Shown here piece by piece: positions 1 to 64,000 of a stretch of 64,000 nt of DNA (positions within the stretch are counted from its first letter, which is position 1; the number at the start of each line of letters is the position of its first letter). The notes under the pieces were generated by a model, which saw only the letters and a program-made list of their open reading frames with translations, did not search any database and was not told the DNA's origin. The DNA is from a virus, in the IMG/VR virus record IMGVR_UViG_3300031963_008656, positions 150,936 to 214,935 of that record; one strand, 5' to 3'. Made by a program: the position numbers and the translations under genes.

Positions 1-91
1 CCCAGGTTTTGATCTTACAATCGAGGTCCTTGTCGCAACCTACAGGATTTACGTCCACTTGCCACGGTCTGAGCAGGCCTAGGTTATCGAT
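1..91 (-). CDS. Partial reading frame at left edge, start unclear
   Basis: An open minus-strand frame runs off the left edge. Its translation looks protein-like (contains VDVNPVGCDKDLDC). A GTG at 56-58 could start it but has no ribosome-binding site. In the same frame upstream lie TGA at 92-94, TAG at 113-115 and an ATG at 131-133, which sits 8 nt after the -10 box of the promoter at 142-170. So this is either a short GTG-started gene, a decayed gene with two in-frame stops, or a frame needing recoding. The upstream DNA also resembles a tRNA D arm, so the boundary is unresolved. Function unknown. Confidence 0.35.
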   Translation of the reverse strand, partial: MDNLGLLRPWQVDVNPVGCDKDLDCKIKTW

Positions 92-141
92 TCACCCCGC
101 CCTACCATTAGACTACCCAATCTCTTTGATCATGCACAGTA

Positions 142-170
142 ATTATAACTGTGTATGTTGAGATTGTCAA
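142..170 (-). promoter_or_regulatory. Sigma70-type promoter at left edge
   Basis: Minus strand: -35 TTGACA (165-170), 17-nt spacer, -10 TATAAT (142-147). Consensus quality. It directs transcription toward the left edge, into the unresolved frame or RNA at 1-133. Confidence 0.8.
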
Positions 171-628
171 GTGTTTTGTTTTTGTTTGACAAGATTGCAC
201 ACAGTTTGAAACTGCTCGTATGCATCACGCACAGCCGGATGACTCATCAGTTTGTCTGCTTCGGCAATCATGGCGTTGACACCTGCTTCGGCATGATCTC
301 GAGCACTGCCCATGGTCAGTGCGGCCAGACCATCACCAAACTCTTTTGCCAATTTTTCCCAGGCTTTCTTTTGTCCAGGAGTAATAGGTGTACGCTGTGG
401 CCGCATCTCGCTAGATTTTCTAAGAGCATCACAGATGGCATCTTCCGCTACACGGCCTGCGGCAATCATCGGAGCATAAGCGGGATCAATATTATAGTAG
501 CGAGACCTGCCTCCGGGGTATACTGACACCAGGTGATTGCCTTTTGTAAAGCTATCCAAAAAGTCGCTGTCGTATTCTGTCACAGGCACATACCGACGTC
601 CAATTTTTTCATAGTAAATTTTCTTCAT
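167..628 (-). CDS. Conserved phage hypothetical protein (153 aa)
   Basis: I do not recognise a function. The protein is soluble and lacks a signal peptide or membrane segment. The N-terminal half carries a Tyr/Arg-rich stretch and the C-terminal half is predicted helical, ending in a Gln-rich tail. Its ATG overlaps the end of the upstream gene (stop at 625), typical of a translationally coupled phage operon that begins near 3630 and includes the DNA ligase gene. The first promoter box of the next transcript (165-170) overlaps its last codons. Probably an early accessory protein; that is inference from position only. Confidence 0.7.
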   Translation of the reverse strand: MKKIYYEKIGRRYVPVTEYDSDFLDSFTKGNHLVSVYPGGRSRYYNIDPAYAPMIAAGRVAEDAICDALRKSSEMRPQRTPITPGQKKAWEKLAKEFGDGLAALTMGSARDHAEAGVNAMIAEADKLMSHPAVRDAYEQFQTVCNLVKQKQNT

Positions 629-855
629 TTGCCAAAATACTTAATAACTGTGTTCAGTGCTTCCACCAAACGAGTGTTACCTGCTACATCTTCGGGGTGC
701 AACCAATATCCGTCTGGATTGGTTTCTGACCGAGGATTCTTTTTCCAATCACTGAGTTCTTTCTTGAGATAGGCTCTCTGCTCCTTGAGAGTTAGTACAG
801 TGATGCAATCAGCGGCTTCGCCGTCCAGGGTAATAGGTCCAACTCTTTTGTTCAT
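625..855 (-). CDS. Hypothetical protein (76 aa)
   Basis: Small soluble protein of unknown function, with a charged helical middle (residues about 22-42, Lys/Glu-rich) and a C-terminal helix. It overlaps its neighbours by a few nucleotides on both sides (start at 855, stop at 625), which supports it being translated as part of the same minus-strand operon as the DNA ligase. No catalytic motif is visible. Confidence 0.65.
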   Translation of the reverse strand: MNKRVGPITLDGEAADCITVLTLKEQRAYLKKELSDWKKNPRSETNPDGYWLHPEDVAGNTRLVEALNTVIKYFGK

Positions 856-1280
856 TAGCGATACTCCCGATCTAGTTTAACACTGGTCAATCCAGCAACC
901 ATTTGAAATTTGTCCCAGGCATCTTTCACTGCCGGGCGAGATTCAAGTTCACTGTCCGGCAATACTGTTTCCAACCAGTATTCTGATCGGCGGCTTGGAT
1001 GTGTGCCAAACTTGCGTGGCTGGTGTAGTCGACCAGTTTCCCAAAGTTCAATGCTAACACTGCGGAACTTGTCTTCATCTTCTTTACTGTTGAAATCATA
1101 GGCACTCCATTCTGCTCGGCTGCCGCCACCATAGCAGTATCCCGCCCAGATGCCTGCCCACTGTTCGTCATCTCTGGGATCAAAATCTGTACGAGTAATC
1201 AGCACCAACACATCGTCCATGTTCACACTACCTTCCACAATGTCTCGAACGCAACGGCTGTAACTGAGTCCAATTTTCAT
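855..1280 (-). CDS. Hypothetical protein (141 aa)
   Basis: Unknown function. The protein is rich in aromatic and acidic residues (for example WAGIWAGYCYGGG around residues 41-53) and has no membrane segment. The C-terminal region (WDKFQMVAGL) resembles the end of the 167-628 protein (YEQFQTVCNLV), both near an AVKDAW/AVRDAY helix, so the two may be distant paralogues sharing a C-terminal helix; that is inference. The gene overlaps the ligase stop region by 4 nt (start 1280, ligase end 1277). Confidence 0.65.
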   Translation of the reverse strand: MKIGLSYSRCVRDIVEGSVNMDDVLVLITRTDFDPRDDEQWAGIWAGYCYGGGSRAEWSAYDFNSKEDEDKFRSVSIELWETGRLHQPRKFGTHPSRRSEYWLETVLPDSELESRPAVKDAWDKFQMVAGLTSVKLDREYR

Positions 1281-2650
1281 ACTTTTTCACCTGCTTCAAA
1301 GTCACGGAATCTCAAGAACCGGGGGAATCGGAGACTGTATGTTCCGTCTTGGTTTTGGGTGACTGCGTCCGCTTGGACTTCAACCAAGTGACCAAGTAGC
1401 TGATCCCTACTGGCCCAATACTCATCGCGAAGAGTATCACTAAACCCACTACCAACATTAACATGAATTCTACGGTCATTATCATCTCCTTCACAGATTA
1501 TAGCACCCAACCGGTTTTCGTTCCTACCAGTTCCTTCTTCAAAACCCACAATGTTCAAATCAACTGTGATGGTGGGTTTCCATTTCATCCACGAGTCCGA
1601 ACGTTTGCATTGGTATGGTGCGTCCAGGCTCTTGATCATGATGCCTTCAAAGCCACCTTCCACAGCAGCTTCCGCATAACGTTGCATGATGTCATGTCCT
1701 TCGGCTGTGTCCAGGTTCACATCCAAGCCTGGCATGATGCGCAGACACGTAGTCTCTTCCAATCCAGCGCGGGCTGACTCTAGCCATTCCAGACGTTTGT
1801 ACTGCCCTGCATTCCAGTGCCCTTCTTGAAAAGCTTCAAGTGGGATGATATCAAAGATGTGATACACCATGCCGGTGGTTTCGGCGTTTGATTTGCGATG
1901 TGCTTGGCGCATGAGTTGCTGGAAACTTTCGCCCACAATCTCACCATCCAACACATAATGGCCACCGGTACCACGTCCATATTGGAAGTGCTTGCGAGCA
2001 TCTTCAATGGCATCGGCAACCTGCGGAAAGTTTTCAAATTCTTTGCCATTGCGACTGTATAGTGTGACTGTGGATCCACTAACCACTGCCAACACACGCA
2101 CACCATCCAGTTTGCATTCCAGGCGCTTGATGCCTTTCATTTTCTTGGGATGATCTGTTGAGTCTTGTGCCAGCTGGCACGAGAAAATTGGTATCTTGTA
2201 TTCGGTCTTGCCCACAACCTTGTTGATGGTCTTTTCTGAAATGCCGCATCGAAGGTCTTTGATCAACACACGGCGGGCTAACATGTTCCATTCTTCCGAG
2301 TCAAACTGCTGGCTCATTTGTTCAACTGCTTCTCTAGCACGATTGCCTGTGATGTACCTAGTGCGTAGAGCTTCTAGCATGGCCCAGAACTGTGTCCAAG
2401 GATTGGCACGACCAGTCAGTCCCTCAGTCTCAGGCACCTGGCGGATGCCAAACACATAGAACGGATTGTAGGCTTGGTAGCAATTGAACAAAAAACACTG
2501 TGCATCGGCACTGCCAAGCCGAGCAGCCATGAGAGCCTTTTCAATCACTTTTTCTTTGTGAATGCGACTGTCAGAGCTTTCTAGGTCTCGGATCCATCCT
2601 GCGGCCATTATGGCATCAAACCTTGAGTAGCTGTAATCGGTTTCATTCAT
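1277..2650 (-). CDS. ATP-dependent DNA ligase (T4 gp30-like)
   Basis: Seals nicks during replication and recombination using ATP. The adenylation motif KLDGVR has its catalytic lysine at residue 180. Further nucleotidyltransferase motifs follow: DGEIVGE around 245, EGIMIKS (motif IV) and WMKWKP (motif V), then an OB-fold-like C-terminus. The N-terminal helical region of about 150 residues and the total of 457 aa match the T4 gp30 size class (known: 487 aa in T4). It lies between small early genes and overlaps the next gene by 4 nt. The order of motifs makes it a true ATP-dependent ligase and not an NAD enzyme. Confidence 0.95.
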   Translation of the reverse strand: MNETDYSYSRFDAIMAAGWIRDLESSDSRIHKEKVIEKALMAARLGSADAQCFLFNCYQAYNPFYVFGIRQVPETEGLTGRANPWTQFWAMLEALRTRYITGNRAREAVEQMSQQFDSEEWNMLARRVLIKDLRCGISEKTINKVVGKTEYKIPIFSCQLAQDSTDHPKKMKGIKRLECKLDGVRVLAVVSGSTVTLYSRNGKEFENFPQVADAIEDARKHFQYGRGTGGHYVLDGEIVGESFQQLMRQAHRKSNAETTGMVYHIFDIIPLEAFQEGHWNAGQYKRLEWLESARAGLEETTCLRIMPGLDVNLDTAEGHDIMQRYAEAAVEGGFEGIMIKSLDAPYQCKRSDSWMKWKPTITVDLNIVGFEEGTGRNENRLGAIICEGDDNDRRIHVNVGSGFSDTLRDEYWASRDQLLGHLVEVQADAVTQNQDGTYSLRFPRFLRFRDFEAGEKV

Positions 2651-2662
2651 ATACTTAACGCC

Positions 2663-3076
2663 TTACCATGATGAGTTATAAAACACTTTCAAACCCATGA
2701 ACATCTCTGTTCTAGCGGCTTTGATAAAGGCCAGGTCACTGTCATAGTAGTGCTGGTCTGAATTGTTGCCAAAGAAGAATCCCGATGTGGCTGGCAGTTG
2801 ACGCTTTTTAACATCGCGTTCAAGGGCATCCAAGTCCTCAGCAGTGAGTTCCATTTCCACGCCGTTGAAAGAATCATATTTCAACTTCTTTTGCTCGGCT
2901 AATGTTTCCATCCATCCATGCAGGTTAGGATGCTTGCGCCAGTAGGCAATCTCACGCGGCTTGTTTACCTTTGTGTTCACATAATCTTTGGCGTCGTCGT
3001 TCCATTCGGAACCTTCGTAGTAGTCGCGGTGCTGGCCTTCACGGGTGGCCACATAAGCATACATATCAAGACCCAT
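2663..3076 (-). CDS. Conserved phage protein starting MGLDMYAY (137 aa)
   Basis: A family found in many phages, recognised by the N-terminus MGLDMYAY and the motif WRKHPNLHGWM. Its biochemical role is unknown to me. I chose the ATG at 3076 and not the upstream one at 3133, because AAGGAG lies 9 nt before it and the conserved family N-terminus begins there. The aromatic, acidic sequence has no membrane segment. It sits between the 55-aa gene (overlap 11 nt) and the ligase. Confidence 0.75.
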   Translation of the reverse strand: MGLDMYAYVATREGQHRDYYEGSEWNDDAKDYVNTKVNKPREIAYWRKHPNLHGWMETLAEQKKLKYDSFNGVEMELTAEDLDALERDVKKRQLPATSGFFFGNNSDQHYYDSDLAFIKAARTEMFMGLKVFYNSSW

Positions 3077-3233
3077 TTGGTACTCCTTGTTGATGACGGT
3101 ATTCGCGTTTGAGCCAATATTTGTATTTGGCAAAATAATCTGACATTGGATAAGTTGGCATGCGGCCAGTCCATTCTTCTATTTCAAGGCAGTGAGCATA
3201 CCACTGCTGTTGCAACCAGCGTCGAAATGTCAT
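3066..3233 (-). CDS. Small hypothetical protein (55 aa)
   Basis: Short basic and aromatic protein (begins MTFRRWLQQQWYAH). The frame stays open upstream, but the start at 3233 is favoured: its ATG forms an ATGA overlap with the stop of the preceding 39-aa gene, the coupling arrangement used throughout this operon. Its end overlaps the start of the MGLDMYAY gene by 11 nt. Function unknown. Confidence 0.55.
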   Translation of the reverse strand: MTFRRWLQQQWYAHCLEIEEWTGRMPTYPMSDYFAKYKYWLKREYRHQQGVPNGS

Positions 3234-3349
3234 GTCATTACCCATGTAATTGCTCGGGGATTCATTGCTTGACGAGCTTGCCAGTAAGGCAGAGCCCAAG
3301 CCACATTGGTTTCTACCACAATCAGTCGTTTGTTGAAATAGACTTTCAT
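3230..3349 (-). CDS. Tiny hypothetical protein (39 aa)
   Basis: Found by reading the gap. ATG at 3349 is preceded by a strong GGAGG ribosome-binding site and forms an ATGA overlap with the stop of the 94-aa gene; its own TGA forms an ATGA overlap with the next gene. The peptide starts MKVYFNKRLIVVETN and is hydrophobic then basic, without a clear membrane helix. Coupling at both ends is the main evidence that it is real. Confidence 0.6.
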   Translation of the reverse strand: MKVYFNKRLIVVETNVAWALPYWQARQAMNPRAITWVMT

Positions 3350-3630
3350 GCTGCCTCCAACATGTTAGCAGGCACTTTCCACAAGCCTTGCTGGGTGCTC
3401 ACTGTCACATACTTGATAGCAATCTTGCTCACAGTACCTTGCATGGTCATGCCACGTTTGGTGCTGTGAAACTTCACTGTGTCACCTTTGGCAAATTGTC
3501 GGATATTGTGTTTACGCAGATTTGCCTTGGCAAATTGCACTGCACTGATGATGCTGTCAAGCTCAGTGTTTGAAAACTCACCAAACATGATTGCAGAGTT
3601 GACTTGCTGGATCTTGGACATCTGGGTCAT
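3346..3630 (-). CDS. Hypothetical protein (94 aa), first gene of ligase operon
   Basis: Soluble protein: an N-terminal helical part (about residues 1-45), then a beta-rich part with FAKGDTVKFHSTKRG and TVSKIAIKYVTV, suggestive of a small SH3/KOW-like barrel that could bind nucleic acid (inference). AAAGGAG lies 7 nt before the ATG. It is the first gene behind the sigma70-type promoter at 3662-3690, so its expression is probably early and it leads the operon 3630 to 167. Confidence 0.7.
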   Translation of the reverse strand: MTQMSKIQQVNSAIMFGEFSNTELDSIISAVQFAKANLRKHNIRQFAKGDTVKFHSTKRGMTMQGTVSKIAIKYVTVSTQQGLWKVPANMLEAA

Positions 3631-3634
3631 TTGG

Positions 3635-3667
3635 GGCTCCTTTGTTGCTTACTATGCCTAAATTATA
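3635..3667 (-). repeat. 33-bp leader repeat, copy 1
   Basis: The stretch from the -10 box through the ribosome-binding site is identical to that at 4008-4040. It holds TATAAT, an AT-rich leader with GCAACAAAGGAGCC, and so gives the two downstream genes the same 5' untranslated region. A recent duplication or a selected common regulatory leader would both explain it. Confidence 0.85.
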
Positions 3668-3690
3668 ACAGATTGGGAATTATTGGTCAA
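3662..3690 (-). promoter_or_regulatory. Sigma70-type promoter for ligase operon
   Basis: -35 TTGACC (3685-3690), 17-nt spacer, -10 TATAAT (3662-3667), followed by a leader of about 25 nt with AAAGGAG. Probably read by the host RNA polymerase early in infection. Confidence 0.85.
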
Positions 3691-4004
3691 GCCAATTCTA
3701 GTTCTTTGGCAGGAAAACGGATCTGGCCTTCGTAGTCCAGTTGGCTTTGTTCAAACTCTGTGAGGTAGTCATCGGCCTCTACTGACCAGTCAATGATGTG
3801 CTCACGGAAGTACTCTGAGTCTGACTCAACTTTGGGACGAATCAAGTCCACAATCACGCCAGGGGCATAACGCAAGGGATCAAAATCACGGATCACATAG
3901 TCAGAACCGCCCTTGGCTTTCCAGTAAGAAGGGCACTCACCTGCACCGTCCCAATCGTGGGCACCGTAGTTTTCATAAACTTGGGTGGTGATCAGCAGTT
4001 TCAT
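3687..4004 (-). CDS. Hypothetical protein (105 aa)
   Basis: Acidic soluble protein beginning MKLLITTQVYENYGAHDW, of a type common in phage early regions; I do not know its function. A consensus AAAGGAG precedes the ATG, and it has its own sigma70-type promoter at 4035-4063, so it is a single-gene or leading transcription unit. Its leader is identical to that of the 3346-3630 gene. Confidence 0.7.
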   Translation of the reverse strand: MKLLITTQVYENYGAHDWDGAGECPSYWKAKGGSDYVIRDFDPLRYAPGVIVDLIRPKVESDSEYFREHIIDWSVEADDYLTEFEQSQLDYEGQIRFPAKELELA

Positions 4005-4007
4005 TGT

Positions 4008-4040
4008 GGCTCCTTTGTTGCTTACTATGCCTAAATTATA
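4008..4040 (-). repeat. 33-bp leader repeat, copy 2
   Basis: Second copy of the leader at 3635-3667, covering the -10 box, untranslated leader and ribosome-binding site. Confidence 0.85.
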
Positions 4041-4177
4041 GCAAAAACGGCTTTTCTAGTCAACCAAAATAATAACCCTACAATCACTAGGAGTTCTACT
4101 ACCGTAAAATTAGTACGATAGTAGTACTGTAATACTTTCTGTTTAAGTACTACCAGTTGGGTTTTTAGTGGTTTCAT
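4031..4177 (-). CDS. Possible small membrane protein (48 aa), leaderless
   Basis: ATG at 4177 lies 6 nt after the -10 box of the promoter at 4184-4212, where transcription should begin, and no ribosome-binding site is present. The peptide starts MKPLKTQLVVLKQK, then has one hydrophobic span (VVELLVIVGLLFWL, about residues 26-39). Its end overlaps the promoter of the next gene, which weakens the case. The alternative is a non-coding leader. Confidence 0.4.
   Translation of the reverse strand: MKPLKTQLVVLKQKVLQYYYRTNFTVVELLVIVGLLFWLTRKAVFAII
4035..4063 (-). promoter_or_regulatory. Sigma70-type promoter for 3687-4004
   Basis: -35 TTGACT (4058-4063), 17-nt spacer, -10 TATAAT (4035-4040). Confidence 0.85.
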
Positions 4178-4183
4178 GCCCTG

Positions 4184-4212
4184 ATTATAGCAGTTTGGGC
4201 ATTATTTGTCAA
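4184..4212 (-). promoter_or_regulatory. Sigma70-type promoter, start codon 6 nt downstream
   Basis: -35 TTGACA (4207-4212), 17-nt spacer, -10 TATAAT (4184-4189). The predicted transcription start falls on the ATG at 4177. Confidence 0.8.
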
Positions 4213-4220
4213 TGTATACT

Positions 4221-6338
4221 TTAGTTTGCAATTTCTACGCCGCATGCTGGCGGCACAGGCGGTGCTGGATCTGGTTTTATGTCTGCGCCACTGAGCTTGT
4301 TTTCAGCCAGTTTCATTTGGTTCTCGCCTTCGCGTAAACTGCCAATCATGGCTTGACCGGCTAATGTTGTGGTGTCAGCTATGTTTTGTAAGAAATCATA
4401 TGGACCGCAAGTTTGGCATTCTCTGCCGTACTGTGACAGCATTTGAGAAAACGCCACAATTGAATTTTGCTCACCTGACACCAAAGCAAAATAGTCAATA
4501 CCAGCTTTGACTTGATAGGTTTTCTCTTTGTTGAGATATGTGGCAATGGCAATCCATGCAGTGTTCAATGTGCCGACTGTGGCAGTGTATGTGGGATTGG
4601 CATACAGTGTTGCTATGGCCGAGTTGGCATTGGTAATTTGTGTTAGCACCGCGGCATCGTTAGCTGCAACCAAAATATTAGTATAGGCGGTATTCAATGT
4701 GGCCAACGCTCCGGCAGTTTGTAGTGTTTGAACTGCTGCCGACGCTATGTCAAATTGCGCTGCCAGATTGTTGTAATCAATTGCTGTGCCCAACACATCA
4801 CACATGGTAATATTGCCGTCTGTGCCTGATCCAGTGGCCACAGAATTATTGATGTAATTAGTAGTTGCGGCGGCAACAGGATTGGTCAATGCTTCAATTT
4901 GGTCCAGACCAGTCATGGTGTTTAGTCCACCAAGTGTGATTGGTTCCCAGTAGGTTGTGTTGTTGATATTGGTACCAGCCGGAACATCATCTATGGCCTG
5001 ATAAAACACAGTAGCGGGACTTAACACTGCCAGTGGAGGCTGCAATGTGCTGTTAGGATTGACTGGAGCAGCCGCCACAATGTCGTTGGCCAAGTAGTCA
5101 CTGTTCACGTCCCAGGGATTGCGATCAAAGCCTTGTATGGTTTGTGCCAGTTCTGGCCAAGTGGCTAATGGAATATTTGTAATCTGTTGCACAGCCGCTT
5201 GTGTGGACTTGTTGGCCACAGCTTGATCTGGGGGAATAATTTTTGCCAACTCATCACACCCAGATGGAGCAGGTAAAAATGCACCCACGGTCTCGGCTAG
5301 GTTCATGTTGACTGCACCATTGGTCTGGTAAATTGGCACAGGACCTGCTGGTGACGGTGTTAGTAAATTGGTATAACTGTTTGGAAACATCACAGCTGGA
5401 TTTAACAAATCTGCCATGGTTGAAACATTAGGTGTGGTCACTCCCAGTATGTCTAATACATCTTGTAAGGCAGCGTCTGTGATACTGACCAATGCTGGGT
5501 ATGCTTTTTTCTGTAGTTTATCAAATTCGTTTGGGGTGAGACCACTGGGATTGAACAATGACACTTTGTTGATGTTCACTAGGTTTGATATGTCTTGTAA
5601 TGTCAGTCCTTGGTCCTGTAATGCATCACGAACAGCAGGCAACGTACCATTGATGGTGTTGCTTACCTTTGACAACTGCGCCAGCAATGCAGCCGGTGTG
5701 CCGTATTCATTTAGTGTTTGTGTATTTGTTAACAATCCTTGATTGGCAATATCAGTGGCCAGTCTGCCCAATGCGCCGGGGCTATCATCCACTAGGCTTG
5801 CAATGTTATTGCTTACCAAGTTGCTCATGTTTGTAAATGTAGGGCCCAAATACGTTGCGGCGTTGCGTGTGCTGTTGATCAACGAATTGGTGGTGGTGAT
5901 GTACCCTTGCATTGCCATGAATCCTTGACAAAATTTTCCAAGGTCTCTAGTGTCATTGTAGATGCCTAGATATGCATTACCAGTTTGTTGTACCAAGTCA
6001 GCAAATCCGTATGGATCCAATGTGGAAGCATCGCTTTGAGTAGGCAGGTATTCTTGAGTCAAGTAAGGAAAATTTGCCAATGGCAGTGCAGGAATGGCAT
6101 CGCCTAGTGCTGGAATTGTGCTGGCACCAATACTCAACAACAAATCTAGTGTGCTTTGAGTTTTGAATGTCTGAGCTTGGTAATAGTTTACTGCGGCCAA
6201 CCAATTCACTATCACTGTTTTACCATTGAATGTAGCAATTGCTGTGGTCAGTGCTGTTGGTAAACTTTTGACGCCTTGATTGTTCATCAATCCGGCAGCA
6301 GCGTTTATTTCTAATGGAGTTAATACACCATTGGCCAT
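4221..6338 (-). CDS. Putative virion structural protein (705 aa)
   Basis: Large Ala/Thr/Asn-rich protein of low charge, typical of phage tail or baseplate proteins, with repeated helical stretches and two close cysteines near the C-terminus (CQTCGPYDF). The start MANGVLTPLEIN at 6338 was chosen because it forms a TAATG overlap with the PAAR gene; the longer frame upstream reads as noise. Adjacency to the PAAR spike-tip gene suggests a tail or baseplate role, possibly with late expression from a box at 6734-6740. No enzymatic motif is seen. Confidence 0.7.
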   Translation of the reverse strand: MANGVLTPLEINAAAGLMNNQGVKSLPTALTTAIATFNGKTVIVNWLAAVNYYQAQTFKTQSTLDLLLSIGASTIPALGDAIPALPLANFPYLTQEYLPTQSDASTLDPYGFADLVQQTGNAYLGIYNDTRDLGKFCQGFMAMQGYITTTNSLINSTRNAATYLGPTFTNMSNLVSNNIASLVDDSPGALGRLATDIANQGLLTNTQTLNEYGTPAALLAQLSKVSNTINGTLPAVRDALQDQGLTLQDISNLVNINKVSLFNPSGLTPNEFDKLQKKAYPALVSITDAALQDVLDILGVTTPNVSTMADLLNPAVMFPNSYTNLLTPSPAGPVPIYQTNGAVNMNLAETVGAFLPAPSGCDELAKIIPPDQAVANKSTQAAVQQITNIPLATWPELAQTIQGFDRNPWDVNSDYLANDIVAAAPVNPNSTLQPPLAVLSPATVFYQAIDDVPAGTNINNTTYWEPITLGGLNTMTGLDQIEALTNPVAAATTNYINNSVATGSGTDGNITMCDVLGTAIDYNNLAAQFDIASAAVQTLQTAGALATLNTAYTNILVAANDAAVLTQITNANSAIATLYANPTYTATVGTLNTAWIAIATYLNKEKTYQVKAGIDYFALVSGEQNSIVAFSQMLSQYGRECQTCGPYDFLQNIADTTTLAGQAMIGSLREGENQMKLAENKLSGADIKPDPAPPVPPACGVEIAN

Positions 6339-6625
6339 TATCCTGCCCTTACATCGCCACTGCCACCGGCTCGAGCATGACCACAAGTGTCTGCATCTCC
6401 AGTTAGGCTTACTGCTATTCCACCAGCTCGTACTGTGCCCGAACCGCCTGCGGTTGAGGGTCCGCAATGTATGCCAGGACATCCTCTTCGTCCACAACAA
6501 GGATGGGCGCTGACACCTTGCCCAGTTGTGGCAATTGGTCTTCCGTTTATGCGTACCGAACCAATACCCGATGTAATCACACCGCCTGCTCCGTTTGCAT
6601 CACCCACTCGTTGTATTCCTGGCAT
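6338..6625 (-). CDS. PAAR-motif tail spike tip protein (T4 gp5.4-like)
   Basis: PAAR proteins form the sharp tip on the baseplate spike and carry a metal ion. The 95-aa sequence has the Gly-rich repeats of the family: GDANGAGGVITSG, a central Cys/His cluster (HPCCGRRGCPGIHCG), then TVRAGGIAVSLTGD and CGHARAGGSGDVRAG. Length and composition fit the family. It directly precedes and overlaps the large virion protein gene, consistent with a baseplate module. Confidence 0.85.
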   Translation of the reverse strand: MPGIQRVGDANGAGGVITSGIGSVRINGRPIATTGQGVSAHPCCGRRGCPGIHCGPSTAGGSGTVRAGGIAVSLTGDADTCGHARAGGSGDVRAG

Positions 6626-6626
6626 G

Positions 6627-6920
6627 TTATCCTACTAAGATTTTCTTTTCTGGCACCTTTATGCCTGTAGTTGCTTCGATGTATTTCATACGCACATTTT
6701 CATCCGTCAATGAATGAATAGCAACACAGCTCATATTTAGCCGGGGATTTTTGTCAGGATCTGCGGTAAACATACTCGGCACAAGTCCCATGCCTTGTGG
6801 ACCTGGGGCCACGCTTACAGGATCCTGTAAGATAGCATAGCCCGACTCCATGTCCACAAGTTTGGCAATCATTTCTTCGCCAGAGTTCAGTTTGAATGTG
6901 TAAACTTTTCCAATTTCCAT
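6627..6920 (-). CDS. Sm-like fold phage protein (97 aa)
   Basis: The start MEIGKVYTFKLNSGEEMIAK and the following short beta strands resemble the Sm/LSm-like proteins annotated in T4-like phages; these have an RNA-binding fold in general, but the role of the phage version is not established. It overlaps the glutaredoxin gene by 1 nt, and a late-type box (6734-6740) lies inside it that could drive the downstream virion genes. Confidence 0.55.
   Translation of the reverse strand: MEIGKVYTFKLNSGEEMIAKLVDMESGYAILQDPVSVAPGPQGMGLVPSMFTADPDKNPRLNMSCVAIHSLTDENVRMKYIEATTGIKVPEKKILVG
6734..6740 (-). promoter_or_regulatory. Possible late promoter box inside a gene
   Basis: Minus-strand CTAAATA, the same word found before virion genes elsewhere in the window. 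It lies 109 nt before the PAAR gene, inside the Sm-like coding region, so it could switch on the PAAR and large virion genes late; chance occurrence is possible. Confidence 0.4.
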
Positions 6921-7150
6921 TATTTGCTTTCTGTTAGTTTTGTTCTGAGTTCGGTGAACCCGCCTACCAGTTGATCATCTAAAAAGATCTGTGGTACTGT
7001 ACGAGCATTTGGTACTGCTTCTAGTAGTTGTTCTCGTGTCCAACCATGCATAATATTGCGTTCTTCAAATTCAATGTTACGTGATTTCAACAACGCCTTG
7101 GCTTGGTCGCAGTAGGGGCATTGGTCTTTTGACCATACAATTGCTTTCAT
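6920..7150 (-). CDS. Glutaredoxin
   Basis: Thiol-disulfide carrier; in T4-like phages it re-reduces ribonucleotide reductase. CPYC active site at residues 11-14, the TVPQIF cis-proline motif and GGF..L near the C-terminus are all present, and 76 aa is the normal small glutaredoxin size. The start at 7150 is preceded by AAGGAA; the upstream frame adds only a basic run. It sits two genes from nrdB, supporting the role as the reductant for NrdA/NrdB. Confidence 0.93.
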   Translation of the reverse strand: MKAIVWSKDQCPYCDQAKALLKSRNIEFEERNIMHGWTREQLLEAVPNARTVPQIFLDDQLVGGFTELRTKLTESK

Positions 7151-7151
7151 T

Positions 7152-7562
7152 TTATTTTCCTTCTTTTGATTTGTCGTAAGTCTTGGCAAAGATATCTGTT
7201 TTTACAACACCGTAGTCACCAGGACCATGTCGAACAATGTAGTCATTGCCACGAGTGTATTCTAAGTTGCCCCATGATGCTCGAACAACACCGTCATGGT
7301 CAGCAAGACGAGCAACCTTCATGATCTTCTTGGGCGTAGCAGTGCCATCTTGATTATCATCGTAGTAGGCAGCAAACTTGATAGGACTCACAGGATACCG
7401 TTCGCCCTTGGGTCCTGTAATAATCTTAAAACCAACTGTGTAGGCAACAGGACCTTCGAGGGTTTCTATAGTTCCGTTGTCTGTGGCAGTTTCATACTTG
7501 ATAGGTGTTGGATGCTTGTAGGTTTCAAATCCACCTTGTTGGAACCATTCGTCGTTGATCAT
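7152..7562 (-). CDS. PGDYG-domain protein (136 aa)
   Basis: Contains PGDYGVVKTDIFAKTYD near the C-terminus, the signature of the PGDYG family, whose function is not established. The start ATGA-overlaps the nrdB stop. A location between nrdB and the glutaredoxin gene suggests a link to nucleotide metabolism or redox, which is inference. No membrane segment. Confidence 0.65.
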   Translation of the reverse strand: MINDEWFQQGGFETYKHPTPIKYETATDNGTIETLEGPVAYTVGFKIITGPKGERYPVSPIKFAAYYDDNQDGTATPKKIMKVARLADHDGVVRASWGNLEYTRGNDYIVRHGPGDYGVVKTDIFAKTYDKSKEGK

Positions 7563-8659
7563 AGGTTTGGTAACTCGTCGTAGTCAATGGCATCGCCCAT
7601 CACGCCAATAACATAATTGGTTGATTCATTTTCCTGCAAGGCAGTTTGCTTCTTGCTGGTGTCCACATGCTTGTTGAACCATGGAATGGGTGTGGAGCGT
7701 GGTGCTGGTTCTAGATACTTGATGCCAATTTCTTTCAAGGCATTGGCTGCTGTGTAATCTACAAAGTCTTTTAAGATTTGTGCGTTAAGGCCAATCACTG
7801 GTCCCTTGTTGAACAAGTAATCAGCCCACTCTTTTTCTTCACGGATCACATCCAGGTACAGTTGATACACTTCTGCTTCACATTCTTGTTTGGCTTGAGC
7901 AAAGCGAGGGTCTTCTTTCACCACTTGATTGATGATCCACCCTGTCCATTCCTTGTGCAGGATTTCATCTTGCAGGATCAACTGAATGATGTTGCCATTG
8001 CCAATGAAGATGCGATTTTCTACCATGGCCAAACTGGTAGCAAAGCTAACCATAAAGCGGAATGCCTCCAATGCGTAACTGGCATTGAGAGCCAACCAAA
8101 TTGCTTTAACGTGGCCGTGATCTTTGACAGGAACTTCTAGTTCTTTTTCGCAGTTGACCATGTGCAAGTGATCGTAATACTTGCCCACGCTTGACGCCAT
8201 GTCCACAATCTCTTTGGTGTCGTGGATGGTGTTGAACACATCCTTGGGCACATTGTAGATGTTGCGAATGATGTGACTGTAACTGCGTGAATGAATATTG
8301 GTTTCAAAGAAACTCCAGTTGTACATCAATGCTTCTAATTCTGGAATACTAATTACAGGAGTAAACACCTGTGCTGGACCACGGCCTTGCAATGAGTCTA
8401 GTGCTGTTTGGCGCAATAAATTTGCAGTAAAGATATGCTTGACTGTGTCTGACGCTTCTTTGAAGTCATTGGCATCTTTGCTTAGACTAATCTCTTCTGG
8501 AACCCAAAAGAAACCGCGAGCTTCTTGTTCGTACTTGGCCAGTTTGTTGTATTTGACTTCTTCAAATCGCTGAATGGTTACAGGACCTGCAGGATCCAGA
8601 AACATCTTGCGATGCAGGTAATCTGTTTTGGTTGATAAGTTGTATTGTGCTTGACTCAT
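7559..8659 (-). CDS. nrdB: Ribonucleotide reductase beta subunit, class I
   Basis: The small subunit carries the di-metal centre and tyrosyl radical that start reduction of ribonucleotides. 366 aa. Visible ligands: acidic residues near 62, Glu119/His123 with radical Tyr127 in HSRSYSHI, Glu198 in the ALEAF region, and Glu232/His235 in DEILHKEW. One oddity: Glu119 and His123 are four apart, while E. coli and T4 use E-x-x-H. The same frame ends in the PGDYG gene (ATGA overlap). Partner NrdA is at 11829-14141, separated by auxiliary genes. Confidence 0.95.
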   Translation of the reverse strand: MSQAQYNLSTKTDYLHRKMFLDPAGPVTIQRFEEVKYNKLAKYEQEARGFFWVPEEISLSKDANDFKEASDTVKHIFTANLLRQTALDSLQGRGPAQVFTPVISIPELEALMYNWSFFETNIHSRSYSHIIRNIYNVPKDVFNTIHDTKEIVDMASSVGKYYDHLHMVNCEKELEVPVKDHGHVKAIWLALNASYALEAFRFMVSFATSLAMVENRIFIGNGNIIQLILQDEILHKEWTGWIINQVVKEDPRFAQAKQECEAEVYQLYLDVIREEKEWADYLFNKGPVIGLNAQILKDFVDYTAANALKEIGIKYLEPAPRSTPIPWFNKHVDTSKKQTALQENESTNYVIGVMGDAIDYDELPNL

Positions 8660-8674
8660 TTTGTTATTTTCCTG

Positions 8675-9310
8675 TTATTCATTTTTTTCTTCTATGGTAT
8701 AAAACCAATCATCTCCAGCTGACCACTTGCGTGTGCCATCCACTGTAAAAATAGTCTGTGCAGCCTTAAAGTCTGGAAACTTAACATTACCTGAAATTAA
8801 ACTTTGGTCGTACCACAAACATCGGTTGTTGGGTTGGCAAGCAAACTGACCGTTTTCCAATCTAATAAAGTTGAAACTTTTGTGCTCTTCGGCAACCTCA
8901 GTAAAGCCTGTGTCCACGTCCATACCATCTGCACAAAAGTCCACAGTGAACAAATAAGTTCCGTGGTGCCATTCCTTGTCTTTACCCAGAAACTTTACAC
9001 CTAGATTACGCAGGCCTATTTTTTCAATGATAGTAAAACGATAGCCCATACAGTCCCAAAGTTGCAAGGTGTCTATAGGCAGCTGGCCTGTGTGATTTTC
9101 TTGCCACACATAAGCATGGATGGGCAGTTTGTCATACAGTGCTCCGTAGTTGGGCAACAAGGACTCGATACGAAACACCTGCCCACGTAGTGCTTTAAGG
9201 CTAACCCATATTGCGGGTTCTAATTCTCCGTGACCTTTTTCAAAGTTGTAGAGAAATTCTCTTTTGACAAAGCATTTGATCGGTGGAAGAGATCCTACAA
9301 TGTAGCTCAT
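8675..9310 (-). CDS. Conserved phage hypothetical protein (211 aa)
   Basis: Soluble protein with a basic N-terminus and many aromatic residues (for example LWDCMGYRF and HGTYLFTVDFC). No motif I can assign. It lies between nrdB and the class II aldolase gene, ending 15 nt before nrdB starts, so it is co-transcribed with the reductase genes. A role near nucleotide or metabolite processing is only a guess from position. Confidence 0.65.
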   Translation of the reverse strand: MSYIVGSLPPIKCFVKREFLYNFEKGHGELEPAIWVSLKALRGQVFRIESLLPNYGALYDKLPIHAYVWQENHTGQLPIDTLQLWDCMGYRFTIIEKIGLRNLGVKFLGKDKEWHHGTYLFTVDFCADGMDVDTGFTEVAEEHKSFNFIRLENGQFACQPNNRCLWYDQSLISGNVKFPDFKAAQTIFTVDGTRKWSAGDDWFYTIEEKNE

Positions 9311-9961
9311 TTAGTATTTTCCCGATGCAAGAACTATCTTACAAATGTGTTCTAATCTTTCAATGTGCTCATAAGCACGCCATGGAGTGACATCAATGGC
9401 CACAACTCCGTGACCTTTGATTCCCACAATATCAAATTTGATATTGCCTGCTGAATCCAATCCTAAATTACGGTGACATGCATCAGCAAGTTCTTGGCTG
9501 ATAGGTGCTACATCTCCCACATTGGGTGCTACTTTAGTGTATCGATTGAGTTCTGGAAATGAATCACTAATAGTGCTCAGATCAATACCGGCATGCATGG
9601 CCGCAATACAATAGGTTGGATGAACATGAACAACAACTCTAACATCATTGCTGTGTTGACCCATTTCCATTTGTAGGCCAAAGTGCAGGGGAATTTCACC
9701 GCTGGGCTTGAGGTTGGCACTGATGTCAGTATAGTGATCTTCTTGCCAGAATTTTGTTAAAAACGGAGGAATTGGATTGATATGATCAACTAATTTAATT
9801 TTTTTAAACTGATCAGGTTGTAGCGTTTGCTTGCGCACACCTGATGGTGTGATATAAAAGTGATCACGGTCGTGATGACGAATAGAGATGTTGCCATCTC
9901 TACTGGTTATCCAATTGCGTTTGTACGCATCTACTAATATATCACAACAGGTTTCTAGCAT
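9311..9961 (-). CDS. Class II aldolase/adducin family protein
   Basis: This family includes L-fuculose-phosphate aldolase and other zinc-dependent sugar-phosphate lyases. Family motifs are visible: DGNIS (22-26), TPSG (38-41), PSGEIPLHF, the metal-binding HVH of VVVHVHPTY (about 113-115), and GHGVV near the C-terminus. 216 aa is the usual length. It overlaps the methyltransferase gene by 7 nt. The substrate cannot be told; a host sugar-phosphate is likely. Auxiliary metabolic gene by context. Confidence 0.85.
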   Translation of the reverse strand: MLETCCDILVDAYKRNWITSRDGNISIRHHDRDHFYITPSGVRKQTLQPDQFKKIKLVDHINPIPPFLTKFWQEDHYTDISANLKPSGEIPLHFGLQMEMGQHSNDVRVVVHVHPTYCIAAMHAGIDLSTISDSFPELNRYTKVAPNVGDVAPISQELADACHRNLGLDSAGNIKFDIVGIKGHGVVAIDVTPWRAYEHIERLEHICKIVLASGKY

Positions 9962-10902
9962 TTTAATTGTTCCAGTGAGTATGTAATTAGCCCAGTTTTT
10001 ACACTGTGCTCAACAACTAAATTTGTTTGTGGGTTTGATAAAATTATAGGGTTTTCTCCTGGCCCCCAATGTCCGGTATCCAAATACAATCGATCATTGT
10101 CTTGTGCCATACCCATGCGCGGCACGATCAACACAGTTTTGTCACGCCAGTGTTCAGTAGGCACCGTTAACACAAAATGTTCACGATCATCACGGCACTG
10201 TGTAACATAACTAGCAACCACAGAACCAGCTTGAACTGCTCGCATGTATGGTATCCAGTTCCACACTGTGCTAACTTGTCGATCAAACTGCATGATGCCC
10301 GGGGTCAGATGTAGCAACGGCATAGGATCATATGTACAATCAGCAGTTTCACAAATAAGTTCATTTACAGTTTGAACAAATTTATGATCCACATCTACTC
10401 CCGGGGCAAAAACTCTATTGGTTTGTTCTTGTACTCCAATGCCTTGCGCAAATGTGTCAGGAATAACCAGTGCCCACAGCTCTAAAAAATATTCTCCAGG
10501 TAAGAAAATAGATTTGTTGTCTTGAGGCAAGCTATTCCACAAACCTTCCCACCATAAATTACCATTCACAGTTTCTGTAAATGTAACTGGTGTGGGTCGA
10601 TAACTGTTGTCATAACGCTCATTGATAAGTTCTATCTTGTTGTCTAAACCAAGGCGTTGTATGATTTCACGTCCCAGCAGATATCTATCATGATCAATTT
10701 CAAATGCCCTAACATGATCTGCACCATGCTTTAATGCCAACATTGACAACAGGCCTGTGCCAAATCCAATGTCAGTGCAACGTTGGTTGGCAACATAACG
10801 AGCAAGAATTCTGTCGTAGAATTGGTTACGCATGAAGTCGTTGATCATGCCTAGATTCACACCATCATGGTTGAACCAATCAATCCTACTCAAAAAACTC
10901 AT
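9955..10902 (-). CDS. SAM-dependent methyltransferase (PRMT-like fold)
   Basis: Class I methyltransferase. The SAM-binding motif DIGFGTGLLSMLALKHGA lies at about residues 44-61, followed by an acidic residue after AFEIDHDRY, the arrangement seen in protein arginine methyltransferases. The C-terminal two thirds is beta-rich. The start MSFLSRIDWFNHDG (10902) was chosen because it makes a TAATG overlap with the small membrane gene. Protein methylation is likely, target unknown. Confidence 0.75.
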   Translation of the reverse strand: MSFLSRIDWFNHDGVNLGMINDFMRNQFYDRILARYVANQRCTDIGFGTGLLSMLALKHGADHVRAFEIDHDRYLLGREIIQRLGLDNKIELINERYDNSYRPTPVTFTETVNGNLWWEGLWNSLPQDNKSIFLPGEYFLELWALVIPDTFAQGIGVQEQTNRVFAPGVDVDHKFVQTVNELICETADCTYDPMPLLHLTPGIMQFDRQVSTVWNWIPYMRAVQAGSVVASYVTQCRDDREHFVLTVPTEHWRDKTVLIVPRMGMAQDNDRLYLDTGHWGPGENPIILSNPQTNLVVEHSVKTGLITYSLEQLKC

Positions 10903-11093
10903 TACCAGTGCCTTATTGTATTTGCTATGATGAACCCACAGGTCACAACATGTATTATAACCCAAAAGGTCTTGAAGAACAAGGCCAATCGGGCTTCTCG
11001 CAAGGTTAAAATGGGCACATCAGGACGGTCATCGTCTGTGTGCCCCATTAGGTGGCCTGTGGCTCTAGCCCAAACTTTTTCTAGGCTGTTCAT
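10902..11093 (-). CDS. Small membrane protein (63 aa)
   Basis: Soluble charged N-terminal half (MNSLEKVWARATGH, then DDDRPD) and one transmembrane helix near the C-terminus (TFWVIIHVVTCGFIIANTI, about residues 42-60). It lies between the desaturase and methyltransferase genes, overlapping both. A membrane anchor or partner for the desaturase is possible; that is inference. Confidence 0.65.
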   Translation of the reverse strand: MNSLEKVWARATGHLMGHTDDDRPDVPILTLREARLALFFKTFWVIIHVVTCGFIIANTIRHW

Positions 11094-11820
11094 TCTTTTC
11101 CTCTGAAATTGTTAATAAACCAAGCATTGAAAATATTTTAGCGTAAACATATCCAATATCAACTTCAAACCACCTATGTCTATAATTAGGTCTATATGGC
11201 ATATTATGGTGATTGTTGTGAAGCTCTTCGCCGCCTAGTAGGATTCCAATTGGAAACAAATTCTTTGATTTGTCATTTAAATTTTTATGTCCAGCATAGT
11301 CAAACCCAAATTTATGAAAAGCATAGTTGCCAATGAATACACCTAGCCAATTTTTAGTTAATAAATGTAATACCAATGATAATACTGCTCCAAGATATCC
11401 AAACAAAATGCCTGCAACTAGATGTTGCACCCAGGGACCTGCAAACCTATATTTTTCATGCAATGTTTTTTGCATCCAGTCATCTGGTGTTTGAATGTCA
11501 GGACAATACTTTTTAACTTCATCCTGGTCAGCCTTCCACGGTTGACACATTTGTTTAAGTGTTAGATGATGTGGGCTCTGATCGTCATTTTTTGTATCGC
11601 TGGTTGCATGATGTTTACGATGTCTACTGGTGTAAGTCTCTGCCCAATTTGGCCCCAACGTGCCAGAAATCCATAACACAATTCTAAAAAAATATCCCAA
11701 TGGGTTAGATATTAAAAAATGTCTGTGTGCAACAGATCTATGAACATAGATAGAAAAACACGTGGTAAAAATATGCAGTTGTACCAGCCAAAAAATCCAA
11801 AAATATTGCAACTCAAACAT
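11065..11820 (-). CDS. Fatty acid desaturase (acyl-CoA delta-9 type)
   Basis: Membrane di-iron enzyme that puts double bonds in acyl chains. All three histidine clusters are visible: HRSVAH (27-32), HRKHH (67-71) and HNNHH (about 206-210), with hydrophobic helices between them (residues 5-25, 40-57 and 125-150). 251 aa is short for the family but complete. Desaturases are known auxiliary genes of aquatic phages and would adjust host membrane fluidity. It overlaps the small membrane gene by 29 nt. Confidence 0.92.
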   Translation of the reverse strand: MFELQYFWIFWLVQLHIFTTCFSIYVHRSVAHRHFLISNPLGYFFRIVLWISGTLGPNWAETYTSRHRKHHATSDTKNDDQSPHHLTLKQMCQPWKADQDEVKKYCPDIQTPDDWMQKTLHEKYRFAGPWVQHLVAGILFGYLGAVLSLVLHLLTKNWLGVFIGNYAFHKFGFDYAGHKNLNDKSKNLFPIGILLGGEELHNNHHNMPYRPNYRHRWFEVDIGYVYAKIFSMLGLLTISEEKNEQPRKSLG

Positions 11821-11828
11821 TTGATAAC

Positions 11829-14141
11829 TTAAAGTTTACACGCTTCACAATCTTCTTCAAGATCAAAATCAATAATCTCAAGAGGTTCTTCCACTTTCAT
11901 TTTGCTACCAGCTTTGTTGATAAGACTGTAGTAGAATGTTTTGATACCCCAATGATGTGCTTGCATTAGATTGCGAGCAATCAGTGTGGTAGGTACTTTT
12001 CTATCAGGCCAGTGTGCTGGGTTATAAAACGTATTGGTCGAAATTGACTGGTCAATATAAGCAGCCAAAACCGCTGCTGTTTTTAGATATCCGTCACAGT
12101 CTTTTTGTGCCCACATCAGTTGATATTTGTTTTTCAACTTGTGATACTCGGGTACAACTTGTGTCAATGATCCAGCCTTGCTTTCTTTAACTGAGATCAG
12201 GCTCATGGGCATTTCAATGCCGTTGGTTGAGTTAATTACAACTGAACTTGATTCCACAGGCGCCACTGCCATAAGTGTGGCATTGCGTACCCCGTGAGCT
12301 TTCATCTGTTCACGCAAGGGTTCCCAGTCTAGTTCTGGTGCAAAATTCGCAAGTTCGTTAACTCCGTTAGCTCGTCGTTCCCACGGAAACACACCACGAC
12401 CATACCAGGTGCGGTCCGAATCTTTGCAACGGCCACGTTCTTTAGCAAGCTCAACTGTGGCTTCTGTGAGATAATAGGCTTGGTGCTCCATCCAAGATTT
12501 GACTTCGGCCAAAGCATCTGTATCACCGTATAGGAGGCCGCGCTTGGCATGCCAGTAAGCCAAGTTAGTAATACCGATGCCAAGCGGCTGGATTTCGTCA
12601 TTTGATAATTTTGATTGGATCGATAGGAAGTCTTGGTAGTCAAGGATATTACACAAGGATCTCTGCAGAATTCTACAAGCTCTGCGCATGTCTTCAGGAT
12701 TCCGGAATGCACCCCAGTTAATACTTCCAAGCGTACAGAGCGCGATTCGCCCATCAGCGTCATCCAGGCGCTTAAACGGTTTAGTTGGTAAGAGAATTTC
12801 ACAGCAAAGGTTACTCTGGTAAATGGTGTGATACTCAGGATCAAACGGGCCCTGGTTCATCACATTGTCAATGAATACTAGATAGATACGACCAGTGTCT
12901 GTTCGTTCCTTAAGTATGCCTGATTTGAACACTTCTTCAGCAGACATAGTTTTCTTCCGGAGGTCAGATCTAGTTTCATATTTGACATAAAGATCTTCAA
13001 AAAGTGCAGTGTTGGAGTAGAATGCCTCGTAAAGTTCCGGTACCTCGTTAGGGTCAAAGAACGTGATGTTTTGTTTGTGTTTAAATCTACGCCAGAAAAA
13101 AGCAGAAAGCACCACCCCATAGTCCATGTGTCGGACACGGGTTTCTTCGGTTCCTTGATTGTTCTTGAGCACAATAAGATCATCGAATTGATGATGCCAG
13201 ATGGGATAAAAAACAGTGGCACTTGCATTTCGAATACCTCCTTGTGAACATGACCGTAAATCACCAAACCATTTTTTCAGGAATGGTATCATGCCTGTGT
13301 GCATGATCTCACCACCACGAATGGGTGAGCCCAATGGACGTAGACGTCCTATCTCCAGGCCAATACCAGCACGTTTGCTGGCATACTTGGCCATCATTTC
13401 TCCTGAAGCAAAGATGCTATCAAGATCATCATCTGAACGAATAAGCACACAACTACTAAATTGCTTAGTTGGAGTACCAAGGCCGGCCAGAACAGGAGTT
13501 GCAAGAGTAAAGAGCCCATCGCTAGCCGCGTTGTAGTATTCTTTAATATAACGCATCCTAGCTGTGTTAGGTTCTTCTTTGTGAAACACTGTGGCAGCGG
13601 CCACCATGTATCTAACTTGCGGAGTTTCATAAATTTCCTTTGTGGAGCGATTGCGTACCAAATATTTTTCAATCAATTGCTCAATGGCTGCATATGAATA
13701 TTGTTCATCCTTAGCATGATCAATTATGTCGTTCATGCGGTTCCAGTCATCCTCTGAGTACCATTCCAACAGTTCAGGAGTGTACAAGCCGGTGGCTACA
13801 TTGCGTTTCACAATCTCATACAAGTGTGGAGGCTGATAAGAACCATAGACATCTTTGCGCAACATAGAGAGCCGTTGTTTGCCTGCCACATGTTGATAGT
13901 TGGTATGGCCCACATCAGGGTTTTGCTCTACATCAATGAGATCTACTATGGCTCGCAGTGTAATGCCATCAATTTCTTTGGTAGTAATACCATCATAAAA
14001 GTGTAGCTGTGTGCGTATCTCTATCATGCTTTGACTTACGTCTGCTATGCCTGCGCATACTTTGGCAATTTGCGTTTGCCACTTTTCCAAAGCCAATGGC
14101 TCTCGGGTGCCATCTCTTTTAAGAACTGTAATTATTTTCAT
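11829..14141 (-). CDS. nrdA: Ribonucleotide reductase alpha subunit, class I
   Basis: Catalytic subunit making dNTPs. 770 aa with an N-terminal ATP-cone (begins MKIITVLKRDGTREPLALEK). Active-site residues are visible: Cys in FSSCVLIRSDDDLDS, the thiyl-radical region SNLCCEILLPT (Cys and Glu), the partner Cys in ALCTLGSINWG, and a C-terminal redox pair in DCEACKL. It starts 4 nt from the next gene and works with NrdB (7559-8659) and the glutaredoxin. Confidence 0.96.
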   Translation of the reverse strand: MKIITVLKRDGTREPLALEKWQTQIAKVCAGIADVSQSMIEIRTQLHFYDGITTKEIDGITLRAIVDLIDVEQNPDVGHTNYQHVAGKQRLSMLRKDVYGSYQPPHLYEIVKRNVATGLYTPELLEWYSEDDWNRMNDIIDHAKDEQYSYAAIEQLIEKYLVRNRSTKEIYETPQVRYMVAAATVFHKEEPNTARMRYIKEYYNAASDGLFTLATPVLAGLGTPTKQFSSCVLIRSDDDLDSIFASGEMMAKYASKRAGIGLEIGRLRPLGSPIRGGEIMHTGMIPFLKKWFGDLRSCSQGGIRNASATVFYPIWHHQFDDLIVLKNNQGTEETRVRHMDYGVVLSAFFWRRFKHKQNITFFDPNEVPELYEAFYSNTALFEDLYVKYETRSDLRKKTMSAEEVFKSGILKERTDTGRIYLVFIDNVMNQGPFDPEYHTIYQSNLCCEILLPTKPFKRLDDADGRIALCTLGSINWGAFRNPEDMRRACRILQRSLCNILDYQDFLSIQSKLSNDEIQPLGIGITNLAYWHAKRGLLYGDTDALAEVKSWMEHQAYYLTEATVELAKERGRCKDSDRTWYGRGVFPWERRANGVNELANFAPELDWEPLREQMKAHGVRNATLMAVAPVESSSVVINSTNGIEMPMSLISVKESKAGSLTQVVPEYHKLKNKYQLMWAQKDCDGYLKTAAVLAAYIDQSISTNTFYNPAHWPDRKVPTTLIARNLMQAHHWGIKTFYYSLINKAGSKMKVEEPLEIIDFDLEEDCEACKL

Positions 14142-14144
14142 TTT

Positions 14145-14573
14145 TTAACCAATTTTTTGTTGTATTTGTTGCTGACTAACACGGTGCCGAGGGTTTTCTG
14201 GTCCTGGAGTGATATTTACGATTGTGTCCTTGTCCCAATTCAGTATATATTTCTTTTGAGGCGCATGGACTAAATTGTCACTACCATGATCGGCTAACCA
14301 GCATTTTTGCAAGTCTTCACGATCAATTATTGTTATAGTATACAGGATTCCTAGCCCACGAGCAAGCCCACAGAACAAATTGTCATCTAATAGTTGCCAG
14401 GGATCAGGCCAATTGTCACGATCGTCCCAGTGTAAATGATAAGGAATCCAAGGAGTAGAAAACCACCATTGATTAATGGTGGTCAAGGCTGATTCAACAT
14501 CAGCAGTGGCAGCTTGATTTCTCAGTGCGTTCCAAGACTCAAGCCTATCAGCAAAAGTTCTAGGCCACATCAA
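14145..14573 (-). CDS. Conserved phage hypothetical protein (142 aa)
   Basis: Trp-rich acidic protein (INQWWFSTPWIPYH, HWDDRDNWPDPW) of a type often seen in T4-like phages beside virion or reductase genes. Unknown function. Overlaps the tail protein gene by 4 nt upstream and lies just before nrdA in the direction of transcription. Confidence 0.65.
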   Translation of the reverse strand: MMWPRTFADRLESWNALRNQAATADVESALTTINQWWFSTPWIPYHLHWDDRDNWPDPWQLLDDNLFCGLARGLGILYTITIIDREDLQKCWLADHGSDNLVHAPQKKYILNWDKDTIVNITPGPENPRHRVSQQQIQQKIG

Positions 14574-16342
14574 ATGCCAAAGTTTGCTACAGAATACCTA
14601 ATTGAAGCATTTGCACCAGTACTGGTACAAGTGTAACCCACTGAAAGTTCGGTGCCGCTGTCTGCTGGTGTAAGTGTTACACCAGTTGAGCCATTTTCTG
14701 TAAAGTTGTCAACATAACTGAAACCAGTGGTGGTAGCAGCTTGACCACCTGTTACTGTGATTGTGCCTCTGCGTCTGGTGTCAGATCTAGTGATCACATA
14801 ATCAAAACTAAATGAAGTGATAGCAGTTTTATCAATCACCACAAGATTGCCGCTGCCATTGTCTACCAGTGTGTCTGATATTCCTGCTGATCGTTTCAGC
14901 GTTCCAAGATCCAGGCTCATTCCAACGTTAGTGGTGGTTGCTTGCGATTGATAAAACACCATGTCTCGAGTGTTCTGACTCATTGCAATGGAGTTTGTGG
15001 TAGCAAGACTGATTCTAGGATAGGTGCCGCTTTGACTGTCATTGCGCTGAAACAAGTCGCCAACAGAAATATTGTTGTTGGCATCAATGCTGATGATAGG
15101 CGCTGCTGGTAGTGAAGCGCCATTGAAGTGATTGGCCACATCATAAAACACATTGTAACCAGTAGCATTCAAACTGCATTCTTGAATGATGATACCTTCG
15201 CCGTAGATATTATCAAACACATTATGCAACACCTTGAATCCGCTTGGCCCACCATCTACTGGTGTGGCACTGCCCAACACCACACCCTGATATAGCACAT
15301 CAAACCATCCGTTGCTGACAGTTACTCCGGCAGTTTGATGGTCAGTGTTAATACCATAAGTCATGCCAGTGAATTTACATTTGTCCATGGTAATTTCTGT
15401 GCAAGGCAATGCAGTAGTTGAACTGAACAAAACACCGCTTACGTCTTCCACAGCATCTTGCAACTGCACTGTGGTAAGATTGCTGGCAAAGGTCACATTG
15501 TCCATACTGACTTTTTGAGCCTTTTCAATCAAACACACATTATGACTGCCTGACTCGGTGGTCTGGAATGACATGCTGGACACTTCAATGTTTTGTGGAG
15601 GGCTTGCGCCACCCACTCCAATGTTGACTCCAGTTTGTTGTTGACTATCGGCAGTTCTAACAACCAGTTCTGGCAGTGTGGTAGATTCCCAGTAACTTGC
15701 GTTGGATAACAAAATACCAGTGGCAGGCACTGCGGCAATACTACGGTAGTAACTGCCTGAACTTTTGACCAACACACCATCGGCATAGGCAGTGTTGGCA
15801 GCCCAAGTTTGCACAGTAAAATAAATAATACTGGAATCAGCGCCTTCGCCGTACAGTTTGGCCCAGGGCGGAATCAGTATGGTGTCTGTGACAATGTACG
15901 TGCCAGCTGGGAAAAACAAACTTCGGCGTATTTGTGTGTTGTTTTGCACACAGAACAATTGGAACAGTGCTCGGTTGATAGCATCAGTGTCATCAGTGCT
16001 GCCGTCGCCTGTGGCGCCAAAGTCCGTGACAACAGCGTAACTGTCCAGTCTGCTTTGTATGCTTTGGCTGACAGGATCGCCAGACGTAGCGCCTGTTTGC
16101 ACTGTATAGCCAGCGGCTGCGCCTTGATAGGTATACGCAGTGGTAAAACTGAGAATGTCTGAGAACTCTGTAAGAACTTCGGTATTTCCCACTATTGGAG
16201 CACCGTCAGCAATTGAGCCGTTACCAATGTAGAGTTTGCGCTGATCAATTGCCCAGCCAAATTCGGCTCCAGCTAAGGGTTGAGGCAGGTCTGTCTCGAG
16301 TCCGGTTCGTTGGGTTATTCTAGATACTTGTACTATTGCCAC
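14570..16342 (-). CDS. Tail fibre/spike with pectate-lyase-like domain
   Basis: Probable receptor-binding or depolymerase protein. Residues 1-60 (MAIVQVSRITQRTGLETDL, then IDQRKLYIGNG) resemble the N-terminal attachment module of phage tail fibre and hyaluronidase-like proteins. Around residues 98-170 it has VVTDFGATGDGSTDDTDAI and FFPAGTYIVTDTI, the entry of the pectate-lyase-like beta-helix; Asn/Thr-rich repeats follow, then a compact end domain. 590 aa. It has its own late box 24 nt upstream. Whether it is catalytic is not visible. Confidence 0.82.
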   Translation of the reverse strand: MAIVQVSRITQRTGLETDLPQPLAGAEFGWAIDQRKLYIGNGSIADGAPIVGNTEVLTEFSDILSFTTAYTYQGAAAGYTVQTGATSGDPVSQSIQSRLDSYAVVTDFGATGDGSTDDTDAINRALFQLFCVQNNTQIRRSLFFPAGTYIVTDTILIPPWAKLYGEGADSSIIYFTVQTWAANTAYADGVLVKSSGSYYRSIAAVPATGILLSNASYWESTTLPELVVRTADSQQQTGVNIGVGGASPPQNIEVSSMSFQTTESGSHNVCLIEKAQKVSMDNVTFASNLTTVQLQDAVEDVSGVLFSSTTALPCTEITMDKCKFTGMTYGINTDHQTAGVTVSNGWFDVLYQGVVLGSATPVDGGPSGFKVLHNVFDNIYGEGIIIQECSLNATGYNVFYDVANHFNGASLPAAPIISIDANNNISVGDLFQRNDSQSGTYPRISLATTNSIAMSQNTRDMVFYQSQATTTNVGMSLDLGTLKRSAGISDTLVDNGSGNLVVIDKTAITSFSFDYVITRSDTRRRGTITVTGGQAATTTGFSYVDNFTENGSTGVTLTPADSGTELSVGYTCTSTGANASIRYSVANFGI

Positions 16343-16361
16343 AGTGTGATTCCTTGAGGTA

Positions 16362-17078
16362 TCACATATTTAGCATGTAGTACTGTTCGACCTTTTTCCA
16401 CCAGATGGTGCGATATTTTTCAAATTCCGCACCTTCCAGCACAAATTCCTGATATTTGGGCTGTCCTACAATATTGTGTTGCTCATCTAGATCAGGCTTA
16501 ACACACATCAAAACTACGCCTTTTCGGATACGTGTGCCATGTATTTCGTTATGAGCTTCTGCGTATGCGCACAACTGAACAAAGTAATCGTCAATCCATT
16601 CACGCTTTTTGGGCTTGTTAGTTTGCTTGTAGTCTAGGATGGATTCTTCATTTAAATGAATACCTGCACCGTCTGTTGTGCCTGCATACACGCCGGGAAA
16701 GTACAAGGGTACTTCAATACCCCAAAATTCCGTAACATTGACCAGGCCTTTATTGACAACTTCTTCTGCCATAATATGGCTAGGCCAACTGAATGGATTT
16801 GATCCACGAGCAGGTATAGCACCTTCTCGAATGTACTTTTCAAGATAGGTATGCATTCTAGTGCCGCGATTGGCAGCTTCAGTAGTAATAGCTTGTGCTC
16901 GTTCTGCGCCTACTGCACGCCGCCAGTTGTGCAAGGCAGCCTTGCTTTCTTCACTTTTGGTTCGGTCTAATATGGTAGTTACGCTAGGTAATTTGTTGCC
17001 ATCTGGCGTGGCGTAAAATCGTTTGCCGTCTACAGTAACTCTGGGTATAGGTTGATAGTTAAATTTTGGATTGTACAT
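16362..17078 (-). CDS. PD-(D/E)XK nuclease (RecB/Cas4-like)
   Basis: Exonuclease-type fold. The core motif is split as in the family: Asp in YAGTTDGAG and the pair in ESILDYKQTNKP, preceded by a helix with R..E. N-terminal SVTTILDRTK and AANRGTRMH are also typical. 238 aa. The start MYNPKFNYQP (17078) gives a TAATG overlap with the oxygenase gene. A late box at 16367 overlaps its end. Probable role in recombination or DNA processing. Confidence 0.75.
   Translation of the reverse strand: MYNPKFNYQPIPRVTVDGKRFYATPDGNKLPSVTTILDRTKSEESKAALHNWRRAVGAERAQAITTEAANRGTRMHTYLEKYIREGAIPARGSNPFSWPSHIMAEEVVNKGLVNVTEFWGIEVPLYFPGVYAGTTDGAGIHLNEESILDYKQTNKPKKREWIDDYFVQLCAYAEAHNEIHGTRIRKGVVLMCVKPDLDEQHNIVGQPKYQEFVLEGAEFEKYRTIWWKKVEQYYMLNM
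16367..16373 (-). promoter_or_regulatory. Late promoter box for the tail spike gene
   Basis: CTAAATA, 24 nt before the ATG at 16342, similar to the T4 late consensus TATAAATA. Confidence 0.65.
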
Positions 17079-17902
17079 TATGATAAACAACTTGCAATGT
17101 GTTGATACAGTGATGTTGGCCACTTTGCAAACAATGACACTCGCGGATTGTGTTCAGTAAGGCTGTTTTCAGCGTATCCTACACCATGTAATTTGTTTAT
17201 GTTCAACAAAGTTGGATGTGGATAGATTTCAACTTGATCAACATAAGAAAATGTATCTGGCGGTGGCGTGGCATTAACACCTTTTTTAAATCTATCAGCA
17301 TGTGCTGGCTGTATTCTAGTTATTGAAAAAAAATTCACCGTGCTGTGACTGGCTGCTAATTCTGCCTGACAATATTCAGGTAGATTCACAATACTTGCCG
17401 GAGTCTCGCATGGTGGCCAAGATGGATCTTTGATATTGGCATAGTGTTCTTGCCAAAGTTTTATGTCTTCTGAAAATTCGTAGAACTGAGTAAAACAGTT
17501 CTTGTGATTGTCTACTGGAAAAATCAAACTGGTTGTTTTTGTTATATCCACATGCACAGGAATCATACTACCGCCACAAACAATCTGAAGCCTAATTATC
17601 GGTTGATCGTCAAACTCTGTTAAAAATGTCCATTGAGATCGAATTTCTTGTTCAATCTCAGCAGGTAACTCAAAGTTAAACATAGTTCCTATTAACTCAT
17701 TTTTAGGTCCATAAAACGATTGATACTGGGATCGTAAATCTTCTGGAACTCCCATACTTGTATTATACTCTAAATCATGCCAATTTAAATTTTCATAAAT
17801 GTCTTTTTTAGCCATGCGTTGCCAAGGAAGGTTTTTTACCGCGGCCACAATGTCATTTGACAAACTGATGTTTGGCAATGTTTGATAGTAAAAAGATCTC
17901 AT
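17078..17902 (-). CDS. Putative 2-oxoglutarate/Fe(II) oxygenase (Asp/Asn hydroxylase-like)
   Basis: Double-stranded beta-helix signature: HVD iron-binding pair in IPVHVDITKTTSLIFP (about residues 117-132), second His in NINKLHGVGYAENS, and the 2OG-binding Arg in EHNPRVSLFAKW. 274 aa. No similarity call on substrate is possible. It shares overlapping ends with iscA-like and nuclease genes, forming one operon with the Fe-S genes; both need iron. Confidence is for fold, not substrate. Confidence 0.6.
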   Translation of the reverse strand: MRSFYYQTLPNISLSNDIVAAVKNLPWQRMAKKDIYENLNWHDLEYNTSMGVPEDLRSQYQSFYGPKNELIGTMFNFELPAEIEQEIRSQWTFLTEFDDQPIIRLQIVCGGSMIPVHVDITKTTSLIFPVDNHKNCFTQFYEFSEDIKLWQEHYANIKDPSWPPCETPASIVNLPEYCQAELAASHSTVNFFSITRIQPAHADRFKKGVNATPPPDTFSYVDQVEIYPHPTLLNINKLHGVGYAENSLTEHNPRVSLFAKWPTSLYQHIASCLS

Positions 17903-18222
17903 ACTCTAAAACTTTCTCCGCAGCCGCAGCGATCGCGTTCATTGGGATTGAGGAATTCAAAACCTTCATTAAGGCCCTGTCGCACATAGTCTACAGTGAC
18001 GCCTCTAAGATACACTTCATTTTTCTTATCAACCAATACCACAAAATCTGCTTGGGCATAGTTGATGTCTGATTCTGAAGGCGTATACTCTTGCACGTAT
18101 TCTAACACATACGCTAGGCCTGAGCAACCTGTAGTTTTTACCCCAAGACGAATGCCAGCATAGTTTTTGGCTTGCAGTAGTCTCTTTACTTTGGTATAGG
18201 CCTGATCAGTTATGGAGATCAT
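17899..18222 (-). CDS. iscA: A-type iron-sulfur cluster carrier (IscA-like)
   Basis: Carries Fe-S clusters to target proteins. The three conserved cysteines are present: Cys33 in TGCSGLAYVLEY and the C-terminal CGC (Cys99 and Cys101). 107 aa is the normal IscA/ErpA length. It overlaps the iscU gene by 17 nt, so the pair is co-transcribed. The symbol follows family resemblance; ErpA or SufA cannot be excluded. Confidence 0.9.
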   Translation of the reverse strand: MISITDQAYTKVKRLLQAKNYAGIRLGVKTTGCSGLAYVLEYVQEYTPSESDINYAQADFVVLVDKKNEVYLRGVTVDYVRQGLNEGFEFLNPNERDRCGCGESFRV

Positions 18223-18592
18223 GCTTTTTGCGATAATCTTCTACAGCAGCCTTTATAGCATCTTCAGCAAGAATAGAACAATGAATCTTGACTGGTGGCA
18301 GCGCGAGTTCTTCAGCAATCTCTGAATTTTTAAGAGCTGCCGCTTGGTCAAGCGTTCGTCCTTTAACCCACTCGGTAACAAGAGAGGATGAGGCAATCGC
18401 ACTGCCGCATCCGTATGTTTTAAACCTTGCGTCTGTGATGATGCCATCTTGTACCTTGATTTGCAATTTCATTACGTCGCCGCAAGCAGGTGCGCCAACC
18501 ATGCCAGTACCAATATCAGTATCACTCTTGTCAAAAGAGCCGACATTCCGGGGATTTTCATAATGATCAATAACTTTGTCTGAGTATGCCAT
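18206..18592 (-). CDS. iscU: Iron-sulfur cluster scaffold protein IscU
   Basis: Scaffold on which new Fe-S clusters are built. All diagnostic residues are present: Cys37 and Asp39 in APACGDV, Cys62 in TYGCGSAIASSS, His104-Cys105, and the LPPVK motif (98-102) that HscA chaperone recognises. 128 aa, full length. No cysteine desulfurase, HscA or ferredoxin gene is nearby, so the protein would plug into host machinery. It begins 2 nt after the upstream gene's end. Confidence 0.94.
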   Translation of the reverse strand: MAYSDKVIDHYENPRNVGSFDKSDTDIGTGMVGAPACGDVMKLQIKVQDGIITDARFKTYGCGSAIASSSLVTEWVKGRTLDQAAALKNSEIAEELALPPVKIHCSILAEDAIKAAVEDYRKKHDLHN

Positions 18593-18593
18593 G

Positions 18594-18896
18594 TTACATT
18601 CTTACCAATACTTCTTGATAGTATCCGTTGTGCAACACCAACTGCTTGCGATAAGGCACGCCGTCGATATAAACAACATCACTAGGGCTCTGAGACATCA
18701 CTGGTGGTTGTTGCACTACCAGGGGTCTGGTGATAGCATAAACCACAACGCCTCCAACCACAGCAGGGGCCACCCATCCCCAACCTCCGCCATGATGGCG
18801 ATGATGTGGTGTGTGTAATGCAGATCCGTGATATCCGTTAGGTCCAGCAAATGCGCTGGAGGTAACAAAAGTTAAAATGGTTAGAAGTCGTTTCAT
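18594..18896 (-). CDS. Exported histidine-rich small protein (100 aa)
   Basis: Begins with a signal peptide (MKRLLTILTFVTSSAFA, likely cut after AFA). A His/Gly-rich segment follows (HHRHHGGGWGW), then one hydrophobic span (WVAPAVVGGVVVYAI, about 41-55) and a polar C-terminus. Probably periplasmic or inner-membrane located. It has its own consensus sigma70-type promoter (18917-18945) and a strong AAGGAGG site, unlike neighbouring virion genes, so it may act early or independently (for example metal binding or superinfection control). Function unknown. Confidence 0.7.
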   Translation of the reverse strand: MKRLLTILTFVTSSAFAGPNGYHGSALHTPHHRHHGGGWGWVAPAVVGGVVVYAITRPLVVQQPPVMSQSPSDVVYIDGVPYRKQLVLHNGYYQEVLVRM

Positions 18897-18916
18897 AGCA
18901 GCCTCCTTATGTAAGC

Positions 18917-18945
18917 AGTATACTGTATTTAACGCCTTGTGTCAA
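18917..18945 (-). promoter_or_regulatory. Sigma70-type promoter for the exported His-rich gene
   Basis: -35 TTGACA (18940-18945), 17-nt spacer, -10 TATACT (18917-18922), short leader with AAGGAGG before the ATG at 18896. Confidence 0.82.
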
Positions 18946-18959
18946 CCAATGGTTGACTG

Positions 18960-19319
18960 TTACATTGGACGTTTCATGGCCGATTTGGCCATTTTGTCTA
19001 CCACTTGTTGTGCTTGAGGAACTGACATTTTGGGTTGTACCGTTTGTTCAGCACCGCCTTTGAACACAATGGGATCAGTTGAGCCGGGTTGGATGGGTTC
19101 TAACACATTGCTCAGTGGAGGCTGTCCAACTAGATCCATAATGTTTCTTTGATTGACAGGTACGTCAAGACTTTGTGCAATAGAGATAAAAGCATCTTGA
19201 CTGATTTGTTTTTGACTGTTGGTGTCGTCTGCACGACCATTAAGAAAATCTACTAGGCCCAGAAGTTTGTCTGGGTCAGGTGTTGCACCAGCAAAGGTAT
19301 CAACTTCAAAGATTTTCAT
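18960..19319 (-). CDS. Conserved phage protein, likely virion-associated (119 aa)
   Basis: Soluble, Pro/Gln-rich C-terminal half (LEPIQPGSTDP, KGGAEQTVQPKMS), N-terminal helix and a LVDFLNGRADD segment. It belongs to the late block that starts at the 20248 box and shares a 1-nt junction with the next gene. Virion role is inferred from context only. Confidence 0.6.
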   Translation of the reverse strand: MKIFEVDTFAGATPDPDKLLGLVDFLNGRADDTNSQKQISQDAFISIAQSLDVPVNQRNIMDLVGQPPLSNVLEPIQPGSTDPIVFKGGAEQTVQPKMSVPQAQQVVDKMAKSAMKRPM

Positions 19320-20224
19320 TATCTACGGCCACGACCCAGTGCGCCTGCTGTGCCCACCGGCTCTTCAGCAGGAGCGGCCATGTCAGCACCTGCATCGGTA
19401 GCAGCAGCATCAAGATCAGCACCTACATCGGCACCCATGTCAGCGCCAGCGGCCATGTCAGCACCCATGTCAGCGCCAAGTTCGGCACCTAAGTCTGCAC
19501 CAGCTGTGCTGGGTGCGGCTTGGCCAGTTACCACGCCAAGTGCTTGATCAAGTTGTTGTTTGGCACCTTGTAGATTTTGCACTAGGCCAGTGAGTGCGGC
19601 TGTGGCGTCTGCGTTGAATTGCGAAGCTTGGTCAATGCCTACTTGATTCTTGATTGAATCAACTAGAGCAGGCAGTTCTTTAAATTGCATTTCGCTGGCA
19701 TCTTCCAACATTGATTGCATTTTGTCAACCATGTCTTGTGCAGCCAACACCACTTGAGCTTGTTGCACTTCAGATTCTTTCAACATGCGATAAGCATTGC
19801 GCAAGCGGCTTTCGGCTTTCATCAATGCTGCACCTGCAACAAGTTTTTGTTCATCGGGATTCAATGTTTGACCTGCGGCACTCTTTTTAAGAGCAGCAGC
19901 CAACTTAGGATCTTTTACTTGTGCGGCTGGTTGAACAGCGCCAGCAGTTGGTTGAGCACCAGGCACTGGAACATCCATCTCTTTAAGACGTGTGGCCAAG
20001 GCCTGTTCCATCATCATGAGTTTGAGATAAGTTGGATTGCGTTCGCTGGTGTGGCGTGCCATTGAGCCTTTGTGCTCACCAAGCAGGCCTTGCACCTTGC
20101 GAAGCATTTGACGAGTTTGACCAGCGTTGAGACGTTCAACGCTGATGCGTGAGCCAAAATAACTTTCAAACGTCTTGGTAATCAGACGAGTTTTTTTAGG
20201 TGTGGCTAGTTCTTGCAGTTTCAT
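19319..20224 (-). CDS. Putative virion protein with GAD repeats (301 aa)
   Basis: N-terminal helical domain (begins MKLQELATPKKTRLI, with KVQGLLGEHKGSMARH), a long coiled-coil-like middle (KAESRLRNAYRMLKES to about residue 215), then low-complexity repeats of GAD/GAEL/GADM (about 240-280) and a basic GRGRR end. ATG at 20224 has AGAGGA upstream; the longer frame was rejected. A late box lies 24 nt before it, and it is typical of internal or assembly proteins of T4-like phages. Exact role unknown. Confidence 0.65.
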   Translation of the reverse strand: MKLQELATPKKTRLITKTFESYFGSRISVERLNAGQTRQMLRKVQGLLGEHKGSMARHTSERNPTYLKLMMMEQALATRLKEMDVPVPGAQPTAGAVQPAAQVKDPKLAAALKKSAAGQTLNPDEQKLVAGAALMKAESRLRNAYRMLKESEVQQAQVVLAAQDMVDKMQSMLEDASEMQFKELPALVDSIKNQVGIDQASQFNADATAALTGLVQNLQGAKQQLDQALGVVTGQAAPSTAGADLGAELGADMGADMAAGADMGADVGADLDAAATDAGADMAAPAEEPVGTAGALGRGRR

Positions 20225-20672
20225 TTGAGAATCCTCTAAGTTGTATATATTTAGCCGAAGATATACATTTTTCAAGTTCGGCTGTGACAGCAGAATTTAG
20301 AGAAACTTTGGGTTCAAGTTTGGTTTTCACCATTTCTCTAAATTCTGCAGATCTACTGAGTTTGCCTAGACCACTGCGACAAGCAATGTCATTGTCTAAG
20401 AATTGTTTTTTAAAGTCCAACACTTTGATCTGTTGCGATAATGAAGCTTGGTTGTTTTTATCGGCAATGCACCAAGAAATTGCTGATCGTTTGCTGCCAA
20501 AGGATCCCACAAAGTTTGCATAATGCCAAACATTAAACACTTGCTGCTCTGGTGTGATGTGATATTTTCCAAACACCACCCATCCACCTGAGTTGTCATC
20601 CAAAATCATTTTGTCAATGCTGTGGCGCAGTTCACGCTCGGCCCAGCGTTCAAGTTTTTGTTCTCGAGTCAT
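20196..20672 (-). CDS. Conserved phage hypothetical protein (158 aa)
   Basis: Charged soluble protein, N-terminus MTREQKLERWAERELRHS (helical), with Trp/Phe-rich middle (GGWVVFGKYH) and a C-terminal helix. It shares an overlap with the downstream virion gene (28 nt) and holds that gene's late box. Unknown function. Confidence 0.6.
   Translation of the reverse strand: MTREQKLERWAERELRHSIDKMILDDNSGGWVVFGKYHITPEQQVFNVWHYANFVGSFGSKRSAISWCIADKNNQASLSQQIKVLDFKKQFLDNDIACRSGLGKLSRSAEFREMVKTKLEPKVSLNSAVTAELEKCISSAKYIQLRGFSNETARTSHT
20248..20254 (-). promoter_or_regulatory. Late promoter box for 19319-20224
   Basis: CTAAATA, 24 nt before the start at 20224, inside the previous gene. Confidence 0.6.
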
Positions 20673-20932
20673 TTGAGTACGTAGTGCGAGACCAGCCAGC
20701 CAACTGTGCCGGCTAAAAATGTTATGATTCCCACGCCCCAGGAAATCAATTGATTGTTGCGTTTTTCAGACATGGCATGCACAATTTCATGCACTTCTTT
20801 GACCACTGCCTTGACATCGTCGATGTCTTTTTGCACTGAACTGATTTGCAGTTCCAGTGCTTTGTATCGCTCGGCACACAGTTCAACGTGGGCTTCGAGA
20901 CTTTTCTTTTCAATATCAGTGGTGTCTGCCAT
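20669..20932 (-). CDS. Coiled-coil protein with C-terminal membrane helix (87 aa)
   Basis: Long helix with heptad pattern (residues about 10-58), then one transmembrane span (LISWGVGIITFLAGTVGWLV, about 63-82). Similar small proteins are common in T4-like phages near late genes, and a holin or membrane-anchored assembly role is possible, but not shown. ATGA overlap with the next gene. Confidence 0.6.
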   Translation of the reverse strand: MADTTDIEKKSLEAHVELCAERYKALELQISSVQKDIDDVKAVVKEVHEIVHAMSEKRNNQLISWGVGIITFLAGTVGWLVSHYVLK

Positions 20933-20934
20933 AA

Positions 20935-21348
20935 TCAGTTATTTACCGTTTCAAACCAAATGTTCTGGTCAGGGCGCAGTACTGTTTCTACAACTTCCTG
21001 CTCGTCTAGCCCAGTTAGCATGGGCACTCCATTGCAGTCTTGGTGCAGTGCCGCAAAAGGATCATGATTTCCCGAAATACCAAATGTGCTTTCTGCTTCA
21101 ACTTCAAAGCTAAAACTCCACACACCTTTGTCACAGCGCGGGGCCTGAATGCGCTCTGGTTGGCTGCGCAGACTGATTATTTGAATCAATGTTTCAAAGT
21201 TTCGCTGTTGATTTCTTGCTCTGTTCCAGTCATTGATGCTGTTGATTGCTTGACCAACTTGATCTTCAAAGGGAATTTGACCTATGCGAAAATGCCCAGT
21301 AATTCCAGTAGGCGAGCAGTCAAAGAGGGTTTTGCACATATACTTCAT
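20935..21348 (-). CDS. Conserved phage protein, possible virion component (137 aa)
   Basis: Soluble mixed protein (begins MKYMCKTLFDCSPTG). Late box GTAAATA lies 7 nt before the ATG and there is no ribosome-binding site, so its mRNA may be leaderless. It follows a terminator, so it starts a transcription unit. Function unknown. Confidence 0.6.
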   Translation of the reverse strand: MKYMCKTLFDCSPTGITGHFRIGQIPFEDQVGQAINSINDWNRARNQQRNFETLIQIISLRSQPERIQAPRCDKGVWSFSFEVEAESTFGISGNHDPFAALHQDCNGVPMLTGLDEQEVVETVLRPDQNIWFETVNN

Positions 21349-21355
21349 CGTGTGA

Positions 21356-21362
21356 TATTTAC
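21356..21362 (-). promoter_or_regulatory. Late promoter box, start codon 7 nt downstream
   Basis: GTAAATA placed between the terminator at 21364-21398 and the gene at 20935-21348. Confidence 0.55.
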
Positions 21363-21363
21363 G

Positions 21364-21398
21364 GCAAAAAAATACCCCGGAGTTTTTAATCCCGGGGT
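21364..21398 (-). terminator. Rho-independent terminator after 21420-21809
   Basis: Minus-strand stem ACCCCGG/CCGGGGT with a 10-nt AT-rich loop, followed by a run of seven T. It isolates the strong late gene upstream from the next late unit. Confidence 0.85.
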
Positions 21399-21419
21399 GG
21401 TTTAGAACAAGTCTAAAAA

Positions 21420-21809
21420 TTAAGCAGACAGTTTGAAGCCGTTAGCTGTTGCGCTGTCCAACTGATAACCAGTGAAGGTAATGTTGGCAGCAGCCAATGC
21501 TGTAGCAGCGTTGGCAAAAGCGCCAGTTGGGTAGTAAGCAATTGACAAAGCAGTTGTGTCAACTTGATACATAGCTACTGTGCAAGTTTGTTGCAGAGCT
21601 TGAATAACGTTAGCAACGTATTCTTGCACGCCTGACTGTGTAGCCATGCTGTTGTTGGCAACAAAGCGAACAAAGTCCAGTTTAGGACCAGCTGGTTGAA
21701 CTGTAGCAGTAGCGCCAGTAGTGCTTGTAGAAGCAGCGATAGGACCGTTTTGTACGTCTAGTGCAAATACAGGTTGTGCATCACCATTTACGGGGGTAAG
21801 ATAAGCCAT
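21420..21809 (-). CDS. Abundant virion-type protein (129 aa)
   Basis: Small Ala/Thr/Val-rich protein beginning MAYLTPVNGDAQPVFALD, with low charge, typical of head decoration or tail proteins. It has its own late box (21852-21858), a long leader, and a strong terminator downstream, an arrangement expected of a highly expressed structural protein; this is inference. No catalytic motif. Confidence 0.65.
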   Translation of the reverse strand: MAYLTPVNGDAQPVFALDVQNGPIAASTSTTGATATVQPAGPKLDFVRFVANNSMATQSGVQEYVANVIQALQQTCTVAMYQVDTTALSIAYYPTGAFANAATALAAANITFTGYQLDSATANGFKLSA

Positions 21810-21851
21810 GATAAATTTCCTTTAAGTTAGTGGTCCTGGTGGACCTGCTTT

Positions 21852-21858
21852 TATTTAG
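21852..21858 (-). promoter_or_regulatory. Late promoter box for 21420-21809
   Basis: CTAAATA, 42 nt before the ATG at 21809. Confidence 0.65.
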
Positions 21859-21872
21859 TCTTTTGGCAAAAA

Positions 21873-23807
21873 TTATGCCTGTTGCGGATTGTTTTGGGCA
21901 CGATTTCTAGCAGTAAAATCAAAGCGATTGACTGCTTTGGCATAGCCTGCAGGCGTGGCCATTACCCAACCTTCGTGTCCAGGATCTTTCAAATCCAAAT
22001 TACGTAGTATGTCTAGCTTTAGATCGTGTAACAGAATAAACAGGGTAAATGCAGCAGCCAGACCTTCTGTGTTTGATGCAGGGCTTTTTAGATATTCAAT
22101 GATGTTGGCAAATTTTCTTGGGGTGACTTCGGATTGCAACCATTCACCAAACCCTGCCAACAAGTTGTCAAAGTTGCCTGATCCAATTCTAAAATTAATG
22201 TAGTCCACACACAGTTTGGCCAAGTCTGTGATTTGCATGGCTCGCAGTTCGCCAGGATTAAACAAGGTATCGATGGCAGCACCTTTACTGCGGCGTATTT
22301 GTTTGATTTGTTTGATCAAGGCAGTTTGTCCCTTAGATTGTGCAGCGTCTTGAGGTGTAATACCTTTGCCATAAATTGGCTCAATCAAAAACAATCCTGG
22401 TACTTCATTAAATGACACTCTGCTGAGTGGCTGCTTGGGTTCACCTTGATCAGCATACATTGTGTGCATGGCAATACCTGTGGTGCTGTTGCGAATTCTT
22501 TGTCCCAGGGCGCTCTTGGCGGGTATGCGATATTGCACTGTGTTGGGCTTGAACACAAGATTACCAGCTTCTTCTGTCCATGGCTGTTCGGGGTAGTACA
22601 ACAAGTCGCCTTTGACATAGCCACGGAAGTTTGTGGGCACAGCCGCTTCTAACTGTGGCCAAAGGTCAGCATACAATTGTATCAACTTCGCACGTTCACC
22701 TTTGCGTGTGCTTTGTATCTGTGCCATCATTCGGGGACTAGTAGCAAGTCCATCGTAGCCTTTGGCGTCAAACCCTGACCCATCTGTAAGCACAAACTCA
22801 CCTGTGGCAGGCTTGCGGCCAAATATCACAGCAGGCTTGCCGTCCCACTTCACACTGGTGGTCTTTTGTGGTGCATCTGCGGCATGCTGGATAATGGCCA
22901 GTGCTTCATCCACGCCGCGTGAACCTTTGCGAAACACAAGATCTTCCAGGTGTTCGATGCCTTTGGCCCGGCCACCCACGCCTGGTTCTTCAGCTTCATA
23001 AATTTGATATGGGTTGGCTGTTTCTGTTTCAATCAATGGTGTCATGCCTTGATTTACAATTCTGTCGCGCAACTTGGCTAGAAAATTCACTTCAGTGTTT
23101 TCATTCACAGCACCTGGCTCTTGTAGGCCTTCACGGCCCAGGTATTCACGGAAGTCTGCCAGCTTGGCATCTCGGTTTTTGTCTCCGGCCAGAGCAGCAT
23201 AAATGCTTTCCACGTTCTTGAGATTTGCTCTAGTGGCCTTGGGTCCTAGCAGTGTTTTGGCCACGTAGTCAGGATCCATGCCACCATCTACCAGTTGGTT
23301 TGTGGTGCGACTGAACATGCCATTAGCACCCACTTTGAGTCCCTGTTGTTTGGCAATTGAACTCATCAACACATTGCGATTCATGCCTTTGTAGGCCGAA
23401 TCATCTGCACCACCATAGTAAAACTGTCCCCAGTCCAGATTGGGAAAGAACATGAAGTCTGTTTGCACATAACCATTTTCTGGACGACCATTAATAGGTG
23501 TACGTAAGTGTACTTCGCCGCTTTTCTTTACCCAGGCTTTAGGGTCTTCACCGTGACTGGTTGCCCATTGTGTTAGTTTTGCTGCCAATTGTTCTTTGGA
23601 TATTTCGCTGGCATCCACTGCCATGTCCATGTCGCCTGATGTAGGTTTACGTCCGGTTGATCCCAGCCAACGCTCGCGTGGGAATTCTAATCCTGTGAGT
23701 GTTTCTAGCCATTGTACTGTGGCTGCTACATCGCTTTGGTTGATACGCCCAGTAAGTGGTTTACCATCAGCATCTTTGAATACATTGCCGCCTTCTAATA
23801 GTCTCAT
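21873..23807 (-). CDS. Two-domain protein: Pol-beta-like NTase plus ligase-like NTase
   Basis: 644 aa. Residues 49-61 read GSTGRKPTSGDMD with a further Asp117 in YVQTDFMFF: the GS and triple Asp of a polymerase-beta-type nucleotidyltransferase. Residues 318-330 read SVKWDGKPAVIFG, a KxDG adenylation motif (Lys320); GYVKGDLLYY (397-406), EGWV (612-615) and AKAVNR (623-628) fit later ligase motifs. The middle resembles phage DUF6267-type proteins. It lies in a late virion block. Substrates unknown; the fold calls are by eye. Confidence 0.6.
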   Translation of the reverse strand: MRLLEGGNVFKDADGKPLTGRINQSDVAATVQWLETLTGLEFPRERWLGSTGRKPTSGDMDMAVDASEISKEQLAAKLTQWATSHGEDPKAWVKKSGEVHLRTPINGRPENGYVQTDFMFFPNLDWGQFYYGGADDSAYKGMNRNVLMSSIAKQQGLKVGANGMFSRTTNQLVDGGMDPDYVAKTLLGPKATRANLKNVESIYAALAGDKNRDAKLADFREYLGREGLQEPGAVNENTEVNFLAKLRDRIVNQGMTPLIETETANPYQIYEAEEPGVGGRAKGIEHLEDLVFRKGSRGVDEALAIIQHAADAPQKTTSVKWDGKPAVIFGRKPATGEFVLTDGSGFDAKGYDGLATSPRMMAQIQSTRKGERAKLIQLYADLWPQLEAAVPTNFRGYVKGDLLYYPEQPWTEEAGNLVFKPNTVQYRIPAKSALGQRIRNSTTGIAMHTMYADQGEPKQPLSRVSFNEVPGLFLIEPIYGKGITPQDAAQSKGQTALIKQIKQIRRSKGAAIDTLFNPGELRAMQITDLAKLCVDYINFRIGSGNFDNLLAGFGEWLQSEVTPRKFANIIEYLKSPASNTEGLAAAFTLFILLHDLKLDILRNLDLKDPGHEGWVMATPAGYAKAVNRFDFTARNRAQNNPQQA

Positions 23808-24637
23808 TTTTTTGCCTCGGCCACGGCCATTTGTTGTTGTTGTGGGGCACCTTGCAACAGGCCCATACTGGCCAGCACCTTGTTTAGTGCTGGATCACGT
23901 TGCTGTGGAACCTTGGCAGTAATTCCTAGTTGTTGCGCTGTGAGGCCAGCTCGTTGCGCTGCCTGTGCCAACTGCGGTTCAGCTGCATTTTTATTTGTGC
24001 TGGCTGCGCCAGATACTGGATTGAATTCAACTTCGTTGGCAATGCCATAGCTCATTTTAGCAATGGAATTCCACAAGTCAGCCAATTTTTTTGCATTGAC
24101 TCTAGTGGGTTCAGTTATCAACAGTGCGTCAATGGCTTTGTCAATGGTGGCACTCATGTCTCCGACCATGTTTCGCAACTGACCTTGATTGGCATCTTTG
24201 TCCACCAAACTGGCAGCATTTTTATAGTCGCTGACTGAACGACCGCTCATTCTTTGAAGATTACCGTTTACCAAACTGATTAATGCTCGTTGCATTTCAA
24301 TTGGCTGAATGTCCTTGATGCTTTGAACTCCAGCTCGACCAGTTATGGGATTTTTGGCCTGTTGCATCATTTGTGTCACTGTGTCTGACCATTGTGCCTG
24401 CAGAGTTTTGGCTAGCGCAGCCACAGCAGGTGCCGAAGCAGCCGCGGCTGCGCCGCTTGCTTGTCCTGGAACAACGCTGGCGCCAGGCGCGGCGTCTGTA
24501 TTACCACCTGCAGGGATCATGGCTTTGGCTAGATTTTGCCCCACGCCTCCCAAGAATGAACCTGCCTGTGAACCGGCGCCGCCAGGAGCAAAAACTTCTT
24601 GCATGCGGCGGCCATTGGTAATTTCATATATCTGCAT
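23804..24637 (-). CDS. Putative virion protein (277 aa)
   Basis: Ala/Gln-rich protein with a Gly/Ala low-complexity segment (about 20-75), a helical middle with SLVNGNLQRMSGRSVSDY, and a Gln-rich end (GAPQQQQMAVAEAKK). It shares a 4-nt overlap with the two-domain NTase gene and is transcribed from the 24893 late box. Structural role inferred from composition and context. Confidence 0.6.
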   Translation of the reverse strand: MQIYEITNGRRMQEVFAPGGAGSQAGSFLGGVGQNLAKAMIPAGGNTDAAPGASVVPGQASGAAAAASAPAVAALAKTLQAQWSDTVTQMMQQAKNPITGRAGVQSIKDIQPIEMQRALISLVNGNLQRMSGRSVSDYKNAASLVDKDANQGQLRNMVGDMSATIDKAIDALLITEPTRVNAKKLADLWNSIAKMSYGIANEVEFNPVSGAASTNKNAAEPQLAQAAQRAGLTAQQLGITAKVPQQRDPALNKVLASMGLLQGAPQQQQMAVAEAKK

Positions 24638-24872
24638 GAGTTCTCCTTACAGATCTAGCAAACTTTGTGGAATCTTTAAGACGTATGGCATTGAGCAATT
24701 TTCTAGTGAGATTTTCAGCCTGATCAGCAGTGTATTCTGTTTCAATTTGCTCTAGCAAACGAATAGCAGATTCTATCACATTGTTGGCTCTATTTTCAAT
24801 TATTAGACGACGATCGCGTTCCACATACATGGAATCCAATTCTTCTAACAAGCTACGAGTTTTCTTTTGCAT
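24624..24872 (-). CDS. Small helical phage protein (82 aa)
   Basis: Charged, helical, no membrane span (MQKKTRSLLEELDSMYVERD). It leads the late transcription unit from the box at 24893-24899. Possibly an assembly or scaffolding factor; unproven. Confidence 0.6.
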   Translation of the reverse strand: MQKKTRSLLEELDSMYVERDRRLIIENRANNVIESAIRLLEQIETEYTADQAENLTRKLLNAIRLKDSTKFARSVRRTHADI

Positions 24873-24892
24873 TTGCTCGGGGACCTTTGGAT

Positions 24893-24899
24893 TATTTAG
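24893..24899 (-). promoter_or_regulatory. Late promoter box (minus side of a divergent pair)
   Basis: CTAAATA, 20 nt before the start at 24872; it drives 24624-24872 and on to 21873. Confidence 0.65.
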
Positions 24900-24914
24900 C
24901 GAAATCTGGTTAGC

Positions 24915-24922
24915 AATAAATA
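24915..24922 (+). promoter_or_regulatory. Late promoter box (plus side of a divergent pair)
   Basis: AATAAATA, close to the T4 late consensus, 23 nt before the ATG at 24946. Confidence 0.7.
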
Positions 24923-24945
24923 TCTATAACAATCAAGGATTCGCA

Positions 24946-25875
24946 ATGACCAGTCAAATCAACCCTAACAACATCGACGGAAACTATCCAGTAGCCGGCG
25001 TTCCCAACAACACACAAGGGTTTCGGGACAATTTCACAAACACTAGCACTAATTTTCAATATGCAGCAGACGAAATAACTGCACTGCAAACCAACGCAGT
25101 TTTTAAATCTGCACTAACTGGTGCTACACTTGACAACAACATGAATGACAATCTCATTTATGCTGTAAAATTGCAAGATGTCAGCTATACCTATGTGCCA
25201 ATTACCACAACTTCTGGCTCAGTCAGCGTGGACTATTCTGCAGGACAATATCAATACGTCAGCACAACTGGCAGTATCAGTTTAAACTTTAGCAATTTTC
25301 CCACCAGCGGCAGTGCTGGTATAGTACAGCTGGCCATCAACATCACCAATACAGCTTACACTGTTACATTGCCGGCTGCTGTGACTTTGGGCATTGTAGG
25401 CATTCAAGGCATTAGTTCAAATGTGATCACATTTGCCGCCACAGGAACTTATCAGTTTCAATTTACCACTACAGACGGCGGCACCACCGTAACTGTTTAC
25501 GATCTAAATCGCCCATTGCTGGGCAGCGCAGAATCTGCTGTGGGATACAGCACCGGTACTGGCGGCACTGTCACACAGGCCACCAGTAAATCAACTGGTG
25601 TAACACTCAACAAACGCTGTGGACAAATCACCATGAACAATGCTGCGTTGTCGGCAGCGGCTGAAGTGAGTTTTACTTTTACCAACAGCACTATTGCAGC
25701 CACTGATGTGGTTGTTACTGCTATCAGTTCAGGTGCCACAGCTGGCGCCTACAACACTCACGTTGATGCAATTGCCGCAGGCAGTTGTAGAATTAGTATA
25801 ACCAATTTTTCAGCTGGTCCCCTGTCTGAAGCCATAGTACTAAACTTTGTTGTGATCAAAGCGGTAAACGCTTAA
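24946..25875 (+). CDS. Putative tail fibre/virion protein (309 aa)
   Basis: Plus-strand late gene. MTSQINPNNIDGNYPVAG at the start is typical of T4-like virion proteins; the body is Thr/Ser/Asn-rich beta structure. The C-terminal region from about residue 215 (STGVTLNKRCGQITMNN, then CRISITNFSAG) resembles end domains seen in several phage tail proteins. The start was chosen at 24946 because AAGGAT lies upstream and a late box precedes it; the frame extends 72 codons further without support. It ends 4 nt into the helicase gene. Confidence 0.72.
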   Translation: MTSQINPNNIDGNYPVAGVPNNTQGFRDNFTNTSTNFQYAADEITALQTNAVFKSALTGATLDNNMNDNLIYAVKLQDVSYTYVPITTTSGSVSVDYSAGQYQYVSTTGSISLNFSNFPTSGSAGIVQLAINITNTAYTVTLPAAVTLGIVGIQGISSNVITFAATGTYQFQFTTTDGGTTVTVYDLNRPLLGSAESAVGYSTGTGGTVTQATSKSTGVTLNKRCGQITMNNAALSAAAEVSFTFTNSTIAATDVVVTAISSGATAGAYNTHVDAIAAGSCRISITNFSAGPLSEAIVLNFVVIKAVNA

Positions 25876-27314
25876 TTACTTTTGATCTGTCCCAGCAGTT
25901 GTTTTAGTTTTGAACTTTGAACATCTGCTGTTACTTTAGGCCCCTGCTCCCATGCAGGGGTTCCTGTGGGTCGGTCCCATTTTGATGGCGAGCTTTCTTC
26001 TGGGGCGTCAGCAGCCTTGACCTGGCTGCGGGCCTTGATTGAATCCATAATGGAACTTTGTGGTTTGTTGTATCCTGTTCCCTCGTCTCCACCTTCATCA
26101 GTAATGCGCATGGTTTCAATGTTGTACTCCAAATCAATCTTTTGACCAACGCCGGTCGAGCTTCGAGACTTCATACACTGGATTTGATACTTGCCACGTT
26201 CTTTCATTGCACGACTTGTAAAGATACCAAACACATTATCTGCTGTGTTAATTTTAGAGATACCACCTGATATGTGTGAGTGATCAAATTCAATTTCTTC
26301 CACAGCTGATCTATTCAACTGCGACGCTGTGACCATCAAGATGCCTAGCTCTTTGGCCAAGTTGCGCAGTTCTTCTGAAACATACTTGTCTTTCACAAAC
26401 AAGTCATTGGGGCTGACCTTTGCACTCACAGGCATCAGCAAGTCTAAATAGTCAATCATCACAAAGTCTACCCGCTTGCCTGTTTGAATTTGATACTCTT
26501 TCAAATAAGCACGGATGTCGTTGATATTGCTTTGTGCTGGCAAGCCTTTCACTTGATAGTTGCCTGACTTCTTGGATACCAGCTTGACCTTAAGTTCAGT
26601 GGTGTCTATGTCCTTGCGGATATCTTTTGTTGACATATTGGTCAACATAGCATCAGTACGCAATGACGTAAGTTCTTCTGAAAGTTCTAGTGTAATATAC
26701 ACACCACTAAGTCCTTGCTGTAGCCAGTTTAGAGCAATGTTCATCATCACAAGTGATTTGCCTGATCCGGATCCACCTGCAAAGATGTTGAGTTCGCCTC
26801 TTGAGAATCCACCATACAACAATCTATCCAGTTGTGGCCAACCTGTGCTTACTTGTCCACCCGAGTTGAAGTACTTCTCAATACGACTCTTAGGATCAGC
26901 AAAGTAGTCTGTGCCCATGTCCTTGGTAAGTGATATCTGTACTGCATCTTTGATGAGTTTTTCAACTGGATCATACTCGCCTTTTTCCAGTAAGTCTGCG
27001 GCTTTTAAGATAGCACGTTCTAGTTCTTGACGTCGAGTAAATGCTTCAAACTCGCCCATGAACCAATCAAAGTGCCCTTCGTTTAAATCCGGCACGGCTG
27101 CTAATTTAACGCCAGTGGTTGCAGAAATCTGTGTACGTTCCGGCAGGGTCTTGTGTTTGTCTGAGTGTTCTTTAATAAACTCAGCCGCAGGTCTCAAACT
27201 CTTGTCAAAGTTCTGCGGGTTGTAGATGTTTTGAACACGCACATAACTCTGTGCGTCCTCCAACATCATTTCTAGAAATAGTCGTTGGACATCAAGTCCG
27301 TATTCTTTTAACAA
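25872..27314 (-). CDS. Replicative DNA helicase (T4 gp41/DnaB-like)
   Basis: Unwinds the fork ahead of the polymerase. 480 aa with N-terminal helical domain, Walker A GGSGSGKSL (about 186-194), Walker B area VDFVMIDYLDLL, and SQLNRSAV (motif H3-like). The C-terminus is a low-complexity Pro/Ser segment with QSSKLKQLL. It is transcribed with the SGNH-like and primase genes, so helicase and primase are expressed together as in T4. Confidence 0.93.
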   Translation of the reverse strand: MLKEYGLDVQRLFLEMMLEDAQSYVRVQNIYNPQNFDKSLRPAAEFIKEHSDKHKTLPERTQISATTGVKLAAVPDLNEGHFDWFMGEFEAFTRRQELERAILKAADLLEKGEYDPVEKLIKDAVQISLTKDMGTDYFADPKSRIEKYFNSGGQVSTGWPQLDRLLYGGFSRGELNIFAGGSGSGKSLVMMNIALNWLQQGLSGVYITLELSEELTSLRTDAMLTNMSTKDIRKDIDTTELKVKLVSKKSGNYQVKGLPAQSNINDIRAYLKEYQIQTGKRVDFVMIDYLDLLMPVSAKVSPNDLFVKDKYVSEELRNLAKELGILMVTASQLNRSAVEEIEFDHSHISGGISKINTADNVFGIFTSRAMKERGKYQIQCMKSRSSTGVGQKIDLEYNIETMRITDEGGDEGTGYNKPQSSIMDSIKARSQVKAADAPEESSPSKWDRPTGTPAWEQGPKVTADVQSSKLKQLLGQIKSN

Positions 27315-28021
27315 AGTTTGTCCTTTACGCTTGTTTCAAAAAAATGTCGGTTGCCAGCAGGTCCGTGGTGCCCGTGCCAACCAAAATTGTCATAGTCTGC
27401 CGGCCGATTGATATTTAAGTTGACATCATACATGGAGCCATCAAACAATTTACATCTGTTGTGATTTACACAATAATCTAGTATGTATTGGCTTGGTCCC
27501 CAGTGATTGTTTGGATCTAAATTTTTACTGAGATTTACAATAATGTAGTTAGCGTCGCAAGAATCCAACCACTGAGTTATTAAAAATATTTGTCGTAGCA
27601 CCTGAGTTTCAATCCAACTACGATCACTGATCAACACCGACAATCGATCAAGTTCCTTGTACTGCAAATTTACCAATCCATGATGACTTGCAACATTACT
27701 GGGTTGTGCCTGCCAGGTTTTTGTATCAAATACGGAACTTACCAACGCTGTGTCTTTGTAATCGTCAAATATAGTAATTCTTTCTAATGGTGGCAGACCA
27801 ATGACAAAAAAGTCTTGCTCAAAGTTGTATCTTTGCTGTTCACCTATTAGCATTTGACACACACTGTCAAAACTTATTTTAGATCTGCTACAGTTAATCA
27901 CAGTACCAACACCCAACTCAGAAGCAGTTAGCCCCCAAAAACTTTCTTGTGGGGAAACACAAACATCTGGTGTGCTATAACTGTCGCCAAACACCCAAAG
28001 CCTATTGTATTTTTTTAACAA
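27308..28021 (-). CDS. SGNH/GDSL-like protein (237 aa)
   Basis: Begins with WVFGDSYS (about 9-16) holding the block I Ser, Asn/Gly positions are weaker, and a C-terminal HGHHG (about 221-225) may hold the catalytic His. Start is TTG at 28021, supported by AAGGAA 9 nt before it. One of five such genes in the window. Hydrolase activity (esterase or acyl removal) is expected from the family, substrate unknown. It lies between primase and helicase. Confidence 0.65.
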   Translation of the reverse strand: MLKKYNRLWVFGDSYSTPDVCVSPQESFWGLTASELGVGTVINCSRSKISFDSVCQMLIGEQQRYNFEQDFFVIGLPPLERITIFDDYKDTALVSSVFDTKTWQAQPSNVASHHGLVNLQYKELDRLSVLISDRSWIETQVLRQIFLITQWLDSCDANYIIVNLSKNLDPNNHWGPSQYILDYCVNHNRCKLFDGSMYDVNLNINRPADYDNFGWHGHHGPAGNRHFFETSVKDKLC

Positions 28022-28985
28022 GTTGTCGTTTCCTTATCTCTATTTTGATTTTACTAGTTTCTCTGGCTGCCATTATAGTTAGCAAGGTGCCCACACGCCC
28101 CATGGCAATCACAGCATTATTGACATCTTTGCAGCCTTTGGGCCAGTCGGGTATACTTACCGCCCATCCCAGTTCCACAGCACGATCTACCAGTTCTACA
28201 CCTGCTAGGTCTTGATCAGGCACCACAGTTATGTCTCGACCCAGATTGCGTATCAGTCGGGCCTGTGCATCACTCACTGTGTTGTGCATCACAGCCACAC
28301 CACCAATACTCAATGCATCAAATATGCCTTCTGTCACTATCACATTGGTCCAGTCTTTGTGCTGTAAATCTGTGCCAAACACATAACCTGGTTGGCTGTC
28401 TGAAATAAACTTGGGTTGACGGTTGTCTAAAAATCTACAAGTGTATCCTACAATTTTATTTTCGTATGTAAACGGAATCACCACATGTGGGCGTGTCCAA
28501 TGAATACCATCATTCTCTATCTGTACCATAGCAGGAAAATCTTCAGGCACATGTCTACCACGCACATAATCCCAATATGGCCCATGTTCGGGCATCAACA
28601 ACTCAGCATGTGGTGGCAGGTCTCGTTCTTCAAATGTGAAGCCAGCTAGTTGATTCCAGGCCTGTTGTCTATCTTCTAGTATGCCATGTATGCTACGATG
28701 CCGCAGACTTTCCAAATTGAGCATTTCAATTTCGTTGTCTGGCACACCCATCCATCCTAGTAGTCTGCGAGCTTTAACACTTAGGGTCCGACCCATAATA
28801 AAACTGGCTGTATAGGCGCAATTGAAACAGTGATAACTCCATCCTGCTTCAATAGCTTTGAGCCCAGCCCGACCTCTTGTGTCTCTGGTGCTGCCATTGT
28901 GCTGACAGCAAACCGCATTGAAACTCAACCAACCAGATGGTGTGGGTTTTCTTTTTGCAGGTAGATACGCAAGGATGTCAAGCAT
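28002..28985 (-). CDS. DNA primase (T4 gp61-like)
   Basis: Makes RNA primers for lagging-strand synthesis. The zinc finger includes CCQHNGSTRDTRG and WSYHCFNCAY; the TOPRIM glutamate motif is VIVTEGIFDALSIGG, then DQDLAGVELVD. 327 aa. The ATG at 28985 sits 6 nt after the -10 box with no ribosome-binding site, so its mRNA is probably leaderless. It pairs with the gp41-like helicase two genes downstream. Confidence 0.9.
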   Translation of the reverse strand: MLDILAYLPAKRKPTPSGWLSFNAVCCQHNGSTRDTRGRAGLKAIEAGWSYHCFNCAYTASFIMGRTLSVKARRLLGWMGVPDNEIEMLNLESLRHRSIHGILEDRQQAWNQLAGFTFEERDLPPHAELLMPEHGPYWDYVRGRHVPEDFPAMVQIENDGIHWTRPHVVIPFTYENKIVGYTCRFLDNRQPKFISDSQPGYVFGTDLQHKDWTNVIVTEGIFDALSIGGVAVMHNTVSDAQARLIRNLGRDITVVPDQDLAGVELVDRAVELGWAVSIPDWPKGCKDVNNAVIAMGRVGTLLTIMAARETSKIKIEIRKRQLVKKIQ

Positions 28986-28991
28986 CTATAC

Positions 28992-29020
28992 AGTATAGCA
29001 GATCAGCCGGGCTAAATCAA
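28992..29020 (-). promoter_or_regulatory. Sigma70-type promoter for primase-helicase operon
   Basis: -35 TTGATT (29015-29020), 17-nt spacer, -10 TATACT (28992-28997). Predicted start coincides with the primase ATG. Confidence 0.75.
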
Positions 29021-30090
29021 CGATATTGGAGATTGTCAATATATCCAGTGGTAATCATTACCGTGGCCTGTTGTGTGCCTTGGTATTGAATTGGCAAGTA
29101 ACCTGAACCGCCATTGGTCACTACAATGGTTGCAATTTGGCCGTCGGCCCCAATGGTGGCTATAGCTTCTGCGCCAGATCCATTTCCCAAGATTTGAACT
29201 TTGGGTGCAGCCACATAATTCTTGCCAGCATTGCTCAAGCTGATTCCTGTGACCACACCCTCAGGTGAAACCTGTGCTGTTGCTTGCCCGCCAAATCCTT
29301 GACTGTTGTTAAAAGCTGCTCGAATCAAGGGATAAAATCCTACCACGTTGAAATACTGTGTGGAAGTTTCATCAAAAAAGCTATAACTGTCAGTTACATT
29401 GTACCAGATAGATTCGTAATCTTGTGCGGCCTGAAATTTCACAGTGCCTGTAAAGTGATCCAGATCCATCTTGACTGTTGTCAAACTCTGATGAGATGTG
29501 TCAATAAAACTGCTGTAGAATTCAGTAAGTTGCGTGGTATTTACTGGAGGAGGTGTTAGCGCCCAGTCGGGATAGTTGGTCGGTCCGGGTGTTAGTTGTT
29601 GTGCTTTGCCATAAATTGTGGGAATAGTGAGTTCATGACTGGGCACAAACTGCGGTAGCACAGAATCCACAATGTTACAGTCACCACGTGCTTGGCTGTT
29701 GGCGTCCACATACACTGCTTGTATGTAATCACCAGAAGTGCGCTGTATTGAATAACTAGCTGGTTGTGCAACTAGATTAATGGTGTCTTCGATGTCCAGC
29801 ACCACTTTTACTCGTCCTAGTGAATTGCTAAGACTTGTCATGTCTTTTTCCACCAGTACTCTGTCTCCGTTTTGGCTCATCAAACGAAACACAAATGCAG
29901 AGCCAGTGATGTTTACCGGTTTCTGTTCTTGATTGATAAATTCAAAGAGTAGAACATTATCTACACCTTTGTTTACAGTTAATTGTTTTGCATACACTGG
30001 GTCGTACCTCGCTGTGAAATATCCACCACTGGTGTCAACTAACAAGACTTTGGTAATTTGCTGGTATAAGTAAACGGTGGTTGAATACAT
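29017..30090 (-). CDS. Putative baseplate/tail structural protein (357 aa)
   Basis: Beta-rich virion-type protein. The N-terminal part (GVDNVLLFEFINQEQKPVNI, FVFRLMSQNG) resembles BppU-type phage baseplate domains, and the C-terminus has a Gly-rich repeat-like module (GISLSNAGKNYVAAP and IVVTNGGSGYLPIQ). Start at 30090 was chosen over the ATG 15 nt upstream because GAGGATCCT precedes it. Late box at 30106-30113. Confidence 0.7.
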   Translation of the reverse strand: MYSTTVYLYQQITKVLLVDTSGGYFTARYDPVYAKQLTVNKGVDNVLLFEFINQEQKPVNITGSAFVFRLMSQNGDRVLVEKDMTSLSNSLGRVKVVLDIEDTINLVAQPASYSIQRTSGDYIQAVYVDANSQARGDCNIVDSVLPQFVPSHELTIPTIYGKAQQLTPGPTNYPDWALTPPPVNTTQLTEFYSSFIDTSHQSLTTVKMDLDHFTGTVKFQAAQDYESIWYNVTDSYSFFDETSTQYFNVVGFYPLIRAAFNNSQGFGGQATAQVSPEGVVTGISLSNAGKNYVAAPKVQILGNGSGAEAIATIGADGQIATIVVTNGGSGYLPIQYQGTQQATVMITTGYIDNLQYR

Positions 30091-30105
30091 AGGATCCTCG
30101 AACAA

Positions 30106-30113
30106 TATTTATG
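30106..30113 (-). promoter_or_regulatory. Late promoter box for 29017-30090
   Basis: CATAAATA, 15 nt before the start at 30090. It overlaps the start codon of the plus-strand gene at 30111. Confidence 0.65.
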
Positions 30114-30488
30114 GGCAATACAATCTTCGATAAGCTGGCAGAAAAATACCCGTTTATTACTCTTTGCAGTTATGCAAACGCAGAATACGTGGGCATTATA
30201 CAAAACAGAGATGACAGCGTGACTACCATCTACGACTTTGGATCTGTAGTTGACCAACAAGACAAAATGTTGTTTTTAGAACTGGCCAATCAGTGGTGGT
30301 GGGAAAGCAATAGATCCATCCCCATCAACATATTCCTTCGCCAAGATTGGGACAAATTTAGATTTACGTTGCGCACATTTTCCAACAAAGATCTTGAAGT
30401 TTTACACGGTCCAGTGTGCAGTTTGATGGACATTGCTCGCAAGAAAAGCAAGCGAAAATCAATCACACTTGTGCGGCGTCTTGATTGA
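30111..30488 (+). CDS. Hypothetical protein (125 aa)
   Basis: Plus-strand single gene beginning MGNTIFDKLAEKYPFI. Trp-rich middle (ANQWWWESNRSIP) and a basic Lys-rich end. A weak AGGAT lies 15 nt upstream. It ends 26 nt inside the convergent DnaE-like gene. Function unknown. Confidence 0.55.
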   Translation: MGNTIFDKLAEKYPFITLCSYANAEYVGIIQNRDDSVTTIYDFGSVVDQQDKMLFLELANQWWWESNRSIPINIFLRQDWDKFRFTLRTFSNKDLEVLHGPVCSLMDIARKKSKRKSITLVRRLD

Positions 30489-31041
30489 GTAGATTCATGT
30501 GTAGTGCGACCAAAGCCGCGTAACTTATACTGTGCGACTTTTTGAATGTGTAACCTTTAGAATCATCTCCGTTCCACACTTCGGCAAACACTTCTGTCCA
30601 CGGGCGATTTTGTAAGTGTGCTTTGCCCGGGCGAATAACTGAGATAAACGCTGCCATTCTGGGTATTGAATCTGGCCGCATTGACAGCATCAAGTCTGTG
30701 TAATTGCCCACATGAACCAACTGACTAGCCCAAGCAGTATCAGTCCACAGTCTCTGCCATGGTGGCACGGCTGCCAACATTTCAGCATAGTGTGCAGGGT
30801 CACGAATCAACTGATACACACTCATGTTCAACAGATCTATCTTGAAGTATCCACGCTGTTCTGCTGACTCATAGTCTATGGCTGCACAGCCATTGGGTAT
30901 GTCTCTAGGAATGTCTGTGACATAGATGCCTGAATTGTGTTTACGCACTTGACCTTGATGCAGTTGCCGTGCGGCAGTGTGCTGGATTAATTTCAGCACA
31001 GCCGTTCTATCCGGCACATCAATGTCAATGTCTGCGCTCAT
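30463..31041 (-). CDS. Miniature DnaE-like protein (192 aa)
   Basis: Compact protein carrying, in family order, motifs of bacterial Pol III alpha: DIDIDVPDR (4-11, matching PDFDVDF with the two catalytic Asps), KHNSGIYVTD (34-43), GYFKIDLLNM (64-73, third Asp at 69), DLMLSMRPDS and ISVIRPGK (116-140), and FKKSHSISYAAL (166-177, matching FNKSHSAAYAL). PHP, fingers bulk, HhH, beta- and tau-binding parts are absent. It might be a minimal polymerase, a primase-like factor or a binding relic. It follows the endonuclease VII gene, overlapping by 17 nt. No such protein is known to me. Confidence 0.7.
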   Translation of the reverse strand: MSADIDIDVPDRTAVLKLIQHTAARQLHQGQVRKHNSGIYVTDIPRDIPNGCAAIDYESAEQRGYFKIDLLNMSVYQLIRDPAHYAEMLAAVPPWQRLWTDTAWASQLVHVGNYTDLMLSMRPDSIPRMAAFISVIRPGKAHLQNRPWTEVFAEVWNGDDSKGYTFKKSHSISYAALVALHMNLLNQDAAQV

Positions 31042-31441
31042 AAGTTTCCAAGTATTGTACAGCAGATTGCAGTCTTTGTAAATTGTCAGCGAAGTTTCCT
31101 AGCCCTAAATTGCATTTATGACACAACCAATTTCTAAATTCGCCAGTAATATGATCATGGTCTGCACACCATACTGTTTTCTTTTTTACACTGTATCCGT
31201 GTGCTTCTTCTTCATTGCGATTGCATATAGGACATCGATAATTTAATGGCACTGCCGGAGCTGTTTTTTTTAATTTTGCAACCAATTTACTTTGAGCTCT
31301 TGCGCATTCTTTGCATTCATATCTTCTATATTTGGCACCGCCATCAAATCCAAAACATCCAATAGGTTTTTCGTTACGGCACATCCCACAAATTTTTGTT
31401 TGTGTGTTAGCACCTTCAAATAACTTTTGAAAATTATTCAC
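31025..31441 (-). CDS. Recombination endonuclease VII (T4 gp49-like)
   Basis: Resolves Holliday junctions and branches before packaging. It has an N-terminal zinc-type pair (CGMCRN ... CKECAR), then the HNH core: CPICNR, WCADHDHITGEFRNWLCHKC, with NLGLGNFADN after it. 138 aa. Overlaps the DnaE-like gene by 17 nt and the next upstream gene by 4. The fold is confident, the enzyme assignment slightly less so because HNH homing enzymes look alike. Confidence 0.9.
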   Translation of the reverse strand: MNNFQKLFEGANTQTKICGMCRNEKPIGCFGFDGGAKYRRYECKECARAQSKLVAKLKKTAPAVPLNYRCPICNRNEEEAHGYSVKKKTVWCADHDHITGEFRNWLCHKCNLGLGNFADNLQRLQSAVQYLETYERRH

Positions 31442-31797
31442 TTGCTGTCAGTATCGCAAAGTGCAGTCACCACCTGCAGTTTTTCTTTGGCCAGTTGCAC
31501 TGCTGCCAATGCATCTGCCACTGTGGGATGTTGTGCTGCCAGGTGCGCAATGCGCCATTCTTCATCACGCTTGGCTCGTGCCCAATCTAACAGGGTTTCA
31601 GCGTCTGTTGTGAGAGTGATCATAGGATGTGCCGAGTGAATCTGCTGCCACGAATTGCCATCGTTTACCTCCATACAGTTCATGCCGGAGTTCCATCTCA
31701 ACATGCCTGCGCCGCTTGCACCTGGACTGATGTATGGATTGGTGAACGTGCCGCCCGACACTTGAATGTATTTGCTGCCGCTAATAGATCTAATCAT
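31438..31797 (-). CDS. Phage protein, tail-fibre-like N-terminus (119 aa)
   Basis: N-terminus has YISPGASGAGMLRWNSGMN followed by EVNDGNSWQQI, a small beta module typical of fibre or whisker proteins, then a C-terminal helical half. 4-nt overlaps on both sides. It lies in the replication-recombination operon rather than under a late box, so its role is uncertain. Confidence 0.5.
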   Translation of the reverse strand: MIRSISGSKYIQVSGGTFTNPYISPGASGAGMLRWNSGMNCMEVNDGNSWQQIHSAHPMITLTTDAETLLDWARAKRDEEWRIAHLAAQHPTVADALAAVQLAKEKLQVVTALCDTDSK

Positions 31798-32162
31798 AAT
31801 GCAATTATAGCCACAAGGCCAATGTAAGTCAACTGATGTGCCATCTGATCCAGGCCCAAGTGTGCCCAGAAGCTGGGATTTTGAAGGTCTCTATTGCCCC
31901 AGTTCATTTTGGCCCAGTCAATGTGATAGTGAACCACAGCATCTATCACGCCCATCATGATGCTGGCGGCCCAGTACACAGGACCTAGCACACATCCAAC
32001 ACACAAGGCTGTGCCAATGCCGTGTTTGAGACTGTGCCGCATGCCCAACCAATGTCCGTATTGGCCTTTGTGGTTGACTTCCGCCATGCTTTGATCCACA
32101 AAGTCAATGTACCAGTGTTTGATCTGTAAAAGTATTAGGGTTAAAAATATCACCGTTTCCAT
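31794..32162 (-). CDS. DUF3307-like membrane protein (122 aa)
   Basis: Membrane protein with four predicted helices and conserved His residues (LLQIKHWYIDF, MRHSLKHGIGT, VVHYHIDWAK, LDQMAHQLTY), the pattern of DUF3307 proteins found in many phages and bacteria. Function not established. Overlaps the next gene by 4 nt and its end faces the 32164 gene across 1 nt. Confidence 0.65.
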   Translation of the reverse strand: METVIFLTLILLQIKHWYIDFVDQSMAEVNHKGQYGHWLGMRHSLKHGIGTALCVGCVLGPVYWAASIMMGVIDAVVHYHIDWAKMNWGNRDLQNPSFWAHLGLDQMAHQLTYIGLVAIIAL

Positions 32163-32163
32163 G

Positions 32164-32835
32164 TCACCAACCTGCCTTGCTTAATATATCTTTTGCGTAT
32201 TCTTGATCAGCTGGATAGTTGTGAAACTTTTTTTGCCACACATCTGAGTCAATGTAGGGCCATACCATGCTGATTTGATCAGGAGAGAGTTCACCCAAGA
32301 ACTGTTGTCCTGACTCTGAATTGTAAATTACCCAAGGTGATATCCTACCTGTTGTGACTGCATAGCACATGGCCGGTGTGCTGCCATATCGCAAACAGTC
32401 CTGTGGCTGTGCTGAATTTTTCTCTGCCCAGTCCATGCCAAACTCTACAGCTCGTGCTAGAGCATCTGCCACATTCTCTAATGGCAAGTATTGTATGAGA
32501 TATTCTGTGTACAGTTGATCACTTGCCCAACGATCGATCTTTTTGTTGTTTTTCAACAGCCACTCAAGAAACTGTTTGGGATTGATAGTTCTTGTGCTCA
32601 CACAATAGCGTCCAAACTTCACAAACGCACGATAGTAAGGCGAGTCAGCAAAGTCGTCAAATGTCTTGAGCCGAGCCGAACCTTGGCTCATTTCATAAAA
32701 GCGTATGTAGGCTTGAAAACCCAGTTCCACACCACGCTCCGCTCGTTCCTGTCTGCGCCGTTTGGGTTCACACACATGCACTGCCAAAGAAGTTTCTTTG
32801 ATAAAATCTTTCTTGCAGTACTGACACTGGGTCAT
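32164..32835 (-). CDS. Conserved phage protein with zinc-finger N-terminus (223 aa)
   Basis: N-terminus holds CQYCKKDFIKETSLAVHVC (C2HC-type metal site), then a charged region and a helical body. The ATG at 32835 makes an ATGA overlap with the SGNH gene stop, favouring it over the 9-codon longer start. Possible nucleic-acid or protein-binding early factor; no family function known to me. Confidence 0.6.
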   Translation of the reverse strand: MTQCQYCKKDFIKETSLAVHVCEPKRRRQERAERGVELGFQAYIRFYEMSQGSARLKTFDDFADSPYYRAFVKFGRYCVSTRTINPKQFLEWLLKNNKKIDRWASDQLYTEYLIQYLPLENVADALARAVEFGMDWAEKNSAQPQDCLRYGSTPAMCYAVTTGRISPWVIYNSESGQQFLGELSPDQISMVWPYIDSDVWQKKFHNYPADQEYAKDILSKAGW

Positions 32836-33554
32836 TTTAGTAGATTGTTGTTGTTGATCCATGCAGTCAAAAACATGTTTAGTTCTTGATGAAATCCTGG
32901 TTGCCGATGTGCTATTTCTGGAGGCACATACTGAAGAGCTCCTGGACCATAATCTGTTGCTGGAACTCCTCGTTCATGTTGCCATGGTATGGCACGCCAC
33001 TTGTATCCTTCAACTATTTCAGGTTCACTGTGAAACAATTTTAGTCTTGGTGAATCTAAATAAGATTCATATAAATTATCAGCCTGCTGGAAAACTATCA
33101 CAGCATGGCCTCTAGATTTTAAACTGTGTATCATAGCAAGTATACGATACATGAGATCTTCTGCACGATCCAGTATGCTATTCAATTCCCATTTGAGTTT
33201 GAGTTCAATCATTGCATCAGTATCTGCTTGTGTCCAGGGAGCATCCCATCGCGAACTCCAGCTTTGATTTTGAAAATTAGTCCATCGACCTTCAAAATCA
33301 CTGCTGGCTTGCAAAATTGGCAATTCTTCTCTGCTGACAAATGTCATTCCCAACACATACAACGTGGGCTGTAGCGTGATGTAACTGTGCTTGAGCGTGG
33401 TTCGAATAATACGCGAATTGGCGCTGCCCCCAATGGCCAAACTTATGGCCTGGGGAATTGACAATCGTTCTGCTAATTCTTGATGGCCAAATCCGCTGGC
33501 ATAGCTCTCCATGTAACTACACCCATTAACCACCAGCTGTTGATATTTCATCAT
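32832..33554 (-). CDS. SGNH-like protein (240 aa)
   Basis: Starts with VVNGCSYMESYASG, the likely nucleophile block. The C-terminal HRQPGFHQELNMF may provide His. It shares the size and overall layout of the other SGNH-like genes here. Hydrolase activity on an acyl or sugar ester is a family-level expectation only. It is part of the replication operon. Confidence 0.5.
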   Translation of the reverse strand: MMKYQQLVVNGCSYMESYASGFGHQELAERLSIPQAISLAIGGSANSRIIRTTLKHSYITLQPTLYVLGMTFVSREELPILQASSDFEGRWTNFQNQSWSSRWDAPWTQADTDAMIELKLKWELNSILDRAEDLMYRILAMIHSLKSRGHAVIVFQQADNLYESYLDSPRLKLFHSEPEIVEGYKWRAIPWQHERGVPATDYGPGALQYVPPEIAHRQPGFHQELNMFLTAWINNNNLLK

Positions 33555-34000
33555 GATCCTTCACCAAATTTTTTGAGATACTCGTTTATTTCTTTTTGTG
33601 ATGTGATTCCGGCCAGCACACTAATTTCATCATCTTTGAGATGTGGGTAAATTTCTGCCAGTTGTTTTCGCTTGCCGGTAAGTGTGGCATCTTTTTTCTT
33701 GGGAGCAATCCAGTTGTGTCGTTGAGCACCCAGGCCAGGACTCACAGTAGTGGCCAGTAACCATTGAAGTTTTTTGTGTTTGGTCGTGCTGATGTTAAAA
33801 AAATGTTTGTTCAATCGTTCGTTGGTGGCAATCACATAAAACTCTTGAAGCTCTCGAGATCCTTCCACCGCAGAACCCCAACGTATCATCAAAAAAGGGC
33901 TAAACTTTTTGCGTTCTTCATCAGACAATTGATCATAGAACGCTCTGTTCTTGCGATCAAATTGTTGCATCTCGTTGCCGATGGACAGGTTATCATTCAT
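33551..34000 (-). CDS. Conserved T4-like phage protein (149 aa)
   Basis: Basic and hydrophilic, with DRKNRAFYDQLSDEERKKFS at about residues 15-34 and a RWGSAVEGSRELQEFYVIAT stretch that recurs in T4-like phages. I considered clamp-loader gp62 and do not support it, as the sequence shares no recognisable features with it. Overlaps neighbours by 4 nt. Confidence 0.6.
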   Translation of the reverse strand: MNDNLSIGNEMQQFDRKNRAFYDQLSDEERKKFSPFLMIRWGSAVEGSRELQEFYVIATNERLNKHFFNISTTKHKKLQWLLATTVSPGLGAQRHNWIAPKKKDATLTGKRKQLAEIYPHLKDDEISVLAGITSQKEINEYLKKFGEGS

Positions 34001-34293
34001 TCGGTTTTGGTTAGTTTATAAATCATTATAGCACGTTCTAGTGCGTCTTGTAAAGTGGGATTGGTACGAGCTTCTCGCCGAATTTCGCCCCACATCTTGT
34101 CTTCCATTAGGTGATCAAACAATGGTCGGCCGTCGCTGGTTCGTTTATCGTAGGATATTTGATGTCCAGTCATAGGATCATATCCATATCCAACCAGCAC
34201 ACGAGTAGAAGGATCAGCACCTGACTCACGAGCATACACCTCATTACCGTTGCGCTCGTAGATGTATGTGGCACCTGGTTTAAGGGTTCCCAT
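33997..34293 (-). CDS. Conserved phage protein (98 aa)
   Basis: Soluble protein beginning MGTLKPGATYIYERNGNEVY, common in T4-like phages of aquatic origin. Function unknown. Its start lies inside the 3' end of the 48-aa gene (14-nt overlap), and it overlaps the 33551 gene by 4 nt. Confidence 0.65.
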   Translation of the reverse strand: MGTLKPGATYIYERNGNEVYARESGADPSTRVLVGYGYDPMTGHQISYDKRTSDGRPLFDHLMEDKMWGEIRREARTNPTLQDALERAIMIYKLTKTE

Positions 34294-34426
34294 ATTGATA
34301 ACCGTATTGTAAATGTGCCCAACGCAGGAAACGTTCTAAGCCTTCACGGTCGTCGGGGTAACTTTCCAGATACACTCTGGCCAAGCGATTGATAATTTCA
34401 AATATTTCTGGTTCAGTATAGGGCAT
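34280..34426 (-). CDS. Tiny phage protein (48 aa)
   Basis: Found by reading the gap. It begins MPYTEPEIFEIINRLARVYL and is helical and acidic. Its ATG forms a TAATG overlap with the stop of the 166-aa gene upstream, and its stop lies within the next gene. Coupling and codon pattern make it likely. Function unknown. Confidence 0.65.
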   Translation of the reverse strand: MPYTEPEIFEIINRLARVYLESYPDDREGLERFLRWAHLQYGYQYGNP

Positions 34427-34926
34427 TACCAGGCCTTGTTGTAGTCTACAATTTCACAATTGCGACTGATGTCCTTTACAAAGTACACACAGTCAGGTTC
34501 CGGATCATTATTCAAAGGCACAGCCAACATTTGCCCATTTTTGAGTTTGGGTGCAAACCAGCTGACTTCATGATAGACATCTAGTATTTCAATGTCAGGA
34601 AAACTAGGCCTATAACTGGTCAGTGGGTTGAATTGAAACACTCTAAAGCCTCGATCATTGATTGATGTCAAGGGCAACACTTCCAAGTCACCAATGTCAG
34701 GTTCACCTATTAGGATTTGCCAGTCCATGGGCATTTTGAGTGTGATATCACCTATGCGTAAAACCAAAGCAGGAGCGTTAAAACTCTCCAAGAAGATCAA
34801 TGGAATAAAGTGATAGTCTGGGTCTGCAGGATTGGAGTTATCTAAAATTGCAAATCTCAAGTCATCAATTTCTTCTGGCAAGTGATCCAAGTCGTAGTAA
34901 GTGTTATCTAAAGTTAGTATTCTCAT
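34426..34926 (-). CDS. Conserved phage protein (166 aa)
   Basis: Acidic beta-rich protein (MRILTLDNTYYDLDHLPEEI; later FQFNPLTSYRPSFPDIEI). Start codon 8 nt after the -10 box and no ribosome-binding site: predicted leaderless mRNA. Starts a transcription unit that runs to the DnaE-like gene. Function unknown. Confidence 0.65.
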   Translation of the reverse strand: MRILTLDNTYYDLDHLPEEIDDLRFAILDNSNPADPDYHFIPLIFLESFNAPALVLRIGDITLKMPMDWQILIGEPDIGDLEVLPLTSINDRGFRVFQFNPLTSYRPSFPDIEILDVYHEVSWFAPKLKNGQMLAVPLNNDPEPDCVYFVKDISRNCEIVDYNKAW

Positions 34927-34934
34927 ATGTTATC

Positions 34935-34963
34935 AGTATACAGAATTTAATTGACGTTGTCAA
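34935..34963 (-). promoter_or_regulatory. Sigma70-type promoter for 34426-30463 genes
   Basis: -35 TTGACA (34958-34963), 17-nt spacer, -10 TATACT (34935-34940). ATG 8 nt downstream. Confidence 0.8.
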
Positions 34964-35537
34964 GTTTTTTCATGATCACACCACAATCTAAAGTTTGGTG
35001 TACCACAGTCCATCCCAGCGACTGCAAATAAACCACTGCTGGACCGCACTTGCCAATCCAACAGTCGTTTACGCAATAGGTATCGTCAAATGCTACCACA
35101 GCATCGGGACTCAACAAGGGTGTTAATGCAACCATTTGCCGCATGTGCTCAATTTGACAATGTTGATTGCTCATTACAATTCCTTGTCCAGCATAGTCAT
35201 GCATTTGTTGGCGGATGGCTGCACTCACACTATCAATATCCCAGATGTAATCAAAGTTATCCAAATATAACACAGCAATGTCGGTGTGGGTATTAGCAAA
35301 TTCTCTAGCCCAGACAGATCCAGATGCCACAACAAAGTCAGTGTTTGATAACGTGTGAGACAATCTACTCTGCGCTTTGCTGGAAATGTCCACAGTGATC
35401 AAACGAGTGTTGTGTTGTTGAGCCACTTCAGCCAGAGTTTGAGTACTCCCTTCTCCACGGTCGCTGCCAATTTCCACAAACACTCCACGTGGAGTTTGCG
35501 GCAGAAAGTTATTGATGTCTTTGTATATTTTGCCCAT
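34947..35537 (-). CDS. SAM-dependent methyltransferase-like protein (196 aa)
   Basis: Class I fold: VFVEIGSDRGEGS (about 19-31) is the SAM-binding turn, followed by LITVDIS and an acidic/Asp-rich VLYLDNFDYIWD. Resembles methyltransferases of the group 24 type. It starts within the last 29 nt of the SGNH-like gene. Target unknown; glycan or small-molecule modification is possible. Confidence 0.65.
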   Translation of the reverse strand: MGKIYKDINNFLPQTPRGVFVEIGSDRGEGSTQTLAEVAQQHNTRLITVDISSKAQSRLSHTLSNTDFVVASGSVWAREFANTHTDIAVLYLDNFDYIWDIDSVSAAIRQQMHDYAGQGIVMSNQHCQIEHMRQMVALTPLLSPDAVVAFDDTYCVNDCWIGKCGPAVVYLQSLGWTVVHQTLDCGVIMKKLDNVN

Positions 35538-36210
35538 GTATTATTTGGTGTATGTTGTTGGCAACTGTTTGCTGAGTTGCACGATCCGTGTGAAACGGTG
35601 TGTCGACGTTGGGATTGTTGCCACTGAAATCATAAGCGACTTTTCCCACATTATCATTGTTGAAAAAAACAGGCAGTACACCTGCATCCAAGATCTTGTT
35701 GTGCCAAAATTCAAACAACCATCCATCAATGGTGTCTTGAAAATTGTAGTTCATAAAATACTTCATGTACAGGTCAACAGCAACAAGTTGTTCTTTGGTA
35801 AAATCAAAAAATGGACTGTTTTCTAAATTCTGCCACACAGTGGAAAAAATTGCAGCCTTGCTATCGCCCACATGCGGCGAACCAGTGCTGGGCATGTGCG
35901 GATTAGAATAGATAAAATTCTTTAGGCCTTGAGACGGCTCAAAGTTGTCATGCATGGACAAGTTTATTCTGCTGGCCCATGTGCGATTGTAGACCACAAC
36001 ATCAGCTCCAAGCTCAAGGGCTTTTTGCATTTGAAAAAATATTCCAGCATTGCTAAATCCGCCATGCGCTAGATGGATAACTTGATAGCCATATTGGTCT
36101 TCAAGCATCTGACTAAAATGCGCTCGCAGTCCCACCTCTTTGAGATCAACAGTTGATGCAGTACAAAAACTGTCTCCGCACACTGCAACAGTTATTTTAT
36201 TTTCATCCAT
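35509..36210 (-). CDS. SGNH-like protein (233 aa)
   Basis: Begins VAVCGDSFCTAST (block I Ser). Contains HLAHGGFSNAG (block with Gly) and C-terminal FHTDRATQQTVANNI, giving candidate Asp and His. Similar in layout to the 59585-60187 gene (ICGDSFCV). Overlaps uvsW by 19 nt. A phage glycan or lipid esterase is an inference. Confidence 0.6.
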   Translation of the reverse strand: MDENKITVAVCGDSFCTASTVDLKEVGLRAHFSQMLEDQYGYQVIHLAHGGFSNAGIFFQMQKALELGADVVVYNRTWASRINLSMHDNFEPSQGLKNFIYSNPHMPSTGSPHVGDSKAAIFSTVWQNLENSPFFDFTKEQLVAVDLYMKYFMNYNFQDTIDGWLFEFWHNKILDAGVLPVFFNNDNVGKVAYDFSGNNPNVDTPFHTDRATQQTVANNIHQIIHGQNIQRHQ

Positions 36211-37661
36211 TCTAATTTTTCCTGAGTAAAGGGATAGTTAGCTTCTTTATAAAATTGCTTGCGTTTGGTCAAGTGTCGTTTTGCAAATTTGCATGTTGAA
36301 GTTATGTCCCAGATTTGAACATGCTCTTTGTCTTCGGCTTTTCTTATGCCGCGTCCAATGCTTTGGATAACGCGGACAAAACTTTTCCCGGGTTCCACAA
36401 GAACCAAATTAAAAATCCTAGGGATATTAATACCCACAGCGGCAACACCATAGGTAGCCACAATAATCTTATCAGTGCTGTCCGCCACTTCGTCATATTC
36501 GTCTTGTCTATCTTTTGCTTTGGTTGCACCTGACACAAACACCGCACGTTCGCCCAGTCGTTCTACCAATTGTCTACCACATTCGGTGCGATCAACCAGT
36601 ACCAGAGTGTTGCCTGTTTCATTTACATGGCGTATGAGTTCGGCCATGGCATCCAGTCTGCCTGACTCTTCCAACAAGTATTTAAGCTCGCTTTGGTAGT
36701 TGGCGTACTCCACATGGTCCTGCAACTGCACAATGTTCACATGGCACTGCGCCAGCACCCCTTGTTGTTGTAGTTCATTGGCACTGAGCTTGCTGATCAC
36801 TGGACCCAGGCTTACCAATAGGGCTTGGCTTTCAAACTTCTCTTTGGGCACAGTACCGGTCAATCCCCAGCGAATTGGCACTCTAGCCATTACGCTGGTC
36901 AGCAGAGTTTTGAGTGCGTCTGCCTTGGCCATGTGTACTTCGTCTACCATTACACATACCACATCCTCAATAAAGTCCTGTATGGTCACTTCACCAACAC
37001 CTGCCTTGGTATTCTTCAGCAGTACATTTAAACTCTGCCAAGTGCAGATGGTATGTGTGCGTCCGTGTTCTTTTCTGTCGCCAAAGTAAACGCCCACGTC
37101 CAGGCCAAGATTCACATAGTCTTTTTCAGTTTGTGTGACCAAACTCTTGTTGGGCACAATCACAATTGACCGCCCATATGGTTCTATACTGGCACTTAAT
37201 GCCGCTGTCATGATTGTCTTGCCTGCACCTGTGGCCACTTCTTGTATGCATTGGGGATTGGTCAAGAAGTTGTTTACAATTTCTACCTGGTAGTCACGCA
37301 ACATGATAGGTTGCCCTTCTGCAGGATGACCCTTGGGCCAAGTCTTGTGTGCAAATGTTTGTTCTGTAACTTGAGCAAACTCAAATGTGGTAGAGTATTC
37401 TCTTTGATCGTCCAGCTCAATGTCGTAGTTGTAACGTTCCAAGATGGGCATGATATCTGGTAACAAGTTGGTGTATGTTGATCCACCCAGTTGGAAGTAA
37501 CTGACTTTACCATCCCACCGACCCAGCCTCACTGCTGGTAGATATCTTGCATAAGGTACATCATACTTAAACGCATTGACCAGGGCCTTGCGCACATCCA
37601 GATCGATACCCTCTAGTTTGATGTTTACTTCATCTCGAATTTGTATGGTGCATCGTTTCAT
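36192..37661 (-). CDS. uvsW: UvsW-like DNA helicase
   Basis: Superfamily 2 helicase that handles branched DNA and switches origin use in T4. 489 aa, Walker A ATGAGKTIMTAAL (about 143-155), DEVH (Walker B) in CVMVDEVHMAKAD, GLTGTVP (motif III) and RVIQSIGRGIRKAED (motif VI). N-terminal domain of about 110 aa matches the UvsW layout. It overlaps the next gene by 32 nt. Confidence 0.93.
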   Translation of the reverse strand: MKRCTIQIRDEVNIKLEGIDLDVRKALVNAFKYDVPYARYLPAVRLGRWDGKVSYFQLGGSTYTNLLPDIMPILERYNYDIELDDQREYSTTFEFAQVTEQTFAHKTWPKGHPAEGQPIMLRDYQVEIVNNFLTNPQCIQEVATGAGKTIMTAALSASIEPYGRSIVIVPNKSLVTQTEKDYVNLGLDVGVYFGDRKEHGRTHTICTWQSLNVLLKNTKAGVGEVTIQDFIEDVVCVMVDEVHMAKADALKTLLTSVMARVPIRWGLTGTVPKEKFESQALLVSLGPVISKLSANELQQQGVLAQCHVNIVQLQDHVEYANYQSELKYLLEESGRLDAMAELIRHVNETGNTLVLVDRTECGRQLVERLGERAVFVSGATKAKDRQDEYDEVADSTDKIIVATYGVAAVGINIPRIFNLVLVEPGKSFVRVIQSIGRGIRKAEDKEHVQIWDITSTCKFAKRHLTKRKQFYKEANYPFTQEKLEWMKIK

Positions 37662-38532
37662 CTATATAAACTCGAGTGACGAGTTGTCTTTGTTGTATGT
37701 CTTTGATCAATTGGTCGCGTGGAACAGTTTCAATTATCCTTGCAACAGGAAATTGCAATGGCTGTAGTTTGACATGATCAAACTGCGGGTATCCTTGATT
37801 GACAAAAAAATCATAGTGTTCTTGATAGTATTGTTGCATATTTTGTAGCATAAGGTCTACAACATTTGAGTCAAGTTCAAATAATCTTACCACAAAATCA
37901 GGATTGTAATAATTGAACGGGCGAAAAGCTTCGTCGCCGATATATGCATCATTGTCTATCACAAGATCAAGCAATGTTTTTCCAATCTCAACATAGTTCA
38001 AACACACACTTCCAAATGCCGGATTAATTGTACCATACTGATTCATAATCTCTTCAGGCAAAGCAGTATCTTTAGGCACGCCAAACCAGGTGCAAACAAG
38101 TCTTGGTTTTAATTTTCTTGACGCTGATTCGCAGCGATGCACCGCTATGTTTAAATCTGACAAAGCCTTTTTTATAGATTCCGGGGCTCGAAGCCACCAT
38201 AAAGTTTTTTGTTGATTTAGCAAGCCATGATAACGTTCAAAAATGTTGTGCAAATAGTTCAAACAATCCTGGTCATACACTGTAGTAAACTCTCGCTCAA
38301 TAATTGGCTGATAACCATTGATTATACTAACACATTGTTGAATCATTTTTTCTGCACGAGCAATTTCTTGCTCTCGAGAATCAAATCCGTAAAAACGGTC
38401 AGGATGATCTATTGGATACGGATCCCGCAGGTGCATGCGCTCAAGCCAAAGGTCGGCTAAGGGCGTGTTGTGTATTTCAAAATCTAAGGTATAGTCTGCA
38501 CCTAAGTCTATGTGCAAATATTGTTGGGGCAT
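37630..38532 (-). CDS. Conserved hypothetical protein (300 aa)
   Basis: Acidic, aromatic protein (begins MPQQYLHIDLGADYTLDFE). No motif I can name. ATG sits 6 nt after the -10 box with no ribosome-binding site, so leaderless translation is predicted. It leads the uvsW transcription unit. Aromatic runs such as NYYNPDFVVRLFELD suggest a globular fold. Confidence 0.6.
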   Translation of the reverse strand: MPQQYLHIDLGADYTLDFEIHNTPLADLWLERMHLRDPYPIDHPDRFYGFDSREQEIARAEKMIQQCVSIINGYQPIIEREFTTVYDQDCLNYLHNIFERYHGLLNQQKTLWWLRAPESIKKALSDLNIAVHRCESASRKLKPRLVCTWFGVPKDTALPEEIMNQYGTINPAFGSVCLNYVEIGKTLLDLVIDNDAYIGDEAFRPFNYYNPDFVVRLFELDSNVVDLMLQNMQQYYQEHYDFFVNQGYPQFDHVKLQPLQFPVARIIETVPRDQLIKDIQQRQLVTRVYIDETMHHTNSR

Positions 38533-38538
38533 GATAAC

Positions 38539-38567
38539 AGTATATACTTATCACAGCAAGAAGTCAA
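38539..38567 (-). promoter_or_regulatory. Sigma70-type promoter for 37630-38532 and uvsW
   Basis: -35 TTGACT (38562-38567), 17-nt spacer, -10 TATACT (38539-38544), directly behind the terminator at 38568-38596. Confidence 0.8.
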
Positions 38568-38596
38568 AAAGACAGGTACCGTTTTACGGGTACCTG
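38568..38596 (-). terminator. Rho-independent terminator
   Basis: Minus-strand stem CAGGTACC/GGTACCTG with an 8-nt loop, followed by TCTTTTT. It ends the AAA ATPase unit before the next promoter. A second GC stem (CCCGGG/CCCGGG, about 38605-38632) lies just upstream and may assist. Confidence 0.75.
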
Positions 38597-38675
38597 CCAC
38601 AAAGCCCGGGCCGGAGCCAACCAATGCCCGGGATAACCTTGGAGGGTTAATCTTTTGAGTTGACTAAAGTCTTAA

Positions 38676-38792
38676 TCACGCTCCGTAGTATTCCAGGCAC
38701 TTCACAGTGAAGCCTGCTTCACGCTGTTCATCTGCTTCGTACTCGGTATCCACTGAGTACAAATACAAGTCTCCATCCCATATTTCATACAT
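38676..38792 (-). CDS. Tiny acidic protein (38 aa)
   Basis: Found in the gap downstream of the AAA ATPase. It begins MYEIWDGDLYLYSVDTE. AGGAG precedes the ATG by a few nt and the start overlaps the end of the ATPase gene. It is probably co-translated. Function unknown. Confidence 0.65.
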   Translation of the reverse strand: MYEIWDGDLYLYSVDTEYEADEQREAGFTVKCLEYYGA

Positions 38793-38793
38793 G

Positions 38794-39822
38794 TTAGGCT
38801 CCTGCGGGTTTCATAACAGTGGTCTCTGCCAGGCGCTTCCAGTTCAACACTGACATCTTACGCAAGTCTGCAATCTTGAGAGCCATACGCAGGCTCATCT
38901 CACGCAGACGATTTTTATTCTCGTCCATGAAGGCAATGATCTCGTCTTGCACACACTCGTCAAAGTCGTAGTCTGCAAACAACACACCGTCCTTGGCAAT
39001 CTGCTTGATACGCAGGACCTTGTCACGCATGGTGTCCAAGGTCAAGTCCAAGTAGTGGCATCGGCTTTGCAATGCATCCAAGTGGTCCCGCAATTTCTGC
39101 GAACGCATGGTGTCAAACTTCAAGTTGGTAATAAAAATTACCGAACCCTTGAACTCAAAACTGTCTGGAATACCTTCGCTCCGCAGAATGCGACTGTCTG
39201 ACAACCAGGAAATCTTACGCTTCTTGCCGGAGTCCAGGGCACCCTTCAGCAAGTTCAGTGCAACGTCATCCAACAAGATAGAGTCGCAGTCATCAAACAC
39301 CAACACACAATTGGGATCTGAATACTTGTACAGGGTTTGGTACAGGCCAATGGGACTGGCTGAGCCTTTCACAACCTCAGCCTTAAGGCGTTTGCTGGCC
39401 AGTTTGTCAAACAAACAGGCCTTGTCAATCTCTTGCTCAACACCATAACTCTTGCCCACGCCAGGAGGACCGCTCACAATCATTGCACGGATGTCGCCGC
39501 TCACACAAGCCTTGGTCATCTCATGCAGGATGTCAAAACGCTCACGAATACGATCCATGGCTTGCTCGTCTGTCTCTGCCACCACAGTGGGCTTGAACTT
39601 TACAGTGTTTTCTTTCACATGTTCTCCTGAAGTATACTCAATATCTGAAATGCCGTCTACTTTGATGCGGATGGCAGCAGGGCAGTTGGGAAAGGTACCA
39701 TCATTTTCTACGGTGACATAGCCACCTTTGGCACCAGTTTGGAATCCACTCACCAAAGTAAACACTTGGTTTTGAATGGCCTTGTTGCGGTAAACGCCGC
39801 GAACGATACGAATTGCACTCAT
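38794..39822 (-). CDS. AAA ATPase (342 aa)
   Basis: AAA-type ATPase of a kind often found in T4-like phages. N-terminal beta-rich region (about 1-95), Walker A VSGPPGVGKSYG (about 120-131), Walker B VLVFDDCDS (about 170-178), then a sensor region (ITNLKFDTMRSQKL). Start MSAIRIVRGVYRNK at 39822 has CAAGGAG upstream. It is not the clamp-loader gp44, whose layout differs. Own sigma70-type promoter at 39868-39896. Target unknown. Confidence 0.75.
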   Translation of the reverse strand: MSAIRIVRGVYRNKAIQNQVFTLVSGFQTGAKGGYVTVENDGTFPNCPAAIRIKVDGISDIEYTSGEHVKENTVKFKPTVVAETDEQAMDRIRERFDILHEMTKACVSGDIRAMIVSGPPGVGKSYGVEQEIDKACLFDKLASKRLKAEVVKGSASPIGLYQTLYKYSDPNCVLVFDDCDSILLDDVALNLLKGALDSGKKRKISWLSDSRILRSEGIPDSFEFKGSVIFITNLKFDTMRSQKLRDHLDALQSRCHYLDLTLDTMRDKVLRIKQIAKDGVLFADYDFDECVQDEIIAFMDENKNRLREMSLRMALKIADLRKMSVLNWKRLAETTVMKPAGA

Positions 39823-39867
39823 GGTTGGCTCCTTGGTGTGCGGTTGAACTTTGCTGTCTATGTGTGT

Positions 39868-39896
39868 ATTATAGCAAATTGGCAATTATTGGTCAA
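39868..39896 (-). promoter_or_regulatory. Sigma70-type promoter for the AAA ATPase gene
   Basis: -35 TTGACC (39891-39896), 17-nt spacer, -10 TATAAT (39868-39873), leader of about 40 nt with AAGGAG. Confidence 0.85.
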
Positions 39897-40117
39897 CCTT
39901 TAGAATTCATTTTATCTAAAATTTCTTGCGACCGCAATCGACCTAGTACTATAGTATACATTAAGTATACCAGTCCCCCAATAGCAATAGTGGCCAGGGC
40001 CGGTGCAATCATCTCTGGAGGTGTATACTTTAGTATTAACTGAACTGCCACTGCTATCAGGGCAACATAACCTAAAATAACTACTGTTTTGACTGCGGCT
40101 CGAACACGAATATCCAT
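39893..40117 (-). CDS. Small two-helix membrane protein (74 aa)
   Basis: Basic N-terminus (MDIRVRAAVK), then two transmembrane spans (VVILGYVALIAVAVQLIL and IAPALATIAIGGLVYLMY) and a basic end. Start at 40117 supported by AAAGGTAG. It has its own promoter. Topology and size resemble inner-membrane immunity or exclusion proteins, but no function is shown. Confidence 0.65.
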   Translation of the reverse strand: MDIRVRAAVKTVVILGYVALIAVAVQLILKYTPPEMIAPALATIAIGGLVYLMYTIVLGRLRSQEILDKMNSKG

Positions 40118-40141
40118 ATCTACCTTTCTTTGTATGCCACT

Positions 40142-40170
40142 ATTGTAGCAGATAGCCATTTATTGGTCAA
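40142..40170 (-). promoter_or_regulatory. Sigma70-type promoter for 39893-40117
   Basis: -35 TTGACC (40165-40170), 17-nt spacer, -10 TACAAT (40142-40147). Confidence 0.75.
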
Positions 40171-40172
40171 GT

Positions 40173-40189
40173 CCCGCTAATTTGGCGGG
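40173..40189 (-). terminator. Possible terminator hairpin
   Basis: Stem CCCGC/GCGGG with a 7-nt loop just after the 40190-40603 gene. No clear T-run follows, so it may be a weak or stabilising hairpin. Confidence 0.35.
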
Positions 40190-40603
40190 TTATGTAATAC
40201 TATCGTATACACAATTAAACACCTGATCTGCGGGCACACCATGTTGCTCGTAGCCCTGTACCACCATGTCAAAATAGCTTTGGTTAGGCAGACTGCTATC
40301 GTTGCCGGGTTGCATAAAGTAACACTCTGCAACAACCACTCCGTTTCGGTGTTCTACTGCAAATTGCCCACGGTTGTAGTACCAAGGAAAGCCTTCTAGG
40401 GTATCCAGGCTGTTCAAGTGAAACTGATCAATGCGCCACAGCACACCATCTACATAGGAACCTAATACAGGCACCACATCAGCGTGAATGGCAAAGCGGA
40501 AGGCATGGTCAATCAGGCGTGCGTGGCCTAGGCTCAGTGCGCCCGGACAGCGTTGAGCCATGCCCTCACGATTGGTATTCATTCCATAAGCAAAATATAA
40601 CAT
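40190..40603 (-). CDS. Gamma-glutamylcyclotransferase-like protein (137 aa)
   Basis: AIG2/GGCT fold signature at the N-terminus: YFAYGMN (residues 3-9), with YVDGVLWRID and DTLEGFPWYYNRG. Family enzymes release 5-oxoproline from gamma-glutamyl compounds. The substrate in phage is unknown. ATG is 7 nt after the -10 box with no ribosome-binding site: predicted leaderless. Confidence 0.75.
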   Translation of the reverse strand: MLYFAYGMNTNREGMAQRCPGALSLGHARLIDHAFRFAIHADVVPVLGSYVDGVLWRIDQFHLNSLDTLEGFPWYYNRGQFAVEHRNGVVVAECYFMQPGNDSSLPNQSYFDMVVQGYEQHGVPADQVFNCVYDSIT

Positions 40604-40610
40604 AGCCTAA

Positions 40611-40639
40611 ATTATAGCAAACTTTGATTAATTTGTCAA
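40611..40639 (-). promoter_or_regulatory. Sigma70-type promoter for the GGCT-like gene
   Basis: -35 TTGACA (40634-40639), 17-nt spacer, -10 TATAAT (40611-40616). ATG 7 nt downstream. Confidence 0.82.
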
Positions 40640-40665
40640 CTCATACAAAAGTACTACATAAATGT

Positions 40666-41325
40666 ATGGAAATTGTAGTAAACGAATATTTAACTTGGGA
40701 ACGAGCTGAGCAGGCTAACAACTGCCCAGAACCGATGCCATGCAGTAAATTCTTTCCGGAATGGTGGCGCAATCTTAAAGGCGACCTGCGAAGCTACTTG
40801 CCAGAGTCTGGTGATCATGCCAACCACACAGCCAGAATGTGTTTGGGACTGCGTGGTGTTAGTCAGTTGGGGTACACTCTACCATTAACTGCTGACATGG
40901 ATAACTTTTTTCCGGCCAGTGCAACCAAACACTGGAGGTATGGTTGGTTGTTGCAAGAAATGTTGCATGGTAGTTGTTGGGCTGAAAAAATCAATGATGA
41001 ATATGTATGGGCCAGGCCTAGAATTGTTGCTTGGCCATGGCGTGCTAAAATGGCGCCAGGGTGGCGCATGATGGTAAATGATTATCCATTGGCCTGGAGC
41101 AGAGACTGGCATAATTTTTCAGGTTATGTCGAAGCCAGTCACTCATCAAGTTTATGGGGGTGGGAAGAAGAAATGGATCCCAACTACAATTACTACAACT
41201 TAGAGACTGTGTTGATCATGCGTAACTGTGAAATGAAAATTCCTACAGATACTGCGGTGTGTAGTTTTGTTCCGGTTTACGAGCCTGGATACACTCCCAA
41301 ACAAAGTCGAGGTTATCCTTTTTAA
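40666..41325 (+). CDS. Conserved phage hypothetical protein (219 aa)
   Basis: Plus-strand gene with Cys/Trp-rich sequence (CPEPMPCSKFFPEWWRNLKG, later RPRIVAWPWRAKM). Similar proteins with a WW..LK and GY.LPL pattern occur in T4-like phages. I set the start at MEIVVNEYLTWERAEQ (40666); a 14-codon longer start at 40624 is possible. Neither has a clear ribosome-binding site. Function unknown. Confidence 0.6.
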   Translation: MEIVVNEYLTWERAEQANNCPEPMPCSKFFPEWWRNLKGDLRSYLPESGDHANHTARMCLGLRGVSQLGYTLPLTADMDNFFPASATKHWRYGWLLQEMLHGSCWAEKINDEYVWARPRIVAWPWRAKMAPGWRMMVNDYPLAWSRDWHNFSGYVEASHSSSLWGWEEEMDPNYNYYNLETVLIMRNCEMKIPTDTAVCSFVPVYEPGYTPKQSRGYPF

Positions 41326-41327
41326 AA

Positions 41328-41780
41328 TTAAGCTGATGTTGGGTCAAAAGGTAAAGAACTCAAATCAGCATCAAATGTTACTGTTTGTCCATCCAAGATA
41401 GCTAGGCTTCCGGTGCCCATAGTACCGCCACCGCCTACATGACCTGTTATATCATATGGGCCAAGTTCACCGTCCCATAATGGATTGCTTACAATCTGAA
41501 AATTACCAGGTTCGTACCCGCATATCAGTAGGTCATTATTGGTGACTGCTATGGTAAATTTTAGCAAGGTACCAAAATCCTTTGTTGGAAGATCTACAAC
41601 AACATCTACACTGTCATCAGTGGTGGATCCAGCCACCCAATTCAGTGTTGGAGGCACTGTTTTCTGGTACGTTGACACATGCTCGAACGCTGGGTTTTCT
41701 ACGGTGATTGTTATTTCAGCTGGTCGTAAATTTGAAATTTTTGAAGTTTTTCGTGCATGACATTTGAACGTTAGTTCCAT
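41328..41780 (-). CDS. Putative virion protein (150 aa)
   Basis: Beta-rich Thr/Gly protein (begins MELTFKCHARKTSKISNL; end with GHVGGGGTMGTGSLAILD). AGGAG precedes the ATG and a late box lies 21 nt upstream, so it is likely expressed late and structural. It ends 2 nt from the convergent plus-strand gene. Confidence 0.6.
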   Translation of the reverse strand: MELTFKCHARKTSKISNLRPAEITITVENPAFEHVSTYQKTVPPTLNWVAGSTTDDSVDVVVDLPTKDFGTLLKFTIAVTNNDLLICGYEPGNFQIVSNPLWDGELGPYDITGHVGGGGTMGTGSLAILDGQTVTFDADLSSLPFDPTSA

Positions 41781-41790
41781 TTATTTTCTC

Positions 41791-42909
41791 CTACTGTCGT
41801 TTATTTATTTTGTTAATCCAATCAACAAGTACCTGTTTGTTGTGTTGGCAGATAACTTGGGAACCTTGATACAATTTGAGTTTTTGCGCCGTTGACAGTA
41901 GGGCCACACTTTTAATTGTGGAAAACATGGCACTAAACCGTTCTGGGCCGCTTAGATTGTCATAACCTTCATCCCAAAGTGTGTTAAACGTTTGGAATCC
42001 AAGATTTTGCATGCCTTTAAGAAATCCTGGGGCAGCATACACAAACTGAGGTTTTTCAGCTACCAGAGTGCGCACAGTTTTTTCGCTAGGCGTAAAGGTA
42101 AATCCTTCAGTCATGGTTTCAAAAGTTATTTCAAACAGATACTGATTTCTAAAACTCAACACACTATCAATCAATGTTGCATTGCGATTTTCACCAACAA
42201 CATTTTTAATATACTGATCTCCTACACATACACCATCAACGCTGTTTATTGGCGGGTGTTTCATCCAATCAAGCACAGCATCTAGATCTGGCACAATATC
42301 TGGTTGTTTCCAACGACCTATGTGATCATAGTATCGTTCAAGTCGCAGCCAGTTTGGACGATGAGCAGGTGCTGTTTCTTGCATGAGGCTCACTATGCAA
42401 TCATTTTTTGTTTCAGGCATGTGAGTCAAGTGCCATAGGCCTAACATTCTTACAGTGGTTTTACGACCCACAAATAATGCCCAAGTTTTTAAATTCTCAA
42501 GATCCAATTCTGCTGATGGCACAAGGTACTCTTGAGCACGATATATTTCATCAGTGATTTCACTGAAACCATTGTAAAACAAGTTGACCCAAGGATGATC
42601 TTGTGTCATGTTGTTTGGAGTAAACACAAATATCTTTGAGTCGTCTCGTCCTTGTTGCGCAATCAATTGTTCAATACAGTTTCTTAGTCCGCTGGCAGAA
42701 AAACTCAATCCTTCAAATCTAACATGCACTACCACATAGTGATCCAATGGTACTTCTACAAAATTTTTAACAAATTCATACTGGCTTTCCCAGTAGTCTG
42801 AGCCCACATGCACATATACAACTGACAGTGGCAGTTGATTGTTGTCCGGCAACTGCAAGTACCGGTTGATCAATCTATTCATTTGAAAGTGGTTGAAATC
42901 TTCAGTCAT
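41791..42909 (-). CDS. Putative glycosyltransferase-like protein (372 aa)
   Basis: C-terminal half has TFTPSEKTVRTLVAEKPQFV and LGFQTFNTLWDEGYDNLSG, a pattern also in the 60184-61176 gene (GFETFGNLWDESYD) and in phage/bacterial glycosyltransferase-like proteins. N-terminal half has VVYVHVGSDYWESQYEFV. It lies in a glycan gene cluster, ATGA-coupled to the radical SAM gene. Activity inferred from context and motif, not certain. Confidence 0.55.
   Translation of the reverse strand: MTEDFNHFQMNRLINRYLQLPDNNQLPLSVVYVHVGSDYWESQYEFVKNFVEVPLDHYVVVHVRFEGLSFSASGLRNCIEQLIAQQGRDDSKIFVFTPNNMTQDHPWVNLFYNGFSEITDEIYRAQEYLVPSAELDLENLKTWALFVGRKTTVRMLGLWHLTHMPETKNDCIVSLMQETAPAHRPNWLRLERYYDHIGRWKQPDIVPDLDAVLDWMKHPPINSVDGVCVGDQYIKNVVGENRNATLIDSVLSFRNQYLFEITFETMTEGFTFTPSEKTVRTLVAEKPQFVYAAPGFLKGMQNLGFQTFNTLWDEGYDNLSGPERFSAMFSTIKSVALLSTAQKLKLYQGSQVICQHNKQVLVDWINKINKRQ
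41802..41809 (-). promoter_or_regulatory. Late promoter box for 41328-41780
   Basis: AATAAATA, 21 nt before the start, inside the end of the upstream gene. Confidence 0.6.
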
Positions 42910-43751
42910 CTAAATTTTACCAATCGTGAATGTGGCACATAGCAATCATCTTGACTGGTAGGGCATTGTCGACAGATCATGTGTGGTTGGCCAAAGTTAT
43001 CAGCAAACTGTTGAATATCTTCTGCACTGCTTTCTAATCCCACACTGCCGTTTGTGTTGTTGTCAAAATATTGATCCCATTGGTCTTTGTTGGGAGAATC
43101 ATAGCGAGCCAGCGCATCTGGCAACAGCGCACTGGTACTGCATTTGTATATTCTTCCGTGGTACAGCAAAGGGCAAGTGGTTTGATGGCAATTGGCAAAA
43201 GCTGCTGAGGGATTGGAATTCCAAGGATGTGCAGTTTCGTATGTGCCACGAAATGTTTGTGTGAAAATTTCTGGTCGGTTGATTTGAAATCGCAAACCTG
43301 TTTTGGTACGCCACCGATCTATGCCGTATTCATGCACTGGTTGCCAATCATACGCAGACCACACTCGTTGAATGCTGGTTTCAAGTTCAGGATGATCTAC
43401 ATGTGCTGTGATTTTTAGTGTGGCATTACCATCTTGATACAACCAATCAACCACATCCCAGTGTTTGTGCAACAACAACCCATTGGTAGGAAAACGTATC
43501 TTGCTGTTGGGGAACATAGATCTCACGTCCCGAAGCAACTGCATGATGTCAGGATATATCAACGGTTCGCCACCCATGGGTCCTATGTCTTCAATATCAA
43601 ACTTTTGTTGCCATTGTTCCAGCCAGGATCGAATTTCAGACCAAGGTGTGTATCCGCGACTGGGTATGTCACTGTATGTACTACACCCTTGGCACACAAG
43701 GTTGCAAACTGAACTCAACATGAGTTCTAAAAATGGTAGTTGAGGTTTCAT
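42906..43751 (-). CDS. Radical SAM enzyme (281 aa)
   Basis: Binds a [4Fe-4S] cluster and SAM to make a radical. CNLVCQGC (CxxxCxxC, about 18-25) is intact, followed by GGEPL (about 66-70). The start MKPQLPFLEL at 43751 makes an ATGA overlap with the glycosyltransferase gene; the 24-codon extension was rejected. C-terminal Cys-rich part (CHQTTCPLLYHGRIYKC and CRQCPTSQDDC) resembles a SPASM-type auxiliary cluster. Substrate unknown. Confidence 0.85.
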   Translation of the reverse strand: MKPQLPFLELMLSSVCNLVCQGCSTYSDIPSRGYTPWSEIRSWLEQWQQKFDIEDIGPMGGEPLIYPDIMQLLRDVRSMFPNSKIRFPTNGLLLHKHWDVVDWLYQDGNATLKITAHVDHPELETSIQRVWSAYDWQPVHEYGIDRWRTKTGLRFQINRPEIFTQTFRGTYETAHPWNSNPSAAFANCHQTTCPLLYHGRIYKCSTSALLPDALARYDSPNKDQWDQYFDNNTNGSVGLESSAEDIQQFADNFGQPHMICRQCPTSQDDCYVPHSRLVKFR

Positions 43752-44488
43752 TTCCAAAAATTTTCTATTACGGGATCTTGAATTTGATGTGGTTTGGGCT
43801 GGCCGTGAAACACCAATGCACATGCGTCTGGATCAATGTGTGTGCCAGCCCCTGGAGTGTTTTGTTTTCTCAATTGAAAATTCATGCCTCCGTCCCAGGC
43901 TTGCCAGCGCCAGCTTTGAAAACGTTTTACATCAAAATATCTTTTTTTGTTGTGATCAATAGTGGCATTTATAAAGTCTTGATCACCCTGCCAGCGCCGA
44001 ATCACAGCATCATGCCCTTGCCGATTGAACTCGTCCCAAACCCAAGAAAATTTTGAAACATTCCACCACATCACGCTGCTGTTCATATTGTTCCATGAAG
44101 GACGCTGTAGGTATCTAAAGTCTTTGAGAGTCCAGAAGTAATCAGTATGCAGTTGGGTTATCCAGGTTAGGTCTGCAACAATCACACAGTCCAAATCAAA
44201 GTACAAAAAATCATCCAGATGGTGCGCAGGATTAAACATCTGTATCTTGTACCACCAAGACTTTTTGGGCCCAGCAATTCCTGGCCAATCTTCCAGTACA
44301 TGTTTTACCATATGTGGCGGCACTGACCTATCATGCTCTGTGAACACATGTAGCCTTGCGCCGCCAGGCAGCCAACGATTTAGCATGTTATGCAATCGTT
44401 CAACGTAAATCCAATCGTAGCCCGAGCTGTGTATCACACAGGCGCAATCAGTCACTTGATCAGTGCGGGTTCTATTCTTTTTAGCCAT
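43748..44488 (-). CDS. Glycosyltransferase (GT-A-like, 246 aa)
   Basis: DLD metal-binding motif in FLYFDLDCVIVADL (about 93-106) and a C-terminal FHGQPKPHQ typical of GT8/GT32-type proteins. AGGAAC precedes the ATG. It likely adds a sugar from a nucleotide-sugar onto a phage or host surface glycan. Sits between radical SAM and GT-like genes with overlaps on both sides. Confidence 0.75.
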   Translation of the reverse strand: MAKKNRTRTDQVTDCACVIHSSGYDWIYVERLHNMLNRWLPGGARLHVFTEHDRSVPPHMVKHVLEDWPGIAGPKKSWWYKIQMFNPAHHLDDFLYFDLDCVIVADLTWITQLHTDYFWTLKDFRYLQRPSWNNMNSSVMWWNVSKFSWVWDEFNRQGHDAVIRRWQGDQDFINATIDHNKKRYFDVKRFQSWRWQAWDGGMNFQLRKQNTPGAGTHIDPDACALVFHGQPKPHQIQDPVIENFWK

Positions 44489-45300
44489 GTTCCTGTGCGT
44501 ATTTCAGTTAGTGTGTATTCAGTGTGGCAGATCTCTACCAGCCACTTATCTCGATTGATGTCATAAGACTTTTCTATGTTGGCCATGCTCATACCTACCG
44601 GGGCCGCCAAACTGCTCTCATGCACAATGGGCCTACAACCTGCAATAGCAGCCTGCACTCCAGGACCTGAATTGTAATTGACCACTGCATGATAGTTAAA
44701 CCGCATGTCAAAGCTGTCGTAGGTGCCAGCAACCGGCCGCGGTTGTTCCACTGCGACGTCAGGCGGCAACTGACTCAAGTTCAGTCGATTGCGTGGATGC
44801 GGGCGTATACTGATGGGCCGATCAGTGTGCTGTCTTACCAATTTAATTTGATCCAATACCCATTGTGTCATGTCCATACCAGAGACTTGTAAACTGCGAG
44901 CATGTTGAGCAGCAATAACTACATTGGGACTGGAGTTAAAAGTTATGGCCTGGCTGACATTCAATGTGCGTGGTCGATCCCAATCTAAATTTTCTTCATG
45001 TCCGTAGTATCCATCTCTTGTGATATTGTTTACTGCTACCTTCCAAGTCTGCCCACGATACAGCGCACCAATTTCCAAAACAATCACTGGTTTGTTTTGA
45101 CTGCGATAGTGCTCGTACACTGCTTGATTTGGTGCCATGCGTCCTGCCCAAAGCACACTCCAAATCACAGCCGCATCAGCAGTCATTGAATTTTCTTGTG
45201 TTTGTATGCCGCGCGATTGCAAAAGATCCAAAACCGCCGACATCACAGGCCTACTGTTTTGGGCACATTGAGAAGGAAAATAGGCTATGTTATTGATCAT
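44452..45300 (-). CDS. Glycosyltransferase-like protein, HTDRPI family (282 aa)
   Basis: Contains LVRQHTDRPISIRPHPRNRL (about residues 154-173), an element shared with three other genes in this cluster (46103, 48086, 48996), then VVNYNSGPGVQAAIAG and IVHESS, like GT-B enzymes that bind a nucleotide-sugar. N-terminus has a Cys near residue 13. It starts divergently, 11 nt from the plus-strand glycosyltransferase. Function inferred. Confidence 0.65.
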   Translation of the reverse strand: MINNIAYFPSQCAQNSRPVMSAVLDLLQSRGIQTQENSMTADAAVIWSVLWAGRMAPNQAVYEHYRSQNKPVIVLEIGALYRGQTWKVAVNNITRDGYYGHEENLDWDRPRTLNVSQAITFNSSPNVVIAAQHARSLQVSGMDMTQWVLDQIKLVRQHTDRPISIRPHPRNRLNLSQLPPDVAVEQPRPVAGTYDSFDMRFNYHAVVNYNSGPGVQAAIAGCRPIVHESSLAAPVGMSMANIEKSYDINRDKWLVEICHTEYTLTEIRTGTWLKRIEPALIK

Positions 45301-45311
45301 AAGTACGTGAG

Positions 45312-46106
45312 ATGAAATACACTGTAATTACCACTTTCAACGCGGATGGTTATGCAAAGTACGGCCAGCGCATGATACAGACATTTTTACAAAATTGGCC
45401 AGTTGATCTAGTTGTGTATGCCGAAGGATGCAAAGTAACTGAGTCATCACCTAATCTTGAAGTACGTGATATTGATGTAGTTACCGAGCTCTCTGCATTC
45501 AAACAACAGTGGCAAGGGGTTCCCCGGGCCAATGGCGATGTCAGTGCTGATCCTGTTAGATCAAAACGCAAAGATTCAGGTAAAGGATTCAAATGGGACG
45601 CTGTGAGATTTGCTCACAAGGTCTACAGCATTTTCCATTGTGCAAAAAATGCACAGACTGATTGGCTGATTTGGATGGACGCAGACACTGTGTGCCATAG
45701 TGCAATCACTCAATCTGATTTGGCAAGACTATGTCCGGACACCGTGGATCTTTGTTTTTTAGGCCGGCGCGGCAAATTCAGCGAGTGCGGATTGTACGCT
45801 ATGAATCTTCAAAGTCCACGCACAAGAGATTTTTTAACACAGTTTCAGCAATACTATGATAATGCTGAACAGGGTATCTTTACTCTGGCCGAATGGCATG
45901 ACTCATTTGTGTTTGATGCAGTAAGAAGTCACTTGCCACTGATAGAACTTGATTGGTCAAGCCATTTGATCACAGGCGAAGGCCATCCCTTAATCAATTC
46001 AGAGTGGGGTGCCTGGCTAGATCATCTCAAAGGCAAACGCAAGGCCACAGGACGCAGTCCTGCTAGTGACTTAAAAGTCCAACGAACAGAGGCATATTGG
46101 CAATGA
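45312..46106 (+). CDS. Glycosyltransferase (GT-A, DAD motif; 264 aa)
   Basis: DXD-type motif in WLIWMDADTV (about 118-127), an Asn/Asp-rich start (MKYTVITTFNADGYAKYG), and FLGRRGKFSECGLYAMN later. It begins the plus-strand island of surface genes and ATGA-couples to the next gene. The nucleotide-sugar is unknown. Confidence 0.75.
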   Translation: MKYTVITTFNADGYAKYGQRMIQTFLQNWPVDLVVYAEGCKVTESSPNLEVRDIDVVTELSAFKQQWQGVPRANGDVSADPVRSKRKDSGKGFKWDAVRFAHKVYSIFHCAKNAQTDWLIWMDADTVCHSAITQSDLARLCPDTVDLCFLGRRGKFSECGLYAMNLQSPRTRDFLTQFQQYYDNAEQGIFTLAEWHDSFVFDAVRSHLPLIELDWSSHLITGEGHPLINSEWGAWLDHLKGKRKATGRSPASDLKVQRTEAYWQ

Positions 46107-46903
46107 ACTGGATTTACCTTAACAAAAATAACGAAGACCAATACATAGAGATGTTTGCACAAGGCAGTCAGTGTCACACTACTCAGTTGGAAACGTGGAA
46201 CTATGATGACAGCAATGATCCTATTGTGTTACGTGGCATCATGAAACACAAGATATTCAAACGCTGCTGGCAAGACAACAGACCATTTAGGTACATGGAC
46301 ACAGGATACTTTGGCAACAGAGCTAATTTTAGAAATCCACATGGTGTAAAAATGTGGCATCGAATAGTAGACAACAATTTGCAACACGGAAAAATTATCT
46401 CCAGGCCAGATGATAGATGGAAACAGTTTAATATTGATATCAAAGCACGGCGTCGTGGGTCTGATATTGTGATTGTGATGCCTGAAGATAAACCTTGTAT
46501 TGTGTATGGTACCACAGCTCAACAATGGCTAGATGAAACTGTAGCAACAGTTAAACAACACACAGATAGACCCATTGTGATACGTGAACGAAACAAAAAT
46601 CGACAGGCGAGAGAAGCTGTACCATTTACCAGTTTGTTACGAGATGCACATGCTGTAATTGTATATAACAGTATTGCCGCTACAGAGTCGGTGCTGGAAG
46701 GAGTACCAGCGTTTGTTTGTGCTCCAAGCAATGCAGCAGATCCAGTTGCCAACAGAGATCTAGCCAAAATTGAAGATCCTTGGTTCCCAGATCTGGAGCT
46801 GGTGCGTGCATGGGCTTGTCATTTAGCTTATGGTCAATTCCACAACAGAGAACTTAGAGATGGCACGGCCGCAAGGATATTAGAGGAAACCAAACATGTA
46901 TGA
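46103..46903 (+). CDS. Glycosyltransferase-like protein, HTDRPI family (266 aa)
   Basis: Has VKQHTDRPIVIRERNKNRQ (about 150-168), AVIVYNSIAATESVLEGVP and a C-terminal FHNRELRDGTAARILEE. It closely follows the pattern of the 48996-49976 gene, including the end FTEPEMRDGTAWRILND, so the two are clear paralogues. Start at 46103 by ATGA overlap. Overlaps the next gene by 8 nt. Function inferred. Confidence 0.65.
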   Translation: MNWIYLNKNNEDQYIEMFAQGSQCHTTQLETWNYDDSNDPIVLRGIMKHKIFKRCWQDNRPFRYMDTGYFGNRANFRNPHGVKMWHRIVDNNLQHGKIISRPDDRWKQFNIDIKARRRGSDIVIVMPEDKPCIVYGTTAQQWLDETVATVKQHTDRPIVIRERNKNRQAREAVPFTSLLRDAHAVIVYNSIAATESVLEGVPAFVCAPSNAADPVANRDLAKIEDPWFPDLELVRAWACHLAYGQFHNRELRDGTAARILEETKHV

Positions 46904-47558
46904 AAGCCACGGGTGGTGGTTCCCAGACACCGAAGATCACTTTCCCAAAATGCTAGCCAAAAGTGTAAGCAAGGGTGGACCAACTGAATATCAGTACCAA
47001 GTTAGACGTCGAAGTTTTGATCATGTAAAACAAAAACGTGTGGCCTTAGACATTGGTGCCAATGTTGGGTTATGGAGTCGTGACCTTACAAAACATTTTA
47101 CACAAGTGATTGCATTTGAACCTGTTGCTATGTTTAGAGAATGCTTGGAACGCAATGTGTTTGCCAAGAACTTGCTTGTTGAGCCAATTGCACTGGGAGA
47201 CCACGAAGGCATGATCCAAATGATCATTACAGAAGGCAACACAGGACATACTCATGTGGATCCAAACAGCACAGCGGGCGACACAAAAATCACACGTTTG
47301 GACAGTCTAGAATTGCCTGTAGTTGATTACATCAAAATTGACTGCGAAGGATTTGAGTATCGTGTGTTGCAAGGTGCAGAACAAACTGTCAAACGCTGCC
47401 GTCCTATTGTGGTAATAGAACAAAAACCGCATGATGCATACAGCAAAGATTATGGACAGTTTGCCGCTGTTGGGTTACTGGAATCTTGGGGCATGATTCG
47501 ACTGGATCAAGTCAAAGACGATTGGATCATGGGTTGGATAAAAAATGACATTAATTGA
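46896..47558 (+). CDS. FkbM-type methyltransferase (220 aa)
   Basis: SAM motif VALDIGANVGLWSRDL (about 48-63), then IAFEPVAMF and YIKIDCEGFEYRVLQGAE, the FkbM hallmark. These enzymes O-methylate sugars or polyketides. Its location in a glycosyltransferase cluster suggests sugar O-methylation. Overlaps the following methyltransferase by 14 nt. Confidence 0.85.
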   Translation: MYESHGWWFPDTEDHFPKMLAKSVSKGGPTEYQYQVRRRSFDHVKQKRVALDIGANVGLWSRDLTKHFTQVIAFEPVAMFRECLERNVFAKNLLVEPIALGDHEGMIQMIITEGNTGHTHVDPNSTAGDTKITRLDSLELPVVDYIKIDCEGFEYRVLQGAEQTVKRCRPIVVIEQKPHDAYSKDYGQFAAVGLLESWGMIRLDQVKDDWIMGWIKNDIN

Positions 47559-48105
47559 CAAAGAATACCAAAAACAATTGGCCAGCATGCACAGTGGTGG
47601 TAAATTTAATCATGGCGCCAAAGCCTACACTGTGGTCAAAGATTTTATCAATCAATATCAGCCTGCCACACTGCTAGATTTTGGATGCGGGCATGGCGCA
47701 TTACTAGACACAATTGGCCAGCATCATCCAAACATTGTGCTATCTGGATATGACCCTGGCAATGCCAGCTTTGCTAAATTGCCCACCAAGACATTTGATG
47801 CAGTTATCAGCACAGACGCTATAGAACACATTGAGCCAGAGTTTCTAATAGAAACATTCAAAACCATAAACCATTTGATGGAACGTTGTGGTTGTTTTAG
47901 AATTGCTTGCTATCCTGCCAAGAAAAATTTACCAGATGGTCGCAATGCTCATTTGATTGTGGAGAGTCCAGACTGGTGGCGAAACAAATTAACAACAGTG
48001 ATGGGTGTAAAGGTCGTGAGCGAACAGATTTCAGTAGTTGATAAAACTCACAAATGGCCGCATGTTCTAGGTTACAACTACGATGTTATCGTAGAAAAGG
48101 CATGA
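47545..48105 (+). CDS. Class I SAM methyltransferase (186 aa)
   Basis: TLLDFGCGHGALLDTIG (about 38-54) is the SAM motif I, followed by GYDPGNASF and DAVISTDAIEHIEPEF, as in Methyltransf_23 type enzymes. Probably modifies a glycan or small molecule. It ends with a 20-nt overlap with the convergent glycosyltransferase-like gene. Confidence 0.8.
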   Translation: MTLIDKEYQKQLASMHSGGKFNHGAKAYTVVKDFINQYQPATLLDFGCGHGALLDTIGQHHPNIVLSGYDPGNASFAKLPTKTFDAVISTDAIEHIEPEFLIETFKTINHLMERCGCFRIACYPAKKNLPDGRNAHLIVESPDWWRNKLTTVMGVKVVSEQISVVDKTHKWPHVLGYNYDVIVEKA

Positions 48106-49006
48106 ACTTTTGATAGATTTGCCCACTGCGGCCATCGGCATCCGACCAGTGTGCAGCCGCTAGGTCGTTGATCCATTGCGATCTATCAAAGGTCTGTGGT
48201 GACTCTAAATTGGCAATGTTTTTGTTGGCCACTGACCAGCTCACACAACTTTGATCATCAACAAACACCGGAATGTTGGCGCACACAGCAGCCACACTGG
48301 CAGAACTGTTAAAAAACACAGCGGCATGAGCATTTTGCAAATCTTGCAACAATGAACTCTTTGCTGGATCTACCACTGTTACTTTAGGTATGTTTCGAAA
48401 CTTTCTAAAGTCTTGCAAACGATAAGCACCTGGGTGTGGTCTTACCACTATTGGTCGTTTGGTGTATTCTTTTATCAATGTAATTTTGTTTTCTAGCCAT
48501 CGAATAGGATCCAATGTTTTCATTGCAAATCCTCCGTCTCTCTGCATGCAGATCAGTACATGTCCGTTTGGCCTAACTACTGGTTGCTCAATCATGGGCA
48601 CATTGATAGCGTTGCGAATTTCGTTCCACTTGGTAGCATCGCTGTTGTGATTGGCATACTCTGCACGATCATAAAATGGGCCGCCAATGCTGTATCTCAA
48701 ATAAGTTCCGTGATCATCAAGATATTTGAAACAACTGGCATCAATGCACATTGTTTTCAAACCTTGGCGTTGCTGTTCAGCAATAATTTGTTTACGTAGA
48801 GCTATATTTGGTCCACCAGTGTTTGTGGTTGCCCAGCCCAACATCACAGCCAGTCTGCTGGGTGTATATTTGTAATCCCACTCTACTACTACATTACCGC
48901 CTGAATTTTTGACTCCGTCAGCAAAACTTTCCAAACATTCAATTTTTCTAGAATGTTTTCGAGGATTGGCAACAGAACTGATGTAAACCACTGCATCAAT
49001 GGTCAT
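48086..49006 (-). CDS. Glycosyltransferase-like protein, HTDRPI family (306 aa)
   Basis: Contains IKEYTKRPIVVRPHPGAYRL (about 186-205), AHAAVFFNSSASVAAVCANI and IPVFVDDQSCVSWS: same layout as the 44452 gene (RPHPR) and the 48996 gene. It starts within the 3' end of the next minus gene (overlap 11 nt). A GT-B nucleotide-sugar enzyme is the likely class. Confidence 0.65.
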   Translation of the reverse strand: MTIDAVVYISSVANPRKHSRKIECLESFADGVKNSGGNVVVEWDYKYTPSRLAVMLGWATTNTGGPNIALRKQIIAEQQRQGLKTMCIDASCFKYLDDHGTYLRYSIGGPFYDRAEYANHNSDATKWNEIRNAINVPMIEQPVVRPNGHVLICMQRDGGFAMKTLDPIRWLENKITLIKEYTKRPIVVRPHPGAYRLQDFRKFRNIPKVTVVDPAKSSLLQDLQNAHAAVFFNSSASVAAVCANIPVFVDDQSCVSWSVANKNIANLESPQTFDRSQWINDLAAAHWSDADGRSGQIYQKFMPFLR

Positions 49007-49976
49007 TCAGTATTCTCCATGCAGTGCCATCGCGCATTTCTGGCTCAGTGAACTGGCAATATGCAATGTGCCTGGTCCAAGCTTCTACTTCGTCTAGCGT
49101 GGGTATTTTTGGATTTTCAATTTCTGATAATGATTGACTGCATAATGCGGCAGCGGCATTTGGACCCAAAGTAATAGCTGGTTTGCCGCACAACAGTGCT
49201 TCGCCGGCAGCAATGCTTGAGTAAGTGACCAGGCACCAGATATCTTGTTGCAGAGCCATTTGCATGGTGTCGGTGGTTTGTCGTACTGACCGACCTTGCT
49301 TGAGTCTGACCACTATTTCACGGTCAGTGTGCTGTTTTAAAGTAGCAATGGTTTGATTCATCCACTGTTCAAGATCGATGTCATACAAGTTTAACAGTTT
49401 TTGGCTAGGAGGGGCCAACAAAATTTTGGCGCCGTCTTGTCTAAATTTTGTAAGTTGAAGATTGCACTTAGCAACTCGGTCGCCTGGTCTGTCAATTATG
49501 GGCCCAAAATTTTGCACATCATTTTTGGTGATGCGGTGAAATGTTTTTTTCTTACCATTACCAAAATAACCAGTGTCAAGATAGTAGAAATCTCTGCCTT
49601 GCTGTTTGCACACTGCCATCTCTTTGCGTTTGGTAATACCTCGTAGTACCACCGGAGTCATGTTATTTTCTTCTTTTGTCCAATTGCTGATTCTTCCGCC
49701 AGCCCCTTGTACAAAACTTTGTAGTATGGGATCGTACATGTGTCCTTTTTCCTTATACTTGAAATCTCCTGGTTCTGTGGCAATAGCTGCAACTGTATCT
49801 TGTTTTAGGCCATGTATGGATTGAATTAAAGTATCTGCTGTGACACCATAGTATTCGCCAGCAGCATCAACTCGATACTTTAAGATATCTCTAAACAATT
49901 TGTGTATGTCAGGAGGCACCATGTCTAAAACATGCTGAGGTAATGGTGCTAACAGTTCTTCATCTTCTTCACTCAT
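48996..49976 (-). CDS. Glycosyltransferase-like protein, HTDRPI family (326 aa)
   Basis: Contains LKQHTDREIVVRLKQGRS, VTYSSIAAGEALLCGKPAIT and the C-terminal FTEPEMRDGTAWRILND. Starts at MSEEDEELLAPL (49976), which ATGA-couples to the GT8-like gene; the longer frame was rejected. Closest paralogue is 46103-46903. Function inferred. Confidence 0.65.
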   Translation of the reverse strand: MSEEDEELLAPLPQHVLDMVPPDIHKLFRDILKYRVDAAGEYYGVTADTLIQSIHGLKQDTVAAIATEPGDFKYKEKGHMYDPILQSFVQGAGGRISNWTKEENNMTPVVLRGITKRKEMAVCKQQGRDFYYLDTGYFGNGKKKTFHRITKNDVQNFGPIIDRPGDRVAKCNLQLTKFRQDGAKILLAPPSQKLLNLYDIDLEQWMNQTIATLKQHTDREIVVRLKQGRSVRQTTDTMQMALQQDIWCLVTYSSIAAGEALLCGKPAITLGPNAAAALCSQSLSEIENPKIPTLDEVEAWTRHIAYCQFTEPEMRDGTAWRILNDH

Positions 49977-50659
49977 ATATCTCTCTGTTGACAATATTCT
50001 GTTAGTAAGCGTTCCTTGTGCCACTCGTTACCTTGTGGAGTGTCAGCAAACTCGTGAAAGCATGGAGTGCCCAAGGTATAGTGCAAGAGCTTGGCGTCGG
50101 GGTTTGGCCCGTATTCATCGGGCAACCAATTCCATTCTTTAGGCAGTTCGCCTATGCGAGCATCATCCAACCATGTGAATCTATGCAACTCAGCACCTGT
50201 AGCTTTTTGCACAAACTCAGGAGTAAGTTTTCGGTTAGGATAACTGTTACAATTCCACAGTATCACACTGGACCAGTTTTTGCGTGGATAGTCTTCGTTC
50301 TTGGCCCCTAAATACTTTTCAGTCATCTTGGTTTTATAGTCATGTTTGACTACCATTACATCTGAATAAGCATCTCGCAAGTTCCAAAGTTCTGCAATGT
50401 CTCCACGCACAATCATATCACCGTCAATGAATATTGCCCAACCTATGTGTTGCATGAGATGTGGCACAAGAAATCGTGTGTAGATAAAGTGATTGCTGCC
50501 GTCTGTGTGTGTTTCGCTGTAGTCCTTGAACAAATTAAGTGCAACTGGAATGATTGCAACAGGTCTGCTTGAATTTCGAATAATAGAATTTACGCAGGTG
50601 TGATATGCAATTGCTTCTCTAGGATCGTATCCTACAAATACTGGTATAATATCTTTCAT
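49973..50659 (-). CDS. Glycosyltransferase family 8-like (228 aa)
   Basis: DGD motif in IFIDGDMIVRGDIAELW (about 77-93), start MKDIIPVFVGYDPREAIAYH, and HYTLGTPCFHEF later: a GT8/GT32 profile. It shares ATGA overlaps with both neighbours. Likely part of lipopolysaccharide-like or capsular sugar assembly. Confidence 0.8.
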   Translation of the reverse strand: MKDIIPVFVGYDPREAIAYHTCVNSIIRNSSRPVAIIPVALNLFKDYSETHTDGSNHFIYTRFLVPHLMQHIGWAIFIDGDMIVRGDIAELWNLRDAYSDVMVVKHDYKTKMTEKYLGAKNEDYPRKNWSSVILWNCNSYPNRKLTPEFVQKATGAELHRFTWLDDARIGELPKEWNWLPDEYGPNPDAKLLHYTLGTPCFHEFADTPQGNEWHKERLLTEYCQQRDI

Positions 50660-51417
50660 CGGCGTTCGATATCTTCTTCTACACAGTTTTCCCCAAACTG
50701 TATTTCAATCAGTTTGAGTGGACGGTCTGTTTCGTTGCACAATTGATGCCATTCATTGCGATTGATCCAAGTAGCTTCATGCACAGTTAGGTGATCTTTG
50801 ATGTCTCTATCTGTACTGGAATCTAGTGTGTACACCGTGGCTTCACCTTCAGCCACAAACCAAAACTCTGATCGTCGGTCATGCCGTTGCATGCTCAAAC
50901 AAGTTTTGGGTGCCACAGTAAGTTCTTTAAGTTTGGTGTTGGCGCCAACTTCGTGTAACACACGATAGTATCCCCAGGCTCGCGAGGTCTTGGGCTTTTT
51001 CCATTCTTCAAGAATCCATGAACTGCTATTCTTTTTATCCTCGCCGCCTACACCAAATGCAAATTCTAAATTGCTATCTATCACATCCATTTCAGGAATG
51101 TTTTTGTCAGTGCGATCACCACCATTGGCAAATATCAACGTTGCGTCAGGGTAGTGTGCTCGAACCTGTCGGATAAACTCTTTAGCTGAACCATCTGCAT
51201 CGTCAAATGTGTACACTTCGTCAACCATGGCAAGATTGTTTATCACACACAATCTTTCCGTCCATGGCATGAATGGCCGACCTTTTTTACGAGTCAGCCA
51301 TTCGTCTGAATTAAGTCCCACAATCAGCATGTCGCCTAAAGTGCGGGCGGTTTTGAAATAGGCAATATGCCCAGAGTGTAGCGGATCAAAGCCGCCAGTT
51401 ACAAGTACAATTTTCAT
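50656..51417 (-). CDS. Sugar nucleotidyltransferase fused to a cupin (253 aa)
   Basis: N-terminal half: VTGGFDPLHSGHIAYF (about 6-21) with the LHSGH motif of cytidylyltransferase-type enzymes such as the HldE adenylyltransferase domain. C-terminal half from about 165: LSMQRHDRRSEFWFVAEG and ENCVEEDIERR, a mannose-6-phosphate-isomerase-type cupin. The start at 51417 gives MKIVLVTGGF; the longer frame was rejected. A GTAAATA word 5 nt upstream (51423-51429) may be a late box. Expected product: an activated sugar, type unknown. Confidence 0.75.
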   Translation of the reverse strand: MKIVLVTGGFDPLHSGHIAYFKTARTLGDMLIVGLNSDEWLTRKKGRPFMPWTERLCVINNLAMVDEVYTFDDADGSAKEFIRQVRAHYPDATLIFANGGDRTDKNIPEMDVIDSNLEFAFGVGGEDKKNSSSWILEEWKKPKTSRAWGYYRVLHEVGANTKLKELTVAPKTCLSMQRHDRRSEFWFVAEGEATVYTLDSSTDRDIKDHLTVHEATWINRNEWHQLCNETDRPLKLIEIQFGENCVEEDIERR

Positions 51418-51425
51418 GCAGGTAT

Positions 51426-51878
51426 TTACACCTGGATGTCTTCCATGCCAGCAGTTCTTAGCCGCACAACATGCCCCATTTGCCACTGTTTGGTATCCAG
51501 ACCCTTCATGATACCCAACCAGCGATTGCGTAGGTATGCCACTTCGTTGATTATGGTTTCGTAATCAATCACTTCATCTTCGCCATCCACATACTTTTCT
51601 GCGTCGCGACTAGTGAGCGCACGGGCATAGCCTTCCAGATACTTTTGGAAATGCTTTCTGCGGATCTTACGCAGTTGGATATTGAGGAAGTTCAACACAG
51701 CTTCAATTTCTTGAAGCTGGTTGTATCTAAACTCAGTAATGCCAGGAAGTGCTGTTATGTTTTTTTCAACAATTCCAGCAATGCGGCAGTCTTTTTTAGC
51801 GTCAGTTATTTCACGCTCGTAGTGTGCTATAAAATCTGGAATAGCATCAAGATTAGCAACTACTCGACTATACCACAT
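51426..51878 (-). CDS. UvsY-like recombination mediator (tentative)
   Basis: 150 aa, helical and basic, with RNRWLGIMKGLDTKQWQMG near the C-terminus resembling the end region of UvsY proteins. In T4, UvsY loads UvsX onto gp32-coated DNA. The gene directly follows uvsX in the operon with a small acidic gene between them, which supports the call. Sequence similarity by eye is weak, so treat as tentative. Confidence 0.45.
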   Translation of the reverse strand: MWYSRVVANLDAIPDFIAHYEREITDAKKDCRIAGIVEKNITALPGITEFRYNQLQEIEAVLNFLNIQLRKIRRKHFQKYLEGYARALTSRDAEKYVDGEDEVIDYETIINEVAYLRNRWLGIMKGLDTKQWQMGHVVRLRTAGMEDIQV

Positions 51879-52144
51879 TAATTTTCCCAGTCGTCTTCGT
51901 TGGGATCCTCTTCTTCAGGATCCTCTTCTTCGTCGTCTTCTGAGTAATCTTTGTCGTTGTCAAGATATACAGTAAGTGCTCGTTTGATGTCTGAATCACC
52001 TTTGAATGCGTTACGAATATCTTCAGCGTCACAGTCATTGTCCATTAGAATTTGAACCACAGTCTCTGCTGCTTCGTTGCGGTCAACTGTGTTTACATAA
52101 CGCTTGAGCTCTCCCCAAATTTCTGCTGCCACATGTTCACTCAT
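51878..52144 (-). CDS. Small acidic phage protein (88 aa)
   Basis: Soluble, N-terminal helix with AAETVVQILMDNDCDAEDI and a very acidic C-terminus (SEDDEEEDPEEEDPNEDDWEN region, ending in a tail of Asp/Glu). Often seen beside uvsX in T4-like phages. The acid tail recalls that of gp32, but the function is unknown. ATGA overlap with uvsX. Confidence 0.65.
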   Translation of the reverse strand: MSEHVAAEIWGELKRYVNTVDRNEAAETVVQILMDNDCDAEDIRNAFKGDSDIKRALTVYLDNDKDYSEDDEEEDPEEEDPNEDDWEN

Positions 52145-53196
52145 TCTGCTTCCTCCTCGCCGGTACTTACCTCTTCCTTGATATTTCCAAAGTCTTTCAT
52201 CACAGTGTCAAGGCAGTTGTCATCGTTGCGTTCCCATCCTTTGCGGAACTTCTTGATGATTTCACCATGACTGGTAGTAAACACCAGACTGTTGCCTTCT
52301 TTCTTGAGCAGGCCTTTTTTCTCAATCAAGTCAGTTAGTCCTGAGTACGGACTCATACCTGTTGTGTAAGGAATCTTAACTTGCACGCCTTCAAACGGTT
52401 TGGCATAGCGTGTTTTCATAACCTTGCAACCAGCACGTATGCCCATGACATCAGTGATCTTGTTGCCGTCCTCGTCCTCTTTGAGTTTCATCTTCTTCAT
52501 GGCCACTACAATTGATGAGGCGTAAATGAAACCTTGACCGCCGCTAATTTTATCGTCTGGGTCAAACATATCCTGTGAGGCGTATGTGTGGTTGGTACAA
52601 ACCAAACCCACATTGTATGAACCAAACATGTTCACACAGTTACGCACCAAGGCGGTGAGAGCTTTGGGTTTACGTCCTAGATCACCCTTCATTTCGCCTG
52701 CATCAAACTGATTCACATCAGTGGGTGTCAACAACATACCCAGTGAGTCAATTACAAACATGACCTTGGGCCGCTCGCCATCTGGCAGAGCCTTGTAGTC
52801 GCTCATGAATGTGGAGATAGTTTTGGCCACGTCATCAATCATGGCCATGCTTAGTTTGAGCAATTTGCTGTCACTTGTGTCAACACCAAGTGCCTTGAGC
52901 CAATCTTCATCCAGTGCGTTTTCACTGTCAATCAACACCACAAAGATACCTTGCTCTTGTGCGTTCTTCACAATGTTGCCCGAGCAGATATAACTCTTAC
53001 CTGCGCCAGAATCTCCAGCAAACACAGTTACCTTGCCCAGTGGAATGCCACGGTTAAAGTCTCCTGAAATCAGGTAGTTCAGTGCATAGTTGCCTGTTGA
53101 GATCCAGTCTGTTGGATCATTAAAACCAATCGATAGGCCGTCGATTGATTTGGTAATTTCCTTACGAAACTTACTTACGTCAAATGGTTTTCCCAT
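52141..53196 (-). CDS. uvsX: UvsX RecA-like recombinase
   Basis: Strand exchange protein for recombination-dependent replication. 351 aa. Walker A AGDSGAGKSYI (about 61-71), Walker B FVIDSLGMLLTP (about 147-158) and a Lys-rich ATPase core; the C-terminus is acidic (EEVSTGEEEAE). It lies directly downstream of the gp32-like gene after a terminator hairpin (53222-53247), and the UvsY-like gene follows. Confidence 0.94.
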   Translation of the reverse strand: MGKPFDVSKFRKEITKSIDGLSIGFNDPTDWISTGNYALNYLISGDFNRGIPLGKVTVFAGDSGAGKSYICSGNIVKNAQEQGIFVVLIDSENALDEDWLKALGVDTSDSKLLKLSMAMIDDVAKTISTFMSDYKALPDGERPKVMFVIDSLGMLLTPTDVNQFDAGEMKGDLGRKPKALTALVRNCVNMFGSYNVGLVCTNHTYASQDMFDPDDKISGGQGFIYASSIVVAMKKMKLKEDEDGNKITDVMGIRAGCKVMKTRYAKPFEGVQVKIPYTTGMSPYSGLTDLIEKKGLLKKEGNSLVFTTSHGEIIKKFRKGWERNDDNCLDTVMKDFGNIKEEVSTGEEEAE

Positions 53197-53210
53197 GTAT
53201 CACCTGTTAT

Positions 53211-53247
53211 AAAAATAGAAGAACACAAGAGGTTGCCCTCTTGTGTT
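53211..53247 (-). terminator. Terminator hairpin between gp32-like and uvsX genes
   Basis: Minus-strand perfect 11-bp stem AACACAAGAGG/CCTCTTGTGTT with a 4-nt loop (53222-53247), then a T-rich CTTCTATTTTTA tract. Partial read-through would set the gp32:UvsX ratio. Confidence 0.75.
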
Positions 53248-53257
53248 AGTGCAGAGA

Positions 53258-54256
53258 TTACTGCTTGTTTTGACGAGCGCGGATCATGGCCAAGATGTCT
53301 TGAGCATTACCGCTTGGCTTGGCTGCTGTGACTGGCGCAGCAGCTGGTGCTGGTTCTTCATCGAACGCATCCTCAGCCGCAGGTGCTGCCGGAGCGGCAA
53401 CCTTCAGTGCTGGTTTGGCAGCAGGTGCCGGAGTATCTTCTGCATCACCGGCAGCGGCACCACCAGGTGCTGCCACGCCAGCAGGGCGGAAGTATTGACC
53501 CCAACGCTCAGTGTCGTATGGCTGTCCATCTACTGATGCTTCAAACATCTCTTTGATGACCTTTAGCTCAACGTCGCCGGGACGCTTGGGCAGGAATGTG
53601 CTCAAGTCATACAAGCCGTGAGTTTCAATTGCAGCCTGTTCAGCTTCTGTGAGTGCCGACTCTTTACGAGCCCACTTGGAACTGTTGTAGTCAGCAAAAC
53701 CACCCTTTTGTGTCTTGGTGATACGGAAGTCCAATCCACGCATCAAGTCAGTTGGCAATTCTTCCAGTTCAGGATCCATCAATGCACCCTTGATTAGAGT
53801 AAACAACTGAGGCCCAATGATGAACTTGCGGATGGGATTGTCCGGAGTCTTGTCATCAGCAATGGGATTCTCACGCACAAAACCTTGGAACAAGTATGAA
53901 CGCTTCTTCCAGTACTTGCGACCCATATCTTCAAGGCTCTTGTCCTTGAACCAAGTACGAACTTCTGCCAGTACCGGGCAGGCGTCTCCCCACATTTCCA
54001 CGCAGGGTACTTGTACGAATACTTGTTTTGATTCCATCTCTCCTTTGACGCCGTTGAATGGCAATCGGATCATTGCTCGTTCGACCCAGAAAAATGTGTT
54101 TTTTGTGTTACCGTCAGGTAGGAAGCGTAGTGTGGCCGATTGACCTTCTTCCATGTTCCAGTGTGGATAAATTGCTCGATCGCCTCCACCTTGGTTTGAG
54201 TTGCCTTTTGTGTCAGCTGCCTGTAGTCTTGCTCGGATTTCTGCTAAAGATGCCAT
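53258..54256 (-). CDS. Single-strand DNA-binding protein (T4 gp32-like)
   Basis: Coats ssDNA at the fork. 332 aa: basic N-terminus (MASLAEIRARLQAADTKG), zinc-type region VPCVEMWGDACPVLAEV with Cys pair, OB-fold body, then an Ala/Pro-rich linker (AAPGGAAAGDAEDTPAPAAK) and acidic C-tail (AEDAFDEEPAPAA) ending in a helical DILAMIRARQN. AAGGAG precedes the ATG. Its leader contains repeats that suggest autogenous control. Confidence 0.9.
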   Translation of the reverse strand: MASLAEIRARLQAADTKGNSNQGGGDRAIYPHWNMEEGQSATLRFLPDGNTKNTFFWVERAMIRLPFNGVKGEMESKQVFVQVPCVEMWGDACPVLAEVRTWFKDKSLEDMGRKYWKKRSYLFQGFVRENPIADDKTPDNPIRKFIIGPQLFTLIKGALMDPELEELPTDLMRGLDFRITKTQKGGFADYNSSKWARKESALTEAEQAAIETHGLYDLSTFLPKRPGDVELKVIKEMFEASVDGQPYDTERWGQYFRPAGVAAPGGAAAGDAEDTPAPAAKPALKVAAPAAPAAEDAFDEEPAPAAAPVTAAKPSGNAQDILAMIRARQNKQ

Positions 54257-54276
54257 AGTTTATTTCTCCTTAAAAA

Positions 54277-54319
54277 GTTGCCTATGTGTTGCCTATCTAA
54301 AATTAGATCTTTGTTGCCT
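54277..54319 (-). promoter_or_regulatory. Candidate gp32 translational operator (leader repeats)
   Basis: Three copies of AGGCAAC on the minus strand (54277-54283, 54288-54294, 54313-54319); the first two are 11 nt apart. An inverted repeat ATCTAA/TTAGAT lies between the second and third. T4 gp32 represses its own translation through a leader pseudoknot and repeats; this leader may do likewise. Inference. Confidence 0.4.
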
Positions 54320-54330
54320 GTGACGCACAA

Positions 54331-54365
54331 ACAAAAAAGCGCATACACCATGTAGTATATGCGCT
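54331..54365 (-). terminator. Rho-independent terminator before the gp32-like gene
   Basis: Minus-strand 8-bp stem AGCGCATA/TATGCGCT (54338-54365), followed by six T. Ends transcription from 54394-57030. Confidence 0.85.
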
Positions 54366-54385
54366 ATTTGCCTTGGTGTCAAGTG

Positions 54386-54393
54386 TATTTATA
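54386..54393 (-). promoter_or_regulatory. Late promoter box, exact TATAAATA
   Basis: Perfect match to the T4 late consensus, but followed by the terminator at 54331-54365 before the gp32-like gene at 54256. Its product is unclear; it may drive gp32 late with anti-termination, or be chance. Confidence 0.5.
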
Positions 54394-57030
54394 TCATTTG
54401 AGCAAAGCCAGTGATTTTATTCTTGCCAATTCGTCAGACTCGTAATAGCTGCCTGTAACCGCGCCATTGTAGTTGATTGCGTCCTGTGGTGCTTCACCAA
54501 TTACTGGTGCCATGCCACCGGCTACTGTGCCCATTTCGTACATGCCGCATTCCATTAAACCATGCTCCGGGCAGTACTCACCTTCCATGGTTGAGTTGCA
54601 AGAGCCTTCTTTGGTCATTTTGCGACCCAGCATGCCGCCACCAGTACTGCCTGCGGCACCACCTACCACGCCACCTATTGCTGCGCCAATTGGTCCGCCT
54701 GCAAGAGCTCCTAATGCAGATCCAGCAACTGTTCCGCCAACACCGCCTAATGTTCCGCCGGCAAGTTCGCCCTTCCAACCTTCGCTTAATCCTAAATCAG
54801 CATAAAATCGATCAGACACCCACTCATACGGATCACCATCTCTGGCTTTTTTGGTGCCATATGGCATGTCATCAAAGTAATAGTCGTACAGTGCATGATA
54901 GAGATCATCATCCAAATCGCCGCGTTCTTTAAAGTCTGCAACTTCTTTGGTGAAACGTTTGATGATGTGATCCATGGTGTGACCAGTTGAATCTGTCAAC
55001 ACACTTTCTTTCATTGGCACACCAGCATATTTCAGCATGGTGTTCAGTTCTGCGTTTTCGGCCACAGCTTGTTGTGTTGGAATACCAATTGTAAATGCAC
55101 CGCCTACAGGTTGATCAAATCTCCAACCTTTTTGTCTAAATGTATTATAGTATGGATTGATTGCTTTGGTAATATTTTGCATTGTTGCACCGTCATTACC
55201 TGTTGGAACTATATATCCACGTGATGGCGGATATGTACGGTCGTTAGGATCTGGGTTTATTACTATTCTAACAGTGCCGTCTTGATTTGGAAAATCTTTT
55301 ACAGTTGCACCGGTTGCTTGTTGCAATGTCTGCACAATTTGTTGAGCATACTGTTGAGTTGCTTTGGGATCTACTCCAGCAGCCGGAATTGCTTCTGCCA
55401 TGCCTTGCTCAGGAAGATTTGGGCGGGGGTGTTTGCCGCTAATATCTCTAATACTCTGTTTTAGACTGGTTATTTGATCTCTTGATGGCAGGCCTTTTCT
55501 CTTACCAGCTGTGTTGATACTATGTTCGATGCCTGAACGGCCAATGCCAGCTCCCTTCACTAACGGATCAGTACGATCATAAGCACTACCTACGCCGCCC
55601 ATTCTACGTTTTTGTCCAGGATCGTTTTCTGGTCGTTCAGGAAAATCGTAGCCGTACCCAATATCATCATATTCGTCACTGTCACCTGGTTCTTGAGTGT
55701 ACAAGCGATCCTTGTATTTAGGGTCACGCCATTTAGCAGCCTCAGCCATACCTTGTTCAGGTGCGGTGTCTTGTGCAACATCAGCAGGTTCAGCTTCAGA
55801 ACTCTGTGGTGTTTGGATCCCTAGTTCAGCCAATCTAGCTTGCACATCTGAGTCATCCCAAATGTTGGCACGAGGATCACGGTCAGCCAAGTTGCCAAGG
55901 ATATCAAACAATTGATCGTCACCTATGACATCGTACAGTAGTTCTGTAGCGTTGGTGGCGTCTGGACCAACAATCAGCTCTCCGGTCATGAGTTGATTGA
56001 GTTTTTCCTGTGCTTCTGGATTGTCTGGCAAGGCCCATGTGCCTTCCATGATACCGTTTACCCAGTTTTCAAAAATTTGTGCTTCTTTCATAGCGTTTCC
56101 TCGTTGTTGTATTTTGGCCAAGGTAGGCAAGGCCTGTTCAATTCTTGTGTCCAATGTTTGTTCAATGAACATGTTGCGTAGATCTTCTACCAGTGATTCT
56201 TGTTCACCAATGTCTGCTGGTGTCCAAGATTCAAAATAATGTGTGTACCCGCGACCAGTGGCCAGGTGTTTTAAATTGCTTTGCAGGGCTTCGTAATATA
56301 CATTGGCGCTTTCAACCAGTTGCTGTGTAACACCTTCAAACATGCGGCCTTGCTGTGCTCTGCGGAATCTTGACAGCACTGCCATCTCACCAACAGTTTC
56401 TGTGATGTGTTGTCCACGGATATCGTAGGGTCTGCCACCTTGGCGCACATGTTCCAGCATGGCTCGGCCGCCGACCAATTTGACAAATGGCAATTTAAAA
56501 CGTTCACCATCCACAGTTTCAATAAACAAACTTTCTACATAGCGATAGCGTTTGTCGTTTTCGCCAATCATGCGGTTGTGTTTGATTACCAATCTTGCAT
56601 CAGTTTGCTCGCCCATGTAGCTGATTTTGCGTGTGCCATAGTAGCCTTCAAACAAACCTTCTTTGATGGCAGCCATGCCAGTCATTGTGTGTTTGAGAGC
56701 ATTGATATTCTTTGGGCTAAAAGTATTGAAGTTGTGACGAGTACTAAAATCTTTGAGTTCTTTCATGAATCCAAACCACTCATCTTTGTCTTCAGGCGCC
56801 ATGCCCTTGCCAAGATTGTCACCGTAAAACAGCATGAGCTCGTTTTCATCGCCGGCCACAATCACTGCGGTGCCATAGTTGTTGCCGTTAGATGATACCC
56901 AATCAAACTTAAAAACTTTGCCGTCAGCAGGATCAGCTGCTTGCCCACGCTCGTCAGTGATATCCACATCAAAATTACGAGTGTTTAACAGATCATACAG
57001 ATCATTGCCAATTTGGATTTCTTGTGCCAT
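54394..57030 (-). CDS. Large virion-type protein with glycine zipper (878 aa)
   Basis: Multi-domain protein in a late unit next to the terminase gene. N-terminal globular part (1-400), a low-complexity linker with repeated EQGMAEA (about 420 and 548), a region LNTMLKYAGVPMKESVL typical of T4-like phages, and a C-terminal glycine zipper (ALGALAGGPIGAAIGGVVG, about 760-780) that would insert in a membrane. Ends with a Cys-rich CNSTMEGEYCPEHGLMEC. ATG is 7 nt after a late box with no ribosome-binding site. A structural or ejected role is inferred. Confidence 0.65.
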   Translation of the reverse strand: MAQEIQIGNDLYDLLNTRNFDVDITDERGQAADPADGKVFKFDWVSSNGNNYGTAVIVAGDENELMLFYGDNLGKGMAPEDKDEWFGFMKELKDFSTRHNFNTFSPKNINALKHTMTGMAAIKEGLFEGYYGTRKISYMGEQTDARLVIKHNRMIGENDKRYRYVESLFIETVDGERFKLPFVKLVGGRAMLEHVRQGGRPYDIRGQHITETVGEMAVLSRFRRAQQGRMFEGVTQQLVESANVYYEALQSNLKHLATGRGYTHYFESWTPADIGEQESLVEDLRNMFIEQTLDTRIEQALPTLAKIQQRGNAMKEAQIFENWVNGIMEGTWALPDNPEAQEKLNQLMTGELIVGPDATNATELLYDVIGDDQLFDILGNLADRDPRANIWDDSDVQARLAELGIQTPQSSEAEPADVAQDTAPEQGMAEAAKWRDPKYKDRLYTQEPGDSDEYDDIGYGYDFPERPENDPGQKRRMGGVGSAYDRTDPLVKGAGIGRSGIEHSINTAGKRKGLPSRDQITSLKQSIRDISGKHPRPNLPEQGMAEAIPAAGVDPKATQQYAQQIVQTLQQATGATVKDFPNQDGTVRIVINPDPNDRTYPPSRGYIVPTGNDGATMQNITKAINPYYNTFRQKGWRFDQPVGGAFTIGIPTQQAVAENAELNTMLKYAGVPMKESVLTDSTGHTMDHIIKRFTKEVADFKERGDLDDDLYHALYDYYFDDMPYGTKKARDGDPYEWVSDRFYADLGLSEGWKGELAGGTLGGVGGTVAGSALGALAGGPIGAAIGGVVGGAAGSTGGGMLGRKMTKEGSCNSTMEGEYCPEHGLMECGMYEMGTVAGGMAPVIGEAPQDAINYNGAVTGSYYESDELARIKSLALLK

Positions 57031-57037
57031 AGTAGTG

Positions 57038-57044
57038 TATTTAG
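57038..57044 (-). promoter_or_regulatory. Late promoter box, start codon 7 nt downstream
   Basis: CTAAATA before the ATG at 57030. Confidence 0.6.
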
Positions 57045-58627
57045 CGCATCATTGATATGAATGGAAACGGCTCAACAATCATGTCTCCGTGGTCTTTAAG
57101 GTGCGAATCCAAGTCTGAGTGGTAAGTTTGTAGCATTAACAGCATGCGTACAACCAGCAAACTGGCCATGACCAAATCGTCTGTTTCGCCGGGTTTGGCA
57201 GCATAGCTGGTGCCCATGGCCACAAACGTTTTGAGTTCTGAAACCAAGGGCCTTGAGTTAATTTTCATACGCCCAGATTCCACTAGAATTTTGAACTTGT
57301 TGCAGGCTGTTATTTTGCTTTTGTTTGTGGTGTTAAAGCCCTTGCGGAATCGTCGACCCGTTGTGCCTGTTACTGAATTGTCGCTTAAAAAATATCCTGG
57401 AATATTTTCTTCACCGTATTCAGCAATACTGATCAAGGCCGCTTCACCAATGGTGTTGTTTTCTACTGAATAGTAAATGCTTTTTTCGTCTTTCACTACC
57501 CCATGCAGTTCTTTTATAATATCTGCAAGAATTCTAATTTGTGTGGGAATGTCAGTTTTGTTGTGGCGCCATTCAGCAATCTGATCTGTAGTTCTAGCAT
57601 CAAATACTTGTATGGCAGCAGGATCGCCACCTGTGCCCAAGCTGGGATCCAGTGCTACCACATACATGCCATCTTTAGTGGGAGTCTTGTACCAGCGTAC
57701 CTGTCCAGTTCTGTGCATGGGCTCTGTTCCTTCAAGATCCATCAGCTTGATAGGTGCTATTAGTGTTTCGTCATTGATAACAAATTCGCAATCCATTTCT
57801 CTGCGAAAACGTTCTTCGCCCAGCTGAGCCAGTTGTTCTGCACCCCATTGATCTCCACGATCAGGGTGCTCGCGCCAGAAACTGCGAAAGGCACGGAATC
57901 CGTTGATGCCTAGTTCTGTGGTATTGCCGTGTTCATCTTCTGTCTTATTAGCACCTTTCCACAAGAACGCAAACTGGTCCTCGTCTGAGTTGGGAGTGCT
58001 TGTGATAATTGCTTTACCACCAGTGGCCAAGGTAGGTGAAATTGAAGTCCAAAACTCTTTGGCAATTGTGGGTCGCACAAACGCAAATTCGTCAGCGTAC
58101 AGCAAGGATATTGACATACCCCGTCCGGTTGTTTCTGTTGTGGTTTGACTCACAATACGCGATCCGTTTTCAAACTCCACTGACCCTTTGTTGTAAGAGG
58201 TAGCACCTGCTCGTATGTGATTGGGGCACAACTCATAAGCATATCTTATGCGTTGCATGATCTCTTGTGCGCCTGTGTATTTGTGTGCGGCAATAAGAAT
58301 TGTGGAATCTGGCACAAACATTGCATACCACAGCAGGTATCCAGCAGCTGATGTGGACTTGCCTGTTTGTCGAGGCATCAAGGATATTGAATATCTATAG
58401 TTGTGATAGGTATGGATCAGTCGCTTTTGATAGTCAAAAGGATGATACAACATCTTGCCGCGTGTGGGATGCTGGATAAAGAAAAAGTTATCCATGAAAT
58501 ACAGCGGGCCTGTGACGGGATCAGCACACAGCGCAAACTCCGTGAGTTCTTGTTCAGTGTATGTTTCAACTCTGTGCGGTGCTTTGACCAGCACTGTTTC
58601 TAGATTATTTGATTTCATTCCAATCAT
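57041..58627 (-). CDS. Terminase large subunit (T4 gp17-like)
   Basis: Motor and nuclease that packages DNA into the prohead. 528 aa: Walker A SLMPRQTGKST (about 82-92), Walker B SLLYADEFAF, then the RNase H-like nuclease motifs VVALDPSLGTGGDPAAIQV and TDDLVMASLLVVR. Two ATGs three codons apart are possible at the start; the first is listed. It precedes the large virion gene on the same strand. Confidence 0.95.
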   Translation of the reverse strand: MIGMKSNNLETVLVKAPHRVETYTEQELTEFALCADPVTGPLYFMDNFFFIQHPTRGKMLYHPFDYQKRLIHTYHNYRYSISLMPRQTGKSTSAAGYLLWYAMFVPDSTILIAAHKYTGAQEIMQRIRYAYELCPNHIRAGATSYNKGSVEFENGSRIVSQTTTETTGRGMSISLLYADEFAFVRPTIAKEFWTSISPTLATGGKAIITSTPNSDEDQFAFLWKGANKTEDEHGNTTELGINGFRAFRSFWREHPDRGDQWGAEQLAQLGEERFRREMDCEFVINDETLIAPIKLMDLEGTEPMHRTGQVRWYKTPTKDGMYVVALDPSLGTGGDPAAIQVFDARTTDQIAEWRHNKTDIPTQIRILADIIKELHGVVKDEKSIYYSVENNTIGEAALISIAEYGEENIPGYFLSDNSVTGTTGRRFRKGFNTTNKSKITACNKFKILVESGRMKINSRPLVSELKTFVAMGTSYAAKPGETDDLVMASLLVVRMLLMLQTYHSDLDSHLKDHGDMIVEPFPFISMMR

Positions 58628-58631
58628 ACAA

Positions 58632-59588
58632 TTACTTATTGCGTTGTTGTTGTATCCATAGATACAATTGGGTTATGCCATGCTCCAAACGATCTTGTGG
58701 TTTCCACCCCAGCACCGACTCAATCAAGGTGTTGTCACTGTTGCGCCCCATTACTCCCAGTGGTCCAGGTATGTTTTGTATTGCAACTGGTTTGTTGACT
58801 ACATTGGCTATCAAGTTTACTAGGTCGTTGATTGATATCATTCGATCACTGCCAATGTTTACAGGTTGAGTATGACTGCTGTCCATCAGTCGGTGTATGC
58901 CTTCAATGCATTCTTCAATCCATAAAAAACTGCGAGTTTGCGTGCCTGGTCCCCATACTTCAACAATACCATTTTCACTTTCAGCAACTTTGCGACACAA
59001 TGCCGCTGGTGCTTTTTCTTTGCCACCTTGCCAGGCGCTGTCAGGACCAAACACATTATGCAGTCTAGCTATTCTAACATCAAATCCATGATTGCGAGCA
59101 AAGCTGGAGTAAAGATGTTCGCTGAACAGTTTTTCCCATCCATATTCACTGTCTGGGTTGGCCGGATAAGCACTGGACTCTTCACAGTTGGGATTGTCAG
59201 GATCAACTTGATTGTGCGCAGGATAGATACAGGCACTGGAACTGTAGAAAATCTTTTTGCAACGTTTAAAAGTCATCTCATGTAGAATGTTGAGATTGAT
59301 CAGCGCACTGTTGTGCAAAATTTCTGCGTCGTTGACCCCAGAAAAAATGTATCCTGCGCCTCCCATGTCTGCTGCCAGTTGATAAATTTCATCTATTTCG
59401 TTTGTGATCAAACTGGTCACTCGCCGTTGGTTTCTTAAATCGTACTGATAAAATTCGTGGCATTCATGCGGCCCAAATTCTGGATGTTTTAGATCAGCAC
59501 CAATCACATAGTGACCTTGTGCTCGTAAACTTTTTACCAGGTGTGTGCCAATAAATCCCCCAGCACCACAAACTAAAACTTTTTTCAT
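58632..59588 (-). CDS. GDP-mannose 3,5-epimerase-like (SDR family)
   Basis: NAD-binding GAGGFIGTHLVKSL (about 8-21), SSSACIYP, catalytic YGWEK, and family-specific FGPDSAWQGGKEKAPA and PVNIGSD and IPGPLGVMGRNSDNTLI, which follow the plant GDP-mannose 3,5-epimerase pattern closely. 318 aa is the size of bacterial-type enzymes. It would make GDP-L-galactose or a related sugar for surface modification. It starts a minus-strand set of genes running left toward the terminase. Confidence 0.85.
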   Translation of the reverse strand: MKKVLVCGAGGFIGTHLVKSLRAQGHYVIGADLKHPEFGPHECHEFYQYDLRNQRRVTSLITNEIDEIYQLAADMGGAGYIFSGVNDAEILHNSALINLNILHEMTFKRCKKIFYSSSACIYPAHNQVDPDNPNCEESSAYPANPDSEYGWEKLFSEHLYSSFARNHGFDVRIARLHNVFGPDSAWQGGKEKAPAALCRKVAESENGIVEVWGPGTQTRSFLWIEECIEGIHRLMDSSHTQPVNIGSDRMISINDLVNLIANVVNKPVAIQNIPGPLGVMGRNSDNTLIESVLGWKPQDRLEHGITQLYLWIQQQRNK

Positions 59589-60187
59589 TGTATTTCCTTG
59601 ATATAGTAGTTAGCCACTTGTTGATGTATGGCAGTGTCAGTTATGTGATAGTAGGGTCTGTACAGTGCGGTATTGCCATGGTCCCAGAGATTCACTTGGC
59701 TGCGATACTGATCAAACTTGCTAAAATACTGTTTGGTACCGCCAAACTTTGGATGTTCAAAGCCGCCTTGGTCAAACAAAAAAGGTATTTTGCTATCAAC
59801 TAATTTTTGGAGAGTGTTTTCAATGACGCATTGATTTTGGTATATGGCAAGATCAAGATCAAAAAATTCTGTGTAATAGTGTTTGATCAATTCTAACTTG
59901 CGTTGATCAAATGGCGTGGTTGCTGTGCTGGCTGTGAGAAAACTGTAAGGAACTATTTGGTCTTGATATCGTGTTTGGCTGCGAGTGCAACTGGTTCCTT
60001 GCACAATCACAAAGTCAGCTTGATCCTCAATGGCACCATCTACTTGCATGGCTATCATGAGATTGGTAGCACTGACTGTCGCTTGATTTACCGTCTGAAA
60101 TTCTACGCCCAATAGGTCTACCCAGCAAGGTCCGTATTCTGGATCTGGCACACAAAAACTATCACCGCAAATGTACACACGTTTCAT
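59585..60187 (-). CDS. SGNH-like protein (200 aa)
   Basis: Block I Ser in VYICGDSFCVPDPEYG (3-18); C-terminal HITDTAIHQQVANYYIKE gives Asp and His. It shares this opening with the 35509-36210 protein, so both belong to the same phage branch. ATGA overlaps on both sides. Hydrolase role expected, not shown. Confidence 0.6.
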   Translation of the reverse strand: MKRVYICGDSFCVPDPEYGPCWVDLLGVEFQTVNQATVSATNLMIAMQVDGAIEDQADFVIVQGTSCTRSQTRYQDQIVPYSFLTASTATTPFDQRKLELIKHYYTEFFDLDLAIYQNQCVIENTLQKLVDSKIPFLFDQGGFEHPKFGGTKQYFSKFDQYRSQVNLWDHGNTALYRPYYHITDTAIHQQVANYYIKEIQ

Positions 60188-61176
60188 GAGTTTACAAAAT
60201 TTTCAATGTCTCTTATGATTTCATTTGCAAATCGTTGTTGCACCAACTGTTGGTTAAAAAATCTATTGCGATTGTGTTGCAATTTTTGTTCAGTCAATGA
60301 GTCAATTGCAAATTGATGCGGCCAATACTCACGTACAGCGTCAACAACAACTTGTGTAACTTGAGTATGCCGTTGCTCGTCATTAGCAATGTTGTCATAG
60401 CTTTCGTCCCAGAGATTACCAAATGTTTCAAATCCTTCGCGATGCAAGTACTTTAATGTTTCATAAGATCCAAACACAATAAAAGGATGATAGTAGGCCA
60501 TGGGTTTGAATATTTTTTCGCTCACTTCTGTTTTGTAGCAAGGCAAGCATGGGCTGTTGGTCCAGGCGTTGGTGCGCATGTAGCTTTCTACCACCACACT
60601 AAAGCAAGTGGAGTCGTACCAGTCTGGATTCATGTAGTACAACCAGTAAACTGGATTGTTGGGATTGTTGTGATCGCAATCGCCTGGCAACAGGTGTCCA
60701 CGTGCTACATAACTCCACAGAGCTTGATCAAGCACAGGAGACAGTGTTTTCAAAGTGAGGTCTTTGTGTTCTCGTTCTTTGTTCATTGGCATGAAAAAAC
60801 TGTGTCGATAGCGTCTGTTAGGGCGGTACTCGTTGTATGCCACAGCAGTGTAGTACAAACTTTCTCTGTACCACAGCCAATTGCCATTTCTCAGTGTTAA
60901 TCTTCCATCTTTGGCTATACTGGGCGTGTCTACATCACTGTCCCAAAGATGGTCCACAATCATTTTAAATCCGCTGTTGACAAACGGCTGCCACCATTGT
61001 GGAGTTTTTTCCAGCACACTAACATGATTGGTCAGCACCACACAATCTGCAGGTGAATAGAATACATCATCAGAGTAAGGCACCAGGTCAAAGTATGGAT
61101 CAACCTGCGGGCGAACACACCCGTGAGTAAAGTTCACAAACTCATTGGGGTGATATATTAGTTTGATTTTGCTCAT
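60184..61176 (-). CDS. Putative glycosyltransferase-like protein (330 aa)
   Basis: Contains YKTEVSEKIFKPMAYYHPFI and HREGFETFGNLWDESYDN, matching the C-terminal pattern of 41791-42909. The N-terminal half is distinct. It overlaps the SGNH-like gene behind it (35 nt). Likely a glycan-modifying enzyme by motif and context. Confidence 0.55.
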   Translation of the reverse strand: MSKIKLIYHPNEFVNFTHGCVRPQVDPYFDLVPYSDDVFYSPADCVVLTNHVSVLEKTPQWWQPFVNSGFKMIVDHLWDSDVDTPSIAKDGRLTLRNGNWLWYRESLYYTAVAYNEYRPNRRYRHSFFMPMNKEREHKDLTLKTLSPVLDQALWSYVARGHLLPGDCDHNNPNNPVYWLYYMNPDWYDSTCFSVVVESYMRTNAWTNSPCLPCYKTEVSEKIFKPMAYYHPFIVFGSYETLKYLHREGFETFGNLWDESYDNIANDEQRHTQVTQVVVDAVREYWPHQFAIDSLTEQKLQHNRNRFFNQQLVQQRFANEIIRDIENFVNS

Positions 61177-61930
61177 ATTGTAACAACATGGTACTGGCTA
61201 TTTCACGATGTATCTTTGGACCACCGTGCATGTGATCTCTTGCATATCCTATGTCTTCTCTCGATCTTGTCATTGTAGTGTCAGTGTCTACAGAACAAAA
61301 TTTAGCACCTGCATTGGTAGACATTTGCTGCACAGCAAAAATGTTTTTTTCTTTGTTGATCAAGTGATTTTCTTCTTGCATGAACCATGTGTTGAGATAC
61401 ACATCTGCAGGGTTGAAATACTTGCTCTGGCTCTGTGGCATAAAAGTATCTGCTTTAAATATATCACTGTCTTGGCATTTTTCTGCAAGAACTAATTCAA
61501 TTCTAGCTTGCGGTGGTGCAAGCATGCAAACCACTTTGGCATTGAGTTTTGGTAGCCAATATCTAGCCAATCTAAAACAACTGTCAGCTGAATAGCCGCC
61601 CCAAGCCAAATTAAACACTTTTAAATTCAATGCTTGTCCTACTAGGCTGGGCCACAAGCATTCTACTGGCAACCCAATGCCCATGGTATAACTGCAACCC
61701 AGTGCCACAACACACGGCAAGTCATCAAACTCATCGCATCTGAATCCTTCGCTGTTTAGATTGTAAGTGATAGCACCTGGCTTGTCCCAACCCATGTTTT
61801 GAAAATATTCTCGATGTGCAGAATTTTGCATCAAGTTGTCAAAATGTTCTTTGGTGTCAGTTGGCATCCAATCCAAACATTGGTCTGCTATGTGAATGCC
61901 AGGATGATATGGTTTTTGATGTGTTATCAT
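61142..61930 (-). CDS. SGNH-like protein (262 aa)
   Basis: VALGCSYTMGIGLPVECLWP (about residues 69-88) holds the nucleophile Ser; YARDHMHGGPKIHREIAST gives Asp and His near the C-terminus, the usual position for catalysis. Larger than the other copies by an N-terminal extension. Function unknown. Confidence 0.6.
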   Translation of the reverse strand: MITHQKPYHPGIHIADQCLDWMPTDTKEHFDNLMQNSAHREYFQNMGWDKPGAITYNLNSEGFRCDEFDDLPCVVALGCSYTMGIGLPVECLWPSLVGQALNLKVFNLAWGGYSADSCFRLARYWLPKLNAKVVCMLAPPQARIELVLAEKCQDSDIFKADTFMPQSQSKYFNPADVYLNTWFMQEENHLINKEKNIFAVQQMSTNAGAKFCSVDTDTTMTRSREDIGYARDHMHGGPKIHREIASTMLLQYEQNQTNISPQ

Positions 61931-63063
61931 AATGAATTAGCAATGGTAGGCCAAAGAGCAGCAAAACTTGTTGATTTTTTAAGCTGTTGCTCAATGTTTT
62001 TATGAAATTCCAAAATGTCAAAGTTGTAATCAGGAGATATCAAATAACTGTTGTCTTGCAAAGTCATGCGATATCGTTTGAGTGTGTCTACTGCACGACC
62101 CTTGTGATCTTGCCAGCGTTGTACAACTTTATCTATTTCTTGTATGGCCAGTTGTCTTAACGCCTCAGGGTATCGTCGAATGTCTAACTCCCAAGGATGA
62201 GACAGTTCACACCAAAACAAATCAAGATTGTGACGTTCACAATATTCATAGTATTCCACAAGGTCTAATGCACAATAAATTGAATAGGCCGGATGCGCTA
62301 TGACTTTTTGTTGATCTTGTTTCATCACAGCAATGTTTTTTTCAAACTGTTGCCAATTGGCTCGATCCCGCACATATTCAAATTTTTCAGCATTGGCATT
62401 GTCAAAGCTGATCATCCAGTCCACGCTAGGCCAAGTTTTAAGTGTTTGATAGATTGTGTTGGTAGTGATATCCATGCTGAGATTGGTAGTAACCATTACT
62501 CGTACTTTGTTTGGATTTATAAATTTTAGAAACCTGTCAAGCCCTTTTTGCAACAATGGTTCACCGCCGCCCAACACAAGACCTTGAATGTTTTGTCCTT
62601 GTGCTTGTGCCAATTCGATAAGGTCTTCATGTTCATTTTTAACATGATTGATTGGTATGCGTTTGACACTTTGCCAAGCCGTGGAAGTTTCAGGATTGCA
62701 ATACACACAGGTAAGATTGCACAGATTACTCCAGTTAACCACAAGATGTTCTAATTTAAAAAATTCAATGTCTTGATCAATAGCTGACAATGTGTCTGGA
62801 TCTGCATGTCGCACTGTTCTACCACTGGAGCCTGTGGTTTCTTCAAGTTGCTTGCACCAAGTGCATGCTGCATGCCACTCGCCTTGTGCCATGGCATTTT
62901 TAAGTTCTCTAGCAGGTGCATTCAACAACACCTGTTGTATGGGTATTTCTTTGATGTTGCCCAGTTCATAACCTGAGTGCATGCAGGGGAACACACGACC
63001 AGTTTGATCAATATTCAAACTGGTCCAAGGTGCTGAACAAAATGTAGGACTTTGTGTAATCAT
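61927..63063 (-). CDS. Twitch/SPASM radical SAM protein (378 aa)
   Basis: N-terminal Cys-rich cap (FCSAPWTSLNIDQTGRVFPC) and CTWCKQLEETTGSSGRTVRH, then the radical SAM core CNLTCVYC (CxxxCxxC) and GGGEPLL. This cap-then-core layout is that of phage twitch-domain radical SAM proteins. The start MITQSPTFCSAPW at 63063 is set by ATGA coupling. Substrate unknown; the neighbouring oxygenase and GT-like genes suggest a peptide or glycan modification pathway. Confidence 0.82.
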   Translation of the reverse strand: MITQSPTFCSAPWTSLNIDQTGRVFPCMHSGYELGNIKEIPIQQVLLNAPARELKNAMAQGEWHAACTWCKQLEETTGSSGRTVRHADPDTLSAIDQDIEFFKLEHLVVNWSNLCNLTCVYCNPETSTAWQSVKRIPINHVKNEHEDLIELAQAQGQNIQGLVLGGGEPLLQKGLDRFLKFINPNKVRVMVTTNLSMDITTNTIYQTLKTWPSVDWMISFDNANAEKFEYVRDRANWQQFEKNIAVMKQDQQKVIAHPAYSIYCALDLVEYYEYCERHNLDLFWCELSHPWELDIRRYPEALRQLAIQEIDKVVQRWQDHKGRAVDTLKRYRMTLQDNSYLISPDYNFDILEFHKNIEQQLKKSTSFAALWPTIANSL

Positions 63064-63620
63064 AATTTTTCTGAAAGCCAACTGTAACTGCACAGTCTAA
63101 AAGAGTCAGCAGGAACTGGCGTTAGCATGGCATGCCATTGTAAATGTCTCACACCTTGACTATCTGGTGTGTTGATCATTATATAACCACTGTTGGGTTG
63201 CATGGTAAATTGATATCGCAATGAGTCAGGATTTTTGTAGTGGTAAAACGAAGTGCCCAACTGTGCGTCAGCACCAATCCAAGTCAGTTGCATGGATCCC
63301 GGCATTTCGCCATCAGTGTGCATGGCACAAGTGAATCCTGGTTCGTCTACCCACCACGCTGTGCCTTGATATCCTTGCAGTTTGCGCCCAAGGCCATGTT
63401 CAATTTGATCAATGTGCTGTTCAAGATATTGGTGCCATTCTGGCATCCAAGGCAAAGAGTCATTGTTAATTTTTCTTCGTGGCCATAGTTCTTGCCCTTC
63501 TTGTTTTTGCCAGGGCAGAGACAACCAGTCGGTAGTCATGACTTTTTGCACAATGTTTTCAGGAAAAACATTTTCAATCAAGAACAAGTCATAATACTCA
63601 TCAACAGCAGTTATTTGCAT
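63060..63620 (-). CDS. Putative 2OG-Fe(II) oxygenase (186 aa)
   Basis: Iron ligand pair in CAMHTDGEMPGS (HTD), second His in VRHLQWHAMLTPV, and a 2OG-type Arg in DSFRLCSYSWL. The start at 63620 (MQITAVDEYYDLF) overlaps the end of the edge gene by 10 nt; the start at 63641 is equally possible as neither has a ribosome-binding site. It couples with the radical SAM gene. Substrate unknown. Confidence 0.65.
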   Translation of the reverse strand: MQITAVDEYYDLFLIENVFPENIVQKVMTTDWLSLPWQKQEGQELWPRRKINNDSLPWMPEWHQYLEQHIDQIEHGLGRKLQGYQGTAWWVDEPGFTCAMHTDGEMPGSMQLTWIGADAQLGTSFYHYKNPDSLRYQFTMQPNSGYIMINTPDSQGVRHLQWHAMLTPVPADSFRLCSYSWLSEKL

Positions 63621-64000
63621 AGGAATGCCAGTTCTGGCCATAGGCGTTGAAATTCACCAGCTTTGTCTGGATGATACTTGGTCTCGTTGTCATGAATGTG
63701 TTTGAAGAACGCTGTGTCAATCTTGCTGATTTTGTTCTCACTCAATCTGGCTTGATAGGTAGCTAATGCATTGTCAAAGAACTGGCGTTCAGCAGGGGTA
63801 GCAATACCCATCGCATAGAAACGTTCAATCTCTGTAATGGCTTCCCGAGCAACACCAGCACCGTGCAAGAACGGATCAAGGTATTCGGGCTGAAACAAGT
63901 TTTGCCACAGCACTGTGGTGCCTGTATCCTCAGCAAACTGTCTTAATTCACAGATGCGAGTGGCATTGTAAATGTTGTACACCGCATGTATGCCGCCCCA
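63611..64000 (-). CDS. Partial protein at right edge, probably radical SAM C-terminus
   Basis: The frame stays open to the window end (WGGIHAVYNIYNATRICEL), so the gene starts outside the window. YNIYNATRICELRQFAEDTG and the following helices resemble the C-terminal part of twitch-domain radical SAM proteins, as in the 61927-63063 gene's group. The start seen internally (GTG at 63982) is not a real start. 130 aa visible. Confidence 0.55.
   Translation of the reverse strand, partial: WGGIHAVYNIYNATRICELRQFAEDTGTTVLWQNLFQPEYLDPFLHGAGVAREAITEIERFYAMGIATPAERQFFDNALATYQARLSENKISKIDTAFFKHIHDNETKYHPDKAGEFQRLWPELAFLCK

Follow-up and report, generated by a model that had tools for sequence, protein, structure and literature searches.

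A 192-residue viral protein as the C-terminal half of a probable split, minimal DnaE-type polymerase

Gene content of the locus

The window analyzed here is a stretch of 64,000 nucleotides (positions 150,936 to 214,935) from the IMG/VR virus record IMGVR_UViG_3300031963_008656, which holds 214,935 bases in all. On its minus strand, positions 30463 to 31041 encode a protein of 192 aa belonging to PHROG_11778, the C-piece of a split minimal DNA polymerase III alpha (Pol III alpha). The open reading frame is real, extending from an ATG at 31041-31039 to a stop at 30465-30463, with the C-piece at 181413-181973, minus, in record coordinates. The DnaE-type motifs quoted for this protein in a preliminary description of the sequence are all present in its minus-strand translation. 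As that description also held, the gene follows one encoding endonuclease VII (31025..31441, minus; PF02945, 4.7e-14), the end of which overlaps it by 17 bp. Further on, the same strand encodes a Toprim DNA primase (28002..28985, minus) and a DnaB-like helicase (25872..27314, minus), which together provide the T4-type helicase and primase setting of group 2. By eye, three open reading frames of the window (27308-28021, 32832-33554, and 35509-36210, all minus) open with the motifs GDSYS, GCSYM, or GDSFC and resemble SGNH-hydrolase-like paralogues.

The 3' end of the C-piece gene is overlapped by 26 bp by a convergent gene (30111..30488, plus) for a 125-aa protein of PHROG_11637, a family of unknown function, that bears a basic C-terminal tail. 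A convergent PHROG_11637 homologue lies within 700 bp of the C-piece gene in 162 of 175 C-piece loci, redundant loci included, and went undetected in the other 13. Its product could be a candidate partner or third component of the C-piece, or the gene could exert an antisense-type control. In the phages RaK2, Phosso, Paride, Atu_ph07, SCTP-2, Vibrio 2.275.O, and 121Q, the C-piece gene is likewise followed by a small convergent gene and then by a helicase gene, with a primase gene also after the C-piece where annotated. XacN1 has one intervening gene and no annotated primase or helicase beside the C-piece.

Relationship to DnaE

The PHROG_11778 family, labelled 'DNA polymerase', matches residues 3-188 of the C-piece at 1.5e-51 and matched 0 of 14 control genomes. 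With the single C-piece sequence as query, no match is found in Pfam, NCBIfam, or the PDB. A profile of 13 members, however, aligns with an alignment of five DnaEs at an hhalign probability of 97% (pairwise E 8.8e-11, residues 55-140); a wider profile of 56 members reaches 93% against the same five, and the 13-member profile reaches 11% against the E. coli DnaE sequence alone. Against the PDB, the 13-member profile finds 12 sequences at E values up to 10, of which the first seven are DnaEs (E 0.04-0.18), two more are DnaEs at E 1, and three are unrelated. PF17657, the Pfam finger domain, matches 3 of the 13 members and exceeds the cut-off in 2 of 15 records, inside the C-pieces of CM1 and XacN1.

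Structure comparison points the same way. The AlphaFold2 model of the C-piece has a pLDDT of 91.5, and the first 13 rows of its Foldseek search are all Pol III (best E 1.0e-3). In VIA-align, residues 1-192 of the model align with E. coli DnaE 399-784, and 15 Pol III or PolC rows score Z 6.2-9.6 over 181-190 aligned residues, with the first unrelated row at Z 3.7. The relationship to DnaE proposed earlier thus holds in family, profile, and model comparisons alike, and a profile search does recover DnaE. By homology the C-piece represents the latter half of the DnaE palm together with a trimmed part of the fingers, and it is almost certainly one half of a split DnaE-type palm.

Residues retained and lost in the C-piece

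Alignment to E. coli DnaE sets D4, D6, and D8 of the C-piece (codons within 31018..31032, minus) against D401, D403, and D405, H35 (30937..30939, minus) against H511, G38 against G514, and K67 and D69 of the K-x-D motif (30835..30843, minus) against K553 and D555. In the later part, R137-P138-G139 matches R639-P640-G641 and K140 stands at P642 (30622..30633, minus), while the finger-helix segment from F166 to Y174 (30520..30546, minus) brings S169, H170, and Y174 to S759, H760, and Y764. The catalytic triad had previously been assigned to Asp6, Asp8, and Asp69; because D401 and D403 align with D4 and D6, and D405 with D8, it is corrected to D4, D6, and D69. According to the available part of PMC3919608, D401, D403, and D555 are absolutely conserved across the C family, and D405 is conserved in DnaE and replaced by Asn in PolC. 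The D405 equivalent of the C-piece, D8, is Asp in 131 of 131 relatives and so is DnaE-like, unlike PolC. H760 has been proposed as a steric gate against ribonucleotides (PMC8485763, available part).

Conservation was assessed over 131 distinct sequences from 208 of 210 C-piece loci and, for the partner protein introduced below (the N-piece), over 88 from 109 of 111 loci, leaving out frames without a stop in the locus or beyond 150-260 aa; start codons were picked by script or by hand. Relatives were collected with two patterns, the DIDID and K-x-H motifs, either of which sufficed, and the viral-contig scan used DIDID within one of six patterns; the named phages with a C-piece were found without patterns. 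Invariant in 131 of 131 distinct C-pieces, some of them selected on motifs since the search patterns contain those motifs, are D4, D6, D8, H35, G38, P45, K67, and D69, as well as W95, A130, I136, R137, P138, K140, and H170. The three catalytic aspartates are therefore conserved in all 131, as expected earlier, and the expectation of a conserved K-S-H motif is borne out in part: its His is invariant (131 of 131), whereas K168 is K in 115, H in 12, and R in 4, and S169 is S in 100, A in 28, P in 2, and G in 1. K140, at the position of E. coli P642, is a new invariant lysine.

Between D8 and H35 the C-piece has 26 residues, compared with 105 in E. coli DnaE (406-510). Judged from this alignment, and with the limits that we presume for the DnaE thumb, the thumb is gone. 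Reduced thumbs also occur in PolC and Thermotogae DnaE3 (PMC3919608, available part), so a small thumb by itself does not exclude synthesis. The C-piece further lacks about 100 finger residues (E. coli ~643-745), before the K-S-H helix, and overall it has lost about half of the DnaE segment to which it corresponds. The missing finger stretch holds YQEQ, R709, K714, and K715, all invariant in the five DnaEs; R709, K714, and K715, like R390, presumably have a role in dNTP binding.

A second protein carrying the other half of the palm

The GRGS motif of the palm is absent from the C-piece and is found in a separate chain, the N-piece, located at 83756-84259 of the record (minus) in a 172-aa reading frame about 97 kb from the C-piece gene. 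PF07733 occurs once in this genome above the cut-off (83759-83968, minus); residues 102-171 of the N-piece match positions 25-94 of its 260 only, and in 12 of 12 records the match ends by position 98. An N-piece profile finds 9 PDB sequences, all DnaE (E 2.6e-5 to 8.3e-4), and reaches 97% against the five DnaEs. The structure model of the N-piece has a pLDDT of 88.9. Its best Foldseek E value is just 0.08, yet the first 12 rows are Pol III, and VIA-align gives 16 Pol III or PolC rows (Z 7.4-11.8, from residue 66 or 81 to 172) before the next row at Z 2.6. Residues 73-172 align with E. coli DnaE ~278-393, so that in E. coli numbering the N model stops at 393 and the C model starts at 399; residues 1-65 are without an assigned match.

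By counted position, R103, E107, G138, G140, R141, G142, S143, L150, E169, and F170 are invariant in 88 of 88 distinct N-pieces. DnaE R390, invariant in the five DnaEs, corresponds to E169, an invariant Glu. In both Paride and RaK2 the N-piece gene has a clamp loader gene in its vicinity; in Phosso the nearby gene encodes an AAA-ATPase. A reading frame that looks GroES-like by eye (locus L082, 875-1273, minus) lies close to the N-piece in the present genome, and a co-chaperonin GroES gene is likewise annotated close to the N-piece of Phosso.

Selection and distribution

Sequence divergence indicates that both chains are under purifying selection. The median dN/dS is 0.095 for C-pieces (maximum 0.575; 841 of 8515 pairs with dS 0.1-1.5) and 0.194 for N-pieces (maximum 0.766; 88 of 3828 pairs), and the codons of the invariant catalytic residues and of GRGS vary synonymously. 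C-piece length spans 182-213 aa among the 131 distinct copies left after the filter of 150-260 aa.

Relatives of the C-piece are encoded by at least 593 viral-contig stretches. In a phage collection, 63 records match the C-piece along 80% or more of its length, and N-piece matches are listed for at least 61 of them; the C-piece occurs without an N-piece among the matches listed in PP728206 (109,507 bp) and OQ508956 (Slicko01). A profile search of 15 records found N in 14, C in 14, and a family B polymerase (PolB) in 12, the records short of one of these being contigs that may be fragments. All three occur together in 9 of the 9 named jumbo phages searched. The PolB of the present genome is marked by PF00136 at 41448-42665 of the record, in a frame of 907 aa. 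An IMG/VR contig of 364 kb carries both pieces at 100% identity and a PolB match with the same coordinates and bit score, and is for these reasons probably the same virus. PHP was found in 0 of 12 records searched, including this record and the 364-kb one, some of which may be fragments. A family A polymerase exceeded the cut-off in 0 of 12, the one match below it (E 0.03) lying in a frame interrupted by stops.

Jumbo phages are those with genomes above 200 kb. Alishewanella phage Slickus01, at 141,644 bp, encodes both pieces (locus L361, 28347-28958 and 39797-40309, ~11 kb apart), so the split pair is not confined to jumbo genomes. In Slickus01 too, a convergent gene overlaps that of the C-piece and a primase/helicase gene lies downstream; PolB is also present. 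The pieces of this phage were compared by eye, outside the sets of 131 and 88. Among bacterial and archaeal contigs, 38 pattern matches yielded 0 confirmed C-piece relatives, and distant copies there are still possible because the patterns came from one sequence. A viral scan with the Phosso N-piece confirmed 0 relatives.

Possible functions of the two chains

The reading that best accounts for these observations is that the C-piece is one of the two chains, the C-terminal one, of a minimal DnaE-type polymerase: neither chain holds a full active site, both are under purifying selection, and they co-occur. By homology and conservation, the three metal-binding aspartates, the lysine of K-x-D, and the finger helix that bears the proposed steric-gate His would come from the C-piece, and the GRGS nucleotide motif from the N-piece. 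Joined, the two chains would form a single palm carrying a reduced finger module, and the pair may then bind Mg2+ and dNTP and extend a DNA 3' end. With thumb and PHP absent, grip on DNA would have to come from a partner protein, or else the enzyme would be distributive. The family B polymerase of the same genome is taken as the main replicase, and the two-chain enzyme may serve beside it as an accessory in gap filling, lagging-strand synthesis, or repair synthesis.

That the two chains form an active nucleotidyltransferase is predicted with good confidence; that this enzyme makes DNA on a template is predicted more guardedly, the evidence leaning modestly in its favor. What speaks most for templated synthesis is the invariant steric-gate His; doubt about it comes mainly from the loss of the thumb and of finger contacts. 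Counted against the two-chain polymerase reading are the loss of the thumb and of finger residues 643-745, the replacement of R390 by Glu, the lack of a listed N-piece in PP728206, and the C-profile E values of 0.04-1 against DnaEs in the PDB. Much of the same evidence would suit an active but non-templated transferase, formed by the two chains, that attaches a single nucleotide or just a few to a DNA end, to RNA, or to protein, for which we take the small Pol-beta-fold nucleotidyltransferases as the family model. Such a reading would explain why the thumb and much of the fingers are missing, why R390 has become Glu, and why the nucleotidyl-transfer core is the part retained. It is nonetheless unlikely, though well within reason, as the genes are located among replication genes and the His and helix proposed to select dNTPs in DnaE (H760; PMC8485763, available part) are kept in 131 of 131 relatives. 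Somewhat less probable still is a three-part, thumb-less nucleotidyl-transfer machine of C-piece, N-piece, and PHROG_11637 protein with a job unlike that of known C-family polymerases, such as handing over primers, or adding to ends, on behalf of the family B replicase; its active site would have been rebuilt through the change of Arg390 to Glu, the new invariant Lys140, and the loss of the finger Arg and Lys residues.

Readings without catalysis, or with catalysis by one chain, fare worse. The pieces might be non-catalytic factors derived from a polymerase, for example decoys that attach to subunits of the host replisome or regulators of the phage replisome, given their likeness to host DnaE and the loss of DNA-gripping domains. 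This is quite improbable, since the metal-binding residues are all invariant in the protein while their codons vary, and the modules for host interaction (PHP, found in 0 of 12 records, and the C-terminal domains) are absent. The preliminary description had raised a stand-alone minimal C-family polymerase as one possibility, and the 192-aa protein does contain all three aspartates and the steric-gate His; the GRGS half of the palm is, however, a second, co-occurring protein encoded ~97 kb away. With half of the active site on that separate chain, a complete polymerase in the C-piece alone was rejected as highly improbable. Decay of a DnaE gene was also rejected: the loss of about half of the DnaE segment is what a relic might display, but the median dN/dS of 0.095, the length of 182-213 aa, and the relatives in at least 593 viral-contig stretches leave it virtually no chance.

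Bacteria replicate their DNA with C-family polymerases, which are otherwise large chains. If the two-chain polymerase reading is true, an enzyme of ~360 residues beside a family B replicase would represent the minimum required for a C-family active site, and two small proteins would allow a test of the ancestral-like minimal Pol III that has been suggested in print.

Comparison with known systems

The preliminary description knew of no account of such a protein; one exists. The available part of Iyer et al. (2021; PMC7824862) describes, for jumbo phages of group 2.2, a minimal Pol III alpha specific to phages; it is made of two proteins with distant genes, stands beside a family B enzyme, and is suggested to aid in the synthesis of one strand or in repair. 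The systems share stand-alone N-terminal nucleotide-binding and C-terminal Mg2+-binding proteins in T4-like large phages, and no difference in kind was found from the available text. Atu_ph07, named there as a 2.2 member (PMC7824862), holds both pieces. The C-piece is thus a case of the split minimal Pol III alpha already published. New beyond the available part of that paper are the residue map, the thumb loss, the Glu at Arg390, the new Lys, the convergent gene, and the occurrence in a non-jumbo phage. No experimental test of the split enzyme was found among the titles and abstract openings listed from a mostly open-access literature.

With E. coli DnaE the split enzyme shares the palm strands bearing D401/D403/D405/D555, GRGS, K553, R639-P640, and the S759-H760 helix. 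In contrast to the single chain of 1160 aa with PHP, thumb, full fingers, and C-terminal modules, it consists of two chains of 172 and 192 aa without any of these. A single DnaE polypeptide is described as comprising PHP, palm, thumb, and fingers (PMC3666897, available part), a layout from which the split enzyme departs in having no PHP, 26 residues in place of the thumb, cut fingers, and a split palm. No residue roles were found in the available part of PMC3656037.

Small Pol-beta-fold nucleotidyltransferases carry a GS motif, a DxD, and a third Asp in one small domain. The split enzyme has the same three elements, but spread over two chains. The rows of the structure comparisons for the N and C models include no small Pol-beta nucleotidyltransferase, which is not evidence against one.

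In the marine jumbo phage cluster PGC_A, 51.9% carry PF07733, the Pfam signature shared with the N-piece (PMC9123017); neither a split nor a C-piece is mentioned in the available part of that paper, and Pfam fails to detect most C-pieces. The available part of the RaK2 paper names PolB as the one polymerase and does not mention ORF124 or ORF162.

Other phage DnaE genes

Blueeyedbeauty, Patience, DAC19, and Mx1 have a single long DnaE gene each. The C-piece profile matches within three of these four long frames (E 5.6e-4, 9.8e-4, and 0.0065) and finds no match in Mx1 or in Thomasclavelia phage TR-TP1. The latter has two genes annotated as DNA polymerase, for 551 and 496 aa, that flank an HNH endonuclease gene (locus L345, 4080-8705), and this pair is perhaps a DnaE split by a homing gene. 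PHROG_7513, PHROG_13169, PHROG_11165, and PHROG_12219, with ~460 and 780-820 positions, each match one DnaE half and perhaps represent further phage DnaEs that are split at about the same position.
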